This document shows positions 1-64,000 of a DNA stretch of 64,000 nucleotides, piece after piece. The stretch is from the NCBI GenBank assembly GCA_021771635.1, contig JAETOQ010000002.1:62001-126000 (forward strand), given 5' to 3'. This DNA is from Oscillospiraceae bacterium. Lineage in GTDB: Bacteria > Bacillota > Clostridia > Oscillospirales > Oscillospiraceae. A model generated the notes under the pieces. The model made no database searches. It had not been told where the DNA came from and worked only from the letters and a program-made list of their open reading frames with translations. Position 1 is the first letter of the stretch; each line of letters starts with the position of its first letter. The position numbers and the translations under genes were made by a program.

Positions 1-234
1 GGGTACGCCGCCTTCTGCGCCAGCCTGGACAAGGCCCTGAACATCACCGCCGATGAGATGGCCGGCCGCACGGATGCGGATGGCCTGGCGGACGCCGCCA
101 TCCACTTTGCCCTGCTGAGCTACGCCGCGGGCGTGGCAAGCAGCCGGTATGTCTCTCTGCTGCGCCAGCAAAAAGAGCAGGCCGGAGAGCTTCCCGCCAA
201 ATCCAAATCCAAAAAAGAAAAGGAGCATGACTGA
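1..234 (+). CDS. C-terminal part of an unrecognised protein (5' end outside window)
   Basis: An open frame runs from the first base to a TGA at 232–234 and encodes the last 77 residues of a protein. The visible part is an Ala-rich, probably helical segment (LSYAAGVASSRYVSLL) followed by a Lys/Glu/Ser-rich tail ending KSKSKKEKEHD. I do not recognise a family. The stop codon sits just before the start of the DegV gene, and the Shine-Dalgarno for DegV lies inside this tail, so the two are probably one transcription unit. Confidence 0.6.
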   Translation, partial: GYAAFCASLDKALNITADEMAGRTDADGLADAAIHFALLSYAAGVASSRYVSLLRQQKEQAGELPAKSKSKKEKEHD

Positions 235-235
235 T

Positions 236-1108
236 ATGCGTGATTTCGTGATCTTAACAGACAGCTGCTGCGATATGACCGCACAGATGGCGGAGGAGCT
301 GGGTCTGGTGGTCCTGCCCCTGAGCCTGGAGATGAGCGGCAGGACATACCGCAACTGGCTGGACGGCAGAGACATCGCCTTCCAGGATTTCTACGCCCGC
401 ATCCGCGGCGGCGAGACCGCCACCACCGCCGCCGCCAATGTCAGCCAGTTTGACGAGGCCATGCGGAAGATCCTGGCGGAGGGAAAGGATATTTTGTGCA
501 TCAGCTTCTCCTCCGCCCTCTCCACCACCTACCAGTCCGCCTCCATTGCCGCCGAGGAGCTGCGGGGCGAATTTCCGGAGGCGAAGATCTTCGTGGTGGA
601 CTCCCTGTGCGCCTCTCTGGGCCAGGGCCTGCTGGTGTACCTCTGTGCCCAGGAGCGGCGGAAGGGCCGCACCGCGGAGGAGGTCCGGGATTTTGCCGAG
701 GCCACCAAGGGCAAGGTCTGCCACTGGTTCACCGTGGATGACCTGAACCATTTGAAGCGGGGCGGGCGCATCAGCGCCGCCACGGCGCTGTTCGGCACCA
801 TGCTGTCCATCAAGCCTGTGATGCATGTGGATGACGGCGGCCGCCTGACGCCCGTCGCCAAGGCCCGGGGCCGGAAGGCCTCCCTGCTGGCTCTGGTGGA
901 CCATATGGAGCAGACGGCCATTGATCCCCAGCACCAGACCATCTTTATCAGCCATGGCGACTGCGCGGAGGATGCCCGCTTCGTGGCGGACGAGGTCACA
1001 CGCCGTTTTGGCATCACGGATATCCATATCAACTATGTGGGGCCCGTCATCGGCAACCACTCCGGCCCCGGCACCATGGCGCTGTTTTTCGTTGGATCTC
1101 CCCGCTGA
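236..1108 (+). CDS. DegV family fatty-acid-binding protein
   Basis: A 290-residue protein of normal length for the DegV/FakB family, soluble proteins that bind a fatty acid; FakB members present it to fatty acid kinase FakA for incorporation into phospholipid. The N-terminus MRDFVILTDSCCDM carries the family TDS motif, and SFSSALSTTYQSA and LNHLKRGGRIS match the lipid-site and family loops. ATG 236 is preferred because AAGGAG (220–225) is 10 nt upstream; ATG 227 in the same frame would sit 1 nt from that site. No FakA is visible nearby, so the acyl-carrier role is inferred from family only. Confidence 0.9.
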   Translation: MRDFVILTDSCCDMTAQMAEELGLVVLPLSLEMSGRTYRNWLDGRDIAFQDFYARIRGGETATTAAANVSQFDEAMRKILAEGKDILCISFSSALSTTYQSASIAAEELRGEFPEAKIFVVDSLCASLGQGLLVYLCAQERRKGRTAEEVRDFAEATKGKVCHWFTVDDLNHLKRGGRISAATALFGTMLSIKPVMHVDDGGRLTPVAKARGRKASLLALVDHMEQTAIDPQHQTIFISHGDCAEDARFVADEVTRRFGITDIHINYVGPVIGNHSGPGTMALFFVGSPR

Positions 1109-1256
1109 AAAACAGCGCAGATAGAAGAACGAAGCGTGGAGCGTGAAGATTTTGCCTCCAGCTCCGCCGGATCATGAAAATCGTTCCGCCAAAGGCGGAA
1201 TACCGCGCCTTCTCGCTTCCATCTCAGCTTTTCACTCTTTTTTGAAAGGAGCCGCT

Positions 1257-2231
1257 ATGAACTGGCTGGAACTGCATATCGACACCACCCACGCCGGCCT
1301 GGAACCGCTGGAGACCATGCTCTCCGCCCTGGGCATCGACGGTGTGGTCATTGACGATGAAACGGAATTTCAGGACTTCCTGGAAAATAACCATCAATAC
1401 TGGGACTACGTGGACGAGGATCTGGAAAAGCAGATGCAGGGAAAGTCCCGCCTCACCTTCTATCTCCAGGCGGATGAGGAGGGCTTTGCCAAGCTGGGCG
1501 AGGTCCGCATCGCCCTCCAGGAGCTGAAAAAGACCGCCCCAAACTGCGGCACGCTGCTGATGACGCTGAACAACATGCAGGACGCCGACTGGGAGAATAA
1601 CTGGAAGCAGTACTATAAGCCCATGGAGATCGGGCAGCGGCTGCTGGTCATCCCCCAGTGGGAGCAGAACGATCCCAAGGTCCAAAAGGCGCTGGCAGGC
1701 GGCCGGGTGCCGCTGATCCTGGAGCCGGGCCTGACCTTCGGCACCGGCAGCCACGCCACCACAAGGCTCTGCCTGACGGCCCTTGAAAAGGCTGTGCAGG
1801 GCGGCGAAAAGGTCCTGGACCTGGGGTGCGGCAGCGGCATTTTATCCATCGCGGCCCTGAAGCTGGGCGCCGCCTCCGCCCTAGCGGTGGATATCGACGA
1901 CAAGTGCCTGGACGTGGCCTATGAAAACGCCGCCATGAACGGCATCGGCAAGGATACCTACACCGTTTTGGCCGGCGATATCTTGACGAATGATGTTTTG
2001 CAGTGTAGAATAGGCAGCGGCTATGACGTGGTACTGGCCAATATCGTGGCGGATGTCATCATCGGCCTGGCTCCCATGGTCCGCTCCCTGCTGAGCAAGC
2101 GGGGCGTGTTCCTTTGCTCCGGCATCATCGACGAACGCGCCGAGGAGGTGGCGGACAAGCTGCGCCAGGCCGGCTTGGAGATTTTGGAGAGCCGGAGCGC
2201 CGAGGGCTGGTTTGCCTATACCTGCCGCTGA
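1257..2231 (+). CDS. prmA: ribosomal protein L11 methyltransferase PrmA
   Basis: A 324-residue S-adenosylmethionine-dependent methyltransferase that trimethylates ribosomal protein L11. The N-terminal substrate-recognition domain (MNWLELHIDT) is followed by the Rossmann domain with SAM motif LDLGCGSGILSIAA near residue 190, acidic motif ALAVDIDD, and the catalytic-loop motif LANIVADVI. The start is ATG 1257 after GAAAGGAG (1244–1251); the frame is open further upstream but without a better site. Length is normal for the family. Confidence 0.95.
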   Translation: MNWLELHIDTTHAGLEPLETMLSALGIDGVVIDDETEFQDFLENNHQYWDYVDEDLEKQMQGKSRLTFYLQADEEGFAKLGEVRIALQELKKTAPNCGTLLMTLNNMQDADWENNWKQYYKPMEIGQRLLVIPQWEQNDPKVQKALAGGRVPLILEPGLTFGTGSHATTRLCLTALEKAVQGGEKVLDLGCGSGILSIAALKLGAASALAVDIDDKCLDVAYENAAMNGIGKDTYTVLAGDILTNDVLQCRIGSGYDVVLANIVADVIIGLAPMVRSLLSKRGVFLCSGIIDERAEEVADKLRQAGLEILESRSAEGWFAYTCR

Positions 2232-2267
2232 CATCACCATTCATCACAGAAATCGAGGACCTTTTCC

Positions 2268-3251
2268 GTGCAGAAGCTCAATCAGATCAATCAGTTTCTG
2301 GGGAAGTATTTTCCCTGCTTTGTTCTGCTCAGCGTGTGCCTGGGCGTTTTCTTTCCGGCGTTTTTTGATCCCCTGAACCATATTGTCATGGGGCTGTTCG
2401 CCTTTATGACCTTTGCCAACAGCCTTGGCGGCGGCTTTCGGGAGCTGGGCAGCGTCTTTTTACACCCGCTTCCCGCCCTGACAACGCTGGTCCTGCTTCA
2501 TATCGTGATGCCGGTGCTGACGCTGGCGCTTGGCGACCTGCTGTTTCCGGACGCGCCCCTGTTCACCACCGGGCTGGTGCTGGAATACGCCATCCCCACC
2601 GGCATCGCGTCTTTGATGTGGGTGGGCATGTGCGGCGGCAACGCCTCGCTGTGCCTGTCCATTGTCCTGCTGGATACACTGGTCTCTCCGGTGGTCATTC
2701 CGCTGACGCTGAGAGTGCTCCTGGGCTCTGTGGTGGAGATGGACACCATGGGCATGATGCGGGACCTGCTGGTCATGGTGGCCATTCCCGCCCTGATCGC
2801 CATGATCCTCTATCAGGCCACAAAGGGCCGTGTCGCCCATACGGTAAAGCCGATGCTGGACCCTATCTCCAAAGCGACGCTCCTGGTCATCATTATCTCC
2901 AACGCCACCGGCTGCGCCCCATTCCTGCGGCACATGAACAAAACGCTGGTGCTGGTCATGATCGTGGTGTTCCTGCTGTGCCTGCTGGGCTTTTTAGCCG
3001 GGTACTGGGGCGGCAGGCTGCTGAAGCAGGACTATCCCACCATACAGACCATGTCCCTGAATACCGGCCTGCGGAATATCAGCGCCGGAGCGGTCCTGGC
3101 CTCCCAGTACTTCCCCGCCGACGTCATGTTCCCGGTGGCTTTCACACCCATCTTCCTGCAGGTCACCACCTCCCTGATCGTCAAGGTGCTGATGAACACC
3201 AGGGCGAGCCGGGATCATCAGGCACAGCAGGCGGAAAAACTGCATACCTGA
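2268..3251 (+). CDS. bile acid:sodium symporter (BASS) family transporter
   Basis: A 327-residue, very hydrophobic protein with about nine to ten membrane segments, fitting the BASS/YocS family of sodium-coupled organic-anion transporters. Family-like features are the N-terminal helix pair, the polar break EYAIPTGIASLMWVG near the middle, and SLNTGLRNISAGAVLA in the C-terminal half, which resembles the crossover region of the fold. The start is GTG 2268, 8 nt after GAGGA (2255–2259). Substrate cannot be assigned. A strong terminator follows at 3255, so the gene closes the prmA unit. Confidence 0.75.
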   Translation: MQKLNQINQFLGKYFPCFVLLSVCLGVFFPAFFDPLNHIVMGLFAFMTFANSLGGGFRELGSVFLHPLPALTTLVLLHIVMPVLTLALGDLLFPDAPLFTTGLVLEYAIPTGIASLMWVGMCGGNASLCLSIVLLDTLVSPVVIPLTLRVLLGSVVEMDTMGMMRDLLVMVAIPALIAMILYQATKGRVAHTVKPMLDPISKATLLVIIISNATGCAPFLRHMNKTLVLVMIVVFLLCLLGFLAGYWGGRLLKQDYPTIQTMSLNTGLRNISAGAVLASQYFPADVMFPVAFTPIFLQVTTSLIVKVLMNTRASRDHQAQQAEKLHT

Positions 3252-3254
3252 TCC

Positions 3255-3285
3255 GTGCGCGGCCTGTGCCGCGCACTTTTTTCTT
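3255..3285 (+). terminator. Rho-independent terminator after the BASS transporter
   Basis: Perfect 9-bp stem GTGCGCGGC (3255–3263) / GCCGCGCAC (3268–3276) with a CTGT loop, followed directly by a run of six T and more T-rich sequence. Confidence 0.9.
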
Positions 3286-3366
3286 TCCCAGGCTCTTTCG
3301 ACAGATTCCATCCAACTTCTCTGAAAGCAGATCATATAATGGAGGAAATTGGAAGGAGGCGGACCT

Positions 3367-4164
3367 ATGGAGGAGGAAAAGCGAATCCTGCGGCTGCCGG
3401 CGGCGGAGATCCGGCCCAATCCCAGGCAGCCCCGTCAGGTCTTTGAGGAAGCGGGCCTGCGGGAGCTGGCGGCATCGATCCGGCGCCACGGCATTTTGCA
3501 GCCTCTAAGCGTGCGGCGGGTGCCGGACGGCTGGGAGCTGATCGCAGGGGAGCGGCGGCTCCGGGCCGCGCGGCTGGCTGGGTTGGAGACCGTGCCCTGC
3601 ATCGAGGCGGCGGTGGACGACCGGGAATCCGCCCTGCTTGCCCTGGTGGAGAATCTGCAGCGGCGGGACCTGCACTATTTTGAAGAGGCCGCCGCTATCG
3701 CGGACTATTTGAAGCAGTCCGGTGTCACCCAGGAGGAGGCGGCGGCTCAGCTGGGCCGCTCCCCCTCGGCGGTGGCCAACAAGCTGCGGCTGCTGCGGCT
3801 GTCTCCCGCCTGTCGGGAGGTCCTGCTGTCCCACGGGCTGACGGAGCGCCACGCCCGGTGTCTGCTGCGGCTGGAGGACGAGGGAGAGCGTCTGAACGCC
3901 GTCCGGCACATCGCAAGCCGCCATCTGAACGTGGCCCAGGCGGAGCAGTACATTGAGCGGCGGCTCGCCGACCTTCAAGCCACACCTCCGGCGGGACGGC
4001 GGACCTTTATCATCAAGGACGTGCGGCTGTTCCTCAACAGCGTGGACCGGGGCCTGCGGCTGATCCGGGACGCCGGCATCGACGCCGCCTGCGGCCGGGA
4101 GGAAACGGAGGACGACATTCTCCTGACCATCCGCATCCCCAAGCAGCGGCGAAAACAGGCATGA
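3367..4164 (+). CDS. noc: Noc/ParB-like DNA-binding (nucleoid occlusion) protein
   Basis: A 265-residue ParB-superfamily protein: N-terminal ParB/Srx CTPase fold with the GERRLRAAR motif around residue 65, then an HTH region (QEEAAAQLGRSPSAVANKLR), then a C-terminal dimerisation domain. The HTH text ANKLRLL is more like Noc than like Spo0J, whose copy at 20.2 kb reads ANALRLL. Noc prevents division over the nucleoid. The start is ATG 3367, 6 nt after GGAAGGAGGC. The N-terminal amphipathic membrane helix of Bacillus Noc is absent. Noc is usually beside rsmG and soj; here it is about 15 kb away from soj. A second ParB is the alternative reading. Confidence 0.75.
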   Translation: MEEEKRILRLPAAEIRPNPRQPRQVFEEAGLRELAASIRRHGILQPLSVRRVPDGWELIAGERRLRAARLAGLETVPCIEAAVDDRESALLALVENLQRRDLHYFEEAAAIADYLKQSGVTQEEAAAQLGRSPSAVANKLRLLRLSPACREVLLSHGLTERHARCLLRLEDEGERLNAVRHIASRHLNVAQAEQYIERRLADLQATPPAGRRTFIIKDVRLFLNSVDRGLRLIRDAGIDAACGREETEDDILLTIRIPKQRRKQA

Positions 4165-4237
4165 CGCCGCCACATGCTTTTGCGGTCCCTGTCCATGAAA
4201 AAATTACATGCGGTTGTTACGAGATTGTAATCATTTT

Positions 4238-4265
4238 TTGAAAGAAGTGTGTTACACTATATACT
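4238..4265 (+). promoter_or_regulatory. Sigma-A type promoter for the VanW-domain gene
   Basis: TTGAAA (4238–4243), 16-bp spacer, TATACT (4260–4265), in a locally A/T-rich stretch ahead of the gene at 4331. Confidence 0.7.
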
Positions 4266-4330
4266 TAGTAGAATAGGCTGTTTGTGTGTACAGCCTGTCT
4301 TGAATTTCATCGTAACAACAGGAGGGCTTC

Positions 4331-6145
4331 ATGGAACAGACAACAAACGAAGCCATTGTGCAGAAAAAAGGCGGCGCCCGGCTGCAGAAGGAAGCGCCTG
4401 AAACGCAGCGCCGCAGAAAAAAGGGGCCGCTGATCATCGGGATCATCATTCTGGCGGTCATGCTGGCGGCCGATCTGGGACTTGGCTGGTACGCCAACAG
4501 CACCCCCAAATTCTGGCCCAACACCCACATCATCGGGCAGGACGTGTCGGGCCTGACCGCGGAAGAGGCTACGGTCAAACTGGAGGCCGCTCTGCCGGAC
4601 ATTGGCCTCTTTATTTACGACATGCAGGAGGAGGACCGTTTTTTTGATGCCAGCATGGCCAGCGATCTGTCTGACGCACCGCCCCATGTCATTATCCCGC
4701 TCTCGGAGCTGGGTGTGAAGATCGACCCGGCGGCGGTGACCCAGGCCGCCTATAAAACACAGCACAGCGGTTCTCTGCTGTCCGCCGGAAAAGAGTATCT
4801 CTCCATGCACAGAGGCCGCCGCTTCATTAATTACACCGGGGCCTCTACATATGAGCTGGACGAAAAAGCCATGGCGGAAGCCGCTGAAAAGGCGGCCCAG
4901 GCCCTCTCCTATCCCGCCCAGGACACCTCCTATACGGTCGAGGACGGCGCAATCCGCCTCACAGCCGCCATGGATGGCCGTCAGGTGGATACGCACGCGC
5001 TTCTGGAGGAGATAAAAAATCTCTCCTGGCACTATGACCTCTCCCTGAAGGTCTCCTGCTCCGCTGTTCCCGCCAAGACCCGCACCGCCCAGGAGATCTA
5101 CGACGAAGTCTCCAGCGAGGTGCGGAACGCCGGCTATGACGCCGCCACCCAATCCATCATCCCTGAGCAGGTGGGAGCGGATTTCGATGTGGCCGCCGCC
5201 CAAGCGGCGCTGGATGCCGCCCAGCCCGGCGAGACGGTGGAGGTCCCCGCAACCATCGAATATCCCTCTGTGACCGCGGAGGAGCTAAAAGCCGTCCTGT
5301 TCCGGGATGTATTGGGCGAGGCCCGCACAAAGGTCGGCGGCACCGCGGCCCGGAAAAGCAACGTGAGCCTCTCCGCCGCCTCCATCAACGGCTATGTGAT
5401 GAACACAGGAGACATTTTCTCCTATAACGACACCGTGGGCCAGCGGACCGCCGCCCGGGGCTACAAGCCCGCTCCTGCCTACGTGAAGGGCGAGACGGTG
5501 GACGAGATCGGCGGCGGCATCTGCCAGACCTCCTCTACCCTGTATCTGGCCTGCCTGCGGAGCAATCTGGAGATCACGGAGCGGTACGCCCACCGCTACA
5601 TTCCCGCTTACATCTCCGCCGGCATGGACGCCACCGTGTCCTGGGGCGGACCGGACTACAAATTCACCAATAACACCGATTATCCCATCAAGATCGAGAC
5701 GGAGTACAGCGGCGGCTATGTGACGGTGCGGGTGCTGGGCACCAACGTCACCGGCATTACCGCCAGAATGACAAATGAGAGGCTGTCCACCACCAATTTT
5801 GAGGTGGTGTATGAGGACGATCCCACCCTGGCCCCCGGTCAGGAGACGGTGAAGACCACGCCCTACACCGGATCTAAGTGGCGGACCTACCGCCATCTGT
5901 ACGACAAGGACGGCAAGCTGATCTCCAGTACTTACGAGGCCACCAGCGACTATAAGGTCCGGAACAAGGTCATCGTCAAAGGGCCTGCCAAGGCCGCGGA
6001 GCCCAGCACCCCCGTGATCGGTCCGGGTGAGATCCCCGTTACCCCGGAAGAGCCGGCGGTCCTGCCTGCGGAACCGCCGGTGGAGGAAACGCCCGGCACC
6101 CCCATCGTCGTATTGCCGGATGACTTCCTGGATGGCGCCGCATGA
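4331..6145 (+). CDS. VanW family protein with peptidoglycan-binding-like repeats
   Basis: A 604-residue envelope protein. Residues 1–35 are charged and cytoplasmic (KKGGARLQK, TQRRRKK), followed by a single membrane anchor (GPLIIGIIILAVMLAADLGL). The extracytoplasmic part has a repeat resembling PG_binding_4 (start FWPNTHIIGQDVSGLTAEEA), then a VanW domain with the diagnostic stretch VDEIGGGICQTSSTLYLA, then a G5/β-rich portion and a Pro/Glu-rich tail. VanW proteins are widespread in Clostridia with no settled biochemical role; the name comes from a vancomycin-resistance cluster, and nothing here suggests resistance. It has its own promoter at 4238 and a terminator just after the stop. Confidence 0.9.
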   Translation: MEQTTNEAIVQKKGGARLQKEAPETQRRRKKGPLIIGIIILAVMLAADLGLGWYANSTPKFWPNTHIIGQDVSGLTAEEATVKLEAALPDIGLFIYDMQEEDRFFDASMASDLSDAPPHVIIPLSELGVKIDPAAVTQAAYKTQHSGSLLSAGKEYLSMHRGRRFINYTGASTYELDEKAMAEAAEKAAQALSYPAQDTSYTVEDGAIRLTAAMDGRQVDTHALLEEIKNLSWHYDLSLKVSCSAVPAKTRTAQEIYDEVSSEVRNAGYDAATQSIIPEQVGADFDVAAAQAALDAAQPGETVEVPATIEYPSVTAEELKAVLFRDVLGEARTKVGGTAARKSNVSLSAASINGYVMNTGDIFSYNDTVGQRTAARGYKPAPAYVKGETVDEIGGGICQTSSTLYLACLRSNLEITERYAHRYIPAYISAGMDATVSWGGPDYKFTNNTDYPIKIETEYSGGYVTVRVLGTNVTGITARMTNERLSTTNFEVVYEDDPTLAPGQETVKTTPYTGSKWRTYRHLYDKDGKLISSTYEATSDYKVRNKVIVKGPAKAAEPSTPVIGPGEIPVTPEEPAVLPAEPPVEETPGTPIVVLPDDFLDGAA

Positions 6146-6151
6146 ACGAAA

Positions 6152-6182
6152 GAAGCAGTTTTTTAACTGCTTCTTTTTTTCG
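6152..6182 (+). terminator. Rho-independent terminator after the VanW gene
   Basis: Nine-base stem GAAGCAGTT/AACTGCTTC with a T4 loop, then seven T. It lies between the VanW stop and the next start. Confidence 0.9.
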
Positions 6183-6231
6183 CCTTTTTGCGCATACTAA
6201 CAGCAAATTCCGACATGCGGGAGGGGATCCT

Positions 6232-6876
6232 TTGAAAAAATGGCAGGTCTGGCTTCCGTTTTTCGTCCTGCTTCTGGCTGCCGCCGGGGCCTGGTCCTTC
6301 CGCCGCCAGCTGACCGCAGAGGCCATTGCCGCCCGGTCTCCGGAGCAATTGGGGGCGGCGGTGTGTTTTCTGCTGGCGCTGTATGCTGTCAAAAGCCTGT
6401 CCGTGGCCTTTCCCCTGTCGGCGCTGGAGGCAGCCGGCGGACTGCTGTTTCCCCTTCCGGCGGCGCTGGCGGTGAATCTCTGCGGCGTCGCCATCGTCCA
6501 GACGCTCCCCTATCTGTTGGGACAGCGGGACCAGGGCGGCCTGGCGGCCATCACCGCCCGGTATCCCCGGCTGGCGGGCCTGGGCCGTCCGGACCCGCGC
6601 CACTCCGGCCGGACCGTCTTTTTACTGCGGCTGGGCGGTGCTTCCCCCGGCGATCTGATCAGCCTGTATCTGGGAGCGGCGGGCGTTCCCTGGCGGACCT
6701 ATCTCACCGGCGGTCTGCTGGGCAGCCTTCCCCGGGTGGTCTCCGCCACGCTGCTTGGTTCCGCCCTCTGGAAAATCGGCGGCACGCAGTTCTGGCTGTC
6801 CCTTGGGACCGGCGCGGCGCTGACAGCACTAGCCCTTGGCCTCTGGCGGTTTTGGCAGACGCATCCGGCCCACTGA
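6232..6876 (+). CDS. TVP38/TMEM64 (DedA-like) family membrane protein
   Basis: A 214-residue polytopic membrane protein. LKKWQVWLPFFVLLLAAAGAW forms the first membrane segment; LSALEAAGGLLFPLPAALAVNLCG and FLLRLGGASPGDLISLYLGAAGV match the re-entrant-loop pattern of the VTT domain, a family implicated in lipid scrambling. I start it at TTG 6232, shortly after the purine-rich GGGAGGGG; a longer reading from ATG 6142 would begin inside the upstream terminator and is unlikely. It is probably monocistronic. Confidence 0.75.
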   Translation: MKKWQVWLPFFVLLLAAAGAWSFRRQLTAEAIAARSPEQLGAAVCFLLALYAVKSLSVAFPLSALEAAGGLLFPLPAALAVNLCGVAIVQTLPYLLGQRDQGGLAAITARYPRLAGLGRPDPRHSGRTVFLLRLGGASPGDLISLYLGAAGVPWRTYLTGGLLGSLPRVVSATLLGSALWKIGGTQFWLSLGTGAALTALALGLWRFWQTHPAH

Positions 6877-6883
6877 CCGGAAA

Positions 6884-6922
6884 ACAGGTGCCGGAACATG
6901 CAAAACATGTTCCGGCACCTGT
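6884..6922. terminator. Long perfect hairpin between convergent genes (probable bidirectional terminator)
   Basis: A perfect 17-bp stem (6884–6900 with 6906–6922, loop CAAAA) lies between the + strand TVP38 gene and the − strand dnaI gene. The T-run is weak on both sides (TTTT on the minus strand), so termination is inferred mainly from position. Confidence 0.55.
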
Positions 6923-7041
6923 CTTGTCAGCACGGTTTCCCATTCAGCATCGATTACATTCTGGATAATTCTATGGAAAAATAGCAGATGGTATTTGCTT
7001 TATATGTTTCCAGCAGGACAGACCTGGCGTATGTCCAGGTC

Positions 7042-8049
7042 TTATCCAAGTGCCCCCCGTTCCTTTTTCAGTCTGCGGATATCCTGGCCCACAAAGGGCA
7101 GAAGCTGGTACTCCCCCTCAATGCGGGAGGCGATCTGAGGCGAATACCGCTGGGCGATCTTCTCCGGCGACAGGTTTGTGCTGATGATCGTGGAGCGCCT
7201 TTCCATCAGCCGGGTGTTGACGATCTGATAGAGCGCGCTCTGGACAAAGGGCGTGACCATCTCCGTGCCCAGGTCATCCAGGATCAGCAGATCACAGGCC
7301 AGCACCCGTTCCACATCAGAGGCCGCCTCGTCTCCCTCATCCCGTCCAAATTTTTGGAGTTCAAACTGCGCAAACACGTGTGCCGCCGTGTCATAGACCA
7401 CGGACCAGCCCTCTCCGCTGACTTCCCGGGCGATAGCGGCGGACAGGTGCGTCTTTCCCAGGCCCGGTGCGCCGAACAGCAGCAGGTTTTCCGGCCGGCG
7501 CCCGAAGCGGTGGGCATACTCCGCGCAGCTGTTATACACCTTTTCCTCCATATGGCTCCGGGCGGACTTCTTTTGTCCCGCCTCCACCTGGTCGGAATAC
7601 CATTGCAGGGAGAAGGTATCAAAGCTCTGATTGCCCAGATCCAGCATCCGGGACAGCTCCTTCTGCTGTTCCCGGGCGTAATAGTTCCGCAGGCAGCGGC
7701 ACACCCGGGCACCTTGATACCCTGTGTCTCCGCAGAGCGGGCAGGCGGGCTTTTCATCCAGGCAGTCTGCCGGAAGGCCCATCTTTGTCAGCAGCTCCCG
7801 CTTTTCCGCCTGAAGGCGCAGATTCTCCTCCCGCAGGACCTCCACCGCCGGGCCAGGGTCCGTGCCGTGGCGGAGGGCGCTGGCAATGATGCGGCTCATG
7901 GTAGAGCGCAGCTCTGCGTCGATCTCCTTCAGCCGGGGCTGGCGGCGGAAGATGCTTTCCCGCCGCTCTTGGAACCGCTCCTCCCGCTGGCGCTTGTCCT
8001 TTTCGAACTGCTCAAGCGCCCGGTGCATGACCCTTCCATCATATGCCAT
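7042..8049 (-). CDS. dnaI: DnaI/DnaC-type replicative helicase loader ATPase
   Basis: A 335-residue AAA+ protein that loads the replicative helicase. The N-terminal third is helical with a zinc-binding-like cluster CPLCGDTGYQGARVCRC. The ATPase domain has Walker A GAPGLGKTHLSAAIA, Walker B LLILDDLGTE and sensor motif TIISTNLSPEKI. Start ATG 8049 follows a GGGGAGGG site; the frame extends 18 codons upstream without a site of its own. It lies 31 bp after the DnaD-domain gene, so the pair probably forms a primosome operon like dnaB/dnaD–dnaI of other Firmicutes. E. coli DnaC is the functional analogue. Confidence 0.9.
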   Translation of the reverse strand: MAYDGRVMHRALEQFEKDKRQREERFQERRESIFRRQPRLKEIDAELRSTMSRIIASALRHGTDPGPAVEVLREENLRLQAEKRELLTKMGLPADCLDEKPACPLCGDTGYQGARVCRCLRNYYAREQQKELSRMLDLGNQSFDTFSLQWYSDQVEAGQKKSARSHMEEKVYNSCAEYAHRFGRRPENLLLFGAPGLGKTHLSAAIAREVSGEGWSVVYDTAAHVFAQFELQKFGRDEGDEAASDVERVLACDLLILDDLGTEMVTPFVQSALYQIVNTRLMERRSTIISTNLSPEKIAQRYSPQIASRIEGEYQLLPFVGQDIRRLKKERGALG

Positions 8050-8080
8050 ATCCGCGCCCTCCCCTGTCTTTATTCGTGCA

Positions 8081-8968
8081 TTATACGTACTTCCAGGCGT
8101 CATCGGCCTGCTTCTGCGGCGCTTTTGCCTTCGGCCGGTCGCCGGCCTCCACCTCTTCCACAGTGTGCAGTCCAGCCTCGTGCCACCGCTTCAAAATGCC
8201 GTTGCAGTAGGGCCACTTCAGCTCGTGGCACTTCAGTACGGTCTTGTCGTAGGCCAGGGCCACTGTCTCCGGCGGAAACCCCATCTCCTGCCAGGCGATC
8301 AGGTACTTTTCCTCCGAGGCCACCGGAGGACGGTCTCCCAGCCGCAGCGCCCGCATGTACCGGGGCAGGGCGCCCTGGCGCTCTGTGTACTTCTTCAAAT
8401 ACGCCGTGGCCTCCAGCTGGGTGTCGATGCCCATGCGGGCCCAGGCGTAGCCCTCCTTTTCGACCTGCCGCAGAGTGGGGCGGCGGCCCTCGCCGTACCG
8501 GCGCTGGACGCGCTCCGCGCAGTGGCAGACCAGAAGATAGATCACATCCGCGGGCAGGCCCAGGTAGTCGTTCAGGCCCAGCAGAACGCCGATGTCCGGC
8601 GTGGTCAATTTTTTGCCCAGCTTCTTCTCCACCTCGGCGGTGAGGTTCCGGAATTCCACGCTGCCCTCCAGACGCTCCGCGATGTCCGCCCGCTGATAGA
8701 CGGGTTTTTCATCGGCGGGCTCCAGAGGCGTGGTCTCCGCCGGGGCGATCAGCCCCAGTTCCCGGAGAGACTTCTCCGCCGCCTCGATCCGGGGGCGGTC
8801 CCAGCGCAGCTCCCCCGCCAAGGAGCGGGGAGGCACATTGCCGTGGTGCCGCAGAAGGGCCAGATAGAGGAGGGCCGCGTCTCCGTCACCCTTTTCCAGC
8901 AGGCGCCTGACCGCCTGGGCGGTCAGCGTAACGCTCTCGTCCGCCGTATGTACCAGCACATTTGCCAT
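8081..8968 (-). CDS. DnaD-domain replication initiation protein
   Basis: A 295-residue protein with an N-terminal winged-helix region (residues about 20–80, YLALLRHHGNVPPRSLAGEL) and a C-terminal DnaD domain (DYLGLPADVIYLLVCHCAE) ending in the signature segment KWPYCNGILKRWHEAGLHT. Proteins of this type act in primosome assembly with DnaI. It is the first gene of the minus-strand pair; start ATG 8968 has GGAGGG a few bases upstream. Phage proteins share this fold, but the pairing with a DnaI homologue and the absence of phage genes point to the chromosomal primosome. Confidence 0.88.
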   Translation of the reverse strand: MANVLVHTADESVTLTAQAVRRLLEKGDGDAALLYLALLRHHGNVPPRSLAGELRWDRPRIEAAEKSLRELGLIAPAETTPLEPADEKPVYQRADIAERLEGSVEFRNLTAEVEKKLGKKLTTPDIGVLLGLNDYLGLPADVIYLLVCHCAERVQRRYGEGRRPTLRQVEKEGYAWARMGIDTQLEATAYLKKYTERQGALPRYMRALRLGDRPPVASEEKYLIAWQEMGFPPETVALAYDKTVLKCHELKWPYCNGILKRWHEAGLHTVEEVEAGDRPKAKAPQKQADDAWKYV

Positions 8969-9098
8969 AAAAGCCCTCCTCCCTGTTTTTTCGTATTCCT
9001 CATTCTACACGAATTTTGCCGGGAGGACAAGCCCCAACAGAAATTGTCTCTTTTCCTGGACATGTACCTCTGCGGAGCGCTGTGGTCTTGCGGCGCTG

Positions 9099-9127
9099 TT
9101 GCGGCAGGCCGCACGATATGCTATATT
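9099..9127 (+). promoter_or_regulatory. Sigma-A type promoter of a possible non-coding RNA
   Basis: TTGCGG (9099–9104), exactly 17 bp, TATATT (9122–9127). No convincing protein-coding gene begins downstream until zapA at 9536. Confidence 0.5.
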
Positions 9128-9133
9128 GAAAAC

Positions 9134-9410
9134 AGATCATAACGCTGAAAAGGGGGCGCAATCATTGGAGAAATGGCTGCATTTGGGAACCTTTGCTGTG
9201 CCGCTTTGCGCTGCGGCGTGTCTGCCGGACAGGAAAAGCACCGCCTATCGACGCCGAACAGGCAGTCCCCCTCCGGCACCCCTCCTTGGACGGAACGCGC
9301 AGATATGATCTGCTTTGGGAATCCAGAAACGCCTCCGGGAAGTGTGAACTGCGATGGCAGTAAAAGCAGGCTTCACGGTCCGGCCGCTTCAGCAGCGGAC
9401 GGGTTTTGTG
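9134..9410 (+). ncRNA. Candidate untranslated transcript upstream of zapA (unidentified)
   Basis: This stretch is bounded by a good promoter upstream and by a hairpin at 9377–9405 (CCGCT/AGCGG extended by G·C and wobble pairs, one mismatch) followed by TTTTGTGAATTTTTT. Local hairpins are visible inside (for example GCCGC…GCGGC around 9210, CTGC GATG GCAG near 9350). The only short frame (TTG 9165, 47 codons) has a Pro/Arg-rich, unnatural composition. I could not match it to RNase P RNA, tmRNA or SRP RNA signature segments; 6S RNA is a possibility because it adjoins zapA in some bacteria. Identity is open. Confidence 0.35.
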
Positions 9411-9535
9411 AATTTTTTCAAAATCTCCCGGTTTTTTCTGGCGCAAGCCGCCCTGATATGATATACTGTACGCTGTAAAAATGGGTGGATTATGCCCTGT
9501 CATCACGACAGAAACATACAAAGGAGGAATTTTTC

Positions 9536-9868
9536 ATGGCAAACCGCGTGGTTGTCAGCATTTGCGGAGAAGAATACACCTTCGTGGCGGAGGAGTCCGC
9601 CTCTTACATGCAGAAGGTCGGCTCCTATGTCAGCGACAAGATGAACGAAGTGCTGAACAGCGCCAAGGTGGGCCGCACCGACGCCGCCATCCTGACCGCT
9701 GCCAACATCGCCGACGAGCTGTTTAAGGCCCAGACCGCGGCGGAACAGCTGCGGGGCCAGATCAAGGGCTATCTGGACGAGGCCGGCAAGGCCCAGGCCG
9801 AGGTCAGTGAACTGAAGCGGGAGGTCTTCCGCCTGCAGCAGAAGCTGGACAGCCGGAGCCACGGATGA
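9536..9868 (+). CDS. zapA: cell division protein ZapA
   Basis: A 110-residue ZapA: N-terminal globular part with the family start VVVSICGEEYTFVAEES, then a long C-terminal coiled coil (AAEQLRGQIK…SELKREVFRLQQKLDS). ZapA bundles FtsZ filaments at midcell. ATG 9536 has a strong AAAGGAGGAA site at 9520–9529; the frame extends upstream without one. The stop overlaps the U32 peptidase start by ATGA, a pairing (zapA–U32) common in Firmicutes. Confidence 0.92.
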   Translation: MANRVVVSICGEEYTFVAEESASYMQKVGSYVSDKMNEVLNSAKVGRTDAAILTAANIADELFKAQTAAEQLRGQIKGYLDEAGKAQAEVSELKREVFRLQQKLDSRSHG

Positions 9869-11937
9869 AGCCGGAGCTCCTCGCTCCCGCCGGATCTCTG
9901 GAGGCCCTGCGGGCCGCCGTGCAGAACGGGGCCGACGCGGTGTATCTGGGCTGGAGCGACTTCAATGCCCGCCGGGGCGCCAAGAATTTCTCCGATGAGG
10001 AATTCGCGGACGCGCTGGCCTATTGTCATGTCCGAGGCGTCCGGGTATTTTTGACACTGAACACCCTGCTGACGGATCGGGAGCTGCCCAGGGCTTTGGA
10101 GGCAGCCGCCGCTGCCTGCCGCCTGGGTGTGGATTCCATTCTGGTCCAGGACTGGGGGCTGTTTGACCTGATGCGCCGGTCCCTGCCGGACCTGCCCCTC
10201 CACGCCAGCACCCAGATGAGCGTGTTCACCTCCGGCGGCGCCGCAGAGATGGCCGCAGACGGCTGTGAGCGGGTGGTCCTCGCCCGGGAATGCTCGGCGG
10301 AGGACACCCGGGCCATCTGCAAAAACTGTCCCGCCGAGGTGGAGGTTTTTGTCCACGGTGCCCTGTGCATGTGCTACTCCGGCCAGTGCGCCATGAGCGC
10401 CCTGATCGGCGGACGGTCCGGCAACCGGGGCCGCTGCGCCCAGCCCTGCCGCCTGCCCTACGGCGTCAATGAGCCCGCCCGGAAGAAGTACCCCCTGAGC
10501 CTGAAGGACAGCTGCCTGGCCCGGGAGCTGGAGGCCATGGAGGATATGGGCGTGGCCTGCCTGAAAATGGAGGGCCGGATGAAGCGGCCTGAATATGTGG
10601 CGGTCATCACCCGTATCTACGCACGGCTCCTGGAGGAGGGCCGCCGGCCCACCCCCGCCGAGGAGGCGGAGCTGAAGCTGGCCTTCTCCCGCTCCGGCTT
10701 TACCGACTGGTACTGGCAGGGCAAACATGGCGCGTCCATGTTCGGCGTCCGGCCGGAGAATGCCGCCGATCCCACGGAGCTGTTTGACGCGGCGAGAGCC
10801 GCCTATGAAAAGGACGATCTGCGCACCGTCCCGGTGCGCTTTTCCTGCGAGATCCGCTCCGGCGTCCCCTGCCTTTTGACTGCCGAGGACCCGGACGGAC
10901 ACACGATCTCGGTCACCGGCCCTGTGCCGGAGACCGCCCGGAACCGCAGTCTCACCGCCGCGGAGGTCTCGGACCGGCTGAAAAAGACCGGCGGCACCGC
11001 TTTTCGCTGTGAGCAGGCGGAAGTGACGGTGGAGGAAGGGCTGTCCCTTCCTGTCAGCGCCATCAACGCCCTGCGGCGGGATGCTCTGGCGGCCATGGCC
11101 CAGGCCCGTGCCGCGGCGCCTGTCCGCCGGGAGCTGCCGGTGCCGGAGCTGCCGGATATCGACCGCGCCGCGGACACGCCCCGGTTTACGGTCTCCGTCT
11201 CCAATGCCGCCCAGCTGTCCGGCGGACTGCTGGACCTGCATCCGGCCCGGACCTGTGTGCCGCTGGAGCTGCTGGCGGGCTTTTCTGCCCTGCCTGCCTC
11301 GGACACGGAGTGGTGCGCCATTCTGCCCCGGGTCTGGCGGGACCGGGATGAGCCGGAGCTGCGCCGCTGGCTGGACAAAGCCAGGGCGCTGGGTGTCACC
11401 GGAGTGATGATCGGAAACATCGGCCACCTCTCCCTGGTCCGGGAGATGGGATTGGACCTGTACGGTGACTTTGGCCTGAATGTGTTCAATGCCCGCTCCC
11501 TGGACTATCTCCGGGGCAAGGGCCTCTCCTCTGCCTGTGTGTCCTTTGAGCTGCGGTTCGCCCAAATCCGGGACATGCGGAAGGTCCTGCCCGCCGAGGC
11601 CATCGTCTATGGCCGCCTGCCCCTGATGATCACGGAGAACTGCCTGATTGAAAACGCGGGTGCGTGCCGCTGTGACCAGCCCAATTTTCTGAATGACCGC
11701 ACCGGCGCCGCCTTTCCCCTTCTGCCGGCCTATGGACACCGCACGGAGATCCAAAACAGCAAGGTCCTCTGGCTGGCGGACCGGCCTGACTACAAACGGC
11801 TCGGCCTGTCCTATGCCCGGCTGCGGTTCACCACGGAGTCGCCCGAGGAGTGCGTCCGTGTGTTCCAGGGCTATCTGAATGGGGCCGCCGCCCCTGGGGA
11901 ATTCACCCGGGGCCTGTACGAGCGGGGCGTGGAGTGA
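9865..11937 (+). CDS. U32 family peptidase-like protein (RlhA-type RNA hydroxylation factor)
   Basis: A 690-residue protein. The N-terminal U32 domain begins MKPELLAPAGSLEALRAAV and contains the family signature FVHGALCMCYSGQCAMS with clustered cysteines, followed by GNRGRCAQPCR. The C-terminal half corresponds to the long form with a DUF3656-like region and a second Cys cluster (ENCLIENAGACRCDQ). Long U32 proteins such as E. coli RlhA act in RNA hydroxylation with an iron–sulfur cofactor, rather than as proteases; short forms act on tRNA. It is translationally coupled to zapA (4-base overlap). Confidence 0.88.
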   Translation: MKPELLAPAGSLEALRAAVQNGADAVYLGWSDFNARRGAKNFSDEEFADALAYCHVRGVRVFLTLNTLLTDRELPRALEAAAAACRLGVDSILVQDWGLFDLMRRSLPDLPLHASTQMSVFTSGGAAEMAADGCERVVLARECSAEDTRAICKNCPAEVEVFVHGALCMCYSGQCAMSALIGGRSGNRGRCAQPCRLPYGVNEPARKKYPLSLKDSCLARELEAMEDMGVACLKMEGRMKRPEYVAVITRIYARLLEEGRRPTPAEEAELKLAFSRSGFTDWYWQGKHGASMFGVRPENAADPTELFDAARAAYEKDDLRTVPVRFSCEIRSGVPCLLTAEDPDGHTISVTGPVPETARNRSLTAAEVSDRLKKTGGTAFRCEQAEVTVEEGLSLPVSAINALRRDALAAMAQARAAAPVRRELPVPELPDIDRAADTPRFTVSVSNAAQLSGGLLDLHPARTCVPLELLAGFSALPASDTEWCAILPRVWRDRDEPELRRWLDKARALGVTGVMIGNIGHLSLVREMGLDLYGDFGLNVFNARSLDYLRGKGLSSACVSFELRFAQIRDMRKVLPAEAIVYGRLPLMITENCLIENAGACRCDQPNFLNDRTGAAFPLLPAYGHRTEIQNSKVLWLADRPDYKRLGLSYARLRFTTESPEECVRVFQGYLNGAAAPGEFTRGLYERGVE

Positions 11938-12019
11938 ACAGGTATTTTTGCGGCAAATTCAAAACAAAAAGAAATATTTTATCATAAATATACAATTCGT
12001 ATTTGATCTGGAGTTTCAT

Positions 12020-12451
12020 ATGGAAGAAATCAAGGTAAAATATTTTACGGATGACATAGACGAGCTGTGCTATGTGGACGGCAAATCCGACTGGATCGAC
12101 CTCCACGTCTCCGAGGAGGTCACCCTCAAGGCCGGGGAATTCCGGCTGATCCCCCTGGGCGTGGCCATCGCCCTGCCGGAGGGCTATGAGGCCCACATCG
12201 TCCCCCGCAGCTCCACCTTTAAGAATTACGGCATCCTGCAGACCAACTCCATGGGCGTGGTGGACTGCTCCTACTGCGGGGACAATGACCAGTGGCGGAT
12301 GCCGGTCTATGCCACCCGGGATGTCACCATCGAGAAAAATGCGCGGGTCTGCCAGTTCCGCATCATGAAAAACCAGCCGCCCCTGCGCTTCAGCCGTGTG
12401 GAGCATCTGGACGGCCCCGACCGGGGCGGCTTTGGCTCCACCGGCAAATAA
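12020..12451 (+). CDS. dut: dUTP diphosphatase (dUTPase)
   Basis: A 143-residue trimeric-type dUTPase that hydrolyses dUTP to dUMP, keeping uracil out of DNA and feeding dTMP synthesis. Motifs in order: DWIDLHV (motif 1), VPRSST (motif 2), SMGVVDCSYCGDNDQW (motif 3 with the catalytic Asp), and the C-terminal glycine-rich arm GPDRGGFGSTGK (motif 5). ATG 12020 is 6 nt after GGAG. Motif 1 lacks the usual AGxDL text, so the assignment rests mainly on motifs 2, 3 and 5. It begins the dut–maf–mreC–mreD series. Confidence 0.85.
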   Translation: MEEIKVKYFTDDIDELCYVDGKSDWIDLHVSEEVTLKAGEFRLIPLGVAIALPEGYEAHIVPRSSTFKNYGILQTNSMGVVDCSYCGDNDQWRMPVYATRDVTIEKNARVCQFRIMKNQPPLRFSRVEHLDGPDRGGFGSTGK

Positions 12452-12477
12452 TGCATATCATAAAAGAGGTACTATCC

Positions 12478-13056
12478 ATGGCAAGAATCGTATTGGCCTC
12501 CGGTTCCCCCCGGCGGCAGGAGTTATTGCAGCGCATCGGTATCACAGACTTTGACGTCCGGGTGCCGGTGACAGAGGAATCCTATCCCGGCGGCCTGACA
12601 CCCCGGGAGACCGTGGAATACATCTCCCGGGAAAAGGCGGACGCCGCGGCGAAACTGTGCGGCGGGGATGAGATCGTCATCACTGCCGACACCATGGTGT
12701 TTCTGGACGACCAGCGTCTGGGCAAGCCTGTGGATGAGGCGGACGCCCTGCGGATGCTGACCGCTCTCCAGGGGCGTCACCACACCGTCTGCACCGGCGT
12801 GACGGTGCGGCAGGGTGATCGCTCCATCACGGAGAGCGAATCCACGGAGGTCTATTTCCGCTCCGCCGCAGAGGCGGAGCTCCGGGCCTATATCGCCACC
12901 GGCGAGCCCATGGACAAAGCGGGCTCCTACGGCGTCCAGGGCATGGGCGCCCTCCTGGTGGAGCGCATCAACGGCGATTTTTTCAATGTCATGGGCCTGC
13001 CGGTCCTGCGGCTGTCCCGAATGCTCGCAAAATTTGGTGTTGTCTTTTTTGAATGA
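12478..13056 (+). CDS. maf: Maf family nucleoside triphosphate pyrophosphatase
   Basis: A 192-residue house-cleaning pyrophosphatase of the Maf/HAM1-like fold, hydrolysing non-canonical or modified dTTP/UTP-type nucleotides. N-terminal ASGSPRRQELL is the phosphate-binding signature; ADTMVFLD carries the catalytic Asp, and KAGSYGVQGMGA is the conserved C-terminal motif. Start ATG 12478 follows AAGAGG. It stands directly upstream of mreC as in many Firmicutes, except that mreB and radC are not between them. Confidence 0.93.
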   Translation: MARIVLASGSPRRQELLQRIGITDFDVRVPVTEESYPGGLTPRETVEYISREKADAAAKLCGGDEIVITADTMVFLDDQRLGKPVDEADALRMLTALQGRHHTVCTGVTVRQGDRSITESESTEVYFRSAAEAELRAYIATGEPMDKAGSYGVQGMGALLVERINGDFFNVMGLPVLRLSRMLAKFGVVFFE

Positions 13057-13071
13057 ACCGGAGGGTCTGAT

Positions 13072-13914
13072 TTGAAAAACTTCCTGAGAGATCATGGACT
13101 GTGGGTTCTGTTTGCCGCTGCGGTCATTTCGGTGGCCCTGGCCGTCATGTCTGTTTTCAGCACCACTTCCTCTCCCCTGACCAACGCGGCCAACACCCTG
13201 GCGGCGCCCTTTCGCGCGGCCTACACCGCCGTAGCCGGCTGGTTCAACGACAAGCAGAATTACTACAAGGACACCACCGCCCTGGAATCCCAAAACGAGG
13301 CCCTGCGGAAGCAGCTGGCCGAGATGGAGGAGACCGTGCGGCAGGCCGAGGCCGCTCTGGAGGAGAACAAGCTCCTGCGTGAGCTTTTGAACCTGCGGGA
13401 GCAGCGGCGGGACCTCAGCGATATGGAGGCCGCCTATATCACGGAACACACCGTCACTAACTGGACCTCCTCCCTGACGCTGAACAAGGGCACCACCCAC
13501 GGCGTGGAGGTCAACGACTGCGTGATCGATGCCACCGGCGCCCTGGTGGGCATCGTCAGTGAGACGGGCGTCAACTGGTCCACCGTGCTGACTCTGGTGG
13601 ACACGGACACCTCTCTGGGCGCCAAGGTCTTTCGCACAGACGATCTGGGCGTTGCCCAGGGGGATTTCTCCCTCATGGGCCAGGGGCGGCTGCGACTGAA
13701 CTACCTGGGCGCCGACTGCCAGCTGCTGGGCGGCGACTTGGTGGTGACCTCCGGTCTTGGCGAATACTATCCCTCCGACCTGGTCATCGGCTCCGTGGAG
13801 GAGGTCCAGCTGGATGACTCCGGCGCCGCGTCCTATGCCATTTTGAAGCCTGAAGTGGACTTTGATTCTCTGACCGAGGTCTTTATCATCAAGTCCTTTG
13901 ACATTGTGTCGTAG
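13072..13914 (+). CDS. mreC: rod shape-determining protein MreC
   Basis: A 280-residue MreC: short cytoplasmic N-terminus, one membrane helix (GLWVLFAAAVISVALAVM), a coiled coil (residues about 65–105, ESQNEALRKQLAEMEETVRQ) and the extracytoplasmic β-domain. It scaffolds the elongasome and activates PBP2. The start is TTG 13072, 6 nt after GGAGGG. Next gene is mreD; mreB is not in the window. Confidence 0.92.
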   Translation: MKNFLRDHGLWVLFAAAVISVALAVMSVFSTTSSPLTNAANTLAAPFRAAYTAVAGWFNDKQNYYKDTTALESQNEALRKQLAEMEETVRQAEAALEENKLLRELLNLREQRRDLSDMEAAYITEHTVTNWTSSLTLNKGTTHGVEVNDCVIDATGALVGIVSETGVNWSTVLTLVDTDTSLGAKVFRTDDLGVAQGDFSLMGQGRLRLNYLGADCQLLGGDLVVTSGLGEYYPSDLVIGSVEEVQLDDSGAASYAILKPEVDFDSLTEVFIIKSFDIVS

Positions 13915-13958
13915 GGGGTTTGCCCCTGCGTATTTTCGCGGAAGGAGGTCCGCCGCCT

Positions 13959-14471
13959 GTGCTGGCAAGAAATGAGACAATTTTTAAGTGGGCGCTGTAT
14001 GCCGCCGCCACGGCGCTGTGCTTTCTTGCGCAGGGCGCGATCTTGCAGCGGATCACCATCTGGGGTGTGATCCCCTTTGTGTATCCCCTGCTGGCGGCCA
14101 TTCCCGCTTCCTACGAAAAGCCCGTGTCCGCCGCGATTTTTGCCCTGGTCGTGGGCGTGTTCTGCGATCTGCTGCTGCCGGGAGCTTTCCCCTGTTTCTA
14201 CACGCTGCTGTTTCCGCTGGCGGGGCTCTGCGCCTCCCTGCTGTCTCAGAGCCTGCTGCCCGCAGGGCTCCTCTGCTCCCTCTCCGGGACCGCCATTGCC
14301 TTTTTGATGACCGGCGTCTTCCACTGTCTGCTTCTGTGGGCTGGCGGAAAGGCCGCCTGGGGCTCCGGCCTGTTCCTGACACTGAGGGAGTTCTGCGTCA
14401 CCGCGCCACTGACGGTCCCTGTGAATCTGCTTTACCGGGCCGTTTTCCGCAGGACCCACCTGTATGACTGA
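13959..14471 (+). CDS. mreD: rod shape-determining protein MreD
   Basis: A 170-residue integral membrane protein with about five to six helices (TIFKWALYAAATALCFLAQG at the N-terminus), matching MreD in size and in position after mreC. I use GTG 13959, 10 nt after GAAGGAGG (13941–13948); the frame stays open upstream but that part reads like untranslated spacer. Sequence conservation of MreD is low, so context carries much of the call. Confidence 0.85.
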   Translation: MLARNETIFKWALYAAATALCFLAQGAILQRITIWGVIPFVYPLLAAIPASYEKPVSAAIFALVVGVFCDLLLPGAFPCFYTLLFPLAGLCASLLSQSLLPAGLLCSLSGTAIAFLMTGVFHCLLLWAGGKAAWGSGLFLTLREFCVTAPLTVPVNLLYRAVFRRTHLYD

Positions 14472-14472
14472 C

Positions 14473-14636
14473 TAGGCCTTGTTTGAAAAATGTCAAAACG
14501 CCCAGGCGATGGATCTTTTTTCGCTGTGTGGCGTTAAAAATTCTTGAAACACACAAAGTATTCCTGCGTATTTTTGCCTTACCCAGCGAAAAATCTCGTA
14601 CCGTTGGGCATTCCGTCATTTATCAAACAAGGCCTA
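14473..14636. repeat. 164-bp MITE-like element with long imperfect terminal inverted repeats
   Basis: The ends are perfect 14-bp inverted repeats, TAGGCCTTGTTTGA (14473–14486) and TCAAACAAGGCCTA (14623–14636). The complementarity continues imperfectly inward for about 53 nt, ending with TTTTTTCGCTG (14516–14526) opposite CAGCGAAAAAT (14584–14594). It has no coding capacity. It lies exactly between the mreD stop and the mrdA ribosome-binding site, suggesting insertion of a small non-autonomous element. No target-site duplication is obvious. Confidence 0.75.
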
Positions 14637-14666
14637 ATCCCTTTTGCACGATATAAAGGAGTTTCC

Positions 14667-16910
14667 ATGGACCACAAAGATCCGCAAACCAACCATCGTC
14701 TCTATATTTTGGCGGGATTTCTGGCTGTGATCCTGCTGATCTACCTGGGTGTTTTGTATGACACCCAGGTGAATCACTATCAGGATTACCTGACGCAGTC
14801 CGTCCGCTCAATCGCCAAGGAGGAAAAGGTGGAGGCCTCCCGGGGCATCATCACCGACCGCAGCGGCCGGACGATGGTGCGCAACCGCTCCACCTATGCG
14901 CTGACCTTTGACGCCAGTCTGCTGAAAAAGACGGATGATGAAAACGAGGCCATTTTACGCCTGGTGCAGCTCTGCCAGGACAATGACGTGGATTGGAACG
15001 ACAATCTCCCCATCACCCGCAAAGCCCCCTTCTCCTTCACCATCGACCAGCAGACCGATATTCAGAAAAGGCGTTTTTTGGCCTATCTCAAATCCCTGCG
15101 GGATGTAAAGGACGCGCTGGGCGCCTATCTCCTGGACCACCCGGAGGTGGTATCCGCCGACCTGTCTGAGGTCCTCACCGGGGAGGACAACGACGAAAAG
15201 GCGCTGAAAAGGGCGGCCAATGAGCTGGTGGAAATGCTGACCACAGAGACGCTGACCGCCGGGCTTTTGAATGCCGCGGGGATCTCAGTCCCCAGACTGG
15301 TGGAGATCATGCGGGAGAACCTGGATATTCCCGACAGCTTTTCCCTGAACGAGGCCCGGCTGGTACTGGGCGTCCAGTACGAGCTTTCCCTGCGGAAACT
15401 GCCGGACAACAAGTACGACGCTTACATTCTGGCGGATGACGTGGATACGAACTTCATCTCCCTGCTCAGCGACGGAAATTATGCCGGCGCCAAGATCACC
15501 AGCTCCTCTGTCCGGGAGTACGCCACCAGCTATGCCGCTCATATCCTGGGCACTGTGGGCCGCATCGCGACCCAGGAGGAAAAGGATGAACTGGGCGAGG
15601 GCTACGACTGGGACGACATGGTGGGCAAGTCCGGCCTGGAGGCCGCCTTTGAGAAGTATCTGAAGGGCACTGACGGCTACCGGATCGTGTCCACCAACAG
15701 CGACGGCAAGGTCACCGGCGAATATTACTCCAAGGAGCCCCAGCCCGGCAGCACGGTGGAACTGACCGTCGATCTGGACATGCAGCAGGCCATGGAAGAG
15801 ATCCTGGCGGAGTCTGTTGAAAACATCAACCGTCAGCCCAAGCTGAACCAACACGGCGAAAACGAGGTGCGCGGCGCCGCCGCCGTCATGCTGGACGTTC
15901 ACGACAGCTCCGTGATCGCCATCGCTTCCTACCCCACCTATGACCTTTCCACCTACCGGGAGAATATTGTGGAGCTCAACTCTGACACCCGGCTGCCCCT
16001 GTATAACCGGGCCACCATGACCGGCTATCCTCCCGGCTCCACCTATAAGCCCCTGGTGGCCATGGCTGCCCTGGAAAACGAGAAGGTCACCCTGACGGAA
16101 AAGATCCGGTGTACCGGACGGTGGTATTATCCGGACATGATCACCGGGGCGGCGCCCTTCAGCGCCAACTGCTGGAACCGCGGCGGCCACGGAAGCCTGA
16201 ATGTTACCGGCGGCGTTGCCAACTCCTGCAACTATTTCTTCTATGAAATGGGCTACCGCCTGGGCATCGAGCTTTTGGATGACTATGCCGCACAATTTGG
16301 CCTGGGCCAGCGCACCGGCATTGAGATCGGCGAGCGCACCGGCATTCTGGCCGGGCCGGAGTACCGGGAGTCCACCGGCGGCACCTGGTACGGCGGCGAT
16401 ACTGTCATGGCCTCCATCGGCCAGTCCGATAACCTGTTTACCCCCGTTCAGCTTGCCAACTATATCGCCACGCTGGTCAACGGAGGCGAACACAACCAGG
16501 TCCACCTGCTCAAGTCCGTCAAGGACGCCGAGACCGCCCGGACCATTGCCACCGGCGGCGCGGAACCGCTGAACACCGTGGACATGGACCCGAAAAATTT
16601 GGCCGCTGTGAAAGAGGGCATGTACGAATACACCCAGCCCGGCGGCATGGTGTACAGCTATTTCAAGGACTGCGTGGTGTCCGCCGGCGCCAAGACCGGC
16701 ACCGCGCAGCTGGGTGCGGGCATCACCGACAACGGCGTGTTCGTCTGCTTTGCCCCCTATGAGGACCCGCAGGTGGCCCTGGCCATTGCCATTGAGAAGG
16801 GCGGTTCCGGCGCGGCCCTGGCCTCCGCCGCCGTCCAAATGCTCAACGCCTACTTCACCCCCGACGAGATCGGCACCGCCGTCATCGGCGAAAATCAGCT
16901 TCTGCCCTGA
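14667..16910 (+). CDS. mrdA: penicillin-binding protein 2 (elongasome transpeptidase)
   Basis: A 747-residue class B PBP that cross-links peptidoglycan during elongation. One N-terminal membrane helix (LYILAGFLAVILLIYLGVLY), a pedestal domain starting EASRGIITDRSGR, then the transpeptidase domain with SxxK (PPGSTYKP, catalytic Ser), SxN (NSCNYF) and KTG (GAKTGTAQ). ATG 14667 follows AAAGGAG (14655–14661). It is downstream of mreC–mreD as in the classic morphogenesis cluster, separated from mreD by the inverted-repeat element. An insertion-like segment of about 150 residues (90–280) lengthens the pedestal. Confidence 0.93.
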   Translation: MDHKDPQTNHRLYILAGFLAVILLIYLGVLYDTQVNHYQDYLTQSVRSIAKEEKVEASRGIITDRSGRTMVRNRSTYALTFDASLLKKTDDENEAILRLVQLCQDNDVDWNDNLPITRKAPFSFTIDQQTDIQKRRFLAYLKSLRDVKDALGAYLLDHPEVVSADLSEVLTGEDNDEKALKRAANELVEMLTTETLTAGLLNAAGISVPRLVEIMRENLDIPDSFSLNEARLVLGVQYELSLRKLPDNKYDAYILADDVDTNFISLLSDGNYAGAKITSSSVREYATSYAAHILGTVGRIATQEEKDELGEGYDWDDMVGKSGLEAAFEKYLKGTDGYRIVSTNSDGKVTGEYYSKEPQPGSTVELTVDLDMQQAMEEILAESVENINRQPKLNQHGENEVRGAAAVMLDVHDSSVIAIASYPTYDLSTYRENIVELNSDTRLPLYNRATMTGYPPGSTYKPLVAMAALENEKVTLTEKIRCTGRWYYPDMITGAAPFSANCWNRGGHGSLNVTGGVANSCNYFFYEMGYRLGIELLDDYAAQFGLGQRTGIEIGERTGILAGPEYRESTGGTWYGGDTVMASIGQSDNLFTPVQLANYIATLVNGGEHNQVHLLKSVKDAETARTIATGGAEPLNTVDMDPKNLAAVKEGMYEYTQPGGMVYSYFKDCVVSAGAKTGTAQLGAGITDNGVFVCFAPYEDPQVALAIAIEKGGSGAALASAAVQMLNAYFTPDEIGTAVIGENQLLP

Positions 16911-16928
16911 TCGGATGGAGGGGTTTTC

Positions 16929-17315
16929 ATGAACAAGCGGCCCGATTTTTCTGATCTCCTCGCCGCAGGGATGCTCCTCTGCTTCGGGCTGACGGCGGGG
17001 ATGGCTGTGGCCACCCAGGGGCTTCACCTCTATTACCAGACGCACCGCGCAGCGCTGAATGCGCCCTACCCCTATGCTTATGGATATTTGAACCATGTGC
17101 TGCTGCCTCTGCTGGGCCGGTTTTGGCTGGCCTCCTGCCTGTTGGCGGTGGTCGCTGTCATCCTCTTGGTGATCTACGGCGTCTGCCGCCGCCGGCAAAC
17201 TATCGAAGAAACCCACCGGAACCGTTGGGCCGCTAACCTCTGCGGCTGCACGTTTCCCCTCTCGATTTGGCTGTTTCTGGACGTGGTGATTACGGCCGGC
17301 GGCCTTCTGGTATAG
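16929..17315 (+). CDS. small membrane protein of unknown function
   Basis: A 128-residue protein with about three predicted membrane helices (LLAAGMLLCFGLTAGMAVAT; FWLASCLLAVVAVILLVIYG; PLSIWLFLDVVITAGGLLV) and a basic CRRRQTIEETHRNR loop. GGAGGGG precedes ATG 16929, 18 bp after the mrdA stop, so it is probably cotranscribed with mrdA. I do not recognise the family. Confidence 0.7.
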   Translation: MNKRPDFSDLLAAGMLLCFGLTAGMAVATQGLHLYYQTHRAALNAPYPYAYGYLNHVLLPLLGRFWLASCLLAVVAVILLVIYGVCRRRQTIEETHRNRWAANLCGCTFPLSIWLFLDVVITAGGLLV

Positions 17316-17375
17316 CCGGCAACGACTGCCCGTCCGCCCACTTTCATCACTTCCACAATTAAGGAGCCTCATGAT

Positions 17376-19244
17376 ATGAGCGAACCATTTGTTTTCGACC
17401 CCCGCTGCGAACTGTGCAAAGAGCCTTTTGGCGCGGTCGCATGCGGACAAAACGTCACTTTTCACTGCCGTCCCCTGGCACAGGAGGACTTCTCCCACTG
17501 TTCCGTGATCCTGAACCATGAATTTTCCGGCACCTCTCAGGAGGTGGAGCTGCGGCCCGCCGGAACGGAAAACGGCCGCATCTGCTTTTCCGGCACCATC
17601 TCCGCTCCCGCAGAGCCAGAACTGACCTGGTATCACTTCCGCTTCTGGCGGGACGATGGCACCGGCTGCGAGCTGGACAAGACCGGCTACCGCAGCGACG
17701 GCCTGACCGATCCCTGGCAGCTGACGGTCTACCGGGAGAGCCATACGCCGGCTTGGTTCGGCAGCGGCGTTACTTACCAAATTTTTCCAGATAGATTCTG
17801 CCGCACCTCCATTCCCTCCCCTGACGGCCTGATCGGCGGCCGCTGGGTCCATGAGAACTGGGAGGATACCCCGGAATGGCGACCTGATCCCCACAAAAAT
17901 ATCTGGAACTGCGACTTTTTTGGCGGTTCCCTGGCGGGGATCACCTCCAAGCTGGACGATCTGGCCGCTATGGGTGTCACCACGCTGTATCTCTGTCCCA
18001 TTTTTGAGTCCGCCTCCAACCACCGCTACAACACCGCTGATTATACCAAGATCGATCCCATGCTGGGCACGGAAGAGGATTTTCGGACGCTGTGCACGGC
18101 GGCAGAGAGCCGCGGGATGCGGGTGATCCTGGACGGTGTGTTCAACCACACCGGCTCCCAGAGCCTCTATTTCAACGACGATGGGTTCTATCCCACTTTG
18201 GGCGCGGCGCAGAGCCGGGAAAGTCCCTATTTCGACTGGTTTTCCTTCCACCCCTGGCCCAGTGATTACGACTCCTGGTGGGGGATCAAAACCCTGCCTG
18301 CCGTCCGGGAGGAGAGCCCCAGTTATGTGGATTACATCATTGAAAATCCAAACTCCATTATCCGCCGCTGGCTGCGGGCCGGTGCCTCCGGCTGGCGTCT
18401 GGATGTGGCCGACGAGCTGCCGGACTGGTTCATTGAAAAGATCCGCGCTGCCATGGAGGAGACCGCCCCAGATTCCCTGCTGATCGGCGAGGTCTGGGAG
18501 GATGCCTCCACGAAGATCGCCTATTCCCAGCGGCGCAGATACCTGCTGGGCAGTGAGGTCCACGGTGTGATGAACTATCCCTTCCGCACCGCTGTGCTGG
18601 CCTATTTGCAGGGCGGAGATGCCGATGATTTCCGGGAGTCCATGGAGACTCTGCGGGAAAACTATCCCCCCGCGGCCTTCTATTCCGCCATGAACTTTTT
18701 AGGCACCCATGATACCCCCCGCATTTTGACTGTCCTGGGCGCAGACAGCGTGCCGCAGGACAAAGACCAGCGGGCCTCCTTCCGCCTCTCCCCCGCCCAG
18801 CGGGAAAAGGGGCTGGCACTGGTCCGGCTGGCGGCATTGCTGCTGTTCACCTTCCCCGGCGCGCCCACCATCTATTACGGCGACGAGGCCGGTATGGAGG
18901 GCTGCGAGGACCCCTTTAACCGGGGCGCCTATCCCTGGGGAAAAGAGGATCTGGCTCTCAAGTCTCACTTTACGCTTTTGGGTACGCTTCGCCGCCAGCG
19001 CCCCTCTCTCCAGCGGGGTTCCATTCGCTGGCTGTATACCTCCGGCCCTTTGCTGGCCTTTGCCCGGGAGCTTCCGGACCAGCGGACGGTCACGGTGGTA
19101 AATGCGTCCGCCGAGTCCCACCGGCTGACGCTTCCCTGGGATGGCACAGAGGCCGCCGACCGTCTCTCCGGCTGTCTGTTCCATGCGGCGGACGGCATGT
19201 TGGCCCTGGAACTCGGTCCGCTGCAGGGGCTCCTTTTAACCTGA
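17376..19244 (+). CDS. GH13 family alpha-glycosidase (neopullulanase/cyclomaltodextrinase-like)
   Basis: A 622-residue cytoplasmic glycoside hydrolase. An N-terminal β-sandwich (residues 1–125) precedes the (β/α)8 domain, which starts GVTYQIFPDRF. The conserved regions are present: DGVFNH (region I), GWRLDVADE (region II, nucleophile Asp), LIGEVWED (region III, acid/base Glu) and FLGTHDTPRI (region IV, HD). This set with an N-domain is typical of enzymes acting on maltodextrins, cyclodextrins or pullulan; the exact substrate is not predictable. There is no signal peptide. Its terminator overlaps the first parS site. Confidence 0.92.
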   Translation: MSEPFVFDPRCELCKEPFGAVACGQNVTFHCRPLAQEDFSHCSVILNHEFSGTSQEVELRPAGTENGRICFSGTISAPAEPELTWYHFRFWRDDGTGCELDKTGYRSDGLTDPWQLTVYRESHTPAWFGSGVTYQIFPDRFCRTSIPSPDGLIGGRWVHENWEDTPEWRPDPHKNIWNCDFFGGSLAGITSKLDDLAAMGVTTLYLCPIFESASNHRYNTADYTKIDPMLGTEEDFRTLCTAAESRGMRVILDGVFNHTGSQSLYFNDDGFYPTLGAAQSRESPYFDWFSFHPWPSDYDSWWGIKTLPAVREESPSYVDYIIENPNSIIRRWLRAGASGWRLDVADELPDWFIEKIRAAMEETAPDSLLIGEVWEDASTKIAYSQRRRYLLGSEVHGVMNYPFRTAVLAYLQGGDADDFRESMETLRENYPPAAFYSAMNFLGTHDTPRILTVLGADSVPQDKDQRASFRLSPAQREKGLALVRLAALLLFTFPGAPTIYYGDEAGMEGCEDPFNRGAYPWGKEDLALKSHFTLLGTLRRQRPSLQRGSIRWLYTSGPLLAFARELPDQRTVTVVNASAESHRLTLPWDGTEAADRLSGCLFHAADGMLALELGPLQGLLLT

Positions 19245-19252
19245 CAGACTTT

Positions 19253-19286
19253 CCGGCATGTTTCACGTGAAACATGCCGGTTTTTT
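19253..19286 (+). terminator. Terminator whose stem is a parS site
   Basis: CCGGCATG…CATGCCGG brackets the parS core, forming a long perfect stem followed by TTTTTT. It follows the GH13 stop codon. Confidence 0.8.
19259..19274. promoter_or_regulatory. parS centromere site 1
   Basis: TGTTTCACGTGAAACA, an exact match to the canonical parS palindrome recognised by Spo0J/ParB. Confidence 0.95.
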
Positions 19287-19315
19287 ATCTCCACGGTTTC
19301 TCTCAAGATCCGCCG

Positions 19316-19331
19316 TGTTTCACGTGAAACA
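19316..19331. promoter_or_regulatory. parS centromere site 2
   Basis: A second exact TGTTTCACGTGAAACA, 57 bp from site 1 and just upstream of the soj promoter. Confidence 0.95.
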
Positions 19332-19354
19332 CTTCAATTTTTTCTGATTTGCCC

Positions 19355-19383
19355 TTGCATGCACCTCTATACCTTGATATAAT
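19355..19383 (+). promoter_or_regulatory. Sigma-A promoter of soj–spo0J
   Basis: TTGCAT (19355–19360), 17-bp spacer, consensus TATAAT (19378–19383). parS site 2 ends 23 bp before the −35 box, so ParB bound there could affect this promoter. Confidence 0.8.
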
Positions 19384-19441
19384 AGATGCGCATGCGAAAA
19401 ATCCTTTACATATGCGGGATATCTGGAAAGTAGGTGCCTTC

Positions 19442-20200
19442 GTGGCAAAAACCATTGCAATTGTCAACCAAAAGGGCGGTGTGGGCAAAACCACCACCTG
19501 TGTGAATCTGGCCGCCGCATTGAAAGAGGCCGGGCAGCGGATCCTGCTGTGCGATTTCGACCCCCAAGCCAATTCCACCTCCGGCATGGGCGTGGACAAG
19601 ACCGTCTCCAAGGGCATTTATGAGGTTTTGATTGAGGAGTCCCCCGCTGCTGACGCCATCGTACACACCAAATTCGGCGACGTGCTGCCCTCCAACAAGG
19701 CGCTGGCGGGAGCCGGCATCGAATTGATCGGTATGGACCGCCGGGAATTTCTTTTGAAAGACGCTCTGGACCAGGTCAGCGGCGATTACGACTTTATCTT
19801 TATCGACTGTCCCCCCTCTCTGGAGCTTTTGACGCTCAATGCCCTCTGCGCCGCCGACTCCATTCTGGTGCCGGTCCAGGGAGAGTATTTCGCTCTGGAG
19901 GGCCTCTCCGACCTGATGAACACCGTCCGCATTGTCCGCCGTTCCCTGAATCCCCGGCTGGGACTGGAAGGCGTTCTGCTGACTATGTTCGATGGCCGGA
20001 CAAACCTGGCCCTGCAGGTGGCGGAGGAGGTCAAGCACTATTTCCCCGGCAAAGTATACGCCACCGTCATCCCCAGAAATGTCCGGCTCTCCGAGGCGCC
20101 CAGCCACGGAAAGCCCATCACGGCCTATGACCGTTCCTCCCGCGGTGCCGAAGCCTATACCGCTTTGGCGGCGGAGTTCCTGAAAAAACAGCCTGTCTGA
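19442..20200 (+). CDS. soj: chromosome partitioning ATPase Soj/ParA
   Basis: A 252-residue ParA-family ATPase. It begins VAKTIAIVNQKGGVGKTTT with the deviant Walker A (both lysines), followed by CDFDPQANSTSGMG and FIDCPPSLELLTLNAL. Soj moves ParB–parS complexes and in Bacillus also modulates DnaA. I choose GTG 19442; an in-frame ATG further upstream has no ribosome-binding site. GTG is preceded only by a weak AAAGTAGG. The gene is 23 bp ahead of spo0J and downstream of two parS sites. Confidence 0.93.
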   Translation: MAKTIAIVNQKGGVGKTTTCVNLAAALKEAGQRILLCDFDPQANSTSGMGVDKTVSKGIYEVLIEESPAADAIVHTKFGDVLPSNKALAGAGIELIGMDRREFLLKDALDQVSGDYDFIFIDCPPSLELLTLNALCAADSILVPVQGEYFALEGLSDLMNTVRIVRRSLNPRLGLEGVLLTMFDGRTNLALQVAEEVKHYFPGKVYATVIPRNVRLSEAPSHGKPITAYDRSSRGAEAYTALAAEFLKKQPV

Positions 20201-20223
20201 TCTTTGAAAGGAGCATATCCAAA

Positions 20224-21111
20224 ATGGCATCCAAAAAGCCATCCGGCCTGGGCCGGGGACTCGGCGCCCTGCTGGGTGACGATGTATTGAAGACCGAGAG
20301 CACGGGAAACCTCTATTTGCCCATCTCTCAGGTGGAGAGCTGTTCTTCCCAGCCCCGCAAATCCTTTGATGAAGCGGCTCTGGCGGAATTGGCCGACTCC
20401 ATTCGGGAGCACGGTATCATTCAGCCTCTGACTGTGCGGAAGCTGGCCTCCGGCTACTACCAGATCATCGCCGGTGAGCGCCGCTGGCGCGCCGCCCGCA
20501 TCGCCGGCCTCCAGGAGGTGCCAGCCATCGTCATCGAGGCCGATGACCGCAAGGCCGCCGAACTGGCTATGATCGAGAATCTTCAGCGGGAAGACCTCAA
20601 TCCCATGGAGGAGGCCGCCGGATTTCAGGCCCTCATTGACAACTACCACATGACTCAGGAGGAGGCCGCCCAGCGGGTGGGCAAATCCCGCAGCGCCGTC
20701 GCCAACGCCTTACGGCTCCTTGGTTTGACGCCAGCCGTCCGCAAGCTGGTGGAGGAGGGCAAGCTCTCCGCCGGCCACGCCCGGGCGCTGCTCCCCCTCT
20801 CCCCCTCCCTGCAGGAGAGCGCCGCCAACGCCGTTTTATCCGGCGGTCTCTCCGTCCGGCAGACAGAGGCGTTAGCCAAACGTCTGGCAGCTGAGAAAAA
20901 AGCCAAAAAGCAGCCCGATCCCAATCAGGTCGACTATACAGCCGAGGCTCAAAAGGCGCTTTCCTCCAAGCTGGGCCGCGGTGTCAAGATCGTCTCCGGC
21001 CGGAAAAAGGGCCGCATTGAGCTGGAATACTACGGGTTGGACGACCTGAACGATCTGCTGGAAGCCCTGGCGCTTCTGCAGTCAGCAAAAAAGAAAGGAC
21101 CCTCGCTATGA
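20224..21111 (+). CDS. spo0J: chromosome partitioning protein ParB/Spo0J
   Basis: A 295-residue ParB CTPase clamp. It starts with the ParA-stimulating segment KKPSGLGRGLGALLG, then the CTP-binding domain with GERRWRAAR and ENLQREDLNPMEE, the HTH (QEEAAQRVGKSRSAVANALR) and a C-terminal dimerisation region. It loads at parS and spreads to recruit SMC. Start ATG 20224 follows GAAAGGAG. Its stop overlaps the next gene by ATGA. Confidence 0.95.
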   Translation: MASKKPSGLGRGLGALLGDDVLKTESTGNLYLPISQVESCSSQPRKSFDEAALAELADSIREHGIIQPLTVRKLASGYYQIIAGERRWRAARIAGLQEVPAIVIEADDRKAAELAMIENLQREDLNPMEEAAGFQALIDNYHMTQEEAAQRVGKSRSAVANALRLLGLTPAVRKLVEEGKLSAGHARALLPLSPSLQESAANAVLSGGLSVRQTEALAKRLAAEKKAKKQPDPNQVDYTAEAQKALSSKLGRGVKIVSGRKKGRIELEYYGLDDLNDLLEALALLQSAKKKGPSL

Positions 21112-21671
21112 AACTTGAAAAACGCAGCAACGGCGATGGGGACATTCCTCCCATTCAGGAGGACAAGCCCACGAAAAGCAAACCCGTTGTTGTCTATATC
21201 ATGATCCTCTTTATCGCGGCATTTCTGCTCATGGCCCTCTCCTTCCTGATGCACCAGCGCAGCAACACCGAAGCGCTGGGTGAGCTGCAAAACTCCGTCT
21301 CCGCCATGCAGGAGGTGCAGGCCAGTCAGGAACGGGTGATCGAACTTCAAGAAGAGCTGGCTGATGTCAAAAGCCAACTGGATCAAGCCGCCGCAAAAGC
21401 CGAGGCCGCGGAAGAACGATCCGCAGCTATCCAGGTGGAACGTGACATGTTTGAGCGCCAAAGTGAAGCCCTGCTGGCACTTTACCAGCTTCAGCAGCAC
21501 TACTCCGCACGGGAGCTGGACGCCTGCCAAGAGCTGATCAACCAATTTGAAACAGGGCTTGCGGATTCCCTTCCCAAAGAGGATGGCAGCGGCGCCACGC
21601 CCCCGGCAGAACGCTACCAGGAATTAAAAGAGGCCGTGGAGAACAAGCTGAAAGTCCAAGCAAATGGATGA
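21108..21671 (+). CDS. ParB-coupled membrane-anchored coiled-coil protein, unknown
   Basis: A 187-residue protein translationally coupled to spo0J (ATGA overlap). A charged N-terminus (KLEKRSNGDGD) leads to one membrane helix (VVVYIMILFIAAFLLMALSF) and then a coiled coil (residues about 65–125: ERVIELQEELADVKSQLDQ and following). The C-terminus is acidic and soluble, probably outside the cell. I do not recognise a family. Its tight coupling to the partition genes suggests a role tied to segregation or envelope anchoring, but this is inference from position. Confidence 0.7.
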   Translation: MKLEKRSNGDGDIPPIQEDKPTKSKPVVVYIMILFIAAFLLMALSFLMHQRSNTEALGELQNSVSAMQEVQASQERVIELQEELADVKSQLDQAAAKAEAAEERSAAIQVERDMFERQSEALLALYQLQQHYSARELDACQELINQFETGLADSLPKEDGSGATPPAERYQELKEAVENKLKVQANG

Positions 21672-21672
21672 A

Positions 21673-21688
21673 TGTTTCACGTGAAACA
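21673..21688. promoter_or_regulatory. parS centromere site 3
   Basis: A third exact TGTTTCACGTGAAACA, 2.4 kb from site 1, between the coiled-coil gene and serS. Confidence 0.95.
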
Positions 21689-21726
21689 TTTCGCTATAAA
21701 CACTAACAATAAAGGAGAAATGCATC

Positions 21727-23031
21727 ATGCTTGATATTCGTTTTGTTCGGGAAAATCCCGAGATCGTCAAGGAAAACATCAAAAAGAAGTTCCAGGACGA
21801 AAAGCTCCCCCTGGTGGACGAGGTCATCGAGCTGGACGCCCAGCGCCGTGCCGCCATCGCCGAGGCCGACCAGCTCCGCTCCGCCCGGAACGCCCTGTCC
21901 AAGAAGATCGGCATGCTGATGGGCCAGGCCAAGAAGGACCCCAGCAAGCTGGAAGAGGTGGAGGCGGTGAAGAAGGAAGTCACCGCTGACGCCCAGCGCC
22001 TGGAGGAACTGGAAAAGCTGGAGGCCCATCTGGAAGAGGAGGTCCATAAGCGGATGCTGGTCATCCCCCAGATCATTGACGAGTCTGTGCCTCTGGGCCC
22101 TGATGACTCCTGCAACGTGGAGGTCCAGCGCTTCGGCGAGGCCGTGGTGCCCGACTATCCCATCCCCTACCATGTGGACCTGATGGAGACCTTTGACGGC
22201 ATCGACATGGACGCCGCCGGCCGTGTCTCCGGCAACGGCTTCTACTATCTCTTGGGCGACATTGCCCGTCTCCACGAGGCCGTTCTGGCCTACGGCCGTG
22301 ACTTCATGATCGACAAGGGCTTCACCTACTGCATCCCTCCCTTCATGATCCACGGCAACGTGGTGGAGGGCGTCATGAGCCAGACCGATATGGACGGCAT
22401 GATGTACAAGATCGAGGGCGAGGACCTGTACCTGATCGGCACCTCCGAGCACTCCATGATCGGCCGCTTCATCGACCAGATCCTGCCCAACGAAAAGCTG
22501 CCCCAGACCCTGACCTCCTACTCCCCCTGCTTCCGCAAGGAGAAGGGCGCCCACGGCATCGAGGAGCGGGGCGTGTACCGCATCCACCAGTTTGAAAAGC
22601 AGGAGATGATCGTGGTCTGCAAGCCCGAGGACTCCAAGGCCTGGTACGAAAAGCTGTGGAGCTTCTCCGTGGAGCTGTTCCGGAACCTGGACATCCCTGT
22701 CCGCCAGCTGGAGTGCTGCTCCGGCGACCTGGCCGACCTGAAGGTGAAGTCCTGCGACATCGAGGCCTGGTCTCCCCGCCAGCAGAAGTACTTCGAGGTC
22801 TGCTCCTGCTCCAACCTGGGTGACGCCCAGGCCCGCCGCCTGCGCATCCGCTACAAGGATGAAAACGGCAAGATGCAGCTGTGCCACACCCTGAACAACA
22901 CCTGCGTGGCGCCTCCCCGCATGCTGATCGCCCTGCTGGAGAACAACCTGCAAGCTGACGGCACCGTGAAGGTCCCCGAGGTCCTGTGGCCCTACATGGG
23001 CGGCACCAAGGTGCTCACGCCCAAGCACTAA
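21727..23031 (+). CDS. serS: seryl-tRNA synthetase (divergent, archaeal-like motifs)
   Basis: A 434-residue class II synthetase charging tRNA-Ser. It has the N-terminal tRNA-binding coiled coil (residues about 25–105), then the catalytic core. Motif 2 reads CFRKEKGAHGIEERGVYRIH and motif 3 reads NNTCVAPPRMLIALLE; the serine-binding loop is TSEHS. Typical bacterial enzymes have TAE and NGSGLAVGR-like text at these points, so this looks closer to the archaeal/eukaryal type. Start ATG 21727 follows AAAGGAG. No T-box is visible upstream; instead a parS site precedes it. Confidence 0.93.
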   Translation: MLDIRFVRENPEIVKENIKKKFQDEKLPLVDEVIELDAQRRAAIAEADQLRSARNALSKKIGMLMGQAKKDPSKLEEVEAVKKEVTADAQRLEELEKLEAHLEEEVHKRMLVIPQIIDESVPLGPDDSCNVEVQRFGEAVVPDYPIPYHVDLMETFDGIDMDAAGRVSGNGFYYLLGDIARLHEAVLAYGRDFMIDKGFTYCIPPFMIHGNVVEGVMSQTDMDGMMYKIEGEDLYLIGTSEHSMIGRFIDQILPNEKLPQTLTSYSPCFRKEKGAHGIEERGVYRIHQFEKQEMIVVCKPEDSKAWYEKLWSFSVELFRNLDIPVRQLECCSGDLADLKVKSCDIEAWSPRQQKYFEVCSCSNLGDAQARRLRIRYKDENGKMQLCHTLNNTCVAPPRMLIALLENNLQADGTVKVPEVLWPYMGGTKVLTPKH

Positions 23032-23364
23032 TCTGCTCCGCCCCCGCCGGGATCGTTGCACATTCCGATGCATTTCGGTCAGGTGTAAATGTTAATGTTA
23101 ATGTAAATGTAAGTGTGCCCGTCACAGCGCGCTTCCTGGAGCGCTGTTGCAAAAGGACATTTTTCCTTACAGAGAACGGCTGGGGGCCGGATCACCGGCC
23201 CGTTTCCAGCGGATAGAAGGCCCCGGACCGGACTCCTAGGTCACCGGCGGCCCTTCTGTCCGGTGGTTTTCGGGATGAAACGGCGGAAACCACTGGGCTG
23301 CAATGGATACAGCCATAATATACTTATTGTTGATTTTTAGATTTTTACAACAGGAGGTAATCGA
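23032..23364 (+). other. Intergenic region between serS and mscL
   Basis: About 330 bp without a gene. It holds a hexanucleotide repeat (23085–23114), a CAGCGC/GCGCTG hairpin near 23128, a strong GGGCCGG–ATCA–CCGGCCC hairpin (23184–23201) that probably ends serS transcription, a second GC-rich hairpin CACCGG/CCGGTG further on, and an A/T-rich stretch from about 23320 that likely carries the mscL promoter, though no clear −35/−10 pair could be fixed. Confidence 0.6.
23085..23114. repeat. Hexanucleotide tandem repeat, five units
   Basis: Five consecutive 6-mers of the form GTWAAT (GTAAAT, GTTAAT, GTTAAT, GTAAAT, GTAAGT). It stands out as A/T-rich within GC-rich surroundings. Confidence 0.75.
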
Positions 23365-23820
23365 ATGGCCAGTAAAAAAGGAACATCCGGCTTTATCAGC
23401 GAATTCAAGCAGTTTATCGCCCGAGGCAACGTCATGGACATGGCTGTCGGCGTCATCATCGGCGGTGCTTTCGGCAAGATCTCCACTTCCCTGGTCAATG
23501 ATGTCATCATGCCCGTCATCTCCATGCTCACCGGCGGCATTTCCTTTGATGACTGGAAGATCGTGCTGAAGGCCGCTGTGGCCGGAGCGGACGGCGCCAT
23601 TGACCCCGCCACGGAAGTCGCCATCAGATACGGAACCTTCCTGGCCACCATTCTGGACTTCCTCATCATCGCCTTCGCGGTGTTCTGCCTGATCAGAGCC
23701 ATCAACAATCTGCATCGCAAAAAGGAAGAGGCCCCTGCTGCGCCTCCCGCTCCGCCCGAGCCCTCCGCCGAGGAAAAGCTGCTCACCGAGATCCGTGACC
23801 TGCTGAAGGAGCAGAAGTAA
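23365..23820 (+). CDS. mscL: large-conductance mechanosensitive channel MscL
   Basis: A 151-residue channel that opens under membrane tension to relieve osmotic downshock. N-terminal amphipathic segment [20 protein letters not shown] is followed by TM1 ([20 protein letters not shown]), a periplasmic-equivalent loop, TM2 ([20 protein letters not shown]) and a charged C-terminal helix ([13 protein letters not shown]). AGGAGG precedes ATG 23365. The stop codon overlaps the rsmG start by one base. Confidence 0.95.
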
Positions 23821-24515
23821 TGGAACAGCTCCTGCGGGACGGTCTTTCCACCCTGGGGCTGCCAGAGGACGGCATCCCCGCTCTGCTCCGGTACGCCGAA
23901 CTGCTGGTGGAGAAAAACAAGGTCATGAATCTGACCGCCATCACAGAGCCGGCGGACATCGCCGCCCTCCATTTTCTGGACAGCGCGGCCCTGCTCGCCC
24001 TGGCGGATCTCCGGGGGAAAACGGTGGTGGATGTGGGCACCGGCGCGGGTTTTCCGGGAATGCCGCTGCGCATTCTGGAGCCGTCCATCCAACTGACTCT
24101 GCTGGATTCCCTCAATAAGCGCATCGGTTTTTTAAAAGAGGTCTGCGATGACCTGGGATTAACGGATGTCAACTGTGTCCATGGCCGGGCGGAAGAATTT
24201 GCCGCCGCCCACCGGGAGTCCTTCGACATCGTCACCTCCCGGGCTGTGGCCACTCTTCCCCTTTTGGCGGAGCTGTGCCTTCCTCTGGTGAAGGAGGGCG
24301 GATACTTTCTTTCCATGAAGGCCGTGGACTCCGACGAGGAGCTGCGTGCCGCCGCCCACGCCATTCGGGTCCTGGGCGGGGCTGTGGAAAAGGCCGTGGA
24401 CTACGCCATTCCGGGCACAGAGATCCGCCACCGCCTGGTCTTTATCAAGAAAGTTCAAAAAAGCCCGGAAAAATATCCCCGTGCATTTGCAAAAATCAAA
24501 AAAAATCCATTATAA
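23820..24515 (+). CDS. rsmG: 16S rRNA (guanine-N7)-methyltransferase RsmG
   Basis: A 231-residue SAM-dependent methyltransferase modifying G527 of 16S rRNA; loss gives low-level streptomycin resistance in other bacteria. Motifs: NLTAITEPADIAALHFLDS (substrate region), VDVGTGAGFPGMPL (SAM site) and VTSRAVATLPLLAEL. It overlaps mscL by 1 bp. rsmG classically follows mnmE–mnmG; those genes are not in this window. Confidence 0.94.
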   Translation: MEQLLRDGLSTLGLPEDGIPALLRYAELLVEKNKVMNLTAITEPADIAALHFLDSAALLALADLRGKTVVDVGTGAGFPGMPLRILEPSIQLTLLDSLNKRIGFLKEVCDDLGLTDVNCVHGRAEEFAAAHRESFDIVTSRAVATLPLLAELCLPLVKEGGYFLSMKAVDSDEELRAAAHAIRVLGGAVEKAVDYAIPGTEIRHRLVFIKKVQKSPEKYPRAFAKIKKNPL

Positions 24516-24571
24516 TATGCACAAAATCATGGCTTCAGCCGCTTTGTGCTATACATTTAGAAAAATTATGT

Positions 24572-24577
24572 TATAAT
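24572..24577 (+). promoter_or_regulatory. Extended −10 promoter of the MinD-like gene
   Basis: TGTTATAAT, i.e. a TGn extension before the consensus TATAAT, in an A/T-rich stretch; no good −35 at 17 bp. Confidence 0.6.
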
Positions 24578-24624
24578 GGATCGCGGAGATTAGTAAATAA
24601 TTTTACAGGGAAGGAGGCCTGTTT

Positions 24625-25377
24625 ATGGAAGTACGCGGACAATGCATTGCCGTCGTTTCCGGCAAAGGCGGAACGGGAAAAACCTCTTTTGCCGCCGGTG
24701 TGGGTTCCGCGCTGGCTTTGAGCGGCAAGCGCGTTCTGTGCCTGGACTGTGACGTGGGCCTCCGCAACCTGGACCTCGCTCTGGGCCTCTCCGACCGGGC
24801 ACTGATGGACTTCTCCGACGTGGCCCAGGGGCGCTGTTCTCTGGGATCCGCCGTGGTGGAGCATCCCAAGCTCCCCGGGCTGTTTCTGCTGACGGCCCCT
24901 GTCCGCAGCCGGGGCCGTCCGGTCAGCGAAGATCAAATGGCGGCCCTGCTGCGTGAGATCCGCCAACGGTATGACTACTGTCTGCTGGATGCGCCCGCAG
25001 GCCTGGGCGGAGGGTTTCTGCTGGCCACCTGCGCCGCGGACCGGGCCGTTGTGGTCACCACAGCGGATGCCTCCTCCCTGCGGGACGCCCAACATACCGT
25101 TATGGAGCTGAACCGTTTTGGCAGCGGTTCCCTGCATCTGGTGGTCAACCGGGTACGAAAAAAAATGCTTCGCAGCATGCACGCAACCATCGACGATGCC
25201 ATCGATAAAGCCGGCCTCCCCCTGATCGGCGTGGTCCCGGAGGATGATGCCCTGCCACTCTGCCTGAACCAGGGCGTCCCGTTACTGCTGGCAGGCGCCC
25301 AGCCCGCCGCCTCCGCCTATCGAAACATCGCCATGCGCATCCAGGGTGGAAAAGTCCCCCTGCTGCGCATCAAATAG
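24625..25377 (+). CDS. MinD-like septum-site ParA-family ATPase
   Basis: A 250-residue ATPase with deviant Walker A SGKGGTGKTS, then LCLDCDVGLRNLDLALGL, which is a MinD hallmark, and switch II text LLDAPAGLGGGF. MinD places the division septum with MinC. The Walker A has Thr where most MinDs have Val, and the C-terminal end (GGKVPLLRIK) is not an obvious amphipathic membrane helix. No minC or minE is adjacent. mgsA follows by 21 bp, which matches clostridial min–mgsA clusters, so MinD is favoured over a FlhG/Mrp relative. Confidence 0.75.
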   Translation: MEVRGQCIAVVSGKGGTGKTSFAAGVGSALALSGKRVLCLDCDVGLRNLDLALGLSDRALMDFSDVAQGRCSLGSAVVEHPKLPGLFLLTAPVRSRGRPVSEDQMAALLREIRQRYDYCLLDAPAGLGGGFLLATCAADRAVVVTTADASSLRDAQHTVMELNRFGSGSLHLVVNRVRKKMLRSMHATIDDAIDKAGLPLIGVVPEDDALPLCLNQGVPLLLAGAQPAASAYRNIAMRIQGGKVPLLRIK

Positions 25378-25398
25378 AAGAGAAAGGAGCCTTTCCCC

Positions 25399-25812
25399 AT
25401 GAATATCGCGATCATGTCCCACGACAACAAGAAAGATTTGATGGTCCAGTTCTGCACCGCTTATGCCGGCATTCTGTCCCAGCATCACATCTACGCCACC
25501 AACACCACCGGACACATGGTGGCGGACGCCACCGGCCTGAATGTGCACTGCTTCCTGTCCTACGCCCACGGCGGCAGTCAGCAGATCGGCGCCCGCATCG
25601 CCTACAACGAGTTTGACCTGGTCCTGTTCTTCAACGATCCCAGCAACGAGAGCATGGCCGGCGATATCTCCTATATCTCCCGCCTGTGCGACCAGAACAA
25701 CATCCCCTTCGCCAGCAATATTGCCACAGCGGAAATGCTGGTGCTGGGGCTGGCCCGAGGGGATCTGGACTGGCGCTGCATCGTCAATCCATCCACCCGG
25801 CCCATTGCTTGA
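25399..25812 (+). CDS. mgsA: methylglyoxal synthase
   Basis: A 137-residue enzyme turning dihydroxyacetone phosphate into methylglyoxal and phosphate, a phosphate-releasing bypass of lower glycolysis. Recognised from SHDNKKDLMVQFC, the phosphate-binding TNTTGHMV, GGSQQIGARIA, LVLFFNDPSNES with the catalytic Asp, and the C-terminal NIPFASNIATAEMLVLGL. It is 21 bp after the MinD-like gene with GAAAGGAG before ATG 25399. The −35 box of the next promoter overlaps its stop. Confidence 0.94.
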   Translation: MNIAIMSHDNKKDLMVQFCTAYAGILSQHHIYATNTTGHMVADATGLNVHCFLSYAHGGSQQIGARIAYNEFDLVLFFNDPSNESMAGDISYISRLCDQNNIPFASNIATAEMLVLGLARGDLDWRCIVNPSTRPIA

Positions 25813-25837
25813 CTTTTTCTGAAAAACCGCATACAAT
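25809..25837 (+). promoter_or_regulatory. Sigma-A promoter of the hisS T-box unit
   Basis: TTGACT (25809–25814), 17-bp spacer, TACAAT (25832–25837). The −35 overlaps the mgsA stop codon. Confidence 0.8.
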
Positions 25838-25843
25838 CACAGA

Positions 25844-26082
25844 TACCGTGAAGATGCCGCAGCAGTATCCCGGCAGCCGATCCTCAGAGAGGGGCGCAGC
25901 GCTGAAAGCGCCCCGTTCGGCCCGGAGGAAGGACAGCGGCGGAGCGGGGGCGGAAACGCCCACGGCACCCTCCCCGTACCAGGAGGCCAAAGGAGACCTT
26001 TCCGGTCTTGAACTTGGGTGGCACCACGAAGCGTTTGTTCGCTCTCGTCCCAACACGCGGGGACGGGAGCGTTATTTTTTCT
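25844..26082 (+). promoter_or_regulatory. T-box leader (predicted tRNA-Asp sensor) upstream of hisS
   Basis: A transcription-attenuating T-box. CAGAGAG plus a GGGCGC…GCGCCC hairpin appears near 25893, the T-box bulge GGGTGGCACCACG is at 26016–26028, and the terminator CGCTCTCGTCCC / GGGGACGGGAGCG (26040–26071) is followed by TTATTTTTT. Aligning to the glyS leader in this window, whose specifier is GGC, puts the specifier at GAC (25932–25934), an Asp codon. The variable base in TGGC predicts a G discriminator, as in tRNA-Asp and unlike the C73 of tRNA-His. Uncharged tRNA would favour antitermination into the small gene, hisS and perhaps aspS. Confidence 0.88.
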
Positions 26083-26112
26083 CCCGCGAAACTGCCAAAA
26101 GGAGGGCTTTTT

Positions 26113-26358
26113 ATGAAAAAGTACGCAAAACACATCGGTCTTACCGTTCTTTTGCTGGCTCTGCTGGCAGCCCTCTTTCCCATTCCCCGGCGGTACAAGG
26201 ATGGCGGGACCGTGGGCTACGGCAGCCTGCTTCTGCTGTACGAGGTCCGGGACTGGCACCGGGAAGTACCCATGCCCGAGGGCGGCGGCATCAAAGAGGG
26301 CTGGTCCGTGGAGGTCCTCGGAAGAGAGTTTTACAACAACACCTATGTGACAAAATGA
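26113..26358 (+). CDS. small membrane-anchored protein of unknown function inside the T-box unit
   Basis: An 81-residue protein with an N-terminal membrane or signal segment (HIGLTVLLLALLAALFPI) and a short exported domain (KDGGTVGYGSLL … VEVLGREFYNNTY). The sequence has the look of a conserved Firmicutes small-protein family, with no function known to me. ATG 26113 has GGAGGG upstream. It sits between the T-box terminator and hisS, so its expression should follow the same tRNA signal. Confidence 0.75.
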   Translation: MKKYAKHIGLTVLLLALLAALFPIPRRYKDGGTVGYGSLLLLYEVRDWHREVPMPEGGGIKEGWSVEVLGREFYNNTYVTK

Positions 26359-26401
26359 CCCCGCGCGGCAGCGGGAACAAGGATAAAGGAGAACAGTTGC
26401 T

Positions 26402-27760
26402 ATGGCTAAAATGACCCCCCGGACGCTGTCCGGCTTTATGGAGCTTCTCCCCGCGCCCCAGCAGCAGATGGAGCGCATCATGGAGGTCCTCCGCCGCACC
26501 TACTCCCTCTACGGCTTCACCCCCCTGGACACCCCTGTCATCGAGTCCAGCGACGTGCTGCTGGCCAAGGGCGGCGGCGAGACGGAAAAGCAGATCTACC
26601 GCTTCCAGAAGGGTGACGCGGACCTCTCCCTCCGCTTTGACCTGACGGTCCCCCTGGCCAAATACGTGGCACTGCACTACAACGACCTCACCTTCCCCTT
26701 CCGCCGCTACCAGATCGGCAAGGTCTACCGGGGCGAGCGGGCCCAGCGGGGCCGGTTCCGGGAGTTCTATCAGGCGGACATCGACATCATCGGAGACGGC
26801 AAGCTCTCCATCGTCAATGAAGCTGAAATTCCCGCCATCATCTACAAGACCTTCTCCACCCTGGGCCTCAAGCGCTTCCAGATCCGGGTGAACAACCGCA
26901 AGATCCTCAACGGCTTCTATGCCCTCCTGGGGCTTACGGAAAAGTCTGGCGACATTATGCGCACCGTGGACAAGCTGGATAAGATCGGCCCGGAGAAGGT
27001 GAAGGCCATCCTCATGGATGAGGAGATCGCCCTCACTGAAGCCCAGGCGGATGAGATCTTGAAGTTCATCGCCATTTCCGGCGCCAACGAAGAGGTGTTG
27101 GCGGCGCTGGAGGGCTACCGGGGCCGCAATGAGGTCTTTGACCAGGGCCTCGCCGAGCTGAACACGGTGGTGAAGTACCTAGCCGCCTTCGGCGTGCCCG
27201 CAGAAAACTTCGCCGTGGACCTGACCATCGCCCGGGGCCTGGACTACTACACCGGCACCGTGTACGAGACCACCCTGCTGGACCACCCGGAGATCGGCTC
27301 CGTCTGCTCCGGCGGCCGGTACGACAATCTGGCGGAGTTCTACACGGACCGCCAGCTCCCCGGCGCGGGCATCTCCATCGGCCTCACCCGCCTCTTTTAC
27401 GTGCTGGGCGAGCAGGGCATGCTGAATCCGGACCTGCCCACCGCCCCAGCGGACGTGCTGATCCTGCCCATGACGGAGGACCTCTCCGCCGCCATCGGCC
27501 TTGCCACGGCTCTGCGGGAGGCGGGCATCCGCGCTCAGCTCCACTGCGAGGAGAAGAAGTTCAAGCAGAAGGTCAGCTACGCTGACAAGCTGGGCATCCC
27601 CTATGTCATCTTCTTGGGAGAGGACGAGATCGCCGCCGGCGTGGTGGCCTGCAAGGACATGGCCACCGGCGAGCAAACCAAGCTGGAGCCCGCCGCCACC
27701 ATCTACCGCATCAAGGCGGGCCTTGCGGAAAAGGAAAAGGGCGCTGTCATTCTAGGATAA
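26402..27760 (+). CDS. hisS: histidyl-tRNA synthetase
   Basis: A 452-residue class II synthetase. Motif 1 region at residues 30–60, SLRFDLTVPLAKYVA and YQIGKVYRGERAQRGRFRE (motif 2), histidine-specific LTIARGLDYYTGTVYET, CSGGRYDNL, and motif 3 GISIGLTRLFYVL, followed by the anticodon-binding domain (DVLILPMTE to the end). ATG 26402 follows AAAGGAG. It is controlled by the T-box leader at 25844. Length is slightly longer than the roughly 420 residues usual for the bacterial enzyme. Confidence 0.96.
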   Translation: MAKMTPRTLSGFMELLPAPQQQMERIMEVLRRTYSLYGFTPLDTPVIESSDVLLAKGGGETEKQIYRFQKGDADLSLRFDLTVPLAKYVALHYNDLTFPFRRYQIGKVYRGERAQRGRFREFYQADIDIIGDGKLSIVNEAEIPAIIYKTFSTLGLKRFQIRVNNRKILNGFYALLGLTEKSGDIMRTVDKLDKIGPEKVKAILMDEEIALTEAQADEILKFIAISGANEEVLAALEGYRGRNEVFDQGLAELNTVVKYLAAFGVPAENFAVDLTIARGLDYYTGTVYETTLLDHPEIGSVCSGGRYDNLAEFYTDRQLPGAGISIGLTRLFYVLGEQGMLNPDLPTAPADVLILPMTEDLSAAIGLATALREAGIRAQLHCEEKKFKQKVSYADKLGIPYVIFLGEDEIAAGVVACKDMATGEQTKLEPAATIYRIKAGLAEKEKGAVILG

Positions 27761-27840
27761 GCCCGGAGCCGGCTCCCACGGACTGCTGCGGGAGATGACA
27801 CCCACCTGGGAAGCATACGGATACAACTGAAAGGAGAGCT

Positions 27841-28371
27841 ATGAAAGAGCGTTTGAAAACGGCTGTCCTGGTCCTCATCGTCGCCGCGCTGGCGGCGGGC
27901 TGGTTCTGGTACTACCGTCCGGCGGACATTTACACCCTGTCGCCGGACCTAGACCCCGTGCTCATCAGCATCTCCATCCTCCGCAACGGCGGCGGAGCCG
28001 ATCTCCAGGACCGCTCTCTGCGGCTGGAAGCCGGAGACGAGGGATTTGATGAAGTTTTGGCGGAGATCGAGGCTCTTCGCTTTCGCCGTCCGCCCACCAA
28101 TCTGCTGTTCCAGGCCTTTCCGTTCCTGACGGAGATTGGCACCCGGACCTATCCCATTGACGGTTACGACTACCACATCTACATTGGCCTTGCCAACGAA
28201 GATTCCACTATCTGGGATGGAGATATCAGTTATGTTCTCGGCAGTTGGGAATACCGGGACTATGACCACAGCGTCTCCCTTCCCCTGACCATGAAGGACG
28301 GGCAGGCCGTGGGAAAGTCTCTGGGAGATGAATGGTGGCAAATAGCACAGGCAAATGATTCCGACCTGTAA
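27841..28371 (+). CDS. membrane-anchored protein of unknown function
   Basis: A 176-residue protein: short basic start (KERLK), one N-terminal membrane helix (AVLVLIVAALAAGWFWYY) and an exported domain of about 150 residues with several Trp/Tyr (IWDGDISYVLGSWEYRDYD). No recognised family. AAAGGAG lies before ATG 27841. It lies 80 bp after hisS and 46 bp before the SLH gene, all in the same direction. Confidence 0.7.
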   Translation: MKERLKTAVLVLIVAALAAGWFWYYRPADIYTLSPDLDPVLISISILRNGGGADLQDRSLRLEAGDEGFDEVLAEIEALRFRRPPTNLLFQAFPFLTEIGTRTYPIDGYDYHIYIGLANEDSTIWDGDISYVLGSWEYRDYDHSVSLPLTMKDGQAVGKSLGDEWWQIAQANDSDL

Positions 28372-28417
28372 TTTTATCGCTCGATATTGCCATTTGTATT
28401 TTATTTGGGGGTGTTGT

Positions 28418-29614
28418 ATGAAGAGTTCGCGTTTTTTCGCGCTGTTCCTGACACTGGCAATGTTCCTTTGCTGTCTTCCCGTCTCCGCCGCTGACACCGC
28501 ATGGCTGATCCCCAAAGAAAAAGAGGCCCCCGCTTTTTCGGATGTAAAAGGCACCTGGTGCGAAAGCTATGTAAAGACTGTCTATGAAGTCGGGCTGATG
28601 GAGGGCAGGTCCGCCGACCGCTTTGACCCCAACGGAACACTGACGGAGGCCCAGCGGCTGGTGATCGGCACCCGGCTCCACGCCCTGTTCTACGGCAAAA
28701 CCGTGGAAAGCGCGGCTCCCGGCGAGCCCTGGTGGATGTCTGCCGCCCGATATTATCTGGCGGTGGACGGAAACACCACGGATGACCCTGCCGCATTTGC
28801 GGAATTTGCCGATACCCCGGCAAACCGCCTTACCTTTGCCCTGCAAATGGTATGGTCTACTCCGGCGAAAGACCTGCCCGCCGTCAACATGGTACAGGAA
28901 ATCCCCGACTTCACGGAAGCTTACTACACCGATGACGCGCTTCGTCAGAATGTGCTAATCCTCTACCGGGCAGGAATTCTGAACGGCGTGGATCGATGGG
29001 GGAAATTCGACCCCCGGGCGACTCTGACCCGGGGACAGGCCGCCGCCATGCTGGCCCGGGTCATTGATCCGTCCCTGCGGTTGAAATTTGAGTTGCCGAA
29101 ATTTGATCTCTGCCGGGATGTGTTTGAGTGGGACCCCCATACCACAGCCCTGACTGTGGACGGCGTCACCGTCTCTGCGGAAGTGTTCGCCCTGCCTCTG
29201 GCAGAGTCCCTGTGCGCCTGGCCCCCCGATTATCTGGACGCAGCATTAGCCCAGGCCGAAGTCTCCATCCAAACGGACATTGCCGCGGAGTCCCTATGTG
29301 CCAAAAGTGGTCTCTCCCTGAACAGTATCGTGAACCGTGAGGATATCCGTCTCGCATCTTCCCCCGCCGGCACCAGCCAGACCGCCGCCGTGTGGAGGAG
29401 CGAACATGATGCCCTGCTGTCCCTTTTGGCTTTCCAATATGACCCTGAACTAAGCGCCTTCCTCCCCAGCCTCTTTGGCTATCCTGACGCCATGGAGCAG
29501 GCTCTGGATGAGGCGATCACCCAGCAGCAGTCTGTCATCGCTTCCCCATTATTAGAGGGGCTTGACCTGAACACCGTACAAGCGCGACTGCTGGCATCTC
29601 CCTATTGTTATTAG
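28418..29614 (+). CDS. secreted S-layer-homology (SLH) domain protein
   Basis: A 398-residue exported protein. Signal peptide MKSSRFFALFLTLAMFLCCLPVSAADT, probable cleavage after VSA. One SLH repeat spans about residues 38–90 (FSDVKGTWCESYVKTVYEVG, then FDPNGTLTEAQRLVIGTRL) and a second about 160–205 (YRAGILNGVDRWGKFDPRAT, then LTRGQAAAMLARV). SLH modules bind secondary wall polymers. The C-terminal 180 residues match nothing I know. I start at ATG 28418, close to the signal peptide and after a G-rich site. Confidence 0.82.
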   Translation: MKSSRFFALFLTLAMFLCCLPVSAADTAWLIPKEKEAPAFSDVKGTWCESYVKTVYEVGLMEGRSADRFDPNGTLTEAQRLVIGTRLHALFYGKTVESAAPGEPWWMSAARYYLAVDGNTTDDPAAFAEFADTPANRLTFALQMVWSTPAKDLPAVNMVQEIPDFTEAYYTDDALRQNVLILYRAGILNGVDRWGKFDPRATLTRGQAAAMLARVIDPSLRLKFELPKFDLCRDVFEWDPHTTALTVDGVTVSAEVFALPLAESLCAWPPDYLDAALAQAEVSIQTDIAAESLCAKSGLSLNSIVNREDIRLASSPAGTSQTAAVWRSEHDALLSLLAFQYDPELSAFLPSLFGYPDAMEQALDEAITQQQSVIASPLLEGLDLNTVQARLLASPYCY

Positions 29615-29650
29615 ATCGCACACTTCACATACAGAAAGGAACAACCAACC

Positions 29651-31369
29651 ATGATGCAGAATCGTACCCATACCTGCGGGGAACTCCGGCTCTCCGATGC
29701 CGGCAAGCAGGTGAAGATCGTAGGCTGGATGGAAAACATCCGTGAGGTCTCCTCCAGCCTGGCCTTTATCGTTGTCCGTGACTTCTACGGCACCACCCAG
29801 GTGGTGGCGGAGACCGAGGAGATGGTCAGCACCTTCAAGGCCATCACCAAGGAATCCACCATCAGCGTGGAGGGCGCCGTCCGGGAGCGGGACTCCAAGA
29901 CCAACAAAATGGCCACCGGCGACATCGAGGTCGTCCCCGCCAAGGTCGAGGTCCTGGGCCGCTGCCAGCACAACGAGCTGCCCTTCCAGATCAATCGCAG
30001 CCGGGAGGCCGATGAGGCCCAGCGGCTGAAGTACCGCTATCTGGACCTACGGAACCCCGCCGTCAAGCAGAACATCGTCCTGCGGTGCAACGTGGTGGCC
30101 GCCCTGCGGCAGGCCATGACGGAGCACGGCTTCCTGGAGATCACCACCCCCATCCTTACCGCCTCCTCCCCCGAGGGTGCCCGGGACTATCTGGTCCCCG
30201 CCCGGAACCACCCCGGCAAGTTCTACGCTCTGCCCCAGGCCCCCCAGCAGTTCAAGCAGCTGCTGATGACCTCCGGCTTCGACCGCTACTTCCAGATCGC
30301 CCCCTGCTTCCGGGACGAGGACGCCCGTGCCGACCGCTCCCCCGGCGAGTTCTATCAGCTGGATATGGAGATGGCCTTTGCCTCTCAGGAGGACGTGTTT
30401 GCCGTGCTGGAGGACGTGCTGCCTCCCATCTTCGCCAAGTACGGAAAGTATGACCGTGCCTCCGGCGCCCCCTTTACGCGCATTCCCTTCACCGAGGCCA
30501 TGGAGAAGTACGGCTCCGACAAGCCGGACCTTCGCATCGACCTGACCGTTCAGGATGTCACCGACCTTCTGGGCGGCTGCGGCTTCGGTCCCTTTGAGGG
30601 GAATGTGGTCAAGGCCGTGGTGGTCTCCGACTTCCACGAGACCCGCAAGTTCATCGACAAGACCCTGGCCGATGTGGAGGTGGTCTCCGGCGGCAAGCCC
30701 TACTGGTTCCGCCTGGACGAGAGCGGCGAGATCGTGGGCGGCATCGCCAAGTTCGTCCAGCCCATCAAGGACCAGGTGGTCTCCGCCCTGGGCCTGAAAG
30801 CCAACGACTTCGTGGCCCTGTCCGCCGGCGCTCTGGGCGCCGCCCAGAAGACCGCCGGCGTGCTGGTCAAGACTCTGGGCGCCGCCGTCCCCGGCCACAT
30901 GGACAAGGAGCAGTACGCCTTCTGCTGGATCGTGGACTTCCCCATGTACGAGATCGGCGAGGAGTCCGGGGAGCTGGAATTCTGCCATAACCCCTTCTCC
31001 ATGCCCTCCGGCGGCCTGGACGTGCTGCTGAAGGCTGAGCGGGGTGAGATCGATCCCCTCTCCATCACCGCCGACCAGTACGACCTGGTGTGCAACGGCG
31101 TGGAGCTCTCCTCCGGCGCCGTCCGGAACCACGACCCGGAGATCATGATCAAGGCCTTTGAGCTGGTCCGCCTGGGCGAGGAGGACGTGAAGGCCAAGTT
31201 CCCCGCCATGTACAACGCCTTCACCTACGGCGCGCCCCCCCACGCGGGCATCGCCCCCGGCGTGGACCGCATGGTCATGCTGCTGGCCGGCGAGGACTCT
31301 CCGCGCCCTTTCTTTTTTATCCGCTCTGTGCTATACTGTTTTCATTATTTTCCGGAGGTGTTTCCATGA
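29651..31369 (+). CDS. aspS: aspartyl-tRNA synthetase, C-terminus lost (3'-truncated)
   Basis: A class II AspRS recognisable over its first 550 residues: OB-fold anticodon domain (RTHTCGELRLSDAGKQVKIV), motif 2 (FQIAPCFRDEDARADRSPGE), bacterial insertion (GAD) domain, and motif 3 GIAPGVDRMVMLLAGEDS ending at base 31300. In other AspRSs this continues IREVIAFP and roughly 40 more residues. Here the frame instead runs into 22 residues (PRPFFFIRSVLYCFHYF…) encoded by the promoter and ribosome-binding site of the next gene. The structure suggests a deletion that removed the aspS 3' end. Activity is doubtful. Confidence 0.85.
   Translation: MMQNRTHTCGELRLSDAGKQVKIVGWMENIREVSSSLAFIVVRDFYGTTQVVAETEEMVSTFKAITKESTISVEGAVRERDSKTNKMATGDIEVVPAKVEVLGRCQHNELPFQINRSREADEAQRLKYRYLDLRNPAVKQNIVLRCNVVAALRQAMTEHGFLEITTPILTASSPEGARDYLVPARNHPGKFYALPQAPQQFKQLLMTSGFDRYFQIAPCFRDEDARADRSPGEFYQLDMEMAFASQEDVFAVLEDVLPPIFAKYGKYDRASGAPFTRIPFTEAMEKYGSDKPDLRIDLTVQDVTDLLGGCGFGPFEGNVVKAVVVSDFHETRKFIDKTLADVEVVSGGKPYWFRLDESGEIVGGIAKFVQPIKDQVVSALGLKANDFVALSAGALGAAQKTAGVLVKTLGAAVPGHMDKEQYAFCWIVDFPMYEIGEESGELEFCHNPFSMPSGGLDVLLKAERGEIDPLSITADQYDLVCNGVELSSGAVRNHDPEIMIKAFELVRLGEEDVKAKFPAMYNAFTYGAPPHAGIAPGVDRMVMLLAGEDSPRPFFFIRSVLYCFHYFPEVFP
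31329..31337 (+). promoter_or_regulatory. Extended −10 promoter within the aberrant aspS tail
   Basis: TGCTATACT: TGn followed by TATACT (31332–31337), 29 bp before the ATG of the NagZ-like gene, with GGAGG in between. Confidence 0.6.
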
Positions 31370-32553
31370 ACCGACCGCTGGCGGCACTGCTGGCCGCCCT
31401 GCTCCTGTTTTCCATGACGGCCTGCGGCCCGTCTCAGTCAAATGAATCCTCTCCCCCATCCCCCACGGAGGCCCAGACTCCCGTCCAGCCGGAGGTCCCG
31501 CCCCAGCCCACTCCGGAGGAGCTGTCCGCCCAGGCGGTGGAGGACCTGCTCTCCTCCATGACCTTGGAGGAAAAGGTGGGCCAGCTGTTCTTCGTCCGCT
31601 GTCCGGCGGAGAGCGCCGTGGAGGACGTCACCGCGTACCACCTGGGGGGCTACATCCTCTTTGGCCGGGACACGAAGGACAAGACCGCCAATGAGCTGAT
31701 CCAGGCCATCCAGAGCTATCAGGACGCCGCCGCCATCCCCCTGCTCATCGGCGTGGACGAGGAGGGCGGTACGGTGGTCCGTGTCAGTTCCAACCCCCAC
31801 CTGCGGACATCAAAATTCCAGTCCCCCCAAAAGCTGTTTTTAAGCGGCGGCATGGAGGCCATCCTGGCGGACACCCACGAAAAGGATACGCTGCTGCAAG
31901 CCCTGGGCTTCAACGTGAACCTGGCCCCGGTGGCGGACGTGTCCGCCGATCCGGGCGACTTCATCTATCCCCGGACCTTTGGTCAGGACGCCGCCGCCAC
32001 GGCGGACTACGTGTCCCAGGTCACCGCCCGGATGAGCGCTGACGGCATGGGCAGCGTTCTAAAGCACTTCCCCGGCTACGGAAACAATGTGGACACCCAC
32101 ACCGGCATCGCCGTGGACCAGCGCCCCATGGAGACCTTTGAGGCCTCCGATTTTCTGCCCTTTGAGGCGGGCACCCAGGCCGGGGGCGGTCTGACCGCCG
32201 TGCTGGTAAGCCACAACATCATGTCCTGCGTGGATGACGCTCTGCCCGCCTCCCTCTCCCCCGCCGTTCACGAAATTCTGCGGGAGGACCTGGGCTTTGA
32301 CGGCGTGGTGATGACCGATGACCTGGCCATGGACGCGGTAAGCGCCTACGCGAAGGACGGCGCCGTGGCGGTGATGGCTCTGAAGGCCGGAAACGACCTG
32401 GTCCTCACCACCGACTACCGCTCCCAGATCCCAAAAGTCATCGAGGCCGTGGAAAACGGCGGGCTCTCTGAAGAGGTCATCGACACCGCCTGCCGCCGGG
32501 TCCTGGGGTGGAAATCCGCTCTGGGGCTGCTGGATGGCGGACTGAACGGATAA
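31366..32553 (+). CDS. nagZ: GH3 family beta-N-acetylhexosaminidase-like lipoprotein (NagZ-type)
   Basis: A 395-residue lipoprotein: signal peptide with lipobox SMTAC (Cys20), a Pro/Ser/Gln-rich linker (residues 25–50) and a GH3 TIM barrel from SSMTLEEKVGQLFFV. Family marks are GVDEEGGTVVRV, KHFPGYGNNVDTHTGI with the catalytic His/Asp dyad typical of NagZ, and VVMTDDLAM carrying the nucleophile Asp. It probably removes GlcNAc from muropeptides in wall turnover. It overlaps the aspS frame by 4 bases and has its own promoter. Confidence 0.9.
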   Translation: MNRPLAALLAALLLFSMTACGPSQSNESSPPSPTEAQTPVQPEVPPQPTPEELSAQAVEDLLSSMTLEEKVGQLFFVRCPAESAVEDVTAYHLGGYILFGRDTKDKTANELIQAIQSYQDAAAIPLLIGVDEEGGTVVRVSSNPHLRTSKFQSPQKLFLSGGMEAILADTHEKDTLLQALGFNVNLAPVADVSADPGDFIYPRTFGQDAAATADYVSQVTARMSADGMGSVLKHFPGYGNNVDTHTGIAVDQRPMETFEASDFLPFEAGTQAGGGLTAVLVSHNIMSCVDDALPASLSPAVHEILREDLGFDGVVMTDDLAMDAVSAYAKDGAVAVMALKAGNDLVLTTDYRSQIPKVIEAVENGGLSEEVIDTACRRVLGWKSALGLLDGGLNG

Positions 32554-32601
32554 AATCGCCGTTTGCCTTCATCCGTAAAGCATCAGAGAAGGGGGCTTTT
32601 T

Positions 32602-33468
32602 ATGCATCGTACGCTACGCGTTTCATGCATGGTTTTCCTGACCGCCCTTCTGCTGACCGTCACCGCCTTTGCCGACATGGGGCCAAAGCCCCAGCTGACC
32701 GTGAAAGTAACGCATGCCCCGGAGGAGCCGTATTACCTGGATCTCCTGGCTGAGGGAAATTACGAGGACGCCGGCAGCCCCTTTGAGGGCCTTAGCTATG
32801 CGGAGGAAGAGATCGCCGCGCTGGACCAGGACCTCCTGTATGCCCTGTGGGATGCCGTTCCGGAGGGCTGGCACGCCTGCACCACCGGCGCGCCCATGTG
32901 GGGCGACCTGTACCCCGACGAAAAGGGTATCCACACCTTCGGCTATATGGGCGTGCCGGAGACCTACCGCATCCTGGTGGTCACCCAGTCCGGTGAGACC
33001 TGGCCCTCCGACACCTATGTCCGCCCTGGTCTGCAATCCTCTGTCAAGGTGGATTGGGCAAAAAAGGAGGCCTCCGCTCCCCCGGTCAGTATGAGCTATG
33101 GACTGCAATTCCTGTCCACCCCCCTGCCCACCCTACTTTTGGAGGGCGCCCTGTTTTTGCTGATGGGGTTCAGATCCAAGCGGAACATCCTGATCTTCCT
33201 GGCGGCAAATCTGGTCACCCAGGTCTGTCTGTTCCTGGTGCTGGGTGTTACGATCCTCCAGCGGGGCATCGGACTTTCTTACTACATGCGGTTCTTTCCC
33301 ATGGAACTAGCCATTCTGGTGTCTGAGACCTGTGTCTACCGCCGGTTCTTCCAGGAGGAGTCCAAGGCCTGGTCCACGCTGTACGGCATCGCCGCCAATC
33401 TCCTCTCCGCCATTGCGGGCTGGTTCCTTGCGGAGCCCATCTGGCGGTTTGTCGTCTCGATCACATGA
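32602..33468 (+). CDS. membrane protein with exported N-terminal domain, unknown
   Basis: A 288-residue protein. A signal peptide (RVSCMVFLTALLLTVTAFAD) precedes an exported domain of about 140 residues starting MGPKPQLTVKVTH, then four C-terminal membrane helices (LLLEGALFLLMGF; ILIFLAANLVTQVCLFLVLG; FFPMELAILVSETC; LYGIAANLLSAIAGWFLAE). The layout resembles uncharacterised clostridial membrane proteins; no function can be given. ATG 32602 follows GAAGGGGG. Confidence 0.72.
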   Translation: MHRTLRVSCMVFLTALLLTVTAFADMGPKPQLTVKVTHAPEEPYYLDLLAEGNYEDAGSPFEGLSYAEEEIAALDQDLLYALWDAVPEGWHACTTGAPMWGDLYPDEKGIHTFGYMGVPETYRILVVTQSGETWPSDTYVRPGLQSSVKVDWAKKEASAPPVSMSYGLQFLSTPLPTLLLEGALFLLMGFRSKRNILIFLAANLVTQVCLFLVLGVTILQRGIGLSYYMRFFPMELAILVSETCVYRRFFQEESKAWSTLYGIAANLLSAIAGWFLAEPIWRFVVSIT

Positions 33469-33488
33469 TTTGAAAGGAAGTTTTCCAC

Positions 33489-34637
33489 ATGGAAACGGAA
33501 AAACTCTATTACGCGGACCCCTTTTTGAAGGAATTCACCGCAACGGTCCTCTCCTGTGAGGCGTGCAAAGACGGCTACAAAGTGGTGCTGGACCGCACCG
33601 CCTTCTATCCCGAGGGCGGCGGACAGCCCGCCGACCACGGCACCCTGGGGGGCGCCGCCGTCACGGACGTCCACGAAAAGGACGGCGTGGTTTTCCACAC
33701 CTGCGAAAAGGGTGTGGAAACCGGGGAAACCGTGACGGGCCAAATCCACTGGGCCCGCCGGTTCGACCACATGCAGCAGCACTCCGGCGAGCACATCCTC
33801 TCCGGCATCCTCTGTGCCGACTACCACTGCGACAATGTGGGCTTCCATCTGGGGGCCGACACCGTCACCATCGACTATAATGCCGACATCTCCTGGGAGC
33901 AGGCTTTGGACGCCGAGCGCAAGGCCAACGAGGTTATATGGGCGGACCGGGCGGTGGAGGTCACCTATCCCTCCCCCGAGGAGCTCTCGGCCCTGGACTA
34001 CCGCAGCAAAAAGGAGCTGACGGGCAAAGTCCGCATCGTCACCTTTCCGGAGGCGGACTGCTGTGCCTGCTGCGGCACCCATGTGCTCCGGGCGGGCCAG
34101 GTGGGCCTTGTGAAAGTCCTCTCCTGCCAGAAATTCCGGGAGGGCGTCCGACTGGAGATCGTCTGCGGCAGGCGGGCGCTGGACTATCTGGGGAAAACCT
34201 ATGGCCAGGCCCGCGCCATCGGCCAGCACCTGAGCGTAAAGCCCCAGGACGCCTATGCCGCCGTGGAGCGGCTGAGCCAGGAGCTCTCCGCCGCCAAGGC
34301 CCGGATGGCGGACCTGGAAAATGAGGTCTTTGCCGCCATCGCCAAAGACAACGAGGGCCGGGGCGATGTGGTGCTGTTCCAGCCCCCCATGAAGGGAGAC
34401 AGCGCCCGCAGGCTGGCGGACGCCGTGGCTCACCGGTGCGGCGGCCTTGCCGCTGTGTTCGCCGGCGGGGATGGGCAGTACGCCTACGCCCTGGTCCGTG
34501 CCGATGGGCAGGACATCAGCGCCTTCGTCAAGGAGATGAACCAGGCACTAAACGGCCGGGGCGGCGGCCGCAAGGGCTTCGCCCAGGGCAGCGTCCAGGC
34601 GGCGGAGGCGGACATCCGGACTTTTTTCCATCTGTAA
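33489..34637 (+). CDS. alanyl-tRNA editing protein (AlaX, long form with DHHA1)
   Basis: A 382-residue free-standing editing factor that hydrolyses mischarged Ser- or Gly-tRNA-Ala. It starts with the second-additional-domain-like β-barrel (TAFYPEGGGQPADHG), then the zinc site HMQQHSGEHIL plus CCACCGTH, and ends with a DHHA1 domain (from about residue 270, FAGGDGQYAYALVRADG and GGGRKGFAQG). It has no aminoacylation domain. GAAAGGAAG precedes ATG 33489. Confidence 0.92.
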   Translation: METEKLYYADPFLKEFTATVLSCEACKDGYKVVLDRTAFYPEGGGQPADHGTLGGAAVTDVHEKDGVVFHTCEKGVETGETVTGQIHWARRFDHMQQHSGEHILSGILCADYHCDNVGFHLGADTVTIDYNADISWEQALDAERKANEVIWADRAVEVTYPSPEELSALDYRSKKELTGKVRIVTFPEADCCACCGTHVLRAGQVGLVKVLSCQKFREGVRLEIVCGRRALDYLGKTYGQARAIGQHLSVKPQDAYAAVERLSQELSAAKARMADLENEVFAAIAKDNEGRGDVVLFQPPMKGDSARRLADAVAHRCGGLAAVFAGGDGQYAYALVRADGQDISAFVKEMNQALNGRGGGRKGFAQGSVQAAEADIRTFFHL

Positions 34638-34649
34638 AGGAGCGATCGT

Positions 34650-34955
34650 ATGCAGTACGTTTGGATCACCTACCACCAAAACGAGGACGATGACCCCTCC
34701 GAGGTCTATCTGGAACTGGACGGGGACCGGATGGAGACCCGGCGGGTGGAGTTTTTCCCCAATGGGCTGAGTTTTTCCTACGGCGGCGAGCGGGGAAATT
34801 TTGAGGCCCTCTCCCAATCGCCCCTGCCGGAGGACCTGCGGGAGCTGAACCTGGACGGCTCTCAGGAGGCCCGCTCCATCTCCCGCGCCTTCTTCCAGGA
34901 GATCTGGAACCAGGTCCAGGAGCGGCCGGACGGCTTTATGGGGATGTTTTTCTGA
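34650..34955 (+). CDS. small protein of unknown function (DUF6881-like)
   Basis: A 101-residue soluble acidic protein starting MQYVWITYHQNEDDDP and containing EVYLELDGDRMETRRVEFFP, followed by a helical C-terminus. This pattern resembles small proteins grouped as DUF6881; that match is from memory and tentative. AAAGGAG precedes ATG 34650, 12 bp after the AlaX stop, so the two are likely cotranscribed. Confidence 0.6.
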   Translation: MQYVWITYHQNEDDDPSEVYLELDGDRMETRRVEFFPNGLSFSYGGERGNFEALSQSPLPEDLRELNLDGSQEARSISRAFFQEIWNQVQERPDGFMGMFF

Positions 34956-35186
34956 GAAAGGCATCTTAGAACCTGTATTCATAACCGGGGCATGGAGCGG
35001 TCATTCTGTGCTTTCATCTTACTGTAAATGCCAACGCGCCTGCCCATTTCCCGTTGAGAGGTCGCGCCAGCGGCATCCTCCCCGGCGGGATGGCGCATGA
35101 TGCTGTTATCCCCGCACAAATGATACGACCGTCCCGCGGCCCGGCTTCCACAGTGCCAACGGACGGAGAGAAAGGATCGAGAGCCT

Positions 35187-35879
35187 ATGCTCAGCTCTGA
35201 CAGCTACCAGCTGGTCATTGAAAAATTTCTGGAGAGCCTGCGGAACGGCACCCTGAAGCCCAATGACAAGATCTACTCGGAAAATCAGCTGGCCCGCATT
35301 CTGCATATTCCCCGGACACAGGTACGGGAGGTCTATGCCGCCCTGTCCCTTCTGGGCGTGCTGTACGGGCAGCAGGGCAAGGGCACTTTTTTAAGCGGCA
35401 GAGATCTGAGTCAAAGCACGAATATCCTCTATCTGATGACTCTGACCGACGGGGAGAATTTCCAGGACGTGCTGGCGGTCCGCCGCATTCTGGAGACCGG
35501 CGGTGCCCATGCCGCCGCCAAAAACCGCACGGAAGCAGACCTTGCTGCGCTGCGGGACCTGGCTGCCGCCATCGAGTCCAGCCGGGATCCCCAGGTCCTG
35601 ACAGACGCGGACACCGCCCTCCATGCCCACATTCTGAAGGCCTCCGGGAACACTCTGCTCCACAGCCTGTTCCAAATCGTCATGGGTTATATGGCCCGCA
35701 TCTCCCTGAAGCACTGGACGGAGGTCATCGAGGAGAGGCCCGAAGCGAGACGGCTGGACTACATCCGCCAGCATTGGGACCTGGTCCGCGCCGTGGAGGA
35801 CGGCAATGGCGACGCGCTGCTGCGGCTGCTGGAGCACCACTTTGATACTTTGGAAAAAAATTACGGTCTTTTGACATAA
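35187..35879 (+). CDS. GntR family (FadR/FCD-type) transcriptional regulator
   Basis: A 230-residue regulator: N-terminal winged HTH (residues 8–75, IYSENQLARILHIPRTQVRE, GKGTFLSGRD) and a C-terminal all-helical FCD ligand domain (VRRILETGGAHAAAKNRTEA, AHILKASGNTLLHSLFQIV). FCD domains bind small acids, often with a metal. It probably controls the dehydrogenase gene downstream, whose upstream region has a paired direct repeat of operator type at 35909–35943. GAGAAAGG precedes ATG 35187. Confidence 0.88.
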   Translation: MLSSDSYQLVIEKFLESLRNGTLKPNDKIYSENQLARILHIPRTQVREVYAALSLLGVLYGQQGKGTFLSGRDLSQSTNILYLMTLTDGENFQDVLAVRRILETGGAHAAAKNRTEADLAALRDLAAAIESSRDPQVLTDADTALHAHILKASGNTLLHSLFQIVMGYMARISLKHWTEVIEERPEARRLDYIRQHWDLVRAVEDGNGDALLRLLEHHFDTLEKNYGLLT

Positions 35880-35880
35880 A

Positions 35881-35906
35881 AACAGCGGCGAATGCCGCTG
35901 TTTTTC
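35881..35906 (+). terminator. Rho-independent terminator after the GntR gene
   Basis: AACAGCGGC (35881–35889) / GCCGCTGTT (35894–35902) with a GAAT loop, followed by TTT. Confidence 0.85.
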
Positions 35907-35908
35907 AC

Positions 35909-35943
35909 TTGTTGCCAAGTTTTTTCCGGTTGTTGACAAGTTT
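35909..35943. promoter_or_regulatory. Paired operator-like direct repeats upstream of the dehydrogenase
   Basis: TTGTTGCCAAGTTT (35909–35922) and TTGTTGACAAGTTT (35930–35943) differ at one base and are spaced exactly 21 bp, two helical turns. The TTGTnnnCAA-type core is a half-palindrome of the kind bound by GntR/FCD regulators. The second copy contains TTGACA, which could serve as a −35. Confidence 0.55.
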
Positions 35944-36023
35944 GCGGGAAAATCGCTTGCTCCCTTCGGTCCTTTTATGTTAAGGTTCAGGTAAAGATCA
36001 TGACCATAAAGGAGCTGACCGAT

Positions 36024-37064
36024 ATGACCGGCACCATGAGAGCCGTGGTAAAAACCGCCCCCGCCCCTGGCAGCATTGAACTGCGCACCGTTCCCATCCC
36101 CCAGATCGGCCCCCGGGAGATTTTGGTCCGGGTGAAGGCCGCCGCCGTCTGCGGAACAGACGTCCACATCCGCCACTGGAACGCCTGGGCACAGGCCCGG
36201 ATGCACCCGCCGGTGGTCATCGGCCACGAGTTTTCCGGTGAAGTGGTGGAGATCGGCAGCGAGGTCCATACCGTTAAGGTCGGGGACCGTGTTTCCTCCG
36301 AATCCCATATTCCCTGCAACAACTGCCAGATCTGCCACGAGGGCAGCCGGCATGTCTGCCCCCATACCAAGTGTATCGGTGTCCACCAGGACGGCTGTTT
36401 TGCCGAGTACATCGCCATTCCCGAGGAGATCGCATTCGTCTATAACGACGAAGCTCTGCCCTGGGAGCAGTTGGCGCTGATGGAGCCCCTTGGTGTCTCC
36501 GTCCACGGCATGACTGACGTTCCCCTGGCCGCCAAGTCCGTGGCCATCATCGGTGCCGGCCCTCTTGGACAGATGGGCATCCTGGTTGCCAAGCTCACCG
36601 GCGCGGCCAGGATCATCGTGCTGGAACCAAGTCCTGAACGGGCCAAAATTGCCAAAGATCTGGGCGCCGACGCGGTCATTGATCCCATTGGGGAGGATCC
36701 CATAGCGGCTGTCCGGCGGCTGACCGATGGCTTCGGCCCCCATGTGGCCGTGGATTTTTCCGGCAGTGTCGCCGGCCTGACCGCCGCCATGCAATATCTC
36801 CGTCCTGAGGGGCAGCTGACCTGTGTGGCCCTGCCGGATAAGCCCATCTCCGTCAGCATTTCCGACTTCGGCTACCGCGGCTGCTCCATCCGGGGCATCG
36901 CCGGACGCCGGATGTATGAAAACTGGGAGGAGATGCGCGGCCTGCTGGCCCGTGGCCTCGACCTCTCTCCCATCGTCACCCATGTACTTCCCCTTGAGGA
37001 ATTTGAAAGAGGCCTGGATATGACGGAACGGGGCGAATGCGCCAAGTGCATCCTGATCCCCTGA
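36024..37064 (+). CDS. tdh: zinc-dependent alcohol dehydrogenase, L-threonine 3-dehydrogenase-like
   Basis: A 346-residue medium-chain dehydrogenase. Catalytic zinc ligands lie in AAVCGTDVHIRHWNAWAQ and VVIGHEFSGEV; the structural zinc loop has CNNCQICHEGSRHVC; the NAD site is IIGAGPLGQMGILVAKL. The CGTDVHI…WAQ text is typical of threonine 3-dehydrogenase, but sorbitol and other polyol dehydrogenases are close, and no kbl gene is adjacent. I take ATG 36024 because AAAGGAG (36009–36015) is well placed; ATG 36000 is the alternative. It is probably regulated by the upstream GntR protein. Confidence 0.82.
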   Translation: MTGTMRAVVKTAPAPGSIELRTVPIPQIGPREILVRVKAAAVCGTDVHIRHWNAWAQARMHPPVVIGHEFSGEVVEIGSEVHTVKVGDRVSSESHIPCNNCQICHEGSRHVCPHTKCIGVHQDGCFAEYIAIPEEIAFVYNDEALPWEQLALMEPLGVSVHGMTDVPLAAKSVAIIGAGPLGQMGILVAKLTGAARIIVLEPSPERAKIAKDLGADAVIDPIGEDPIAAVRRLTDGFGPHVAVDFSGSVAGLTAAMQYLRPEGQLTCVALPDKPISVSISDFGYRGCSIRGIAGRRMYENWEEMRGLLARGLDLSPIVTHVLPLEEFERGLDMTERGECAKCILIP

Positions 37065-37088
37065 TGTCCCTTTTCCCATATGCAGCCA

Positions 37089-37121
37089 AAGGCCCGCGGA
37101 ACATTCCGCGGGCCTTCTTCT
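37089..37121 (+). terminator. Rho-independent terminator after the dehydrogenase
   Basis: Perfect 13-bp stem (37089–37101 with 37104–37116) followed by CTTCTATC. Confidence 0.8.
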
Positions 37122-37162
37122 ATCATTCTTCTATGTTCTGCTGCGGTATATGGGATCATACT

Positions 37163-37323
37163 AAAACCTGTTAAAACGCTTGAGAAGCTTTTTCCCTGCA
37201 AGGGGGACGCGGCAACCGTAAGCGGTGGAGCCGCCAACGGTTGCCCAGTATAGCGCGAAGCGCGTCAGGTTTTTATGAGACGGCGTGACGCACGCATGTG
37301 CGGCACGAGCATGCGCAGCATGC
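37163..37323. repeat. Palindrome-dense, non-coding element
   Basis: Nested inverted repeats: AAAACCTG (37163–37170) with CAGGTTTT (37266–37273); GGCAACCGT (37211–37219) with ACGGTTGCC (37237–37245), which itself encloses GCGG/CCGC; GCGC-GAA-GCGC near 37253; and a direct GCATGC pair (37309–37314, 37318–37323). No coding frame with a ribosome-binding site lies here. It separates + and − strand gene blocks. Confidence 0.6.
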
Positions 37324-37326
37324 TGA

Positions 37327-37354
37327 ATTTCAAATAAAGCTTTTTATTTGAAAT
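37327..37354 (-). terminator. A/T-rich hairpin just after the purine permease stop
   Basis: Perfect 12-bp stem (37327–37338 with 37343–37354), GCTT loop, 5 bp downstream of the minus-strand stop codon. There is no outer T-run, so termination is inferred. Confidence 0.5.
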
Positions 37355-37359
37355 CAGTA

Positions 37360-38781
37360 TCAGACGACCACGAAGAACTTCACCAGGAACAGGACGGAGA
37401 TGACATACGTCAGCACGGACACGTCCTTTGCCTTGCCGGTGAACACCTTGATCACGGTATAGGAGATCAGGCCCAGGCCGATGGCGTGGCCGATGGAGCC
37501 GGAGATGGGCATGCCGATCAGCATCAGAGACACAGGGAGCATCTGGTCCATGTCGTCGAAGTCCACGTTCTTCAGGCCCATCAGCATCAGCACGCCCACA
37601 TAGATCAGCGCGGCGGATGTGGCCGCGGCGGGAATGATGGCCGCGATAGGTGCGATGAACATGCAGGCCAGGAACAGAATGCCGGTGGTCAAAGCCGTCA
37701 GGCCAGTGCGGCCGCCGGCCTCCACACCGGAGGCGGATTCCACGAAAGTGGTGACGGTGGAGGTGCCGGTGCAGGCGCCGGCGATGGTGCCGATGGCATC
37801 GGACATCAGCGCCTCCTTCATGTTGGGCATATTGCCTTCCTGATCCACCATGCCGGCCCGGGAGGCGGTGCCCACCAGGGTGCCGATGGTGTCAAACATG
37901 TCGATCATGCAGAAGGTGATGACCAGCGTGACGGCGGTAAACCAGCCGATCTCCAGGAAGCCGGAGAAGTTGAACTTAAAGAAAGTGGTCTCCACCATGT
38001 CGGCAAAGGGCGGCACGAAAGACGCTGCGCTCAGGGAAGCAAAGGGATTGACGCCCAGGAACAGCGCCTGGCCCGCCCAATAGATCACGGAGGCCACCAG
38101 CATCCCCAGCAGAACAGCGGCCTTAATGCCCTTCTTCGCCAGGATCACCATGACAAACAGCCCCACAAACATGGTGACCACCGTGAGGATCATGGCGCTG
38201 TATCCAGAGCCCATGGAGGTCTTTGCCACGCTGGGTGTCAGGGCGCCGAAGAAGTCCCGCATCACATAGAAGGGACCGCCGGTCTCAGAGTAGATACCCA
38301 CATTGGAGCCCAGACCGATGTTCATCAGCATCAGGCCAATGGCGGGGGCAATGCCCAGCCGCACACCCAGGGGAATGGCGTCCACGATCTTTTCCCGGAT
38401 GTTCAGGATGGACAAGATGATAAATACAATGCCCTCCAGCAGGATGATGACCAAGGCGGCCTGGAAGCTGGCCACGTAGCTCATGCCGGTCAGGGCCGCG
38501 ATGTTTGCGGTCACCACGGCGAAGAAGCTGTTGAGGCCCATGCCGGGAGCCAGAGCAAAGGGCTTGTTGGCCAGGAACGCCATGCAGAACATGGCGATGG
38601 CCGAGGCGATGCAGGTGGCCATGAACACGCCGTTCCACAGGGAGGAACCAACGTCAAAGTTGGTCAGCAGGTTTGGGTTCAGGGCAATGATGTACGCCAT
38701 TGTCATGAACGTGGTGAGTCCAGCCAGGATCTCTGTCCGGACCGAGGTGCCATTCTCCTTCAGTTTAAATATTTTTTCCAT
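37360..38781 (-). CDS. NCS2 family purine (guanine/hypoxanthine) permease
   Basis: A 473-residue transporter of the AzgA/PbuG branch with about 12–14 membrane segments. Hallmarks: AGLTTFMTMAYIIALNP at the N-terminus, ALAPGMGLNSFF in TM3, FCMIDMFDTIGTLVG, and GTSTVTTFVESASGVEAGG in the TM10 binding region. It probably imports hypoxanthine, guanine or adenine with protons. I start at Met 38781 after AGAGGGGG; the frame opens 9 codons earlier with no site. No purine riboswitch motif is visible in its leader. Confidence 0.93.
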   Translation of the reverse strand: MEKIFKLKENGTSVRTEILAGLTTFMTMAYIIALNPNLLTNFDVGSSLWNGVFMATCIASAIAMFCMAFLANKPFALAPGMGLNSFFAVVTANIAALTGMSYVASFQAALVIILLEGIVFIILSILNIREKIVDAIPLGVRLGIAPAIGLMLMNIGLGSNVGIYSETGGPFYVMRDFFGALTPSVAKTSMGSGYSAMILTVVTMFVGLFVMVILAKKGIKAAVLLGMLVASVIYWAGQALFLGVNPFASLSAASFVPPFADMVETTFFKFNFSGFLEIGWFTAVTLVITFCMIDMFDTIGTLVGTASRAGMVDQEGNMPNMKEALMSDAIGTIAGACTGTSTVTTFVESASGVEAGGRTGLTALTTGILFLACMFIAPIAAIIPAAATSAALIYVGVLMLMGLKNVDFDDMDQMLPVSLMLIGMPISGSIGHAIGLGLISYTVIKVFTGKAKDVSVLTYVISVLFLVKFFVVV

Positions 38782-38856
38782 ATTTTCCCCCTCTTTCCGT
38801 TTTTTCATCCGATCCTCTTAAAAATCGTTAGATGAGAAAACAGTTTTTGTACTTTT

Positions 38857-38885
38857 ATCATACGAGAATTCTTTGGAAAATACAA
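38857..38885 (-). promoter_or_regulatory. Sigma-A promoter of the purine permease
   Basis: On the minus strand: TTGTAT (38880–38885), 17-bp spacer, TATGAT (38857–38862), about 75 bp before the start codon. Confidence 0.65.
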
Positions 38886-38944
38886 GTGGATACCGCATGT
38901 CAATTCGTGGAAAAAGGTCCACCTTTTTTGGATAGAACCACAAG

Positions 38945-38971
38945 AAAAAAGGCACGCCAAGATGGCGTGCC
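38945..38971 (-). terminator. Rho-independent terminator of the LTA synthase gene
   Basis: GGCACGCC (38951–38958) / GGCGTGCC (38964–38971), with TTTTTT on the minus strand. A second hairpin (AAAAAGGT/ACCTTTTT around 38912–38929) follows downstream. Confidence 0.9.
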
Positions 38972-38982
38972 TCCTCTCCCGC

Positions 38983-40839
38983 TCAATATCGGAAATGCGT
39001 TCCGTAATAATACTCCAGACATTGAAAGGTCCGGAGCGCGGCCTCTCCCGCCTCATCCAGCGTCTCCGTCAGCTGTCCGTTCTCCACATAGCGGCCCACC
39101 GTTGTCAGAACCGGCAGGACCCGCCAAATTTCCGTGGTGGCCTGGGTCCAGGCATCGCCCTGCCATCCGCACTGGTCGAACAGCAGGTTCATCAAAAAGC
39201 AGGAGGACACGTCGGGTCCCTCGCCCGTGAAATCATTTCCCAGCGCCGCTTTGGCCGCGTCGTTGGCCCAGATCAGGTAGCGGGTGCCGTAGTAATTGTA
39301 AAATCCCTCTTCCGTGCTGATGTCCAGATCCACGCCCAGCTCCTGATAGGCGGAATTTCCATCGCCGAACCAGGGCTTGTGGTCTCCGAAAACCACCACG
39401 ACCACCGGCCGCTCCTCCTTCCGGAACTGGTCCAGCAGCCATTGGAGCTGGCTCGCCGTGTCCTCCACGGAACCCAGATAGTTGTCCACAATGTTGGTGG
39501 TGGCTGTGGAATACCGTCCGTCGGTGTAGTGGTTCCCCCGCCACACGCTTTCCGTGTCGTAGGGGCCGTGTCCCTGGTAGGTCACATTGAAGGAGAAGTA
39601 GGGCTTCCCCTCCCCATCCCGGTTGGTCTCGTATAATTTGAAGATCTCCGGAAGCAGCACATCATCGGTGGCAATGCCGCCGGTATAACGCTCTCCGTAG
39701 TAATTCTCCTGGAAATAGTAAGTGGGCAGGCCCAGGTAGGTGTTGACGTTTCGGCGGTTGTAGAACCACTCATAGCTGGGGTGGCTCCCCTCCACAGTAT
39801 AGCCCTGGCTGCCCAAATACCAGCCGTAGGAGTTGGTGTTGGTGCGGTAATTCCACTGATCCGCATAACCTGTGAGGAAGGCCCGCTCCGTGTTCACCGT
39901 GCCGCCGGCAAAAATATTGGTCAGGAGATTTCCGGTAAAGCTCTCCCCCTCCAAGGCGTGGTAGACAGCATAGGCTCTCTCCCAGTCGATGCCCTCCACA
40001 TTGTCAAACCGGGAGAAATCCGCAAAGGCCTCCAGCTGGAGGGTGATGATATCCACCTTTTTCTCCTCCGGAAGCTCCTGAGGGACATAACTGTCCAGCA
40101 GGGCGGCTGTCTCCCGCTCGCTGTATCCGCCGGGCGCTTTGATGGAACCCACGGAAACACTGTGGAGGAAGGGATAGACAAAGCCCTTGGAGATATAGAC
40201 CTGGGTGGAGGACCAGCGGTTGATATAGTCATAATTGGCGGTGCGGGTGTTGTAGAGATCCTTATCCGCATAGCACTTCCAGGCGGGCACACAGAGCAGC
40301 GCCCCCACCAGAAACAGCGGCAGCCGTACCCTCCACTTTGGGATGCCCCGCACCAAAAACAGCAGGAAAACCGTGCCCAGCACGACGCAGGCAAGGCCAA
40401 ACCACACCCGCTTGTCCGGCGTCAGGTCATAGCTGGCGGTCTTGGTGATGGAACCCGCCTCCCGGAGGTATTTCAGATCCTCGAACATCAGCGGATCGTC
40501 CCGGAACCGCAGTTTGTAATAGTTGCCCAGCGACAGTCCCCAGACCAGGACGGAGGACAGCAGAAACGCCGCCCAGGGCCGCCCGGTCAGCAGATACAGG
40601 AGCAGCACCAATACCACCACAGGCGCCACATTCAAAAGCAGAAGCAGCGGCCTTTGGAGATAGCTTTTCATCAGCATGTCCGTATAGTCGCCGTAGGCGA
40701 AAAAGATCGACAGCATCCCCAGGCACAGGCCCGCCGCCAGCAGGACGGCGGTATTCCATGCCCAGAAGGCGAGCTTTTTCTTCCCGTTCAGGCCAAGGGA
40801 GGAATCACCAAACAGCCAAAAATTTTTCAAACGATTCAT
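38983..40839 (-). CDS. LTA synthase family (sulfatase-fold) membrane phosphotransferase
   Basis: A 618-residue protein with five N-terminal membrane helices (from WAWNTAVLLAAGLCLGMLSI) and an extracellular alkaline-phosphatase-superfamily domain. VDIITLQLEAFADF begins this domain, FAGGTVNTERAFLTGY holds the probable catalytic Thr, and SFNVTYQGHGPYD and VVVFGDHKPWFGD carry metal ligands. Such enzymes polymerise glycerol phosphate from phosphatidylglycerol, or transfer it to other glycans. The ribosome-binding site (AAAAAGG) is unusually close to ATG 40839. Whether it makes lipoteichoic acid in this organism is not determinable. Confidence 0.88.
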   Translation of the reverse strand: MNRLKNFWLFGDSSLGLNGKKKLAFWAWNTAVLLAAGLCLGMLSIFFAYGDYTDMLMKSYLQRPLLLLLNVAPVVVLVLLLYLLTGRPWAAFLLSSVLVWGLSLGNYYKLRFRDDPLMFEDLKYLREAGSITKTASYDLTPDKRVWFGLACVVLGTVFLLFLVRGIPKWRVRLPLFLVGALLCVPAWKCYADKDLYNTRTANYDYINRWSSTQVYISKGFVYPFLHSVSVGSIKAPGGYSERETAALLDSYVPQELPEEKKVDIITLQLEAFADFSRFDNVEGIDWERAYAVYHALEGESFTGNLLTNIFAGGTVNTERAFLTGYADQWNYRTNTNSYGWYLGSQGYTVEGSHPSYEWFYNRRNVNTYLGLPTYYFQENYYGERYTGGIATDDVLLPEIFKLYETNRDGEGKPYFSFNVTYQGHGPYDTESVWRGNHYTDGRYSTATTNIVDNYLGSVEDTASQLQWLLDQFRKEERPVVVVVFGDHKPWFGDGNSAYQELGVDLDISTEEGFYNYYGTRYLIWANDAAKAALGNDFTGEGPDVSSCFLMNLLFDQCGWQGDAWTQATTEIWRVLPVLTTVGRYVENGQLTETLDEAGEAALRTFQCLEYYYGTHFRY

Positions 40840-40909
40840 ACCTTTTTCAAAACCGGGCGGCCCCGGAACCGTTCAAACCGCATTCCGGGGCCGCAATCAA
40901 TCAAAGGAT

Positions 40910-42328
40910 TTAATAGGCCAGCTTCTCAGCCAAATACGCCTTCAGCTCGCTGATGGGGATGCGCACCTGCTCCATGGTGTCGCGCTCGCGGACGGTGACG
41001 CAGTTGTCGCCCGCCTTCTCCGCGTCGCCCACGGTGTCGAAGTCCACGGTGACACAGAAGGGCGTGCCGATCTCATCCTCCCGGCGGTAGCGTTTGCCGA
41101 TGGAGCCGGTCTCATCGAAGTCCACCATCCACTCCTTGGCCAGCTCCCGCTGGATCTCCAACGCCTTCTCAGACAGCTTCTTGCTCAAGGGCAGCACGGC
41201 CACCTTGAAGGGCGCCAGCGCGGGATGCAGGTGCAGCACCACGCGGATGTCGTCCTTGCCGTTCTTGTCCTGGCCCACGACCTCCTCGTCATAGGCCTCG
41301 CACAAAAAGGCCAGGGCCACACGGTCGCAGCCCAGAGACGGCTCGATGACATAGGGGATATAGTGCTCGTTTTTCTCCTGGTCAAAGTAGGTCAGGTCCT
41401 TGCCGGAGGCCTCCTGATGGCGGCCCAGGTCATAGTCGGTGCGGTCGGCGATGCCCCACAGCTCGCCCCAGTCGGTGAACGGGAAGGCGTACTCAATGTC
41501 GGTGGTGGCACGGGAGTAGAAGGCCAGCTCCGCCGGCTCGTGGTCACGAAGCCGCAGGTTCTCCTCCTTGATGCCAAGGTCCTTCAGCCAGTTGACGCAG
41601 TAATCCTTCCAGTAGGCGAACCACTCCAGATCCGTGCCGGGCTGGCAGAAGAACTCGCACTCCATCTGCTCAAACTCCCGGGTGCGGAAGGTGAAGTTGC
41701 CCGGGGTGATCTCGTTGCGGAAGGCCTTGCCCACCTGGCACACGCCAAAGGGCAGCTTGCGGCGGGTGGTGCGCTGGATGTTGGAGAAGTTCACGAAGAT
41801 GCCCTGGGCGGTCTCGGGCCGCAGGTAGCAGGTGGAGGAGGAGTCCTCGGTGACGCCGATGGCGGTCTTGAACATCAGGTTAAACTTGCGGATGGGGGTG
41901 AAGTCGTGCTTGCCGCACACGGGGCACACCACGTCCTCGTGCCCGGCGATGAAGGCGTCCATCTCGTCAAAGCTCATGGCATCCACATTGACCTCGGGAT
42001 GCTCCTCGCCGATCAGTTTGTCGGCGCGGTGGCGGGCCTTGCAGGCCTTGCAGTCCAGCAGGGGGTCGGAGAAGCTGGCCACATGGCCGGTGGTGACCCA
42101 GGTCTGGGGGTTCATGATAATGGCGGCGTCCAGGCCCACGTTATAGGGATTCTCCTGAACGAACTTCTTCAGCCAGGCCTTCTTCACGTTGTTCTTGAAC
42201 TCCACGCCCAGGGGGCCGTAGTCCCAGCTGTTGGCCAGGCCGCCGTAAATCTCGGAGCCCGCGTAGATAAATCCGCGGTTTTTGCAGAGGTTCACGATCA
42301 TATCCAGTGTCTTTTCGCTGTTTTTCAT
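40910..42328 (-). CDS. glyS: glycyl-tRNA synthetase (single-chain, alpha-2 type)
   Basis: A 472-residue class II synthetase of the dimeric type, distinct from the α2β2 GlyQ/GlyS type. Visible: [20 protein letters not shown] at the start, zinc-like CKACKARH and CPVCGKHDF, motif 2 [28 protein letters not shown], motif 3 [14 protein letters not shown] and a C-terminal anticodon domain from [12 protein letters not shown]. Start 42328 is 8 nt after AAAGGAG; an in-frame ATG two codons earlier is too close. It is preceded by a T-box. Confidence 0.95.
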
Positions 42329-42354
42329 ATTCATTCTCCTTTTGTGGGCCCAGG

Positions 42355-42598
42355 ACAAAAAAACGCCCCGAGCCGGTTTTCGGCTCAGGGCGAGTTAAAG
42401 CAACCCGTGGTTCCACCTGAATTCGCATCTGGCTGATGCGCACTCTGTCCCGGTAACGGCGGGGACCGGCGGGACATTTCCGTCCCGCGGCTCAAAGGCG
42501 CCTTCTCCCCTTCTCCGCAGGGACTTGCACCGACCGTCCCCTCTCTGGTCGCGGAGCTTGTGAGGATACTGTTCCCTCTCACAGCCTTTTTATTCGTG
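42355..42598 (-). promoter_or_regulatory. T-box leader (tRNA-Gly sensor) upstream of glyS
   Basis: On the minus strand: CCAGAGAGGGGACGGTCGGT…GCAAGTCCC, then AAGGCGCCTTTGAGCC with specifier GGC (Gly) at 42500–42502, the T-box sequence AGGTGGAACCACGGGTT at 42402–42418, and a terminator GCCCTGAGCCG/CGGCTCGGGGC with T7 near 42357–42390. The A in TGGA predicts a U discriminator, matching bacterial tRNA-Gly, so specifier and acceptor-end prediction agree. Confidence 0.95.
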
Positions 42599-42604
42599 GG
42601 TGAA

Positions 42605-42633
42605 AGTTTATCATGTTTTTTCCGGAATGTCAA
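42605..42633 (-). promoter_or_regulatory. Sigma-A promoter of glyS
   Basis: On the minus strand: consensus TTGACA (42628–42633), 17-bp spacer, TAAACT (42605–42610), just upstream of the T-box. Confidence 0.85.
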
Positions 42634-42666
42634 GGGCCGCCTTCTTCCGCTGTCTAACCCGCATTT

Positions 42667-44379
42667 TTATACGCCGCCGTCCGGGAACCGGAACGTGTCC
42701 CCGACCTGGATGTTGGAAAGCTCCGAGTAGGTGATGGTCACCGCCGCAGTGTCCACCGTGGAGGTGTCGCCGCTGAAGCCGATGACAGCCTCCACCAGCT
42801 GGTCCTCCGAGGTGAAGTACAGCATCCCGTCTCCGCGGTCGTACCGGGGGGCGGCCATGCCGTCCAGCGTCGTCAGGCGGTACAGGGATATGGCGGCGTC
42901 GTAGGTGCCGTCACCCCGATCACACAGCTCGAGGCTGCTGTACACCTCGTCCGTCCCCTGGGTGTCGGTGTACACGCCAGCGACATTCCGTCCGATATGG
43001 CCGCCGTAGCGGACGCTGACGCCCTCCGGGTTCTGGAGGGTAATGATCTCCGCTTTGCCGTCCTCCACGAGGGTAAACCACACCGCGCCGCCTGCCGCGC
43101 CGACGGAGCCGTCGTGATAGAACAGGTCCGCCCGTCCCTCCGTATACTGGTTCTCGGACATGACGTCCTTCAACCCTTGGGTGATGACCTCGTCATAATA
43201 GGGCAGGAACTCCTCCGCCGTCATGATCAGGATCTCCTCTTTTTCCGAGGCCAGTACCCGGGGCCACGCGATCATGTTGGAGACGTCCTCCCGGCGGTCC
43301 TCCTCCACAGCCTTGTAGAACCCGCAGTAGAACGACTGGGCGAAGGAATCCTCCATGCCGGTGGCGGCATAGATGGCGTCCTCCTCCAACGTCTCCGGCG
43401 GCCGGGCCCCTTCGGGGATCGAGTTCTCCGCGATGGTGTCCAGATCCGGGGCCTTTACCGGCGTCAGCGCCGCAAAATCAAAAAGGTCCGCCAGGTTTTC
43501 CAAATTCTCCGCCGCAAAGGCGCCGGAGGAGAAAATGTCGTCCGGGTCCGTCTCTGTCCCCGCCAGCACGTTCACCGTCACAAAGGAGTCCCCCAGGTCT
43601 ATCAGGATCAGACCTTTGAACTGACTCAGCGCCAAAGTCACCGTCTCGCCGCAGGCGGTCTCATAGGTCCACTCCCGATAATCGGACACGTCGCCGATGT
43701 TCAGCGTGACCTCATTGAAGCAGCCCCTGACGCTGCGCCGGAACTGATAATCCACCAGGCCGTAACCCGGCAGCCCCGCGTCTCCGTCATAGGCAAAGGT
43801 GCCGTCCTCGTAGATGTATCCGCTGTACGCCGTGTTTCCCTCCAGGAGAAAATCCCCTGCCGCAGTACTCCATCCATCCGGCAGAACGATCTCCCTGTCC
43901 GTATGCAGGGCCAGTCCATACTTCTCCACGATCTCATCCAGCTTTTCAGCCATCTCCCGGTCATACACCCCATACAGCGCATATTTCTTATCCACCGCAC
44001 CGGGATGGGCGTCCAGCCATTTAGCGGCGGCCATCACGTCATAGCCATCCAAAAATGCCTGCCACTCCGCCAGGGCCTTGTTCTCCGGGCTGTCCAGATA
44101 TCCGGAGAGCCCGATCATATCCACGGTCTCAACAGCCTGCTCTCCGGTCTCCGGATCAATGGGCGTGGCAACATCCTGCGGCAAAAGCAGACCGCGCAGG
44201 CCAAACCAGTCCCCGGCCACCGCCGCGGCGGACAGCACCGTCAGCAGCGCAACGACTGCCGCCAGCATGATCAAATTCTTGGAAATTCTCTTTTTCGGTC
44301 TCATCGCTTCCATATCCTCCCATCGGATCACCGTGGAAGAATGGACCTGGGAAAACGTCTGCCTGTACAGCTCACGCAT
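42667..44379 (-). CDS. anti-sigma factor-like membrane protein partner of the ECF sigma
   Basis: A 570-residue protein. Short cytoplasmic N-terminus (LYRQTFSQVHSS), basic stretch RPKKRISK, one membrane helix (NLIMLAAVVALLTVLSAAAVA) and a large extracellular domain of about 500 residues rich in Asp/Glu and Tyr. It overlaps the sigma factor gene by 8 bp. The topology and coupling fit clostridial anti-sigma regulators in which the N-terminus binds the sigma factor. The extracellular domain is not recognised and could sense wall or solute signals; this is inference. Confidence 0.78.
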   Translation of the reverse strand: MRELYRQTFSQVHSSTVIRWEDMEAMRPKKRISKNLIMLAAVVALLTVLSAAAVAGDWFGLRGLLLPQDVATPIDPETGEQAVETVDMIGLSGYLDSPENKALAEWQAFLDGYDVMAAAKWLDAHPGAVDKKYALYGVYDREMAEKLDEIVEKYGLALHTDREIVLPDGWSTAAGDFLLEGNTAYSGYIYEDGTFAYDGDAGLPGYGLVDYQFRRSVRGCFNEVTLNIGDVSDYREWTYETACGETVTLALSQFKGLILIDLGDSFVTVNVLAGTETDPDDIFSSGAFAAENLENLADLFDFAALTPVKAPDLDTIAENSIPEGARPPETLEEDAIYAATGMEDSFAQSFYCGFYKAVEEDRREDVSNMIAWPRVLASEKEEILIMTAEEFLPYYDEVITQGLKDVMSENQYTEGRADLFYHDGSVGAAGGAVWFTLVEDGKAEIITLQNPEGVSVRYGGHIGRNVAGVYTDTQGTDEVYSSLELCDRGDGTYDAAISLYRLTTLDGMAAPRYDRGDGMLYFTSEDQLVEAVIGFSGDTSTVDTAAVTITYSELSNIQVGDTFRFPDGGV

Positions 44380-44854
44380 CCTTCCACACCTCCTTCAGCT
44401 GCTCTTTCAACTGCTCCCTGGCGCGGGAGAGGCGGGTGGTCACCGCCGACTGCCGCAGGCCCAGCAGAGCCGCGATCTCCTTGGTGGAGAGTTCCTCGTA
44501 ATAGAACAGGTCCAGCACCGTCCGGTATTTCTCCGGCAGGGACATCACCGCCTGGTACAGCTCCCGCTCCTCCGGCCGGTCAAACACCGGCTGGTCCGGG
44601 ATAGCCTCCATCGGCACCCGCCGCTTCCGCCAGGGGCTTTTCAGGGCGTCCTTACAGACATTGATGCTTACCCGGATCAGCCAGCGGCGCAGATGTTCGC
44701 CGCTCTCAAAGGGCTTTTTCTCCATATACAGGCGCAGGAACACCTCCTGCACCGCGTCCTCCGCGTCCTGGGGAACGCCGAACTGATGCAGGGCGATGCG
44801 GTACACCATATCCTGATACTGTACGACCGCAGCCTGAAATTCACTCTGTTCCAT
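44372..44854 (-). CDS. ECF-type RNA polymerase sigma factor
   Basis: A 160-residue sigma-70 family protein with region 2 (QYQDMVYRIALHQFGVPQDA, DAVQEVFLRLY) and region 4 (LPEKYRTVLDLFYYEELSTK, HTH IAALLGLRQSAVTTRLSRAR). Regions 1 and 3 are absent, as expected for the ECF group. ATG 44854 follows CAGGAGAG at 8 nt; the frame extends 12 codons upstream. The coupled downstream gene is the likely anti-sigma factor. Confidence 0.92.
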   Translation of the reverse strand: MEQSEFQAAVVQYQDMVYRIALHQFGVPQDAEDAVQEVFLRLYMEKKPFESGEHLRRWLIRVSINVCKDALKSPWRKRRVPMEAIPDQPVFDRPEERELYQAVMSLPEKYRTVLDLFYYEELSTKEIAALLGLRQSAVTTRLSRAREQLKEQLKEVWKDA

Positions 44855-44885
44855 GAGATCTCTCCTGTTTTGAAAGCTTTCACTT

Positions 44886-44914
44886 ATCATACGACAGGGC
44901 GGTGCGTTTTGTCA
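44886..44914 (-). promoter_or_regulatory. Candidate promoter of the ECF sigma operon
   Basis: Minus strand TGACAA (44909–44914), 17-bp spacer, TATGAT (44886–44891). GTGACAAAAC and an overlapping CGTA near the −10 could also be read as an ECF-type autoregulated promoter. Confidence 0.45.
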
Positions 44915-44926
44915 CGAAAAGTCAAG

Positions 44927-44958
44927 AAAAGCCGCCCGGAAATCCGGGCGGCTTTTTC
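44927..44958 (-). terminator. Rho-independent terminator of the rpmH–jag gene group
   Basis: A perfect stem of about 14 bp, AAAAGCCGCCCGGA (44927–44940) / TCCGGGCGGCTTTT (44943–44956), with T/A runs on both sides; it follows the jag stop on the minus strand. Confidence 0.9.
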
Positions 44959-44972
44959 AAATCAACGGTTCT

Positions 44973-45773
44973 TTACCGCTTCTCACGGTCATAAGCCACG
45001 ATAACGCGGCGGTTGGGCTCGGTGCCGGTGGAATAGGTGGTTACACCGGGCACCTCCTGCAGGGCCGTATGGATCACATGGCGCTCGTAGGCGTTCATGG
45101 GCTCCAGGGTGACGCTGCGGCGGTACTTGACCACCTTGCCGGCCACCTTGCGGGCCAGGTTCTGCAGGCTCTGCTCCCGCTTCTCCCGGTAGCCCTCGGC
45201 ATCCAGCTGCACGCGGACACGGCCGCCGGTGCGGTTGACGGCATAGCTGGTCAGCTGCTGGATGGCATCCAGTGTCTCACCCCGGCGGCCGATCAGGGCG
45301 CCCAGGCTCTTGCCCTCCAGAATGACCTTATAGCGGCCCTTTTCCGGCAGATAGACCTTGACCTCGGCGGAACTCTCCATCTGGGCCAGCAGGCCGGACA
45401 GGAACTTCTTGATGGCCTGGGCCTTCTCATCGTCCACTTCCGCGCCCAGCTCCTGGACGGGAACAGGTTTGCTCTCCACAGCGGCAGGCTTTTCCTGCCT
45501 GACGGGAGCGGGCGCCTTTCTCTCAGGCTTGGGATCCTTCTTGGGCTGTTCAGTCTTTGGGGAGGCCGGAACCACGGGGGCGGGTTTCTCTTCCTCCTCT
45601 GGGCCATAGCTCACACGGACCTTGGCCGGGCAGCTGCCCAATCCCAGGAATCCAGACTTGGCGCGTTCCAGAATCTCAACGGACACATCATCCCGGTCGA
45701 GGCCCAGCTGTGCCAAAGCCTTGCTGATGGCCTCGTCCTCGGTCTTGCCCGTTACATCGATAAACTCTCTCAT
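44973..45773 (-). CDS. jag: RNA-binding protein Jag/KhpB
   Basis: A 266-residue protein with the three-part Jag layout: N-terminal Jag_N (REFIDVTGKTEDEAISKAL … KSGFLGLGSCPAKV), a Pro/Lys-rich linker (residues 58–105), a KH domain with the altered GxxG loop (LIGRRGETLDAIQQL), and an R3H domain (LEPMNAYERHVIHTAL). With KhpA it binds RNA and affects cell elongation and division. It is 9 bp after yidC, the usual order. Confidence 0.94.
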   Translation of the reverse strand: MREFIDVTGKTEDEAISKALAQLGLDRDDVSVEILERAKSGFLGLGSCPAKVRVSYGPEEEEKPAPVVPASPKTEQPKKDPKPERKAPAPVRQEKPAAVESKPVPVQELGAEVDDEKAQAIKKFLSGLLAQMESSAEVKVYLPEKGRYKVILEGKSLGALIGRRGETLDAIQQLTSYAVNRTGGRVRVQLDAEGYREKREQSLQNLARKVAGKVVKYRRSVTLEPMNAYERHVIHTALQEVPGVTTYSTGTEPNRRVIVAYDREKR

Positions 45774-45782
45774 AACGGTTCC

Positions 45783-46952
45783 TCAATCCTTATCTTCATA
45801 ACGGTCCGCTTTATAGGAGCGGCCCCGGGCATAGGGCCGGTCACCGACACGGCCGGCCTCGGTGGTGCTGGTGCCTGCCTTTTTGGCCCTCAGCGCCTTG
45901 GCCTCCTGAGCGGCCTGCTTCTTTTCCTTCAGCGACTTTTTCTGCGCGGCCTGCTGACGCTGCTGCTCCTGCAGCTTCTTTGCCTCTTCCATCCGCTTCT
46001 GCCGGTCCGCCTGACGGGCCTCATAGAGGGCATTCTCCTCCTCTTCCAGCTTCTTGTTGTAGAACTTTCCGAGAATGGCCTCCTGGATCGTGGAGAAGAC
46101 ACTCTGGGCGATCCAGTAGATACCCAGGGCGGCGGGCATGATGAACGCGATGTACACGGAGAACAGGGGCATCATGTACATCATGGTCTTGGTAGAACCG
46201 GCGCCGGGGCCGTTCTGCTGGGGCTGCTGCTTCATGGTGATGCGGGTCATCAGCAGCTGGAAGCCGCCTGCCAGAATGGGGATCAGGATCAAACCGATCA
46301 CTGCCCAGGAGACACTGAAGTTGGAAAAAGCGCTGCCGGGCGTTGCGGACAGGTCCAGTCCCAGGAACCCATAGTCCAGATTGATCCAGCCGTCAATGTC
46401 GGCCGCGGCTTCAGGGACCTGAGAGGTAATGGCCTTGACCAGGTTGATCTGGCCATAGGGTGCCAGCTGGGTGATGCCGTCCTTCACAACGGCGGCACCG
46501 TCCTTCATCTGCACGATGGTGGACATGTCCACCACACCAGCGTTAGTGACCTTTGCCACCAGGTCCTGCACCACCGTGTTGGAGAGCATCATGAAATGGG
46601 TAATGGGCTGACGCATGATGGAGTACAGGGCCATCAGAATGGGCAGAGGCAGAAAGCTCCACAGACAGCCGCTCATGGGGCTGACGCCCTCTTCCGCGTA
46701 GAGCTTCTGCACCTCCTCAGCGTACTTCGCCTGGTTGTTGGCGTACTTCTTCTGCAGTTCCTGCATCTTGCCGGACAGCCGGTTCATGCGCATCATGCTC
46801 TTCTTGGACTTCATCTGGAAAGGCAGCATGATGAGTTTGATCACCAGCGTGAACAGGATCAAAGCCGCGCCGTAGGAGCCCGTCAGGCTGTAAAACAGAC
46901 GGACCAGCCATGCGAAGGGGATACAAATATAGTATCCGAGAGTCGAAAACAT
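45783..46952 (-). CDS. yidC: membrane protein insertase YidC/OxaA
   Basis: A 389-residue Oxa1-type insertase without the large periplasmic domain of Gram-negative YidC. Membrane segments include YYICIPFAWLVRLFYSLTG, GAALILFTLVIKLIMLPFQM with the positively charged hydrophilic-groove region KSKKSMMRMNRL, WSFLPLPILMALYSIMR and MMPLFSVYIAFIMPAALGIY. The C-terminal 100 residues are a long charged Gln/Lys/Glu coiled tail that may bind the ribosome. ATG 46952 follows GGAGGAA; the open frame 21 codons upstream is not used. Confidence 0.94.
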   Translation of the reverse strand: MFSTLGYYICIPFAWLVRLFYSLTGSYGAALILFTLVIKLIMLPFQMKSKKSMMRMNRLSGKMQELQKKYANNQAKYAEEVQKLYAEEGVSPMSGCLWSFLPLPILMALYSIMRQPITHFMMLSNTVVQDLVAKVTNAGVVDMSTIVQMKDGAAVVKDGITQLAPYGQINLVKAITSQVPEAAADIDGWINLDYGFLGLDLSATPGSAFSNFSVSWAVIGLILIPILAGGFQLLMTRITMKQQPQQNGPGAGSTKTMMYMMPLFSVYIAFIMPAALGIYWIAQSVFSTIQEAILGKFYNKKLEEEENALYEARQADRQKRMEEAKKLQEQQRQQAAQKKSLKEKKQAAQEAKALRAKKAGTSTTEAGRVGDRPYARGRSYKADRYEDKD

Positions 46953-47071
46953 AGGCGTTTCCTCCAAATCGTAGATCAGACCTGCCAACTGCAGGCCAGC
47001 CGCCCAGAGCGGCATTTACCGGTCAAACCGGCTGGGGGAATGCAAAGAGAGGCTTGTCCCCTCCTTGGGTT

Positions 47072-47281
47072 TCAGGGCACGGGGTCATATCCACCCTTGT
47101 GAAACGGATTGCAGCGCAGGATACGTTTAAAGGCAAGCCAGCCGCCCTTCAGGGCGCCGTATTTTTCGATGGCCTCCAAGGCGTATTGGGAGCAGGTGGG
47201 GATGTAATTGCAGCAGCGGGGGCGGTAAGGAGAGATGGCTCTCTGGTAAAACCGGATCATGGCCTTCATGAGATGCTTCAT
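47072..47281 (-). CDS. yidD: membrane protein insertion efficiency factor YidD
   Basis: A 69-residue Yid[54 protein letters not shown] are the family text with conserved cysteines. It overlaps the rnpA stop by ATGA and follows GGGGGAGG. It assists YidC-dependent insertion. Confidence 0.95.
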
Positions 47282-47622
47282 GCCTCCCCCTCCAGCAGAT
47301 CCAGCTTCCGGCAAAGACGCAGGAAGGTGCTGTTCAGATCCTTCCAGGGGGCCGTGGCGGTCCTGGTCCTTGCCACCAAAATGATGTCATATCCCTGCCG
47401 GAGCTTGTCGCCATTGAGACGGTAGACCTCCCGCAGGCGCCGGCGGGCGCGGTTGCGCACCACCGCATGTCCCAGCTTCACCGAGACGGTGACGCCAAGG
47501 CGGTTGTGTCCCAGCCGGTTTTTCCGGCAGTAGAGCACCATGCCGCCGCCCACCGCCGACGCGCCCTTCTGGTACAGCCGGCGGAATTCATAATTTTCTT
47601 TTAATGTCACCGCTCGCTTCAT
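47278..47622 (-). CDS. rnpA: ribonuclease P protein component
   Basis: A 114-residue basic protein that assists RNase P RNA in tRNA 5' maturation. Family text: [16 protein letters not shown] at the start, [20 protein letters not shown] and RRLREVYRL (the RNR motif). I start at 47622 with GGGAAG upstream; the frame continues 30 codons further but across the hairpin downstream of rpmH. Its 3' end is coupled to yidD. Confidence 0.94.
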
Positions 47623-47661
47623 ATACTTCCCTGCCTTGCGAATTTGAACAGAAACTCTTTT

Positions 47662-47696
47662 AGGGACGGAGGAATCCAGAAAATTCCGCCGTCCCT
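47662..47696 (-). terminator. Hairpin between rpmH and rnpA (possible attenuator)
   Basis: 14-bp stem with one mismatch (47662–47675 with 47683–47696), followed on the minus strand by TAAAAG. With so short a T-run it is more likely a partial terminator or processing site that separates the very high expression of rpmH from rnpA. Confidence 0.5.
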
Positions 47697-47736
47697 GAAG
47701 ACGTCTGTTCAAGTGTCTCCCGCGCGTCCGTTTCGC

Positions 47737-47877
47737 TTAGTAGGACAGACGGGCGCGGCCCTTGGCGCGGCGACGGGCCAGGACCTTACGGCCGTTGGCG
47801 GTAGCCATTCTCTTGCGGAAGCCGTGGACCTTCTGGCCGTGCAGCTTCTTGGGCTGATAGGTACGTTTCGTTGCCAT
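47737..47877 (-). CDS. rpmH: 50S ribosomal protein L34
   Basis: A 46-residue highly basic protein, [20 protein letters not shown] … [12 protein letters not shown], of the exact L34 type. ATG 47877 follows AGGAGG. It is the first gene of the leftward rpmH–rnpA–yidD–yidC–jag group next to dnaA. Confidence 0.97.
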
Positions 47878-47991
47878 GTTTGAGACACCTCCTGTCAGAA
47901 TTCCGGCCGTCTTTCGACGGCGCTTACTCGACACCATCTCTTGTGAAACGGTGCAGTAAACAAGTATCAGGCGCCTTTTGACGCATGGACT

Positions 47992-48021
47992 AGTATAGCA
48001 TATTCAATCAAAACGTGTCAA
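47992..48021 (-). promoter_or_regulatory. Sigma-A promoter of rpmH
   Basis: Minus strand TTGACA (48016–48021), 18-bp spacer, TATACT (47992–47997). Confidence 0.8.
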
Positions 48022-48178
48022 TAAAAACTTGAAACTTCCATAAAATCCAGAATTTTTCCGCCTTTTATCAACAAAAAAATCAGACGTCCCAAAATATAGT
48101 GCTTTCCTATCAAAAAATCATCTACATCTAGTTTTCCCATCTTTCCAATATTTTTTGAATCTTATATTAGAATATGTG

Positions 48179-48207
48179 TTGCCTCTCCTTCGTTTTTTTG
48201 TTATAAT
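48179..48207 (+). promoter_or_regulatory. Sigma-A promoter of dnaA
   Basis: TTGCCT (48179–48184), 17-bp spacer, consensus TATAAT (48202–48207), 48 bp before the dnaA start. Confidence 0.8.
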
Positions 48208-48255
48208 AAATATGTATTGTTTTGTTCATTTTTTACTAGAGAGAGGTGTTTATTT

Positions 48256-49572
48256 TTGAACTCTGTCGCTGACGTATGGGATAACGTCCTGCAACAGCTG
48301 AAGAAAGAGCTTTCGGAGACCACCATCGCCACCTGGTTTGACGAGCTGGAGGCTGTGGACATCCGCGGAAACACATGTATCCTCCACTGTGCCAACGACT
48401 TCAAAAAAGGTTATATCGAGTCCCTGTTTTTGAAGAACATCAAGGCCTCCCTCCACGATATTTTCTCCATGGATTTTGAAGTTCAGATCCTGGATGACAT
48501 CGCCTTTGCTGAATTCAACGGCGGCACCGTGCGGAAGCAGAGCGACCGCTTCACATCCGATGAGTTCACATTTGATACCTTTGTGGTGGGTCCCTCCAAC
48601 AAACTGGCCTACGCGGCCTCGGTGGCTGTGGCGGAGCATCCGGCCCAGAATTACAACCCGCTTTTGATCTACGGTGACTCCGGCCTGGGCAAGACGCACC
48701 TGATCTATGCCATTGCCAATGTCATCCGCCGGAACGATCCACGATCCAAGATTGCCTACGTCAAAGGCGACGACCTGACCAACGAGCTGGTGGACGCCAT
48801 CCGGGAGGGTAAGACCGCCGAAATGCGGGAAAAATACCGGCAGGCGGATCTGCTGCTGGTGGATGACGTGCAGTTCATCGCCGGCAAGAAGCAGACACAG
48901 GAGGAATTTTTCCATACCTTCAACACCCTGTACGAGTCCGGCCGTCAGATCGTCCTGACCTCCGACCGCCCGCCCTCTGAAATGACACAGCTGGAGGACC
49001 GTCTCCGCACCCGGTTTGAATGGGGTCTGCTGGTGGATGTGGCTCCTCCCGACTTTGAGACCCGTCTCGCCATTGTCAAAAATAAAGCCGCGCTGCTGGG
49101 CATGGAGCTGCCGGACAAGATCTCCGCCTACATTGCGGAAAATGTCACCGCCAACGTCCGCCAGCTGGAGGGCACCATCAACAAGATCCTGGCCTACAAG
49201 GACCTTTTGGGCAACGACGCCGACGAGGAAACCGTCACCCGCGCCATGCAGGATATCCTTAAGCGCAGCAATGAGTACATCCCTACTCCCGAGGCGATCC
49301 TGGACTATATCAGCAAATATTATAGTCTGGAAGAATCCGTTATCCGGGGCCAGCAGCGCATCCGGGACGCTGTGGCCGCCCGGCAGATTGCCATGTACCT
49401 GATCCGCAGCATGACGAATCTCAGCCTGGACGACATCGGCAAGGTCTTTGACAACCGGGACCACTCCACCGTCCTGTACTCCATCCAGCAGGTGGAGAAA
49501 AAGATGAAAAAGGAGCCATCTTTCGCCGAAACAGTGAAGGAGATCAAAACCAATATCAACTCCAAGCGGTGA
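48256..49572 (+). CDS. dnaA: chromosomal replication initiator DnaA
   Basis: A 438-residue initiator. Domain I (residues 1–80, DVWDNVLQQLKKELSETTIA), a short linker, the AAA+ domain with Walker A GDSGLGKTHLIYAIAN and Walker B LLLVDDVQFIAGK, and the domain IV DNA-binding helix with signature DNRDHSTVLYSI. The start is TTG 48256 after GAGAGAGGTG (48239–48248); an in-frame ATG 13 codons earlier has no site. It is first in the rightward dnaA–dnaN–recF–gyrBA block. Confidence 0.97.
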   Translation: MNSVADVWDNVLQQLKKELSETTIATWFDELEAVDIRGNTCILHCANDFKKGYIESLFLKNIKASLHDIFSMDFEVQILDDIAFAEFNGGTVRKQSDRFTSDEFTFDTFVVGPSNKLAYAASVAVAEHPAQNYNPLLIYGDSGLGKTHLIYAIANVIRRNDPRSKIAYVKGDDLTNELVDAIREGKTAEMREKYRQADLLLVDDVQFIAGKKQTQEEFFHTFNTLYESGRQIVLTSDRPPSEMTQLEDRLRTRFEWGLLVDVAPPDFETRLAIVKNKAALLGMELPDKISAYIAENVTANVRQLEGTINKILAYKDLLGNDADEETVTRAMQDILKRSNEYIPTPEAILDYISKYYSLEESVIRGQQRIRDAVAARQIAMYLIRSMTNLSLDDIGKVFDNRDHSTVLYSIQQVEKKMKKEPSFAETVKEIKTNINSKR

Positions 49573-49828
49573 CGCTCCTCTTTCCACATATTTCGTGGAA
49601 AAGAAAAAATTTTCTGTGGAAAACTTCTTGAAAAAACAGAAGTGGAAAAGATGCACGATTTTTCCACACCGTCTGTGGAGCCGCAAAAAACTGTCATTTC
49701 CAGCCTTCCCCGTTTTTTCCACAGTTTTTTCTTCTACCGCTGCTTTTTCTAAAAACATTTGATTTTTTTCTTAAAAAAAAGACCGTTCGTGACCATCAAA
49801 ACCCTATATAGAGAGGAAGCGTCTGAAT
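49573..49828. other. Replication origin segment (oriC) with DnaA boxes and A/T-rich unwinding region
   Basis: At least six DnaA-box-like sites in both orientations: TTTCCACA (49581), CGTGGAAAA (49594), TGTGGAAAA (49615), AGTGGAAAA (49641), TTTTTCCACA (49659), TTTTTTCCACA (49713), plus TGTGGAG near 49675. An A/T-only-like tract (about 49745–49785) fits a DNA unwinding element next to dnaN. The dnaA–dnaN position matches the main Firmicutes origin. Confidence 0.85.
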
Positions 49829-50944
49829 ATGATGAAATTCTCCTGTGAAAAAGCCCTCCTGCAAAACGCCATCGCGGTCACCAGCCGGGCCGTCGCGCAG
49901 AAAAGCTCCATCCCCGCCCTGGAGGGCCTGCTGCTTCACGTGGACCACCAGCTGACCGTCTCCGGCTATAACATGCAGACCGGCATCCGGACTAAGGTCG
50001 CCGCCAATGTGAACGAACCGGGCGATATCGTTTTGAATGCCCGCCTGTTCGGCGATATTATCCGTCGGATGCCCGACGATGTGGTGATCTTTGCCGCCGA
50101 CGATAAACTGATGGTGCATCTCAGCTGCGGCGATGCGGACTTTGATATCCAGGGCCTCAGCGCCGCGGATTATCCCGACCTCCCCCACGTTGAAGATGAA
50201 TACTCCATTTCCATTCAGCAGAAATTCCTGCGGTCGATGATCGAGGAGGTGGCATTTGCCGTTTCCACCAATGAGAGCCGTCCGGTCCACACCGGCGCGC
50301 TGTTCGAGATCGGTGAAAGCGGTCTGACCATGGTGGCTGTGGACGGCTTCCGTCTTGCCATCCGCCGGGAGCCTTTGGAAAAAATGGAAGGCGGCGCCTT
50401 CTCCTTTGTGGCGCCCGGCTCCGCGCTGAACGAGGTCAAAAGCATCTGCGGCGACGTGGAGGATCTGGCCGCCGTTACGCTGGGCAAACGGCATATCATG
50501 TTTGAAGTGGGAGAGACGGAACTAATCTGCCGCCGTCTGGAGGGGGAATTCCTGGATTACAAAAATGCCATTCCCCGGAAAAACCCCATTACCATCATTG
50601 CGGATACCAAGGCGCTGATCGAGAGCATCGACCGCGTGTCCGTGGTCATCTCCGACAAGCTGAAAAGCCCTGTCCGCTGTACCTTTGACCACGACCGGGT
50701 GCTGCTGTCCGCCAAGACCGGAAGCGGCGTTGGCAAGGACGTCTGCCGGGTCTCCGGGGATGGACAGGGGCTGGAGATCGGCTTCAATAACCGCTATCTG
50801 ATGGAGGCCCTGCGCTATGCGCCCGCCGATACCGTGAAGATCGAGCTGAATACCGGCGTCTCCCCCGCCATCATCGTTCCTGTGGAGGGAGAGGAAAATT
50901 TTCTGTACATGGTCCTGCCGGTGCGGCTGAAATCCGCGGAGTAA
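49829..50944 (+). CDS. dnaN: DNA polymerase III beta subunit (sliding clamp)
   Basis: A 371-residue clamp with three similar domains; start [20 protein letters not shown] is typical, and the C-terminus ends [10 protein letters not shown], matching the clamp end that borders the partner-binding pocket. It tethers polymerase to DNA. Two consecutive ATG codons (49829, 49832) follow GAGAGGAAG. Confidence 0.96.
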
Positions 50945-50954
50945 TGGGAGATTT

Positions 50955-51170
50955 ATGAAAACTGTTACCATCACAACTGAATTTATCAAGCTCCAGGATC
51001 TGCTGAAATTCGCCAATCTGGTGGAGACCGGCGGCGAGGCAAAGGAGTGCGTCCAAGCCGGCGAAGTCATGGTGAACGGAGAGGTCTGCACCATGCGGGG
51101 CAAGAAGATCCGCCCCGGCGATGACGTCTGCTTTGACGGACAGCACTACACGGTGGCCTATGCGGATTGA
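50955..51170 (+). CDS. yaaA: S4-domain RNA-binding protein (YaaA/RlbA type)
   Basis: A 71-residue S4-like protein: [20 protein letters not shown] … [20 protein letters not shown]. It is standard between dnaN and recF in Firmicutes and is implicated in ribosome assembly. It overlaps the recF start by 11 bp. Confidence 0.93.
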
Positions 51171-52263
51171 CCGGCTGGAGCTGGAGTGCTTTCGCAATTA
51201 TGTGCGGCAGTCGGCGGACTTTGATCCCAGATGCAACGTGATCTTCGGAGAGAACGCCCAGGGAAAGACCAATCTGCTGGAGGCCCTGGTCTATCTCTCC
51301 TGCGGCAAGTCCCCCCGGGCCAGGACGGACCGGGAGATGATCGGGTTCGACGCGGACGCCGCCAGAATGTGCGCCCGGGTGTCTGCCAGGGACCGGGCGT
51401 TTCAGATCCAGGTGGACCTGTTTCGGGACCGGCGGCGAAAGATATCTGTCAACCAGGTGTCCGCGAAAAGCAGCGCCGCCTTGAGTGAGGTCTATCACAC
51501 GGTCTTTTTCTGTCCGGAGGATCTGTATCTCATTCGGGAGGGCGCCGCGGCCAGAAGAAGGTTCATGGATACGGCTCTGTGCCAGCTCCGTCCCCGGTAC
51601 GCCGCCGCCCTGGCGGAGTATCACCGGACCTATGACCACAAGACCCGCATTCTGCGGGACGCGGAGGAGCGGCCGGACCTGCTGGCGGCTCTGCCGGATT
51701 TTAATGAGCGGCTGGTGCGGTACGGCGCGGTGCTCATCCACTACCGGCAGCAGTTTGCCCTGCGGCTGAATGAGTACGCCGCGATCCATCATTTTGAGTG
51801 CTCCGGCGGAAAGGAACGGCTGGAGGTCCGGTATCAAACGGTGTCCTCCGTCACAGACCCGTCGGCGGACATTGGGATCTTGATAGACCAGCTCCGGCAG
51901 CACATGGAGTCCCACCAGGCCGCGGAGCGGGCCTCCCGCCTGTGCCTGTCCGGTCCCCACAAGGACGACCTGCTGGTCAGCATCGACGGCCGGGACGCGA
52001 GGACCTACTCCTCCCAGGGGCAGACCCGGACAGCGGCCCTGGCCCTGAAGCTGGCGGAGCGGGAGATCTATAAAAACGCCGCCGGAGAATATCCGGTGCT
52101 GCTGCTGGATGACGTACTTTCGGAACTGGACCCCAAGCGTCAGGAATTCGTCCTGAACCGCATCCACGGCGGCCAGGTGTTCATCACCTGCTGCGAGGAC
52201 GACCGCCTGCCCCAGATGCTGGGGGGCAAGGTGCTCCACGTCCGCGGCGGAGAGCTGGTTTGA
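51160..52263 (+). CDS. recF: DNA replication and repair protein RecF
   Basis: A 367-residue SMC-like ATPase loading RecA at gaps. It begins [14 protein letters not shown]; Walker A is [14 protein letters not shown], the signature is [18 protein letters not shown], and Walker B is [14 protein letters not shown] 51160 sits inside the end of yaaA, so translation is probably coupled. Confidence 0.95.
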
Positions 52264-52304
52264 GAACGGATCGTCAGGTTTCATTCTCAGGAGGGAAGTT
52301 CCGC

Positions 52305-52829
52305 ATGAAAAGAAAATTTTTATATGTGATCGGCATTCTGCTCCTGGCGGTCATCGGCGTGCTGGCGTATTTTGAGACGCATTTTACATGCTATGAATCC
52401 AAAGAGGTCCGGATCAGCGATGAAAGGATCTTGAAGGAGATGCCGGACATCGCCCTGACGGACGCGGATCTGGCCCTGGGAGAGACGATTTTATCCAATC
52501 CGGAGGTCATGGAGGCCATGGAAGCCGGTGAGATCGTGTCTCTGCCAGACACTGTGGCGAAACGGCTGGCGAAGGGGTATCTGCCGGAGGACATCAAGCT
52601 GTTTGACTGTTCCATTGGGGAGGACGCGGTATATTTTGAATACTTTGAAACGCCGGAAAAGAAAGTGATGCTGACCTATTTTCAAGACAATGGGCCATAC
52701 AAAGACATCGCCCTGTACCGGGGAGATGATTTGAAGGCCATCTATGGAAATCGGGACGGCGACCTGAAAAAATACAAGGATGTCCGCCGCTGGTTCGCTT
52801 ATTTCCGGGACCGCATGTGGGAGGATTGA
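52305..52829 (+). CDS. membrane-anchored protein of unknown function
   Basis: A 174-residue protein with one N-terminal membrane helix (FLYVIGILLLAVIGVLAYFE) and an acidic exported domain (residues 30–174, with DADLALGETILSNPEVMEAM and YFEYFETPEKKVM). No family recognised. AGGAGGGAAG precedes ATG 52305. It stands between recF and remB, where most relatives have nothing or a small orphan gene. Confidence 0.7.
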   Translation: MKRKFLYVIGILLLAVIGVLAYFETHFTCYESKEVRISDERILKEMPDIALTDADLALGETILSNPEVMEAMEAGEIVSLPDTVAKRLAKGYLPEDIKLFDCSIGEDAVYFEYFETPEKKVMLTYFQDNGPYKDIALYRGDDLKAIYGNRDGDLKKYKDVRRWFAYFRDRMWED

Positions 52830-52832
52830 ACG

Positions 52833-53099
52833 ATGTACCTTCATTTGGGCCAAAACGAGATCGTCTCCGACCACCGGATCATCGGCATCTTTGATCTGGA
52901 CAAATGCTCCTACGGCAAGCGCACCCGGGAATATCTGGCCGCTGCTGAAAAAGAGGGCGTGGTGCTGGATATCTCCGGCGACATTCCCAAGTCCTTCGTG
53001 GTCTGCGACCACCCCTATCATCCGCAGATCGTGTACCTGTCCCAATTGAACTCCACCACATTGCAGAAGCGGGCGGAGAGCCGGAACATGGAATTGTAA
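52833..53099 (+). CDS. remB: RemB-like extracellular matrix regulator (DUF370)
   Basis: An 88-residue small DNA-binding-type protein: MYLHLGQNEIVSDHRIIGIF, LDLDKCSYGKRTREYLAAAE, PKSFVVCDHPYHPQIVYLSQ. The family includes RemA/RemB, regulators of matrix and osmoprotection genes in Bacillus. Its position between recF and gyrB is conserved in Firmicutes. Confidence 0.92.
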   Translation: MYLHLGQNEIVSDHRIIGIFDLDKCSYGKRTREYLAAAEKEGVVLDISGDIPKSFVVCDHPYHPQIVYLSQLNSTTLQKRAESRNMEL

Positions 53100-53113
53100 A
53101 TAAGGAGAAGCTT

Positions 53114-53440
53114 ATGGGGCTTGCCATCAAAGAGGCCTGGGAGATCGGTCTGATCCAGTCTGCCTTCGATCCGGTGACACCCTTGTGTCTGATTTTCTGG
53201 TGTCTGTTTGCCACAGGCGCAGCGATCCAATGGCCTCTGCTGAAAAAAGCGAAACGGGCGAAATATTTGTTAGCGCTGTTTTTGCTTTGTTGCATTTCGG
53301 CGGCGGATGTCGGTGTGGGAAAGATCACTGGCTTTGAAGGACTGGCGCCCTTATTTTTGTACTGGTTCTGTCTGGCGATGCTGCTGGGCGTGCTGGTTGG
53401 ATGGATCGCATACGTTCTGCATGCGGCCCGGAAAAAATAA
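53114..53440 (+). CDS. small three-helix membrane protein, unknown
   Basis: A 108-residue protein with three hydrophobic segments (PLCLIFWCLFATGAAIQWPL; YLLALFLLCCISAADVGVG; LFLYWFCLAMLLGVLVGWIA) and a basic end (RKK). It follows remB by 14 bp with AAGGAG upstream. No family recognised. Confidence 0.65.
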   Translation: MGLAIKEAWEIGLIQSAFDPVTPLCLIFWCLFATGAAIQWPLLKKAKRAKYLLALFLLCCISAADVGVGKITGFEGLAPLFLYWFCLAMLLGVLVGWIAYVLHAARKK

Positions 53441-53549
53441 TTCTTTTATATCATGAAAACCAAGACAAGAAGAAACGGGCCGGAAAAGGATCCGGTCCGG
53501 CTCTTCTTGCCTTGCATCAGGAAAATATTCCTTTGAAAGGAGAACCTAC

Positions 53550-55493
53550 ATGGCTGAAAACGAAATTTTGATGAGTTCCCAGACGGAGCATGAATATGAT
53601 GCCTCGGAGATCCAGGTTTTGGAGGGGCTGGAGGCTGTCCGCAAGCGGCCCGGTATGTATATCGGCTCCACCTCCACCTCCGGTCTCCACCATCTGGTGT
53701 ATGAGATCGTGGACAACGCCATCGACGAGGCCTTGGCGGGCTACTGCACGGATATCCTGGTGCAGATCAACGAGGACGGCACCATCACCGTGGTGGACAA
53801 TGGCCGGGGCATTCCCGTGGACATTCAGGCCCAGACCGGCAAGCCCGCCCTGGAGGTGGTGTACACCGTCCTCCACGCCGGCGGCAAGTTCGGCGGCGGG
53901 GGCTACAAGGTCTCCGGCGGCCTCCACGGCGTGGGCGCCTCTGTGGTCAACGCCCTGTCCGAGTGGCTGACCGTCCAGGTCCACCGGGACGGGAACATCT
54001 ATGAGATGAGATTCTCCCGGGGCCATGTGACTCAGGCCATGACCATCGTGGGCAAGACGGACCACACCGGCACCACCGTCACCTTCCGGCCGGACCCGGA
54101 GATGTTCGAGGACACGGTCTACAATTACGAGACACTCCACACCCGGATGCGGGAGGAGGCGTTTCTGAATGCCGGCCTGCGCATTCATACCGTGGACAAA
54201 CGGCCCGGCCAGGAGCAGGATGACAGCATGTGCTACGAGGGCGGCATCCGGGAGTTCGTCACCTGGCTGAACAAGAGCAAGGATGCCCTGCACAACGACG
54301 TCATCTACATGGCCGGGCAGAAGGACGACTCCGTGGCGGAGATCGCCTTGCAGTATAACGACGGCTATAATGAGACCATCCTCTCCTTTGCCAACAACGT
54401 CCACACCCCGGAGGGCGGTATGCACGAGGAGGGCTTCAAGCGGGCTCTGACCAGTGTGCTGAACGCCTATGGCCGGAAGATCAAGCTGCTGAAGGATGAC
54501 GAGAAGGTCTCCGGCGAGGACTGCCGGGAGGGCCTGACCTGTGTCATCTCCGTGAAGCTGACAGAGGCCCAGTTCGAGGGTCAGACCAAGGCCAAGCTGG
54601 GCAACAGTGAGATCCGGACACTGGTGAACAACATTGTGTCCGAAAAGCTGGATATCTTCCTGGAGGAGAATCCCCAGGTGGGCCGTATGATCCTGGACAA
54701 GGCCCTCACCGCCAACCGTGCCCGGGAGGCGGCCAAAAAGGCCCGTGAATCCATCCGCCGCAAGACCGCCCTGGGCGGCGCGGCCATGCCGGATAAGCTG
54801 CGGGACTGCAATGAAAATAACCCGGAACTCACTGAGATCTACATCGTCGAGGGCGACTCCGCAGGCGGCTCCGCCACCCAGGGACGAGACTCCCGCTTCC
54901 AGGCCATCCTCCCCCTGTGGGGCAAGATGCTGAACGTGGAGAAGGCCCGGGCGGACAAGGTCTACGGCAACGACAAGCTCCAGCCGGTCATCACCGCGCT
55001 GGGCGCCGGCATCGGGGAGGAATTCGACCCCGCCAAGCTCCGCTATCACAAGGTCATCATCATGGCGGATGCCGACGTGGACGGCTCCCACATCCGCACC
55101 CTCCTGCTGACATTTTTCTTCCGCTTCATGCGGCCCCTGATTGAACAGGGCTATGTCTACTCCGCCGTGCCGCCGCTGTACAAGCTGACCCGGGGCAAGA
55201 CCACCCGGGTGGCCTTCTCCGACGAGGAGCGGGACGCCGTATCCGCCGAGCTGCGGGGCGGCAATCCCAATGTGAAGGTCGATATCAGCCGCTTCAAGGG
55301 CCTGGGCGAGATGAATCCCCATGAGCTGTGGGAGACCACCATGGACCCCGAGCGCCGCACCCTGCGCCGCATCACCCTGGATGACGCGGTGAAGGCCGAC
55401 GAGACCTTCACCATCCTCATGGGCGAAAAGGTGGAGCCCCGGAAGGAGTTCATCGAGAAAAACGCCCAGTACGCCGTGAATCTGGATTATTAA
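53550..55493 (+). CDS. gyrB: DNA gyrase subunit B
   Basis: A 647-residue GyrB: GHKL ATPase ([39 protein letters not shown]), transducer domain, and TOPRIM ([28 protein letters not shown]), ending with the GyrA-binding tail [18 protein letters not shown]. With GyrA it introduces negative supercoils. AAAGGAG precedes ATG 53550; gyrA follows by 15 bp. Confidence 0.97.
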
Positions 55494-55508
55494 AGGAAGG
55501 ATACCGAT

Positions 55509-58019
<2,511 letters not shown>

Positions 58020-58046
58020 CCCCGGGGACGTATTCCGCAAATAGCA

Positions 58047-58074
58047 AAGCGCGGCCGGAACTCCGGCCGCGCTT
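58047..58074. terminator. Strong hairpin after gyrA (convergent terminator)
   Basis: Perfect 13-bp stem (58047–58059 with 58062–58074), loop AC, between gyrA (+) and the XRE gene (−). The tail AATCTTTGA is only modestly T-rich; the stem overlaps the XRE stop codon. Confidence 0.65.
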
Positions 58075-58309
58075 AATCTTTGAACATAAATAGCTTGTAA
58101 AGAGGAATGTTGAGTGCTTGCGCAATGTCTATTAAAGTGTCTAAGCTGCAGGAACTGACGCCTGTCTCAATGCGCTGAATATAATTTCGGCTGATCCCAT
58201 CTTCACCACAGGCGTCCGCAAGCTGTTCCTGCGTCATACGCTGTTCTTTTCGATAATGAAGGATGTTCAAACCAATTTGAATCCACTCGTTGTAGTGGCG
58301 AATATCCAT
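58073..58309 (-). CDS. XRE family helix-turn-helix regulator
   Basis: A 78-residue single-domain Cro/CI-type protein: helices spanning NILHYRKEQRMTQEQLADAC, recognition part GISRNYIQRIETG, then LDTLIDIAQALNIPLYKLFM. GAGGTGG precedes ATG 58309. Low-GC, unlike its neighbours. It is divergent from a 47-residue membrane peptide gene and probably controls it through the repeats at 58404–58428. Confidence 0.88.
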   Translation of the reverse strand: MDIRHYNEWIQIGLNILHYRKEQRMTQEQLADACGEDGISRNYIQRIETGVSSCSLDTLIDIAQALNIPLYKLFMFKD

Positions 58310-58403
58310 AGAACCACCTCAATATACATTTTAGCCGGAGGACAGTTCAAAGTTAGCAAACAAGATAATGGTAAATGCAAATAAATAGTGTGTATTTAGA
58401 AAT

Positions 58404-58428
58404 TGACTGTGTTATAATACTGACTGTG
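58404..58428 (+). promoter_or_regulatory. Promoter flanked by TGACTGTG repeats in front of the micropeptide
   Basis: TATAAT (58413–58418) with a TGn extension is bracketed by two direct copies of TGACTGTG (58404–58411 and 58421–58428), a plausible operator for the adjacent XRE protein. Confidence 0.5.
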
Positions 58429-58438
58429 AGGTGGTATG

Positions 58439-58582
58439 ATGACACAGTCAGATCTTCTGAATGGTTTACTTGCAATCGTCATGATGTACTTTGGCTTCCC
58501 TGTGTTCGCATCGGCGGCAATGTATTGTCTCCTGTACTGCTACCATCGATTGACAAGGGGAAATACGGTTTTTCGGGGCTAA
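58439..58582 (+). CDS. 47-residue membrane micropeptide
   Basis: A short frame with a good promoter and a GAGGTGG site. It starts [17 protein letters not shown] and contains one long hydrophobic helix (residues 6–34) ending in a basic tail (CYHRLTRGN). ATG 58436 is an alternative start one codon upstream. Size and topology resemble small membrane toxins or regulatory micropeptides, but no family is recognised. It is divergent from the XRE gene. Confidence 0.5.
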
Positions 58583-58836
58583 AGCAAATGCTGGCGGCGT
58601 TGTCCTCGTTGCCGGGCGACAGCCCGGCGGCCTCGTCCGCCTTGCCAGCCCCCGTTTTCGCTCCCGAAAAACTCCGAAAGACCTGCCAGCGCCTATTTAG
58701 GCCGCTGGCAGGCGTGTTTCCCCTTGTTAATCGATGGTACGGTGGAGGGAAAGGGTACAGCGATCGGGTATTTGACTTTCTGGCGGATATCATGTACCCT
58801 TGGAGATGGAGAGAAAAGAAAAAAAGAAGGTTAGCT
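58583..58836. other. GC-rich, hairpin-containing spacer before rnhA
   Basis: About 250 bp with no gene. It holds GCCGGGC-GACA-GCCCGGC (58611–58628) and CCTGCCAGCG…CGCTGGCAGG (58682–58712), the latter a plausible terminator for the micropeptide, and the upstream region of rnhA. Confidence 0.5.
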
Positions 58837-59274
58837 ATGAAACAAGTCACCATCTACACCGACGGCGCCTGCTCCGGCAACCCCGGCCCCGGCGGCTGGG
58901 GCGCCATTTTGATGTACGGCGAGCACAAAAAAGAGATGTCCGGCGGCGAGGCCAGCACCACCAACAACCGCATGGAGCTGACCGCCGTGATCCAGGCCCT
59001 GTCTTTACTGAAAGAACCGTGTATCGTGGACCTCTGGTCCGATTCCAAATATGTCATCGACAGTTTGGAAAAGGGCTGGGCCAAGGGCTGGCGGGCCAGA
59101 GGCTGGAAAAAGGCCGATAAGAAGCCCGCCCTGAACCCGGACCTGTGGGAGCAGCTTTTGGAACTGACAGAGCGCCACTCCCTGCGCTGCCATTGGGTGA
59201 AAGGTCACGCCGAAAACGAGTATAATAACCGCTGCGATGAATTGGCAGTAGCGGAGAGCCAGAAGTACAAATAA
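58837..59274 (+). CDS. rnhA: ribonuclease HI
   Basis: A 145-residue RNase H1 degrading RNA in RNA–DNA hybrids. Catalytic residues lie in [15 protein letters not shown] (Asp), [11 protein letters not shown] (Glu), [10 protein letters not shown] (Asp) and NNRCDELAV (Asp). The basic handle [14 protein letters not shown] is present. I start at ATG 58837 after AGAAGG; the frame stays open far upstream through the GC-rich spacer, but that part looks non-coding. Confidence 0.95.
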
Positions 59275-59277
59275 AGA

Positions 59278-59318
59278 GGGCCCTGCGAGAACCCAGCGGA
59301 GCGGTTTCCGCGCGGCCC
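59278..59318 (+). repeat. Hairpin repeat with CAGCGGAGC loop, copy 1
   Basis: GGGCC…GCGAGAACC / GGTTTCCGCG…GGCCC stem around the loop CAGCGGAGC (59294–59302). The same loop recurs at 61607–61615 with a different but still paired stem. It starts 3 bp after the rnhA stop. Confidence 0.6.
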
Positions 59319-59528
59319 GGGCCCCGCAGCGAAGTGCCAATCAAATGGGTTTCCATGGGAGAAGAACGATTTTTGAGAGGGATCCCAGCGAAAACGATTT
59401 TCTGAAAAAGGTTCACAAACTGTTCATAAGAAAATCATAATTCTGCAAAGATTCTTGGGTATCTTAATACTCAAGCAAAGGGTCCTCCCAAACCCGATGC
59501 GTTTTCTCCCTCCTAAAACACACACAGC

Positions 59529-59562
59529 AAAAAGGACCGCCATCGGCGGTCCTTTTTGTGTC
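59529..59562. terminator. Bidirectional-looking Rho-independent terminator before nadE
   Basis: AAAAAGGACCGCC (59529–59541) / GGCGGTCCTTTTT (59545–59557), perfect 13-bp stem with a three-base loop and T-rich tail. Confidence 0.85.
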
Positions 59563-59571
59563 CCCTTTTTC

Positions 59572-59600
59572 TTGTAAAAATTAAAACAGCGGTGTAAAAT
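59572..59600 (+). promoter_or_regulatory. Sigma-A promoter of nadE
   Basis: TTGTAA (59572–59577), 17-bp spacer, TAAAAT (59595–59600). Confidence 0.7.
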
Positions 59601-59639
59601 AGCCGTAATATCAGATTCCTAAAGAAGGAGAGTTAGCCG

Positions 59640-61559
59640 ATGAAAGATGGTTTTGTTTCTGTCGCCTGCGGCACGCCGAAGCTGCGGCTGGTGGACTGTG
59701 ACTACAACGCGGAGCAGACATTCACCATGATGCGGGCCGCTGAAAAGGCCGGCGTTAAGGTGCTGGTCCTGCCGGAACTGGGGCTGACAGGCTATACCTG
59801 CGGCGACCTGTTCTATCAGGACACGCTGCTGCGGGGCGCGGAGGAGGCGCTGTCCACCGTATTGGCGGCCACCCGGAATTTGGAAGTGGTGACCGCGGTT
59901 GGCCTTCCGGTACGAGTTAACAACAAACTGTATAATTGTGCCGCAATTATACAAAAAGGAGAAATTTTAGGTCTGATTCCCAAGACACATCTGCCCAATT
60001 ACAGCGAATTCTACGAGAAGCGGCAGTTCGCTCCGGCACCGTCGGAGGATGATTATATCGCCTTCTGCGGCCAGGAGTCGGTGCCCTTCGGCGCCGGACA
60101 GATCTTTGTCTGTGAGGATATGCCTGATCTGACGCTTGGCTTTGAGATCTGCGAGGACCTGTGGGCGCCGGAGTCTCCCTCCGTCCGCATGGCCCAGGCA
60201 GGCGCGACCATCATCGGCAATCTGTCCGCCAGCAACGATATCATCGGAAAGGACAGCTACCGCCGCCAGCTGGTGACCATGCAGTCGGCAAAGCTGCTGT
60301 GCGGCTATGTCTACTCCAGCGCCGGCGAGGGCGAGTCCACCTCTGACGTGGTGTTCGGCGCCCACCAGATGATCGCGGAGAATGGAAGCCTGCTGGCGGA
60401 ACGCCGCTTTGACGGCGGTCTGCTGATCTCTGAGATCGACGTGCAGAGACTGTCTTACGAACGGCGCCGGACCCAGATGTTCGGCGAGGCGGAGGACGGC
60501 AGGAAACATTACGCGGGCTTCTCCCTGACCCTCTCCCCCACCAAGCTGACCCGCTACGTGGCCCCCATGCCGTTTGTCCCCGAGGGCAAGGAGGACCGGG
60601 ACGCCCGCTGCCGGGAGATTTTGCTCATCGCCTCCCTGGGACTGAAGCAGCGGCTGGAGCACACCGGGGCCAAGACCGCGGTGGTGGGACTCTCCGGAGG
60701 CCTGGATTCCACCCTGGCGGTCCTCATTACGGGGCTTGCCATGAAGATGCTGGACCGGCCCATGACGGACATCGTGGCCGTCACCATGCCCTGCTTCGGC
60801 ACCACGGACCGCACAAAGAACAACGCCGTCATTCTGGCGGAGCAGATGGGCGCCACGCTGCGGACTGTGGATATCTCAAATACCGTCCGCAGCCACTTCA
60901 AGGACATTGGCCACGATATGGCGGACCACTCCGTCACCTTTGAAAACGGCCAGGCCCGGGAGCGGACACAGGTCCTGATGGATATCGCCAACGCCACCGG
61001 AGGCCTCGTCATCGGCACCGGAGACCTTTCCGAGCTGGCCCTGGGCTGGTGCACCTACAACGGCGACCACATGAGCATGTACGGCGTCAACGCCTCCATC
61101 CCCAAAACACTGGTGCGCCATCTGGTGGGTTATCTGGCCCGGGACAACGAGGGCAAGGACGAGGCTCTCCACGATGTGCTGGAGGATATTCTGGACACCC
61201 CTGTATCGCCGGAACTGCTGCCCGCCGTCAAGGGCGAGATCAGCCAGCGGACGGAGGACTTGGTGGGTCCCTATGAACTGCATGACTTTTTCCTGTACTA
61301 TGTCCTCCGCTGGGGCTTCTCCCCCGGAAAGGTGTACCGTCTAGCTCTGTATGCCCTGGGCAGACAGTACAGCCGGGAGGTGATCCTGAAGTGGCTGAAG
61401 ACTTTCTACCGCCGCTTCTTCACCCAGCAGTTCAAGCGAAACTGTCTCCCCGACGGCCCCAAGGTTGGCTCCGTGGCCCTCTCCCCCCGCGGCGACTGGC
61501 GGATGCCCAGCGACGCGAAGTGGACGCTTTGGCAGGCGGAGCTGGAGACGCTGGAATAA
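59640..61559 (+). CDS. nadE: glutamine-dependent NAD(+) synthetase
   Basis: A 639-residue two-domain enzyme making NAD from nicotinate adenine dinucleotide. The N-terminal nitrilase-type glutaminase has LPELGLTGYTCGD (Glu), a Lys in IPKTHLPNY and the nucleophile Cys in LGFEICEDLW. The C-terminal synthetase has the PP-loop GLSGGLDSTLAVL and TGDLSELALGWCTYNGDH. It ends RMPSDAKWTLWQAELETLE, a piece repeated in the small ORF at 61646. GAAGGAG precedes ATG 59640. Confidence 0.96.
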   Translation: MKDGFVSVACGTPKLRLVDCDYNAEQTFTMMRAAEKAGVKVLVLPELGLTGYTCGDLFYQDTLLRGAEEALSTVLAATRNLEVVTAVGLPVRVNNKLYNCAAIIQKGEILGLIPKTHLPNYSEFYEKRQFAPAPSEDDYIAFCGQESVPFGAGQIFVCEDMPDLTLGFEICEDLWAPESPSVRMAQAGATIIGNLSASNDIIGKDSYRRQLVTMQSAKLLCGYVYSSAGEGESTSDVVFGAHQMIAENGSLLAERRFDGGLLISEIDVQRLSYERRRTQMFGEAEDGRKHYAGFSLTLSPTKLTRYVAPMPFVPEGKEDRDARCREILLIASLGLKQRLEHTGAKTAVVGLSGGLDSTLAVLITGLAMKMLDRPMTDIVAVTMPCFGTTDRTKNNAVILAEQMGATLRTVDISNTVRSHFKDIGHDMADHSVTFENGQARERTQVLMDIANATGGLVIGTGDLSELALGWCTYNGDHMSMYGVNASIPKTLVRHLVGYLARDNEGKDEALHDVLEDILDTPVSPELLPAVKGEISQRTEDLVGPYELHDFFLYYVLRWGFSPGKVYRLALYALGRQYSREVILKWLKTFYRRFFTQQFKRNCLPDGPKVGSVALSPRGDWRMPSDAKWTLWQAELETLE

Positions 61560-61592
61560 ACCGCGAATGAGGAGCCAGTCGCCTGTTCGGGG

Positions 61593-61629
61593 CCCCCGCG
61601 AAAACCCAGCGGAGCGGTTTTTGTGGGGG
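61593..61629 (+). repeat. Hairpin repeat with CAGCGGAGC loop, copy 2
   Basis: CCCCCGCGAAAACC (61593–61606) pairs with GGTTTTTGTGGGGG (61616–61629) around the loop CAGCGGAGC. All 14 positions pair, two or more as G·U. It lies shortly after the nadE stop and abuts the AAGGAGG of the next small ORF. Confidence 0.65.
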
Positions 61630-61645
61630 AAGGAGGAACTGCGGA

Positions 61646-61780
61646 ATGAGTGAGCTTTCGCCGCAGGCGGAAGCGAGGGATATGCAGCAAGTGACGACGC
61701 GGCGGATGCCCAGCGACGCAAAGATGAATTTGTGGCAGGCGGAACTGGAGACGCTGGAATCATCTGGGTACGAAAAATAG
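61646..61780 (+). CDS. 44-residue ORF duplicating the NadE C-terminus
   Basis: A short frame with a strong AAGGAGG site (61630–61636). It encodes MSELSPQAEARDMQQVTTR then RMPSDAKMNLWQAELETLE, which repeats the last residues of NadE, and ends SSGYEK. The underlying DNA copies are 61501–61556 and 61704–61759 (48 of 56 bases identical). It may be a pseudogene fragment left by a duplication, or a translated peptide; the substitutions keep the frame open and mostly keep the protein sequence. Confidence 0.5.
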   Translation: MSELSPQAEARDMQQVTTRRMPSDAKMNLWQAELETLESSGYEK

Positions 61781-61790
61781 AAGAAATGAG

Positions 61791-61822
61791 AAAAAAGGAG
61801 CTGCCGTCAGGCAGCTCCTTTC
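61791..61822 (-). terminator. Terminator between convergent transcripts
   Basis: AAGGAGCTGCC (61795–61805) / GGCAGCTCCTT (61810–61820), loop GTCA; the minus strand has the better T-run (TTTTTT), so it serves mainly the gene at 61827, with TCCTCTT on the plus side. Confidence 0.85.
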
Positions 61823-61826
61823 CTCT

Positions 61827-62264
61827 TCATTCCATCAGATCCAACAGTGTTTGAATATCCCCTGCGATCAGGCCCTGCATGGTGTCTGGATACCGTGAAC
61901 AATCAATGTCACGCGCCCGCTCCCAGATCATGTCCCACAACTCCCTTTTATAGGGGACCACATCTCCAAGAGCCGCCAATGCCTGCCGCACCGCCGTGGG
62001 CTTTTCATCGTTTAAGATCACCAAGGCATCAGCCATATGCCGGTCCAGCACATGTTCCGTGTCCCACCGGGCCTGTTTGCAGAACAGGCGGAATCCCCGG
62101 ACACGGACCGCATATCGGTCGCTGTTCACCATGTCCGCAAAATGGGCGGTATAGGGATAGAGCTCGTCGGATGCCCCGGAGATCCGCTCCAATTCCAGCA
62201 GCGTTCCGTAGGCCTGCTTCGTATCCTTGCTTTGCAGAAGGGACAGCATCAGATCCTGATCCAT
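61827..62264 (-). CDS. helical-repeat-like protein of unknown function
   Basis: A 145-residue soluble, mostly helical protein (LMLSLLQSKDTKQAYGTLLE, RYAVRVRGFRLFCKQARWDT, VRQALAALGDVVPYKRELWD). The last part looks like HEAT-type helical pairs. Similar small proteins are common in Clostridia without known function. GGGAGG precedes ATG 62264. It is convergent to the nadE side and divergent from marR. Confidence 0.7.
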   Translation of the reverse strand: MDQDLMLSLLQSKDTKQAYGTLLELERISGASDELYPYTAHFADMVNSDRYAVRVRGFRLFCKQARWDTEHVLDRHMADALVILNDEKPTAVRQALAALGDVVPYKRELWDMIWERARDIDCSRYPDTMQGLIAGDIQTLLDLME

Positions 62265-62341
62265 GGCACACCTCCCAGGAGAAATTTGATACGATTATAC
62301 CATGGGATCTCACAGCGCACAATCAAAAGAAAATCTCTGGC

Positions 62342-62370
62342 TTGACAATAGTCCGAAATCGTACTACAAT
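62342..62370 (+). promoter_or_regulatory. Sigma-A promoter of the marR–MATE operon
   Basis: Consensus TTGACA (62342–62347), 17-bp spacer, TACAAT (62365–62370). Confidence 0.85.
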
Positions 62371-62395
62371 ACGCTATACAGTCCGAAACCGTACT
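62350..62395. promoter_or_regulatory. Two MarR-type operators
   Basis: AGTCCGAAATCGTACT (62350–62365) fills the promoter spacer and AGTCCGAAACCGTACT (62380–62395) lies 30 bp downstream. Each is a near-dyad (AGTnCG…CGTACT). Binding would block RNA polymerase, consistent with autorepression. Confidence 0.7.
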
Positions 62396-62409
62396 AAAAA
62401 GGAGGGCCT

Positions 62410-62841
62410 ATGAACACGAGACAGCAGATGAAGCTCATCAACACCTATATATGCCAGAGCACGGCCCTCTATGGCGAATGGGCCAAGCAGCACGGCATGA
62501 GCTATAATATGTTTATGATCCTGTATGCCATAGATATGGCGCAGCCATGCACCCAGAAGCAGATCTCAGAGAGCTGGATGATCCCCAAACAGACGGTGAA
62601 TACCATTGTAAAAAATATGGTCCAGCAGGGATATGTCCGTTTTGAGGCCGGGCAGGGTCAAAAGGAAAAGCTGGTCCGCTTCACAGAGCAGGGAGAGCTG
62701 CTCGCAAGGGAGATCCTGGAGGCGATGTACCAGATGGAGGACCGGGTGATGGAACGGATGGGCCCGGAGCTTTGTGAGATGCAGCTCAAAAGCGAGCGGG
62801 CCTTTGCGGAGGCCCTTGCCAAGGAGGTGCGCGGTGGATAA
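62410..62841 (+). CDS. MarR family transcriptional regulator
   Basis: A 143-residue winged-helix regulator: dimerisation helix at the start, HTH (CTQKQISESWMIPKQTVNTI), wing (GYVRFEAGQGQKEKLVRFTE) and C-terminal dimerisation helices. It overlaps the MATE transporter by 8 bp and has two operator-like dyads upstream, so it most likely represses itself and the transporter. AGGAGG precedes ATG 62410. Confidence 0.9.
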   Translation: MNTRQQMKLINTYICQSTALYGEWAKQHGMSYNMFMILYAIDMAQPCTQKQISESWMIPKQTVNTIVKNMVQQGYVRFEAGQGQKEKLVRFTEQGELLAREILEAMYQMEDRVMERMGPELCEMQLKSERAFAEALAKEVRGG

Positions 62842-64000
62842 CGCACTGGCAAGACAGTTCCGCACCGGCTCCCTGCTGCGGTTCGCCCTGCCCAACATCG
62901 TCATGATGGTGTTTATGTCCCTGTACACCATTGTGGACGGCATGTTCATCTCCAGATTTGTGGGGACGCTGGCCCTGTCCGCCATCAACATGTCCTATCC
63001 TCTGAATAGCTTGGAGCTGGCGGTGGGCATCATGCTGGCCTCCGGCGGCAGCGCCATCATCGCCCGGAAGCTGGGCGAGGGCAGAGAGGAAGCCGCCAGA
63101 CAGGATTTTTCCTGCATCGTCACGGTGACTCTGCTGATCGGAATTCTGTTTCTGATCCTGGGAAACCTGTTTCTGGACCCGATCCTGGGGCTTCTTGGAA
63201 CCAGTGAGGCCCAGTTCCCCTACTGCCGGAGCTATACCCGGATTTTGCTGCTGTTTGCACCGGCCTTCTTTTTACAGACGGCATTTCAGACGCTGTTCGT
63301 CACCGCCGGAAAACCGGGACTTGGGCTGGGACTCACGGTGATCGGCGGCCTTGCCAACATCGTGCTGGACTGGCTCTTTATGGGACCCATGGAAATGGGC
63401 GTGGCGGGCGCCGCCGCGGCGACGGTCATCGGCTACTGCATCCCGGCTGCGGCGGGCGTGGTGTTCTTTTTTTGGAACCAAAAGGGAACGCTGTATTTCA
63501 CACCTTTCCGCCCCAGGGGGCGGATGCTGCTGCAGACCTGCGGCAACGGTTCTTCGGAGATGGTGACCAACATTGCCAACGCCGTCACCACACTCCTGTT
63601 CAACCTGATCTTTTTGGAATTCTGGGGCGAGGACGGCGTGGCGTCCATCACCATCGTCATGTATTTTCAATTCGTATTCACGGCGGTGTTTTTCGGCTTT
63701 TCCATGGGGGTGGCGCCGGTCGTCAGCTACAAATACGGCGCCCAGGATACGGACCAGCTGAAAAGCATCTTCCGCTCCTGCCTGGGATTCACCATTCTCA
63801 GTTCCCTGGGGGCCTATGCCCTCTCCCGGCTGGTCATCGGCCCCTGCCTGACCTTCTTCACCGACGCGGACAGCGCGGTATATGCCATCACCATGGAGGG
63901 GTTCCCGCTTTACGCGATCAGCTTTCTGTTCATGGGGATCGGCATTTTCGCCTCGTCCATGTTCACTGCCCTTTCCGATGGCACCGTGTCCGCCATCATC
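62834..64000 (+). CDS. MATE family multidrug efflux transporter (3' end outside window)
   Basis: An open frame of 389 codons from GTG 62834 to the window edge. It reads VDNALARQFRTGSLLRFALP then IVMMVFMSLYTIVDGMFISR, the usual MATE start, with further helices (ELAVGIMLASGGSAIIARKL; ILLLFAPAFFLQTAFQTLF; VIGGLANIVLDWLFMGPMEM). MATE pumps export cationic compounds with Na+ or H+. AAGGAGG at 62820–62826 is the ribosome-binding site. It is translationally coupled to marR; the last roughly 60 residues lie beyond the window. Confidence 0.92.
   Translation, partial: MDNALARQFRTGSLLRFALPNIVMMVFMSLYTIVDGMFISRFVGTLALSAINMSYPLNSLELAVGIMLASGGSAIIARKLGEGREEAARQDFSCIVTVTLLIGILFLILGNLFLDPILGLLGTSEAQFPYCRSYTRILLLFAPAFFLQTAFQTLFVTAGKPGLGLGLTVIGGLANIVLDWLFMGPMEMGVAGAAAATVIGYCIPAAAGVVFFFWNQKGTLYFTPFRPRGRMLLQTCGNGSSEMVTNIANAVTTLLFNLIFLEFWGEDGVASITIVMYFQFVFTAVFFGFSMGVAPVVSYKYGAQDTDQLKSIFRSCLGFTILSSLGAYALSRLVIGPCLTFFTDADSAVYAITMEGFPLYAISFLFMGIGIFASSMFTALSDGTVSAII

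Follow-up and report, generated by a model that had tools for sequence, protein, structure and literature searches.

Aspartyl-tRNA synthetase (AspRS), the product of aspS, is an essential enzyme. When mixed communities are assembled, stretches shared between species are the places where the assembly graph tangles. Among small dispersed bacterial repeats, YPAL is reported to have target duplications that vary from 3 to 26 bp (PMC2229807). We analysed a stretch of 64,000 nt (the 'window') from a draft genome (designated G000; 2.80 Mb in 170 contigs, completeness 94.7%, contamination 3.06). Its AspRS resembles the bacterial enzymes (NF001750 / TIGR00459, class IIb aminoacyl-tRNA synthetases), being 76 to 95% identical to those of related Clostridia. 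It differs from them in that the last ~38 profile positions, with the segment IRE[IV]I.FP, have given way to 22 residues translated from non-coding DNA.

The aspS open reading frame (29651-31369, 572 aa) ends in ...MLLAGEDS-PRPFFFIRSVLYCFHYFPEVFP*. It is homologous with its relatives through codon 550 (base 31300), and then departs from them. The frame scores 630.6 bits with NF001750 (cut-off 443) and 507.3 bits with TIGR00459 (cut-off 373.85); aspartate--tRNA ligase is its best model, and the aspartate--tRNA(Asn) models remain below their cut-off. The NCBIfam AspRS profile aligns to residues 2-552 and stops at profile position 552 of 590. With PF00152 the alignment ends at position 297 of 308, whereas the genome's LysRS-like and AsnRS-like frames extend to 307. 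Through what we take to be motif 3 the sequence is normal, and the IRE[IV]I.FP segment that follows it is missing. The loss of the C-terminus after ...MLLAGEDS, reported in a preliminary description of this DNA, is therefore borne out by the frame, by the profile end and by the relatives: we confirm that the AspRS frame loses its C-terminus about 40 codons early. In other respects, judged from its sequence, this is a normal bacterial aspS, present once in a draft genome.

The nature of the junction was apparent from the nearest syntenic relative, G028 (locus L005), whose AspRS is 95% identical and in which the aspS-nagZ order is kept. A nagZ homologue also directly follows aspS in G007, G025, G035 (L022), G014 (L023) and G010 (L032); in the window, the best NCBIfam match of the nagZ-like gene (154.4 bits) is under its cut-off of 207. 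Relative to G028, about 160 bp are absent between two ACTC tetramers, one at GAGGACTC and the other in the terminator loop AAACTC, and the two tetramers are fused in the window. What is absent is the last part of codon 550, the 41 codons after it, the stop codon and, from the terminator hairpin, the 5' arm. Past the junction come 19 bases (31300-31318, TCCGCGCCCTTTCTTTTTT) that match, in the relatives' aspS terminator, the 3' arm and the T-run. A 4-bp microhomology at the junction is likely, because the hairpin of L022, which carries AAACTCTCCGC, resembles the right side of the window. The false aspS frame stops at a TGA (31367-31369) overlapping the ATG of nagZ (31366). The replacement DNA had been described as the -10 and ribosome-binding site of nagZ; this may hold for the -10-like TATACT and for GGAGG, which lies downstream of it (31354-31358; a ribosome-binding site by eye), and fails for the first 19 bases, which match a terminator and not a promoter. 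Coordinates are collected in the table.

Table. Features of the aspS-nagZ junction and locations of R1 elements
Feature	Position	Strand	Basis or remark
AspRS coding sequence, codons 1-550	29651..31300	+	homology with relatives
Junction ACTC	31296..31299	+	found both on the aspS side (GAGGACTC) and, in relatives, in the terminator loop (AAACTC); compared with L005, L022
aspS terminator remnant: 3' arm and T-run, without 5' arm	31300..31318	+	comparison with the full hairpins of G028, G007
Frame extension in non-coding DNA, 22 codons and stop	31301..31369	+	ORF reading
TATACT, -10-like hexamer before nagZ	31332..31337	+	by eye
nagZ-like gene	31366..32553	+	glycoside hydrolase family 3 by names of matches
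R1 element directly after aspS, between two aspS 3'-end copies	L058 5822-6262; L035 7858-7980; L059 5824-5941		covarying structure
R1 element directly after aspS, between two aspS 3'-end copies	L079 5821-5942; L099 5799-5920; L132 4003-4130		covarying structure
R1 copies outside the window	G000:C91:40434-40549 and 24508-24630		and 16 further places in G000

Among the relatives, a C-terminus with IRE[IV]I.FP and roughly 30 to 45 further residues was present in 78 of 80 GTDB-220 aspS loci, the remaining two (L062 and L082) being cut by contig ends. An order-wide search of 147 genomes (query, the last 141 residues of the G028 AspRS; E up to 1e-20) gave a match in 140 of them, with at least 150 matches; among the 150 listed, that of the window was the sole one ending at query position 103, and the other 149 reached position 133 or more. 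Relatives whose AspRS naturally ends in this way, a possibility left open earlier, were found neither among the 78 uncut loci nor among the other 149 matches listed. Even the AsnRS-like and LysRS-like frames of the window's genome retain a segment, IR(D/E)V..(H/F)P, similar to the one that aspS has lost. These observations count against the view that the shortened AspRS, with its accidental tail of 22 residues, is functional and that this lineage can do without the C-terminal segment. In favour of that view are the purifying selection on the remaining codons and a sequence that is normal through the presumed motif 3; we regard it as very unlikely.

No second AspRS was found in the 2.80 Mb of G000; beyond the one AspRS, similar frames there are LysRS-like and AsnRS-like. 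The missing tail of 41 residues had no match elsewhere in G000, and the same query matched 33 of 37 genomes; the four without a match were G000 itself, G008, whose gene runs into a contig end, and two genomes with no close aspS among the matches listed (G017, G022). Relocation of the lost tail to another place in the assembled genome is thus not supported. GatB (GatB_N) was not found in G000, 94.7% complete, and the control search was positive in 12 of 14 genomes. Compensation had been suggested either by a second aspS or by a non-discriminating AspRS acting with GatCAB. In G000 (94.7% complete) the former has no candidate, and the latter finds no GatB and aspartate--tRNA(Asn) models under their cut-off.

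In three genomes of the same genus, a second AspRS occurs beside the usual one (G003:C47:782-2398, G019:C27:796-2412 and G009:C40:5-1171), and is 51 to 54% identical to that of the window. By analogy with these three genomes, the truncated copy could be a relic, a second AspRS being encoded in the part of the genome missing from the bin (completeness 94.7%). Other same-genus genomes lacked such a second copy among the matches listed, none was present in the 2.80 Mb of G000, and the truncated aspS gave no clear sign of relaxed selection; we consider this explanation very unlikely.

Selection was estimated on codons 11-550. The dN/dS values of G000 against nine relatives, none of them of the same species (smallest dS to G000, 0.245), were 0.09 to 0.24, compared to 0.08 to 0.20 for the listed pairs of relatives. 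Two of the nine values (0.225 and 0.239) exceeded the relatives' maximum of 0.204, and the nonsynonymous counts to the same partners were alike. The remaining aspS codons look to be under purifying selection. Relaxed selection on the body of the gene was not clearly seen, values being near the range of the relatives, with two above it.

The soundness of the contig was assessed by comparing 50 window frames with stretches of five relatives. Two frames were flagged as 'C-missing', namely aspS and a doubtful frame of 82 codons (42385-42633), and seven as 'N-missing', of which the two inspected (52833 and 53550) were start-codon differences. General decay in the contig was not seen, aspS and the one doubtful frame alone being C-missing among the 50 compared. 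Gene order and gene-by-gene identities to five relatives are alike on both sides of the junction and G+C is 0.60 on each side, so that a chimaera of two distant species at this point is rejected. There is no N in the 64,000 nt of the window.

We consider it probable that the missing end of aspS is an assembly gap closed without its contents. The assembly would have broken at a stretch identical across many related species, and the two ends would then have been joined with the ~160 bp or more between them left out; some relatives have a repeat-bearing array a short way past this shared aspS stretch. Of 31 relatives' sequences, 12 share the 31-mer from codon 551 unchanged, compared to a median of 3 over the gene. 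This value of 12 is the joint maximum, reached in two clusters alone, around -102 and from -9 to +1, and the junction is at -5 to -2; a third cluster, around -390, reaches 11. The left breakpoint is therefore in one of the three most shared stretches of aspS, at sequence common to related genomes (12 of 31 sequences), as would be the case for an assembly artefact. Moreover, the independent contig JAFOCY010000153.1 (L062, a cattle-colon genome) ends at GAGGACTCC, at most 1 base from the breakpoint of the window; this coincidence was spotted afterwards, and in other relatives the contig ends within aspS fall at different places, which weakens the argument. The essential nature of the enzyme, with no replacement found (one AspRS, no tail elsewhere, no GatB), a gene body without clear relaxation (dN/dS 0.09-0.24), and the flagging of aspS and one doubtful frame alone among the 50 all favour an assembly gap.

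A k-mer assembler alone, however, does not join ends on four shared bases: a scaffolding or gap-closing step is needed, or real reads across the junction. A short microhomology beside a hairpin also marks a real deletion, and the absence from the window of any N, of chimaerism and of general contig decay, as well as the two dN/dS values above the relatives' maximum, weigh against the assembly gap. The main rival is then a genuine and very recent deletion by slippage between the ACTC tetramers of aspS and of the terminator loop, carried by all or much of the sequenced population; either the enzyme would be damaged and the lineage dying, or cells with an intact gene would coexist. It accounts for the clean join with 4 bp of microhomology at a hairpin, for a local synteny that matches, for the lack of any other credible defect among the genes compared, and for a window without N. 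It has to accommodate the loss of the end of an essential enzyme with no substitute found, and the absence of clearly relaxed selection; we think it rather unlikely. The deletion joining aspS to the nagZ promoter, as first proposed, is thus retained as a local loss joining aspS to the sequence that precedes nagZ, the lost segment being present in every uncut relative listed. As to its cause, a longer aspS lost in assembly, which had been named as the case that would overturn that proposal, is now the better reading, in view of the shared stretch at the breakpoint, selection, and element copies near contig ends. Word searches of open-licence literature on AspRS C-terminal truncation, on aspS as an integration site and on truncated genes in draft genomes gave nothing bearing on the case among the results listed.

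The region downstream of aspS was surveyed in 100 distinct loci with at least 250 bp of downstream sequence, using a 45-base gene-end probe with at most 9 changes. The probe recurred 146 to 222 bp past the stop codon in eight of them (G013, G025, G024, G034, L064, L079, L099 and L132); G013 and L064 have a third copy as well. One type of structured spacer is shared by six of the eight, and G034 (L025) and L064 contain another. L079, which has a duplicated aspS end, encodes the AspRS nearest to that of the window among the 80 GTDB-220 loci. Such duplications at 8% of the distinct loci, with a small element between the copies of the aspS 3' end, add to the case for an assembly gap. No duplicated end was found at the window's own aspS, nor in G028 or G007, and the lack of an element at the window's aspS tells against such a gap; that an array there would explain the position of the gap is conjecture, none being seen. 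Recombination between duplicated aspS ends is not favoured as the cause, because the missing part starts some 50 to 70 bp upstream of the duplications in the relatives.

The more frequent spacer belongs to a family that we named 'R1'. Its covariance model (121 positions, 29 pairs) was built from 11 aspS-type spacers and similar ones at other genes. In 53 aligned matches (49 sources, 51 distinct rows), 27 of the 29 pairs were changed on both sides and 95.4% of cells paired, in a test that included most of the model-building sequences and an alignment fitted to the model, both of which favour R1. None of 500 shuffles reached the observed pairing, and slid versions were far below. Against Rfam 15 (six loci, E up to 1), a single overlapping row was obtained, to a viral model below threshold at E 0.92, so that these loci give R1 no plausible Rfam match. 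At E up to 1e-4, R1 matches were found in 21 of 60 genomes, that of the window included, and in none of the other 39; counts were at least 60 in G042, 39 in G013, 36 in G024 and 17 in G000, where a laxer search gave 18.

R1 elements tend to be flanked by long direct repeats. Of 36 elements examined over the 160 bp to either side, 29 had a repeat score of 18 or more and seven did not, compared to a 99th percentile of 13.5 and a maximum of 47.5 for 500 random places, drawn from a pool which itself contains such elements. The repeats are 29 to 101 bp long and consist of gene 3' ends, gene 5' ends (which by eye we take to be those of hisS and uvrB) and one apparent tRNA gene, presumably for leucine. 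The last case concerns a G000 copy (L238, around 1501-1631), flanked on each side by a near-identical repeat of 101 bp that by eye is an apparently complete leucine tRNA gene. The terminal hairpin of R1 was 0 to 5 bases from the second repeat copy in 33 of 35 elements, a set that adds to the 29 with repeats six more, taken at aspS and elsewhere, and leaves out the seven that lack repeats. Among elements with a leader of at least 14 bases, a run of 7 or more bases complementary to the start of the second copy was found in 10 of 30 own pairs and in 34 of 870 mismatched pairs; runs were shorter in the remaining 20 own pairs. When the bodies of 36 elements were compared, again a set from which those without repeats were left out, mean likeness was 0.726 for the same target in different genomes (29 pairs), 0.634 for different targets in one genome (40 pairs), and 0.638 for unrelated pairs (561 pairs). 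As bodies are alike by target and not by genome, there is no sign of recent spread within a genome, and each lineage would go with its site, either by descent with losses or by homing.

A second type of element lies in the window itself (61560-61760), with a hairpin GGGGCCCCCGCGAAAACC...GGTTTTTGTGGGGG. It follows a gene of 639 codons (59640-61559) and is followed by an imperfect copy of the 3' end of that gene (8 of 45 bases changed). In G033 (L046), a frame with a similar end has the same arrangement, with 2 of 45 bases changed.

Copies of R1 are over-represented at contig ends in G000: 5 of 18 are within 150 bp of an end (0.33 expected) and 7 of 18 within 525 bp (1.15 expected), an enrichment tested after the pattern had been seen. 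Such places therefore seem to break the G000 assembly, which is a further point for an assembly gap at aspS. These traits suggest, tentatively, a wider reading that we hold possible though not probable: the aspS 3' end may, in this group of bacteria, be a resident site of undescribed small elements (a model of 121 positions and a 5' leader), structured and protein-free, that home to fixed gene ends. Each would sit between two copies of a gene end (or start), its 3' hairpin abutting the second copy, its 5' leader tending to complement the start of that copy as its own address, and its lineage tied to one address; the missing AspRS end, whether it went in assembly or from the cell itself, would be collateral damage of such an array. 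The link between the AspRS end and the array is the weakest part of this reading.

If the truncation is real, a free-living bacterium carries a damaged AspRS for which no substitute was found, and would put dispensability within the class IIb synthetases to the test. It is more likely that essential genes of draft genomes can silently lose their ends at stretches shared between species, with neither N nor contig end as a sign. The likeness to the contig breaks and collapsed stretches generally known from draft metagenomes is in the breakpoint, which lies in sequence identical across species, and in the elements near contig ends; the difference is that the contig of the window is continuous, without N in the window.

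As far as the alignments tell, R1 is a family with covariation and no plausible Rfam match whose members are dispersed at gene ends, and it is of more interest than the aspS truncation. If it withstands testing, it would represent a small bacterial element of a new kind, combining covariation, location at gene ends, long duplications, target-linked lineages and a target-complementary leader. Open-licence word searches on small elements with long duplications gave, among the results listed, papers on other small bacterial repeats alone. Among these, the small non-autonomous YPAL/RU-2 repeats, as reported (PMC2229807), are like R1 in being under ~200 bp, non-coding, structured, dispersed between genes and flanked by target duplications. 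R1 differs from them in that its duplications are 29 to 101 bp long and made of gene ends, and in that its bodies resemble one another by target site more than by genome.
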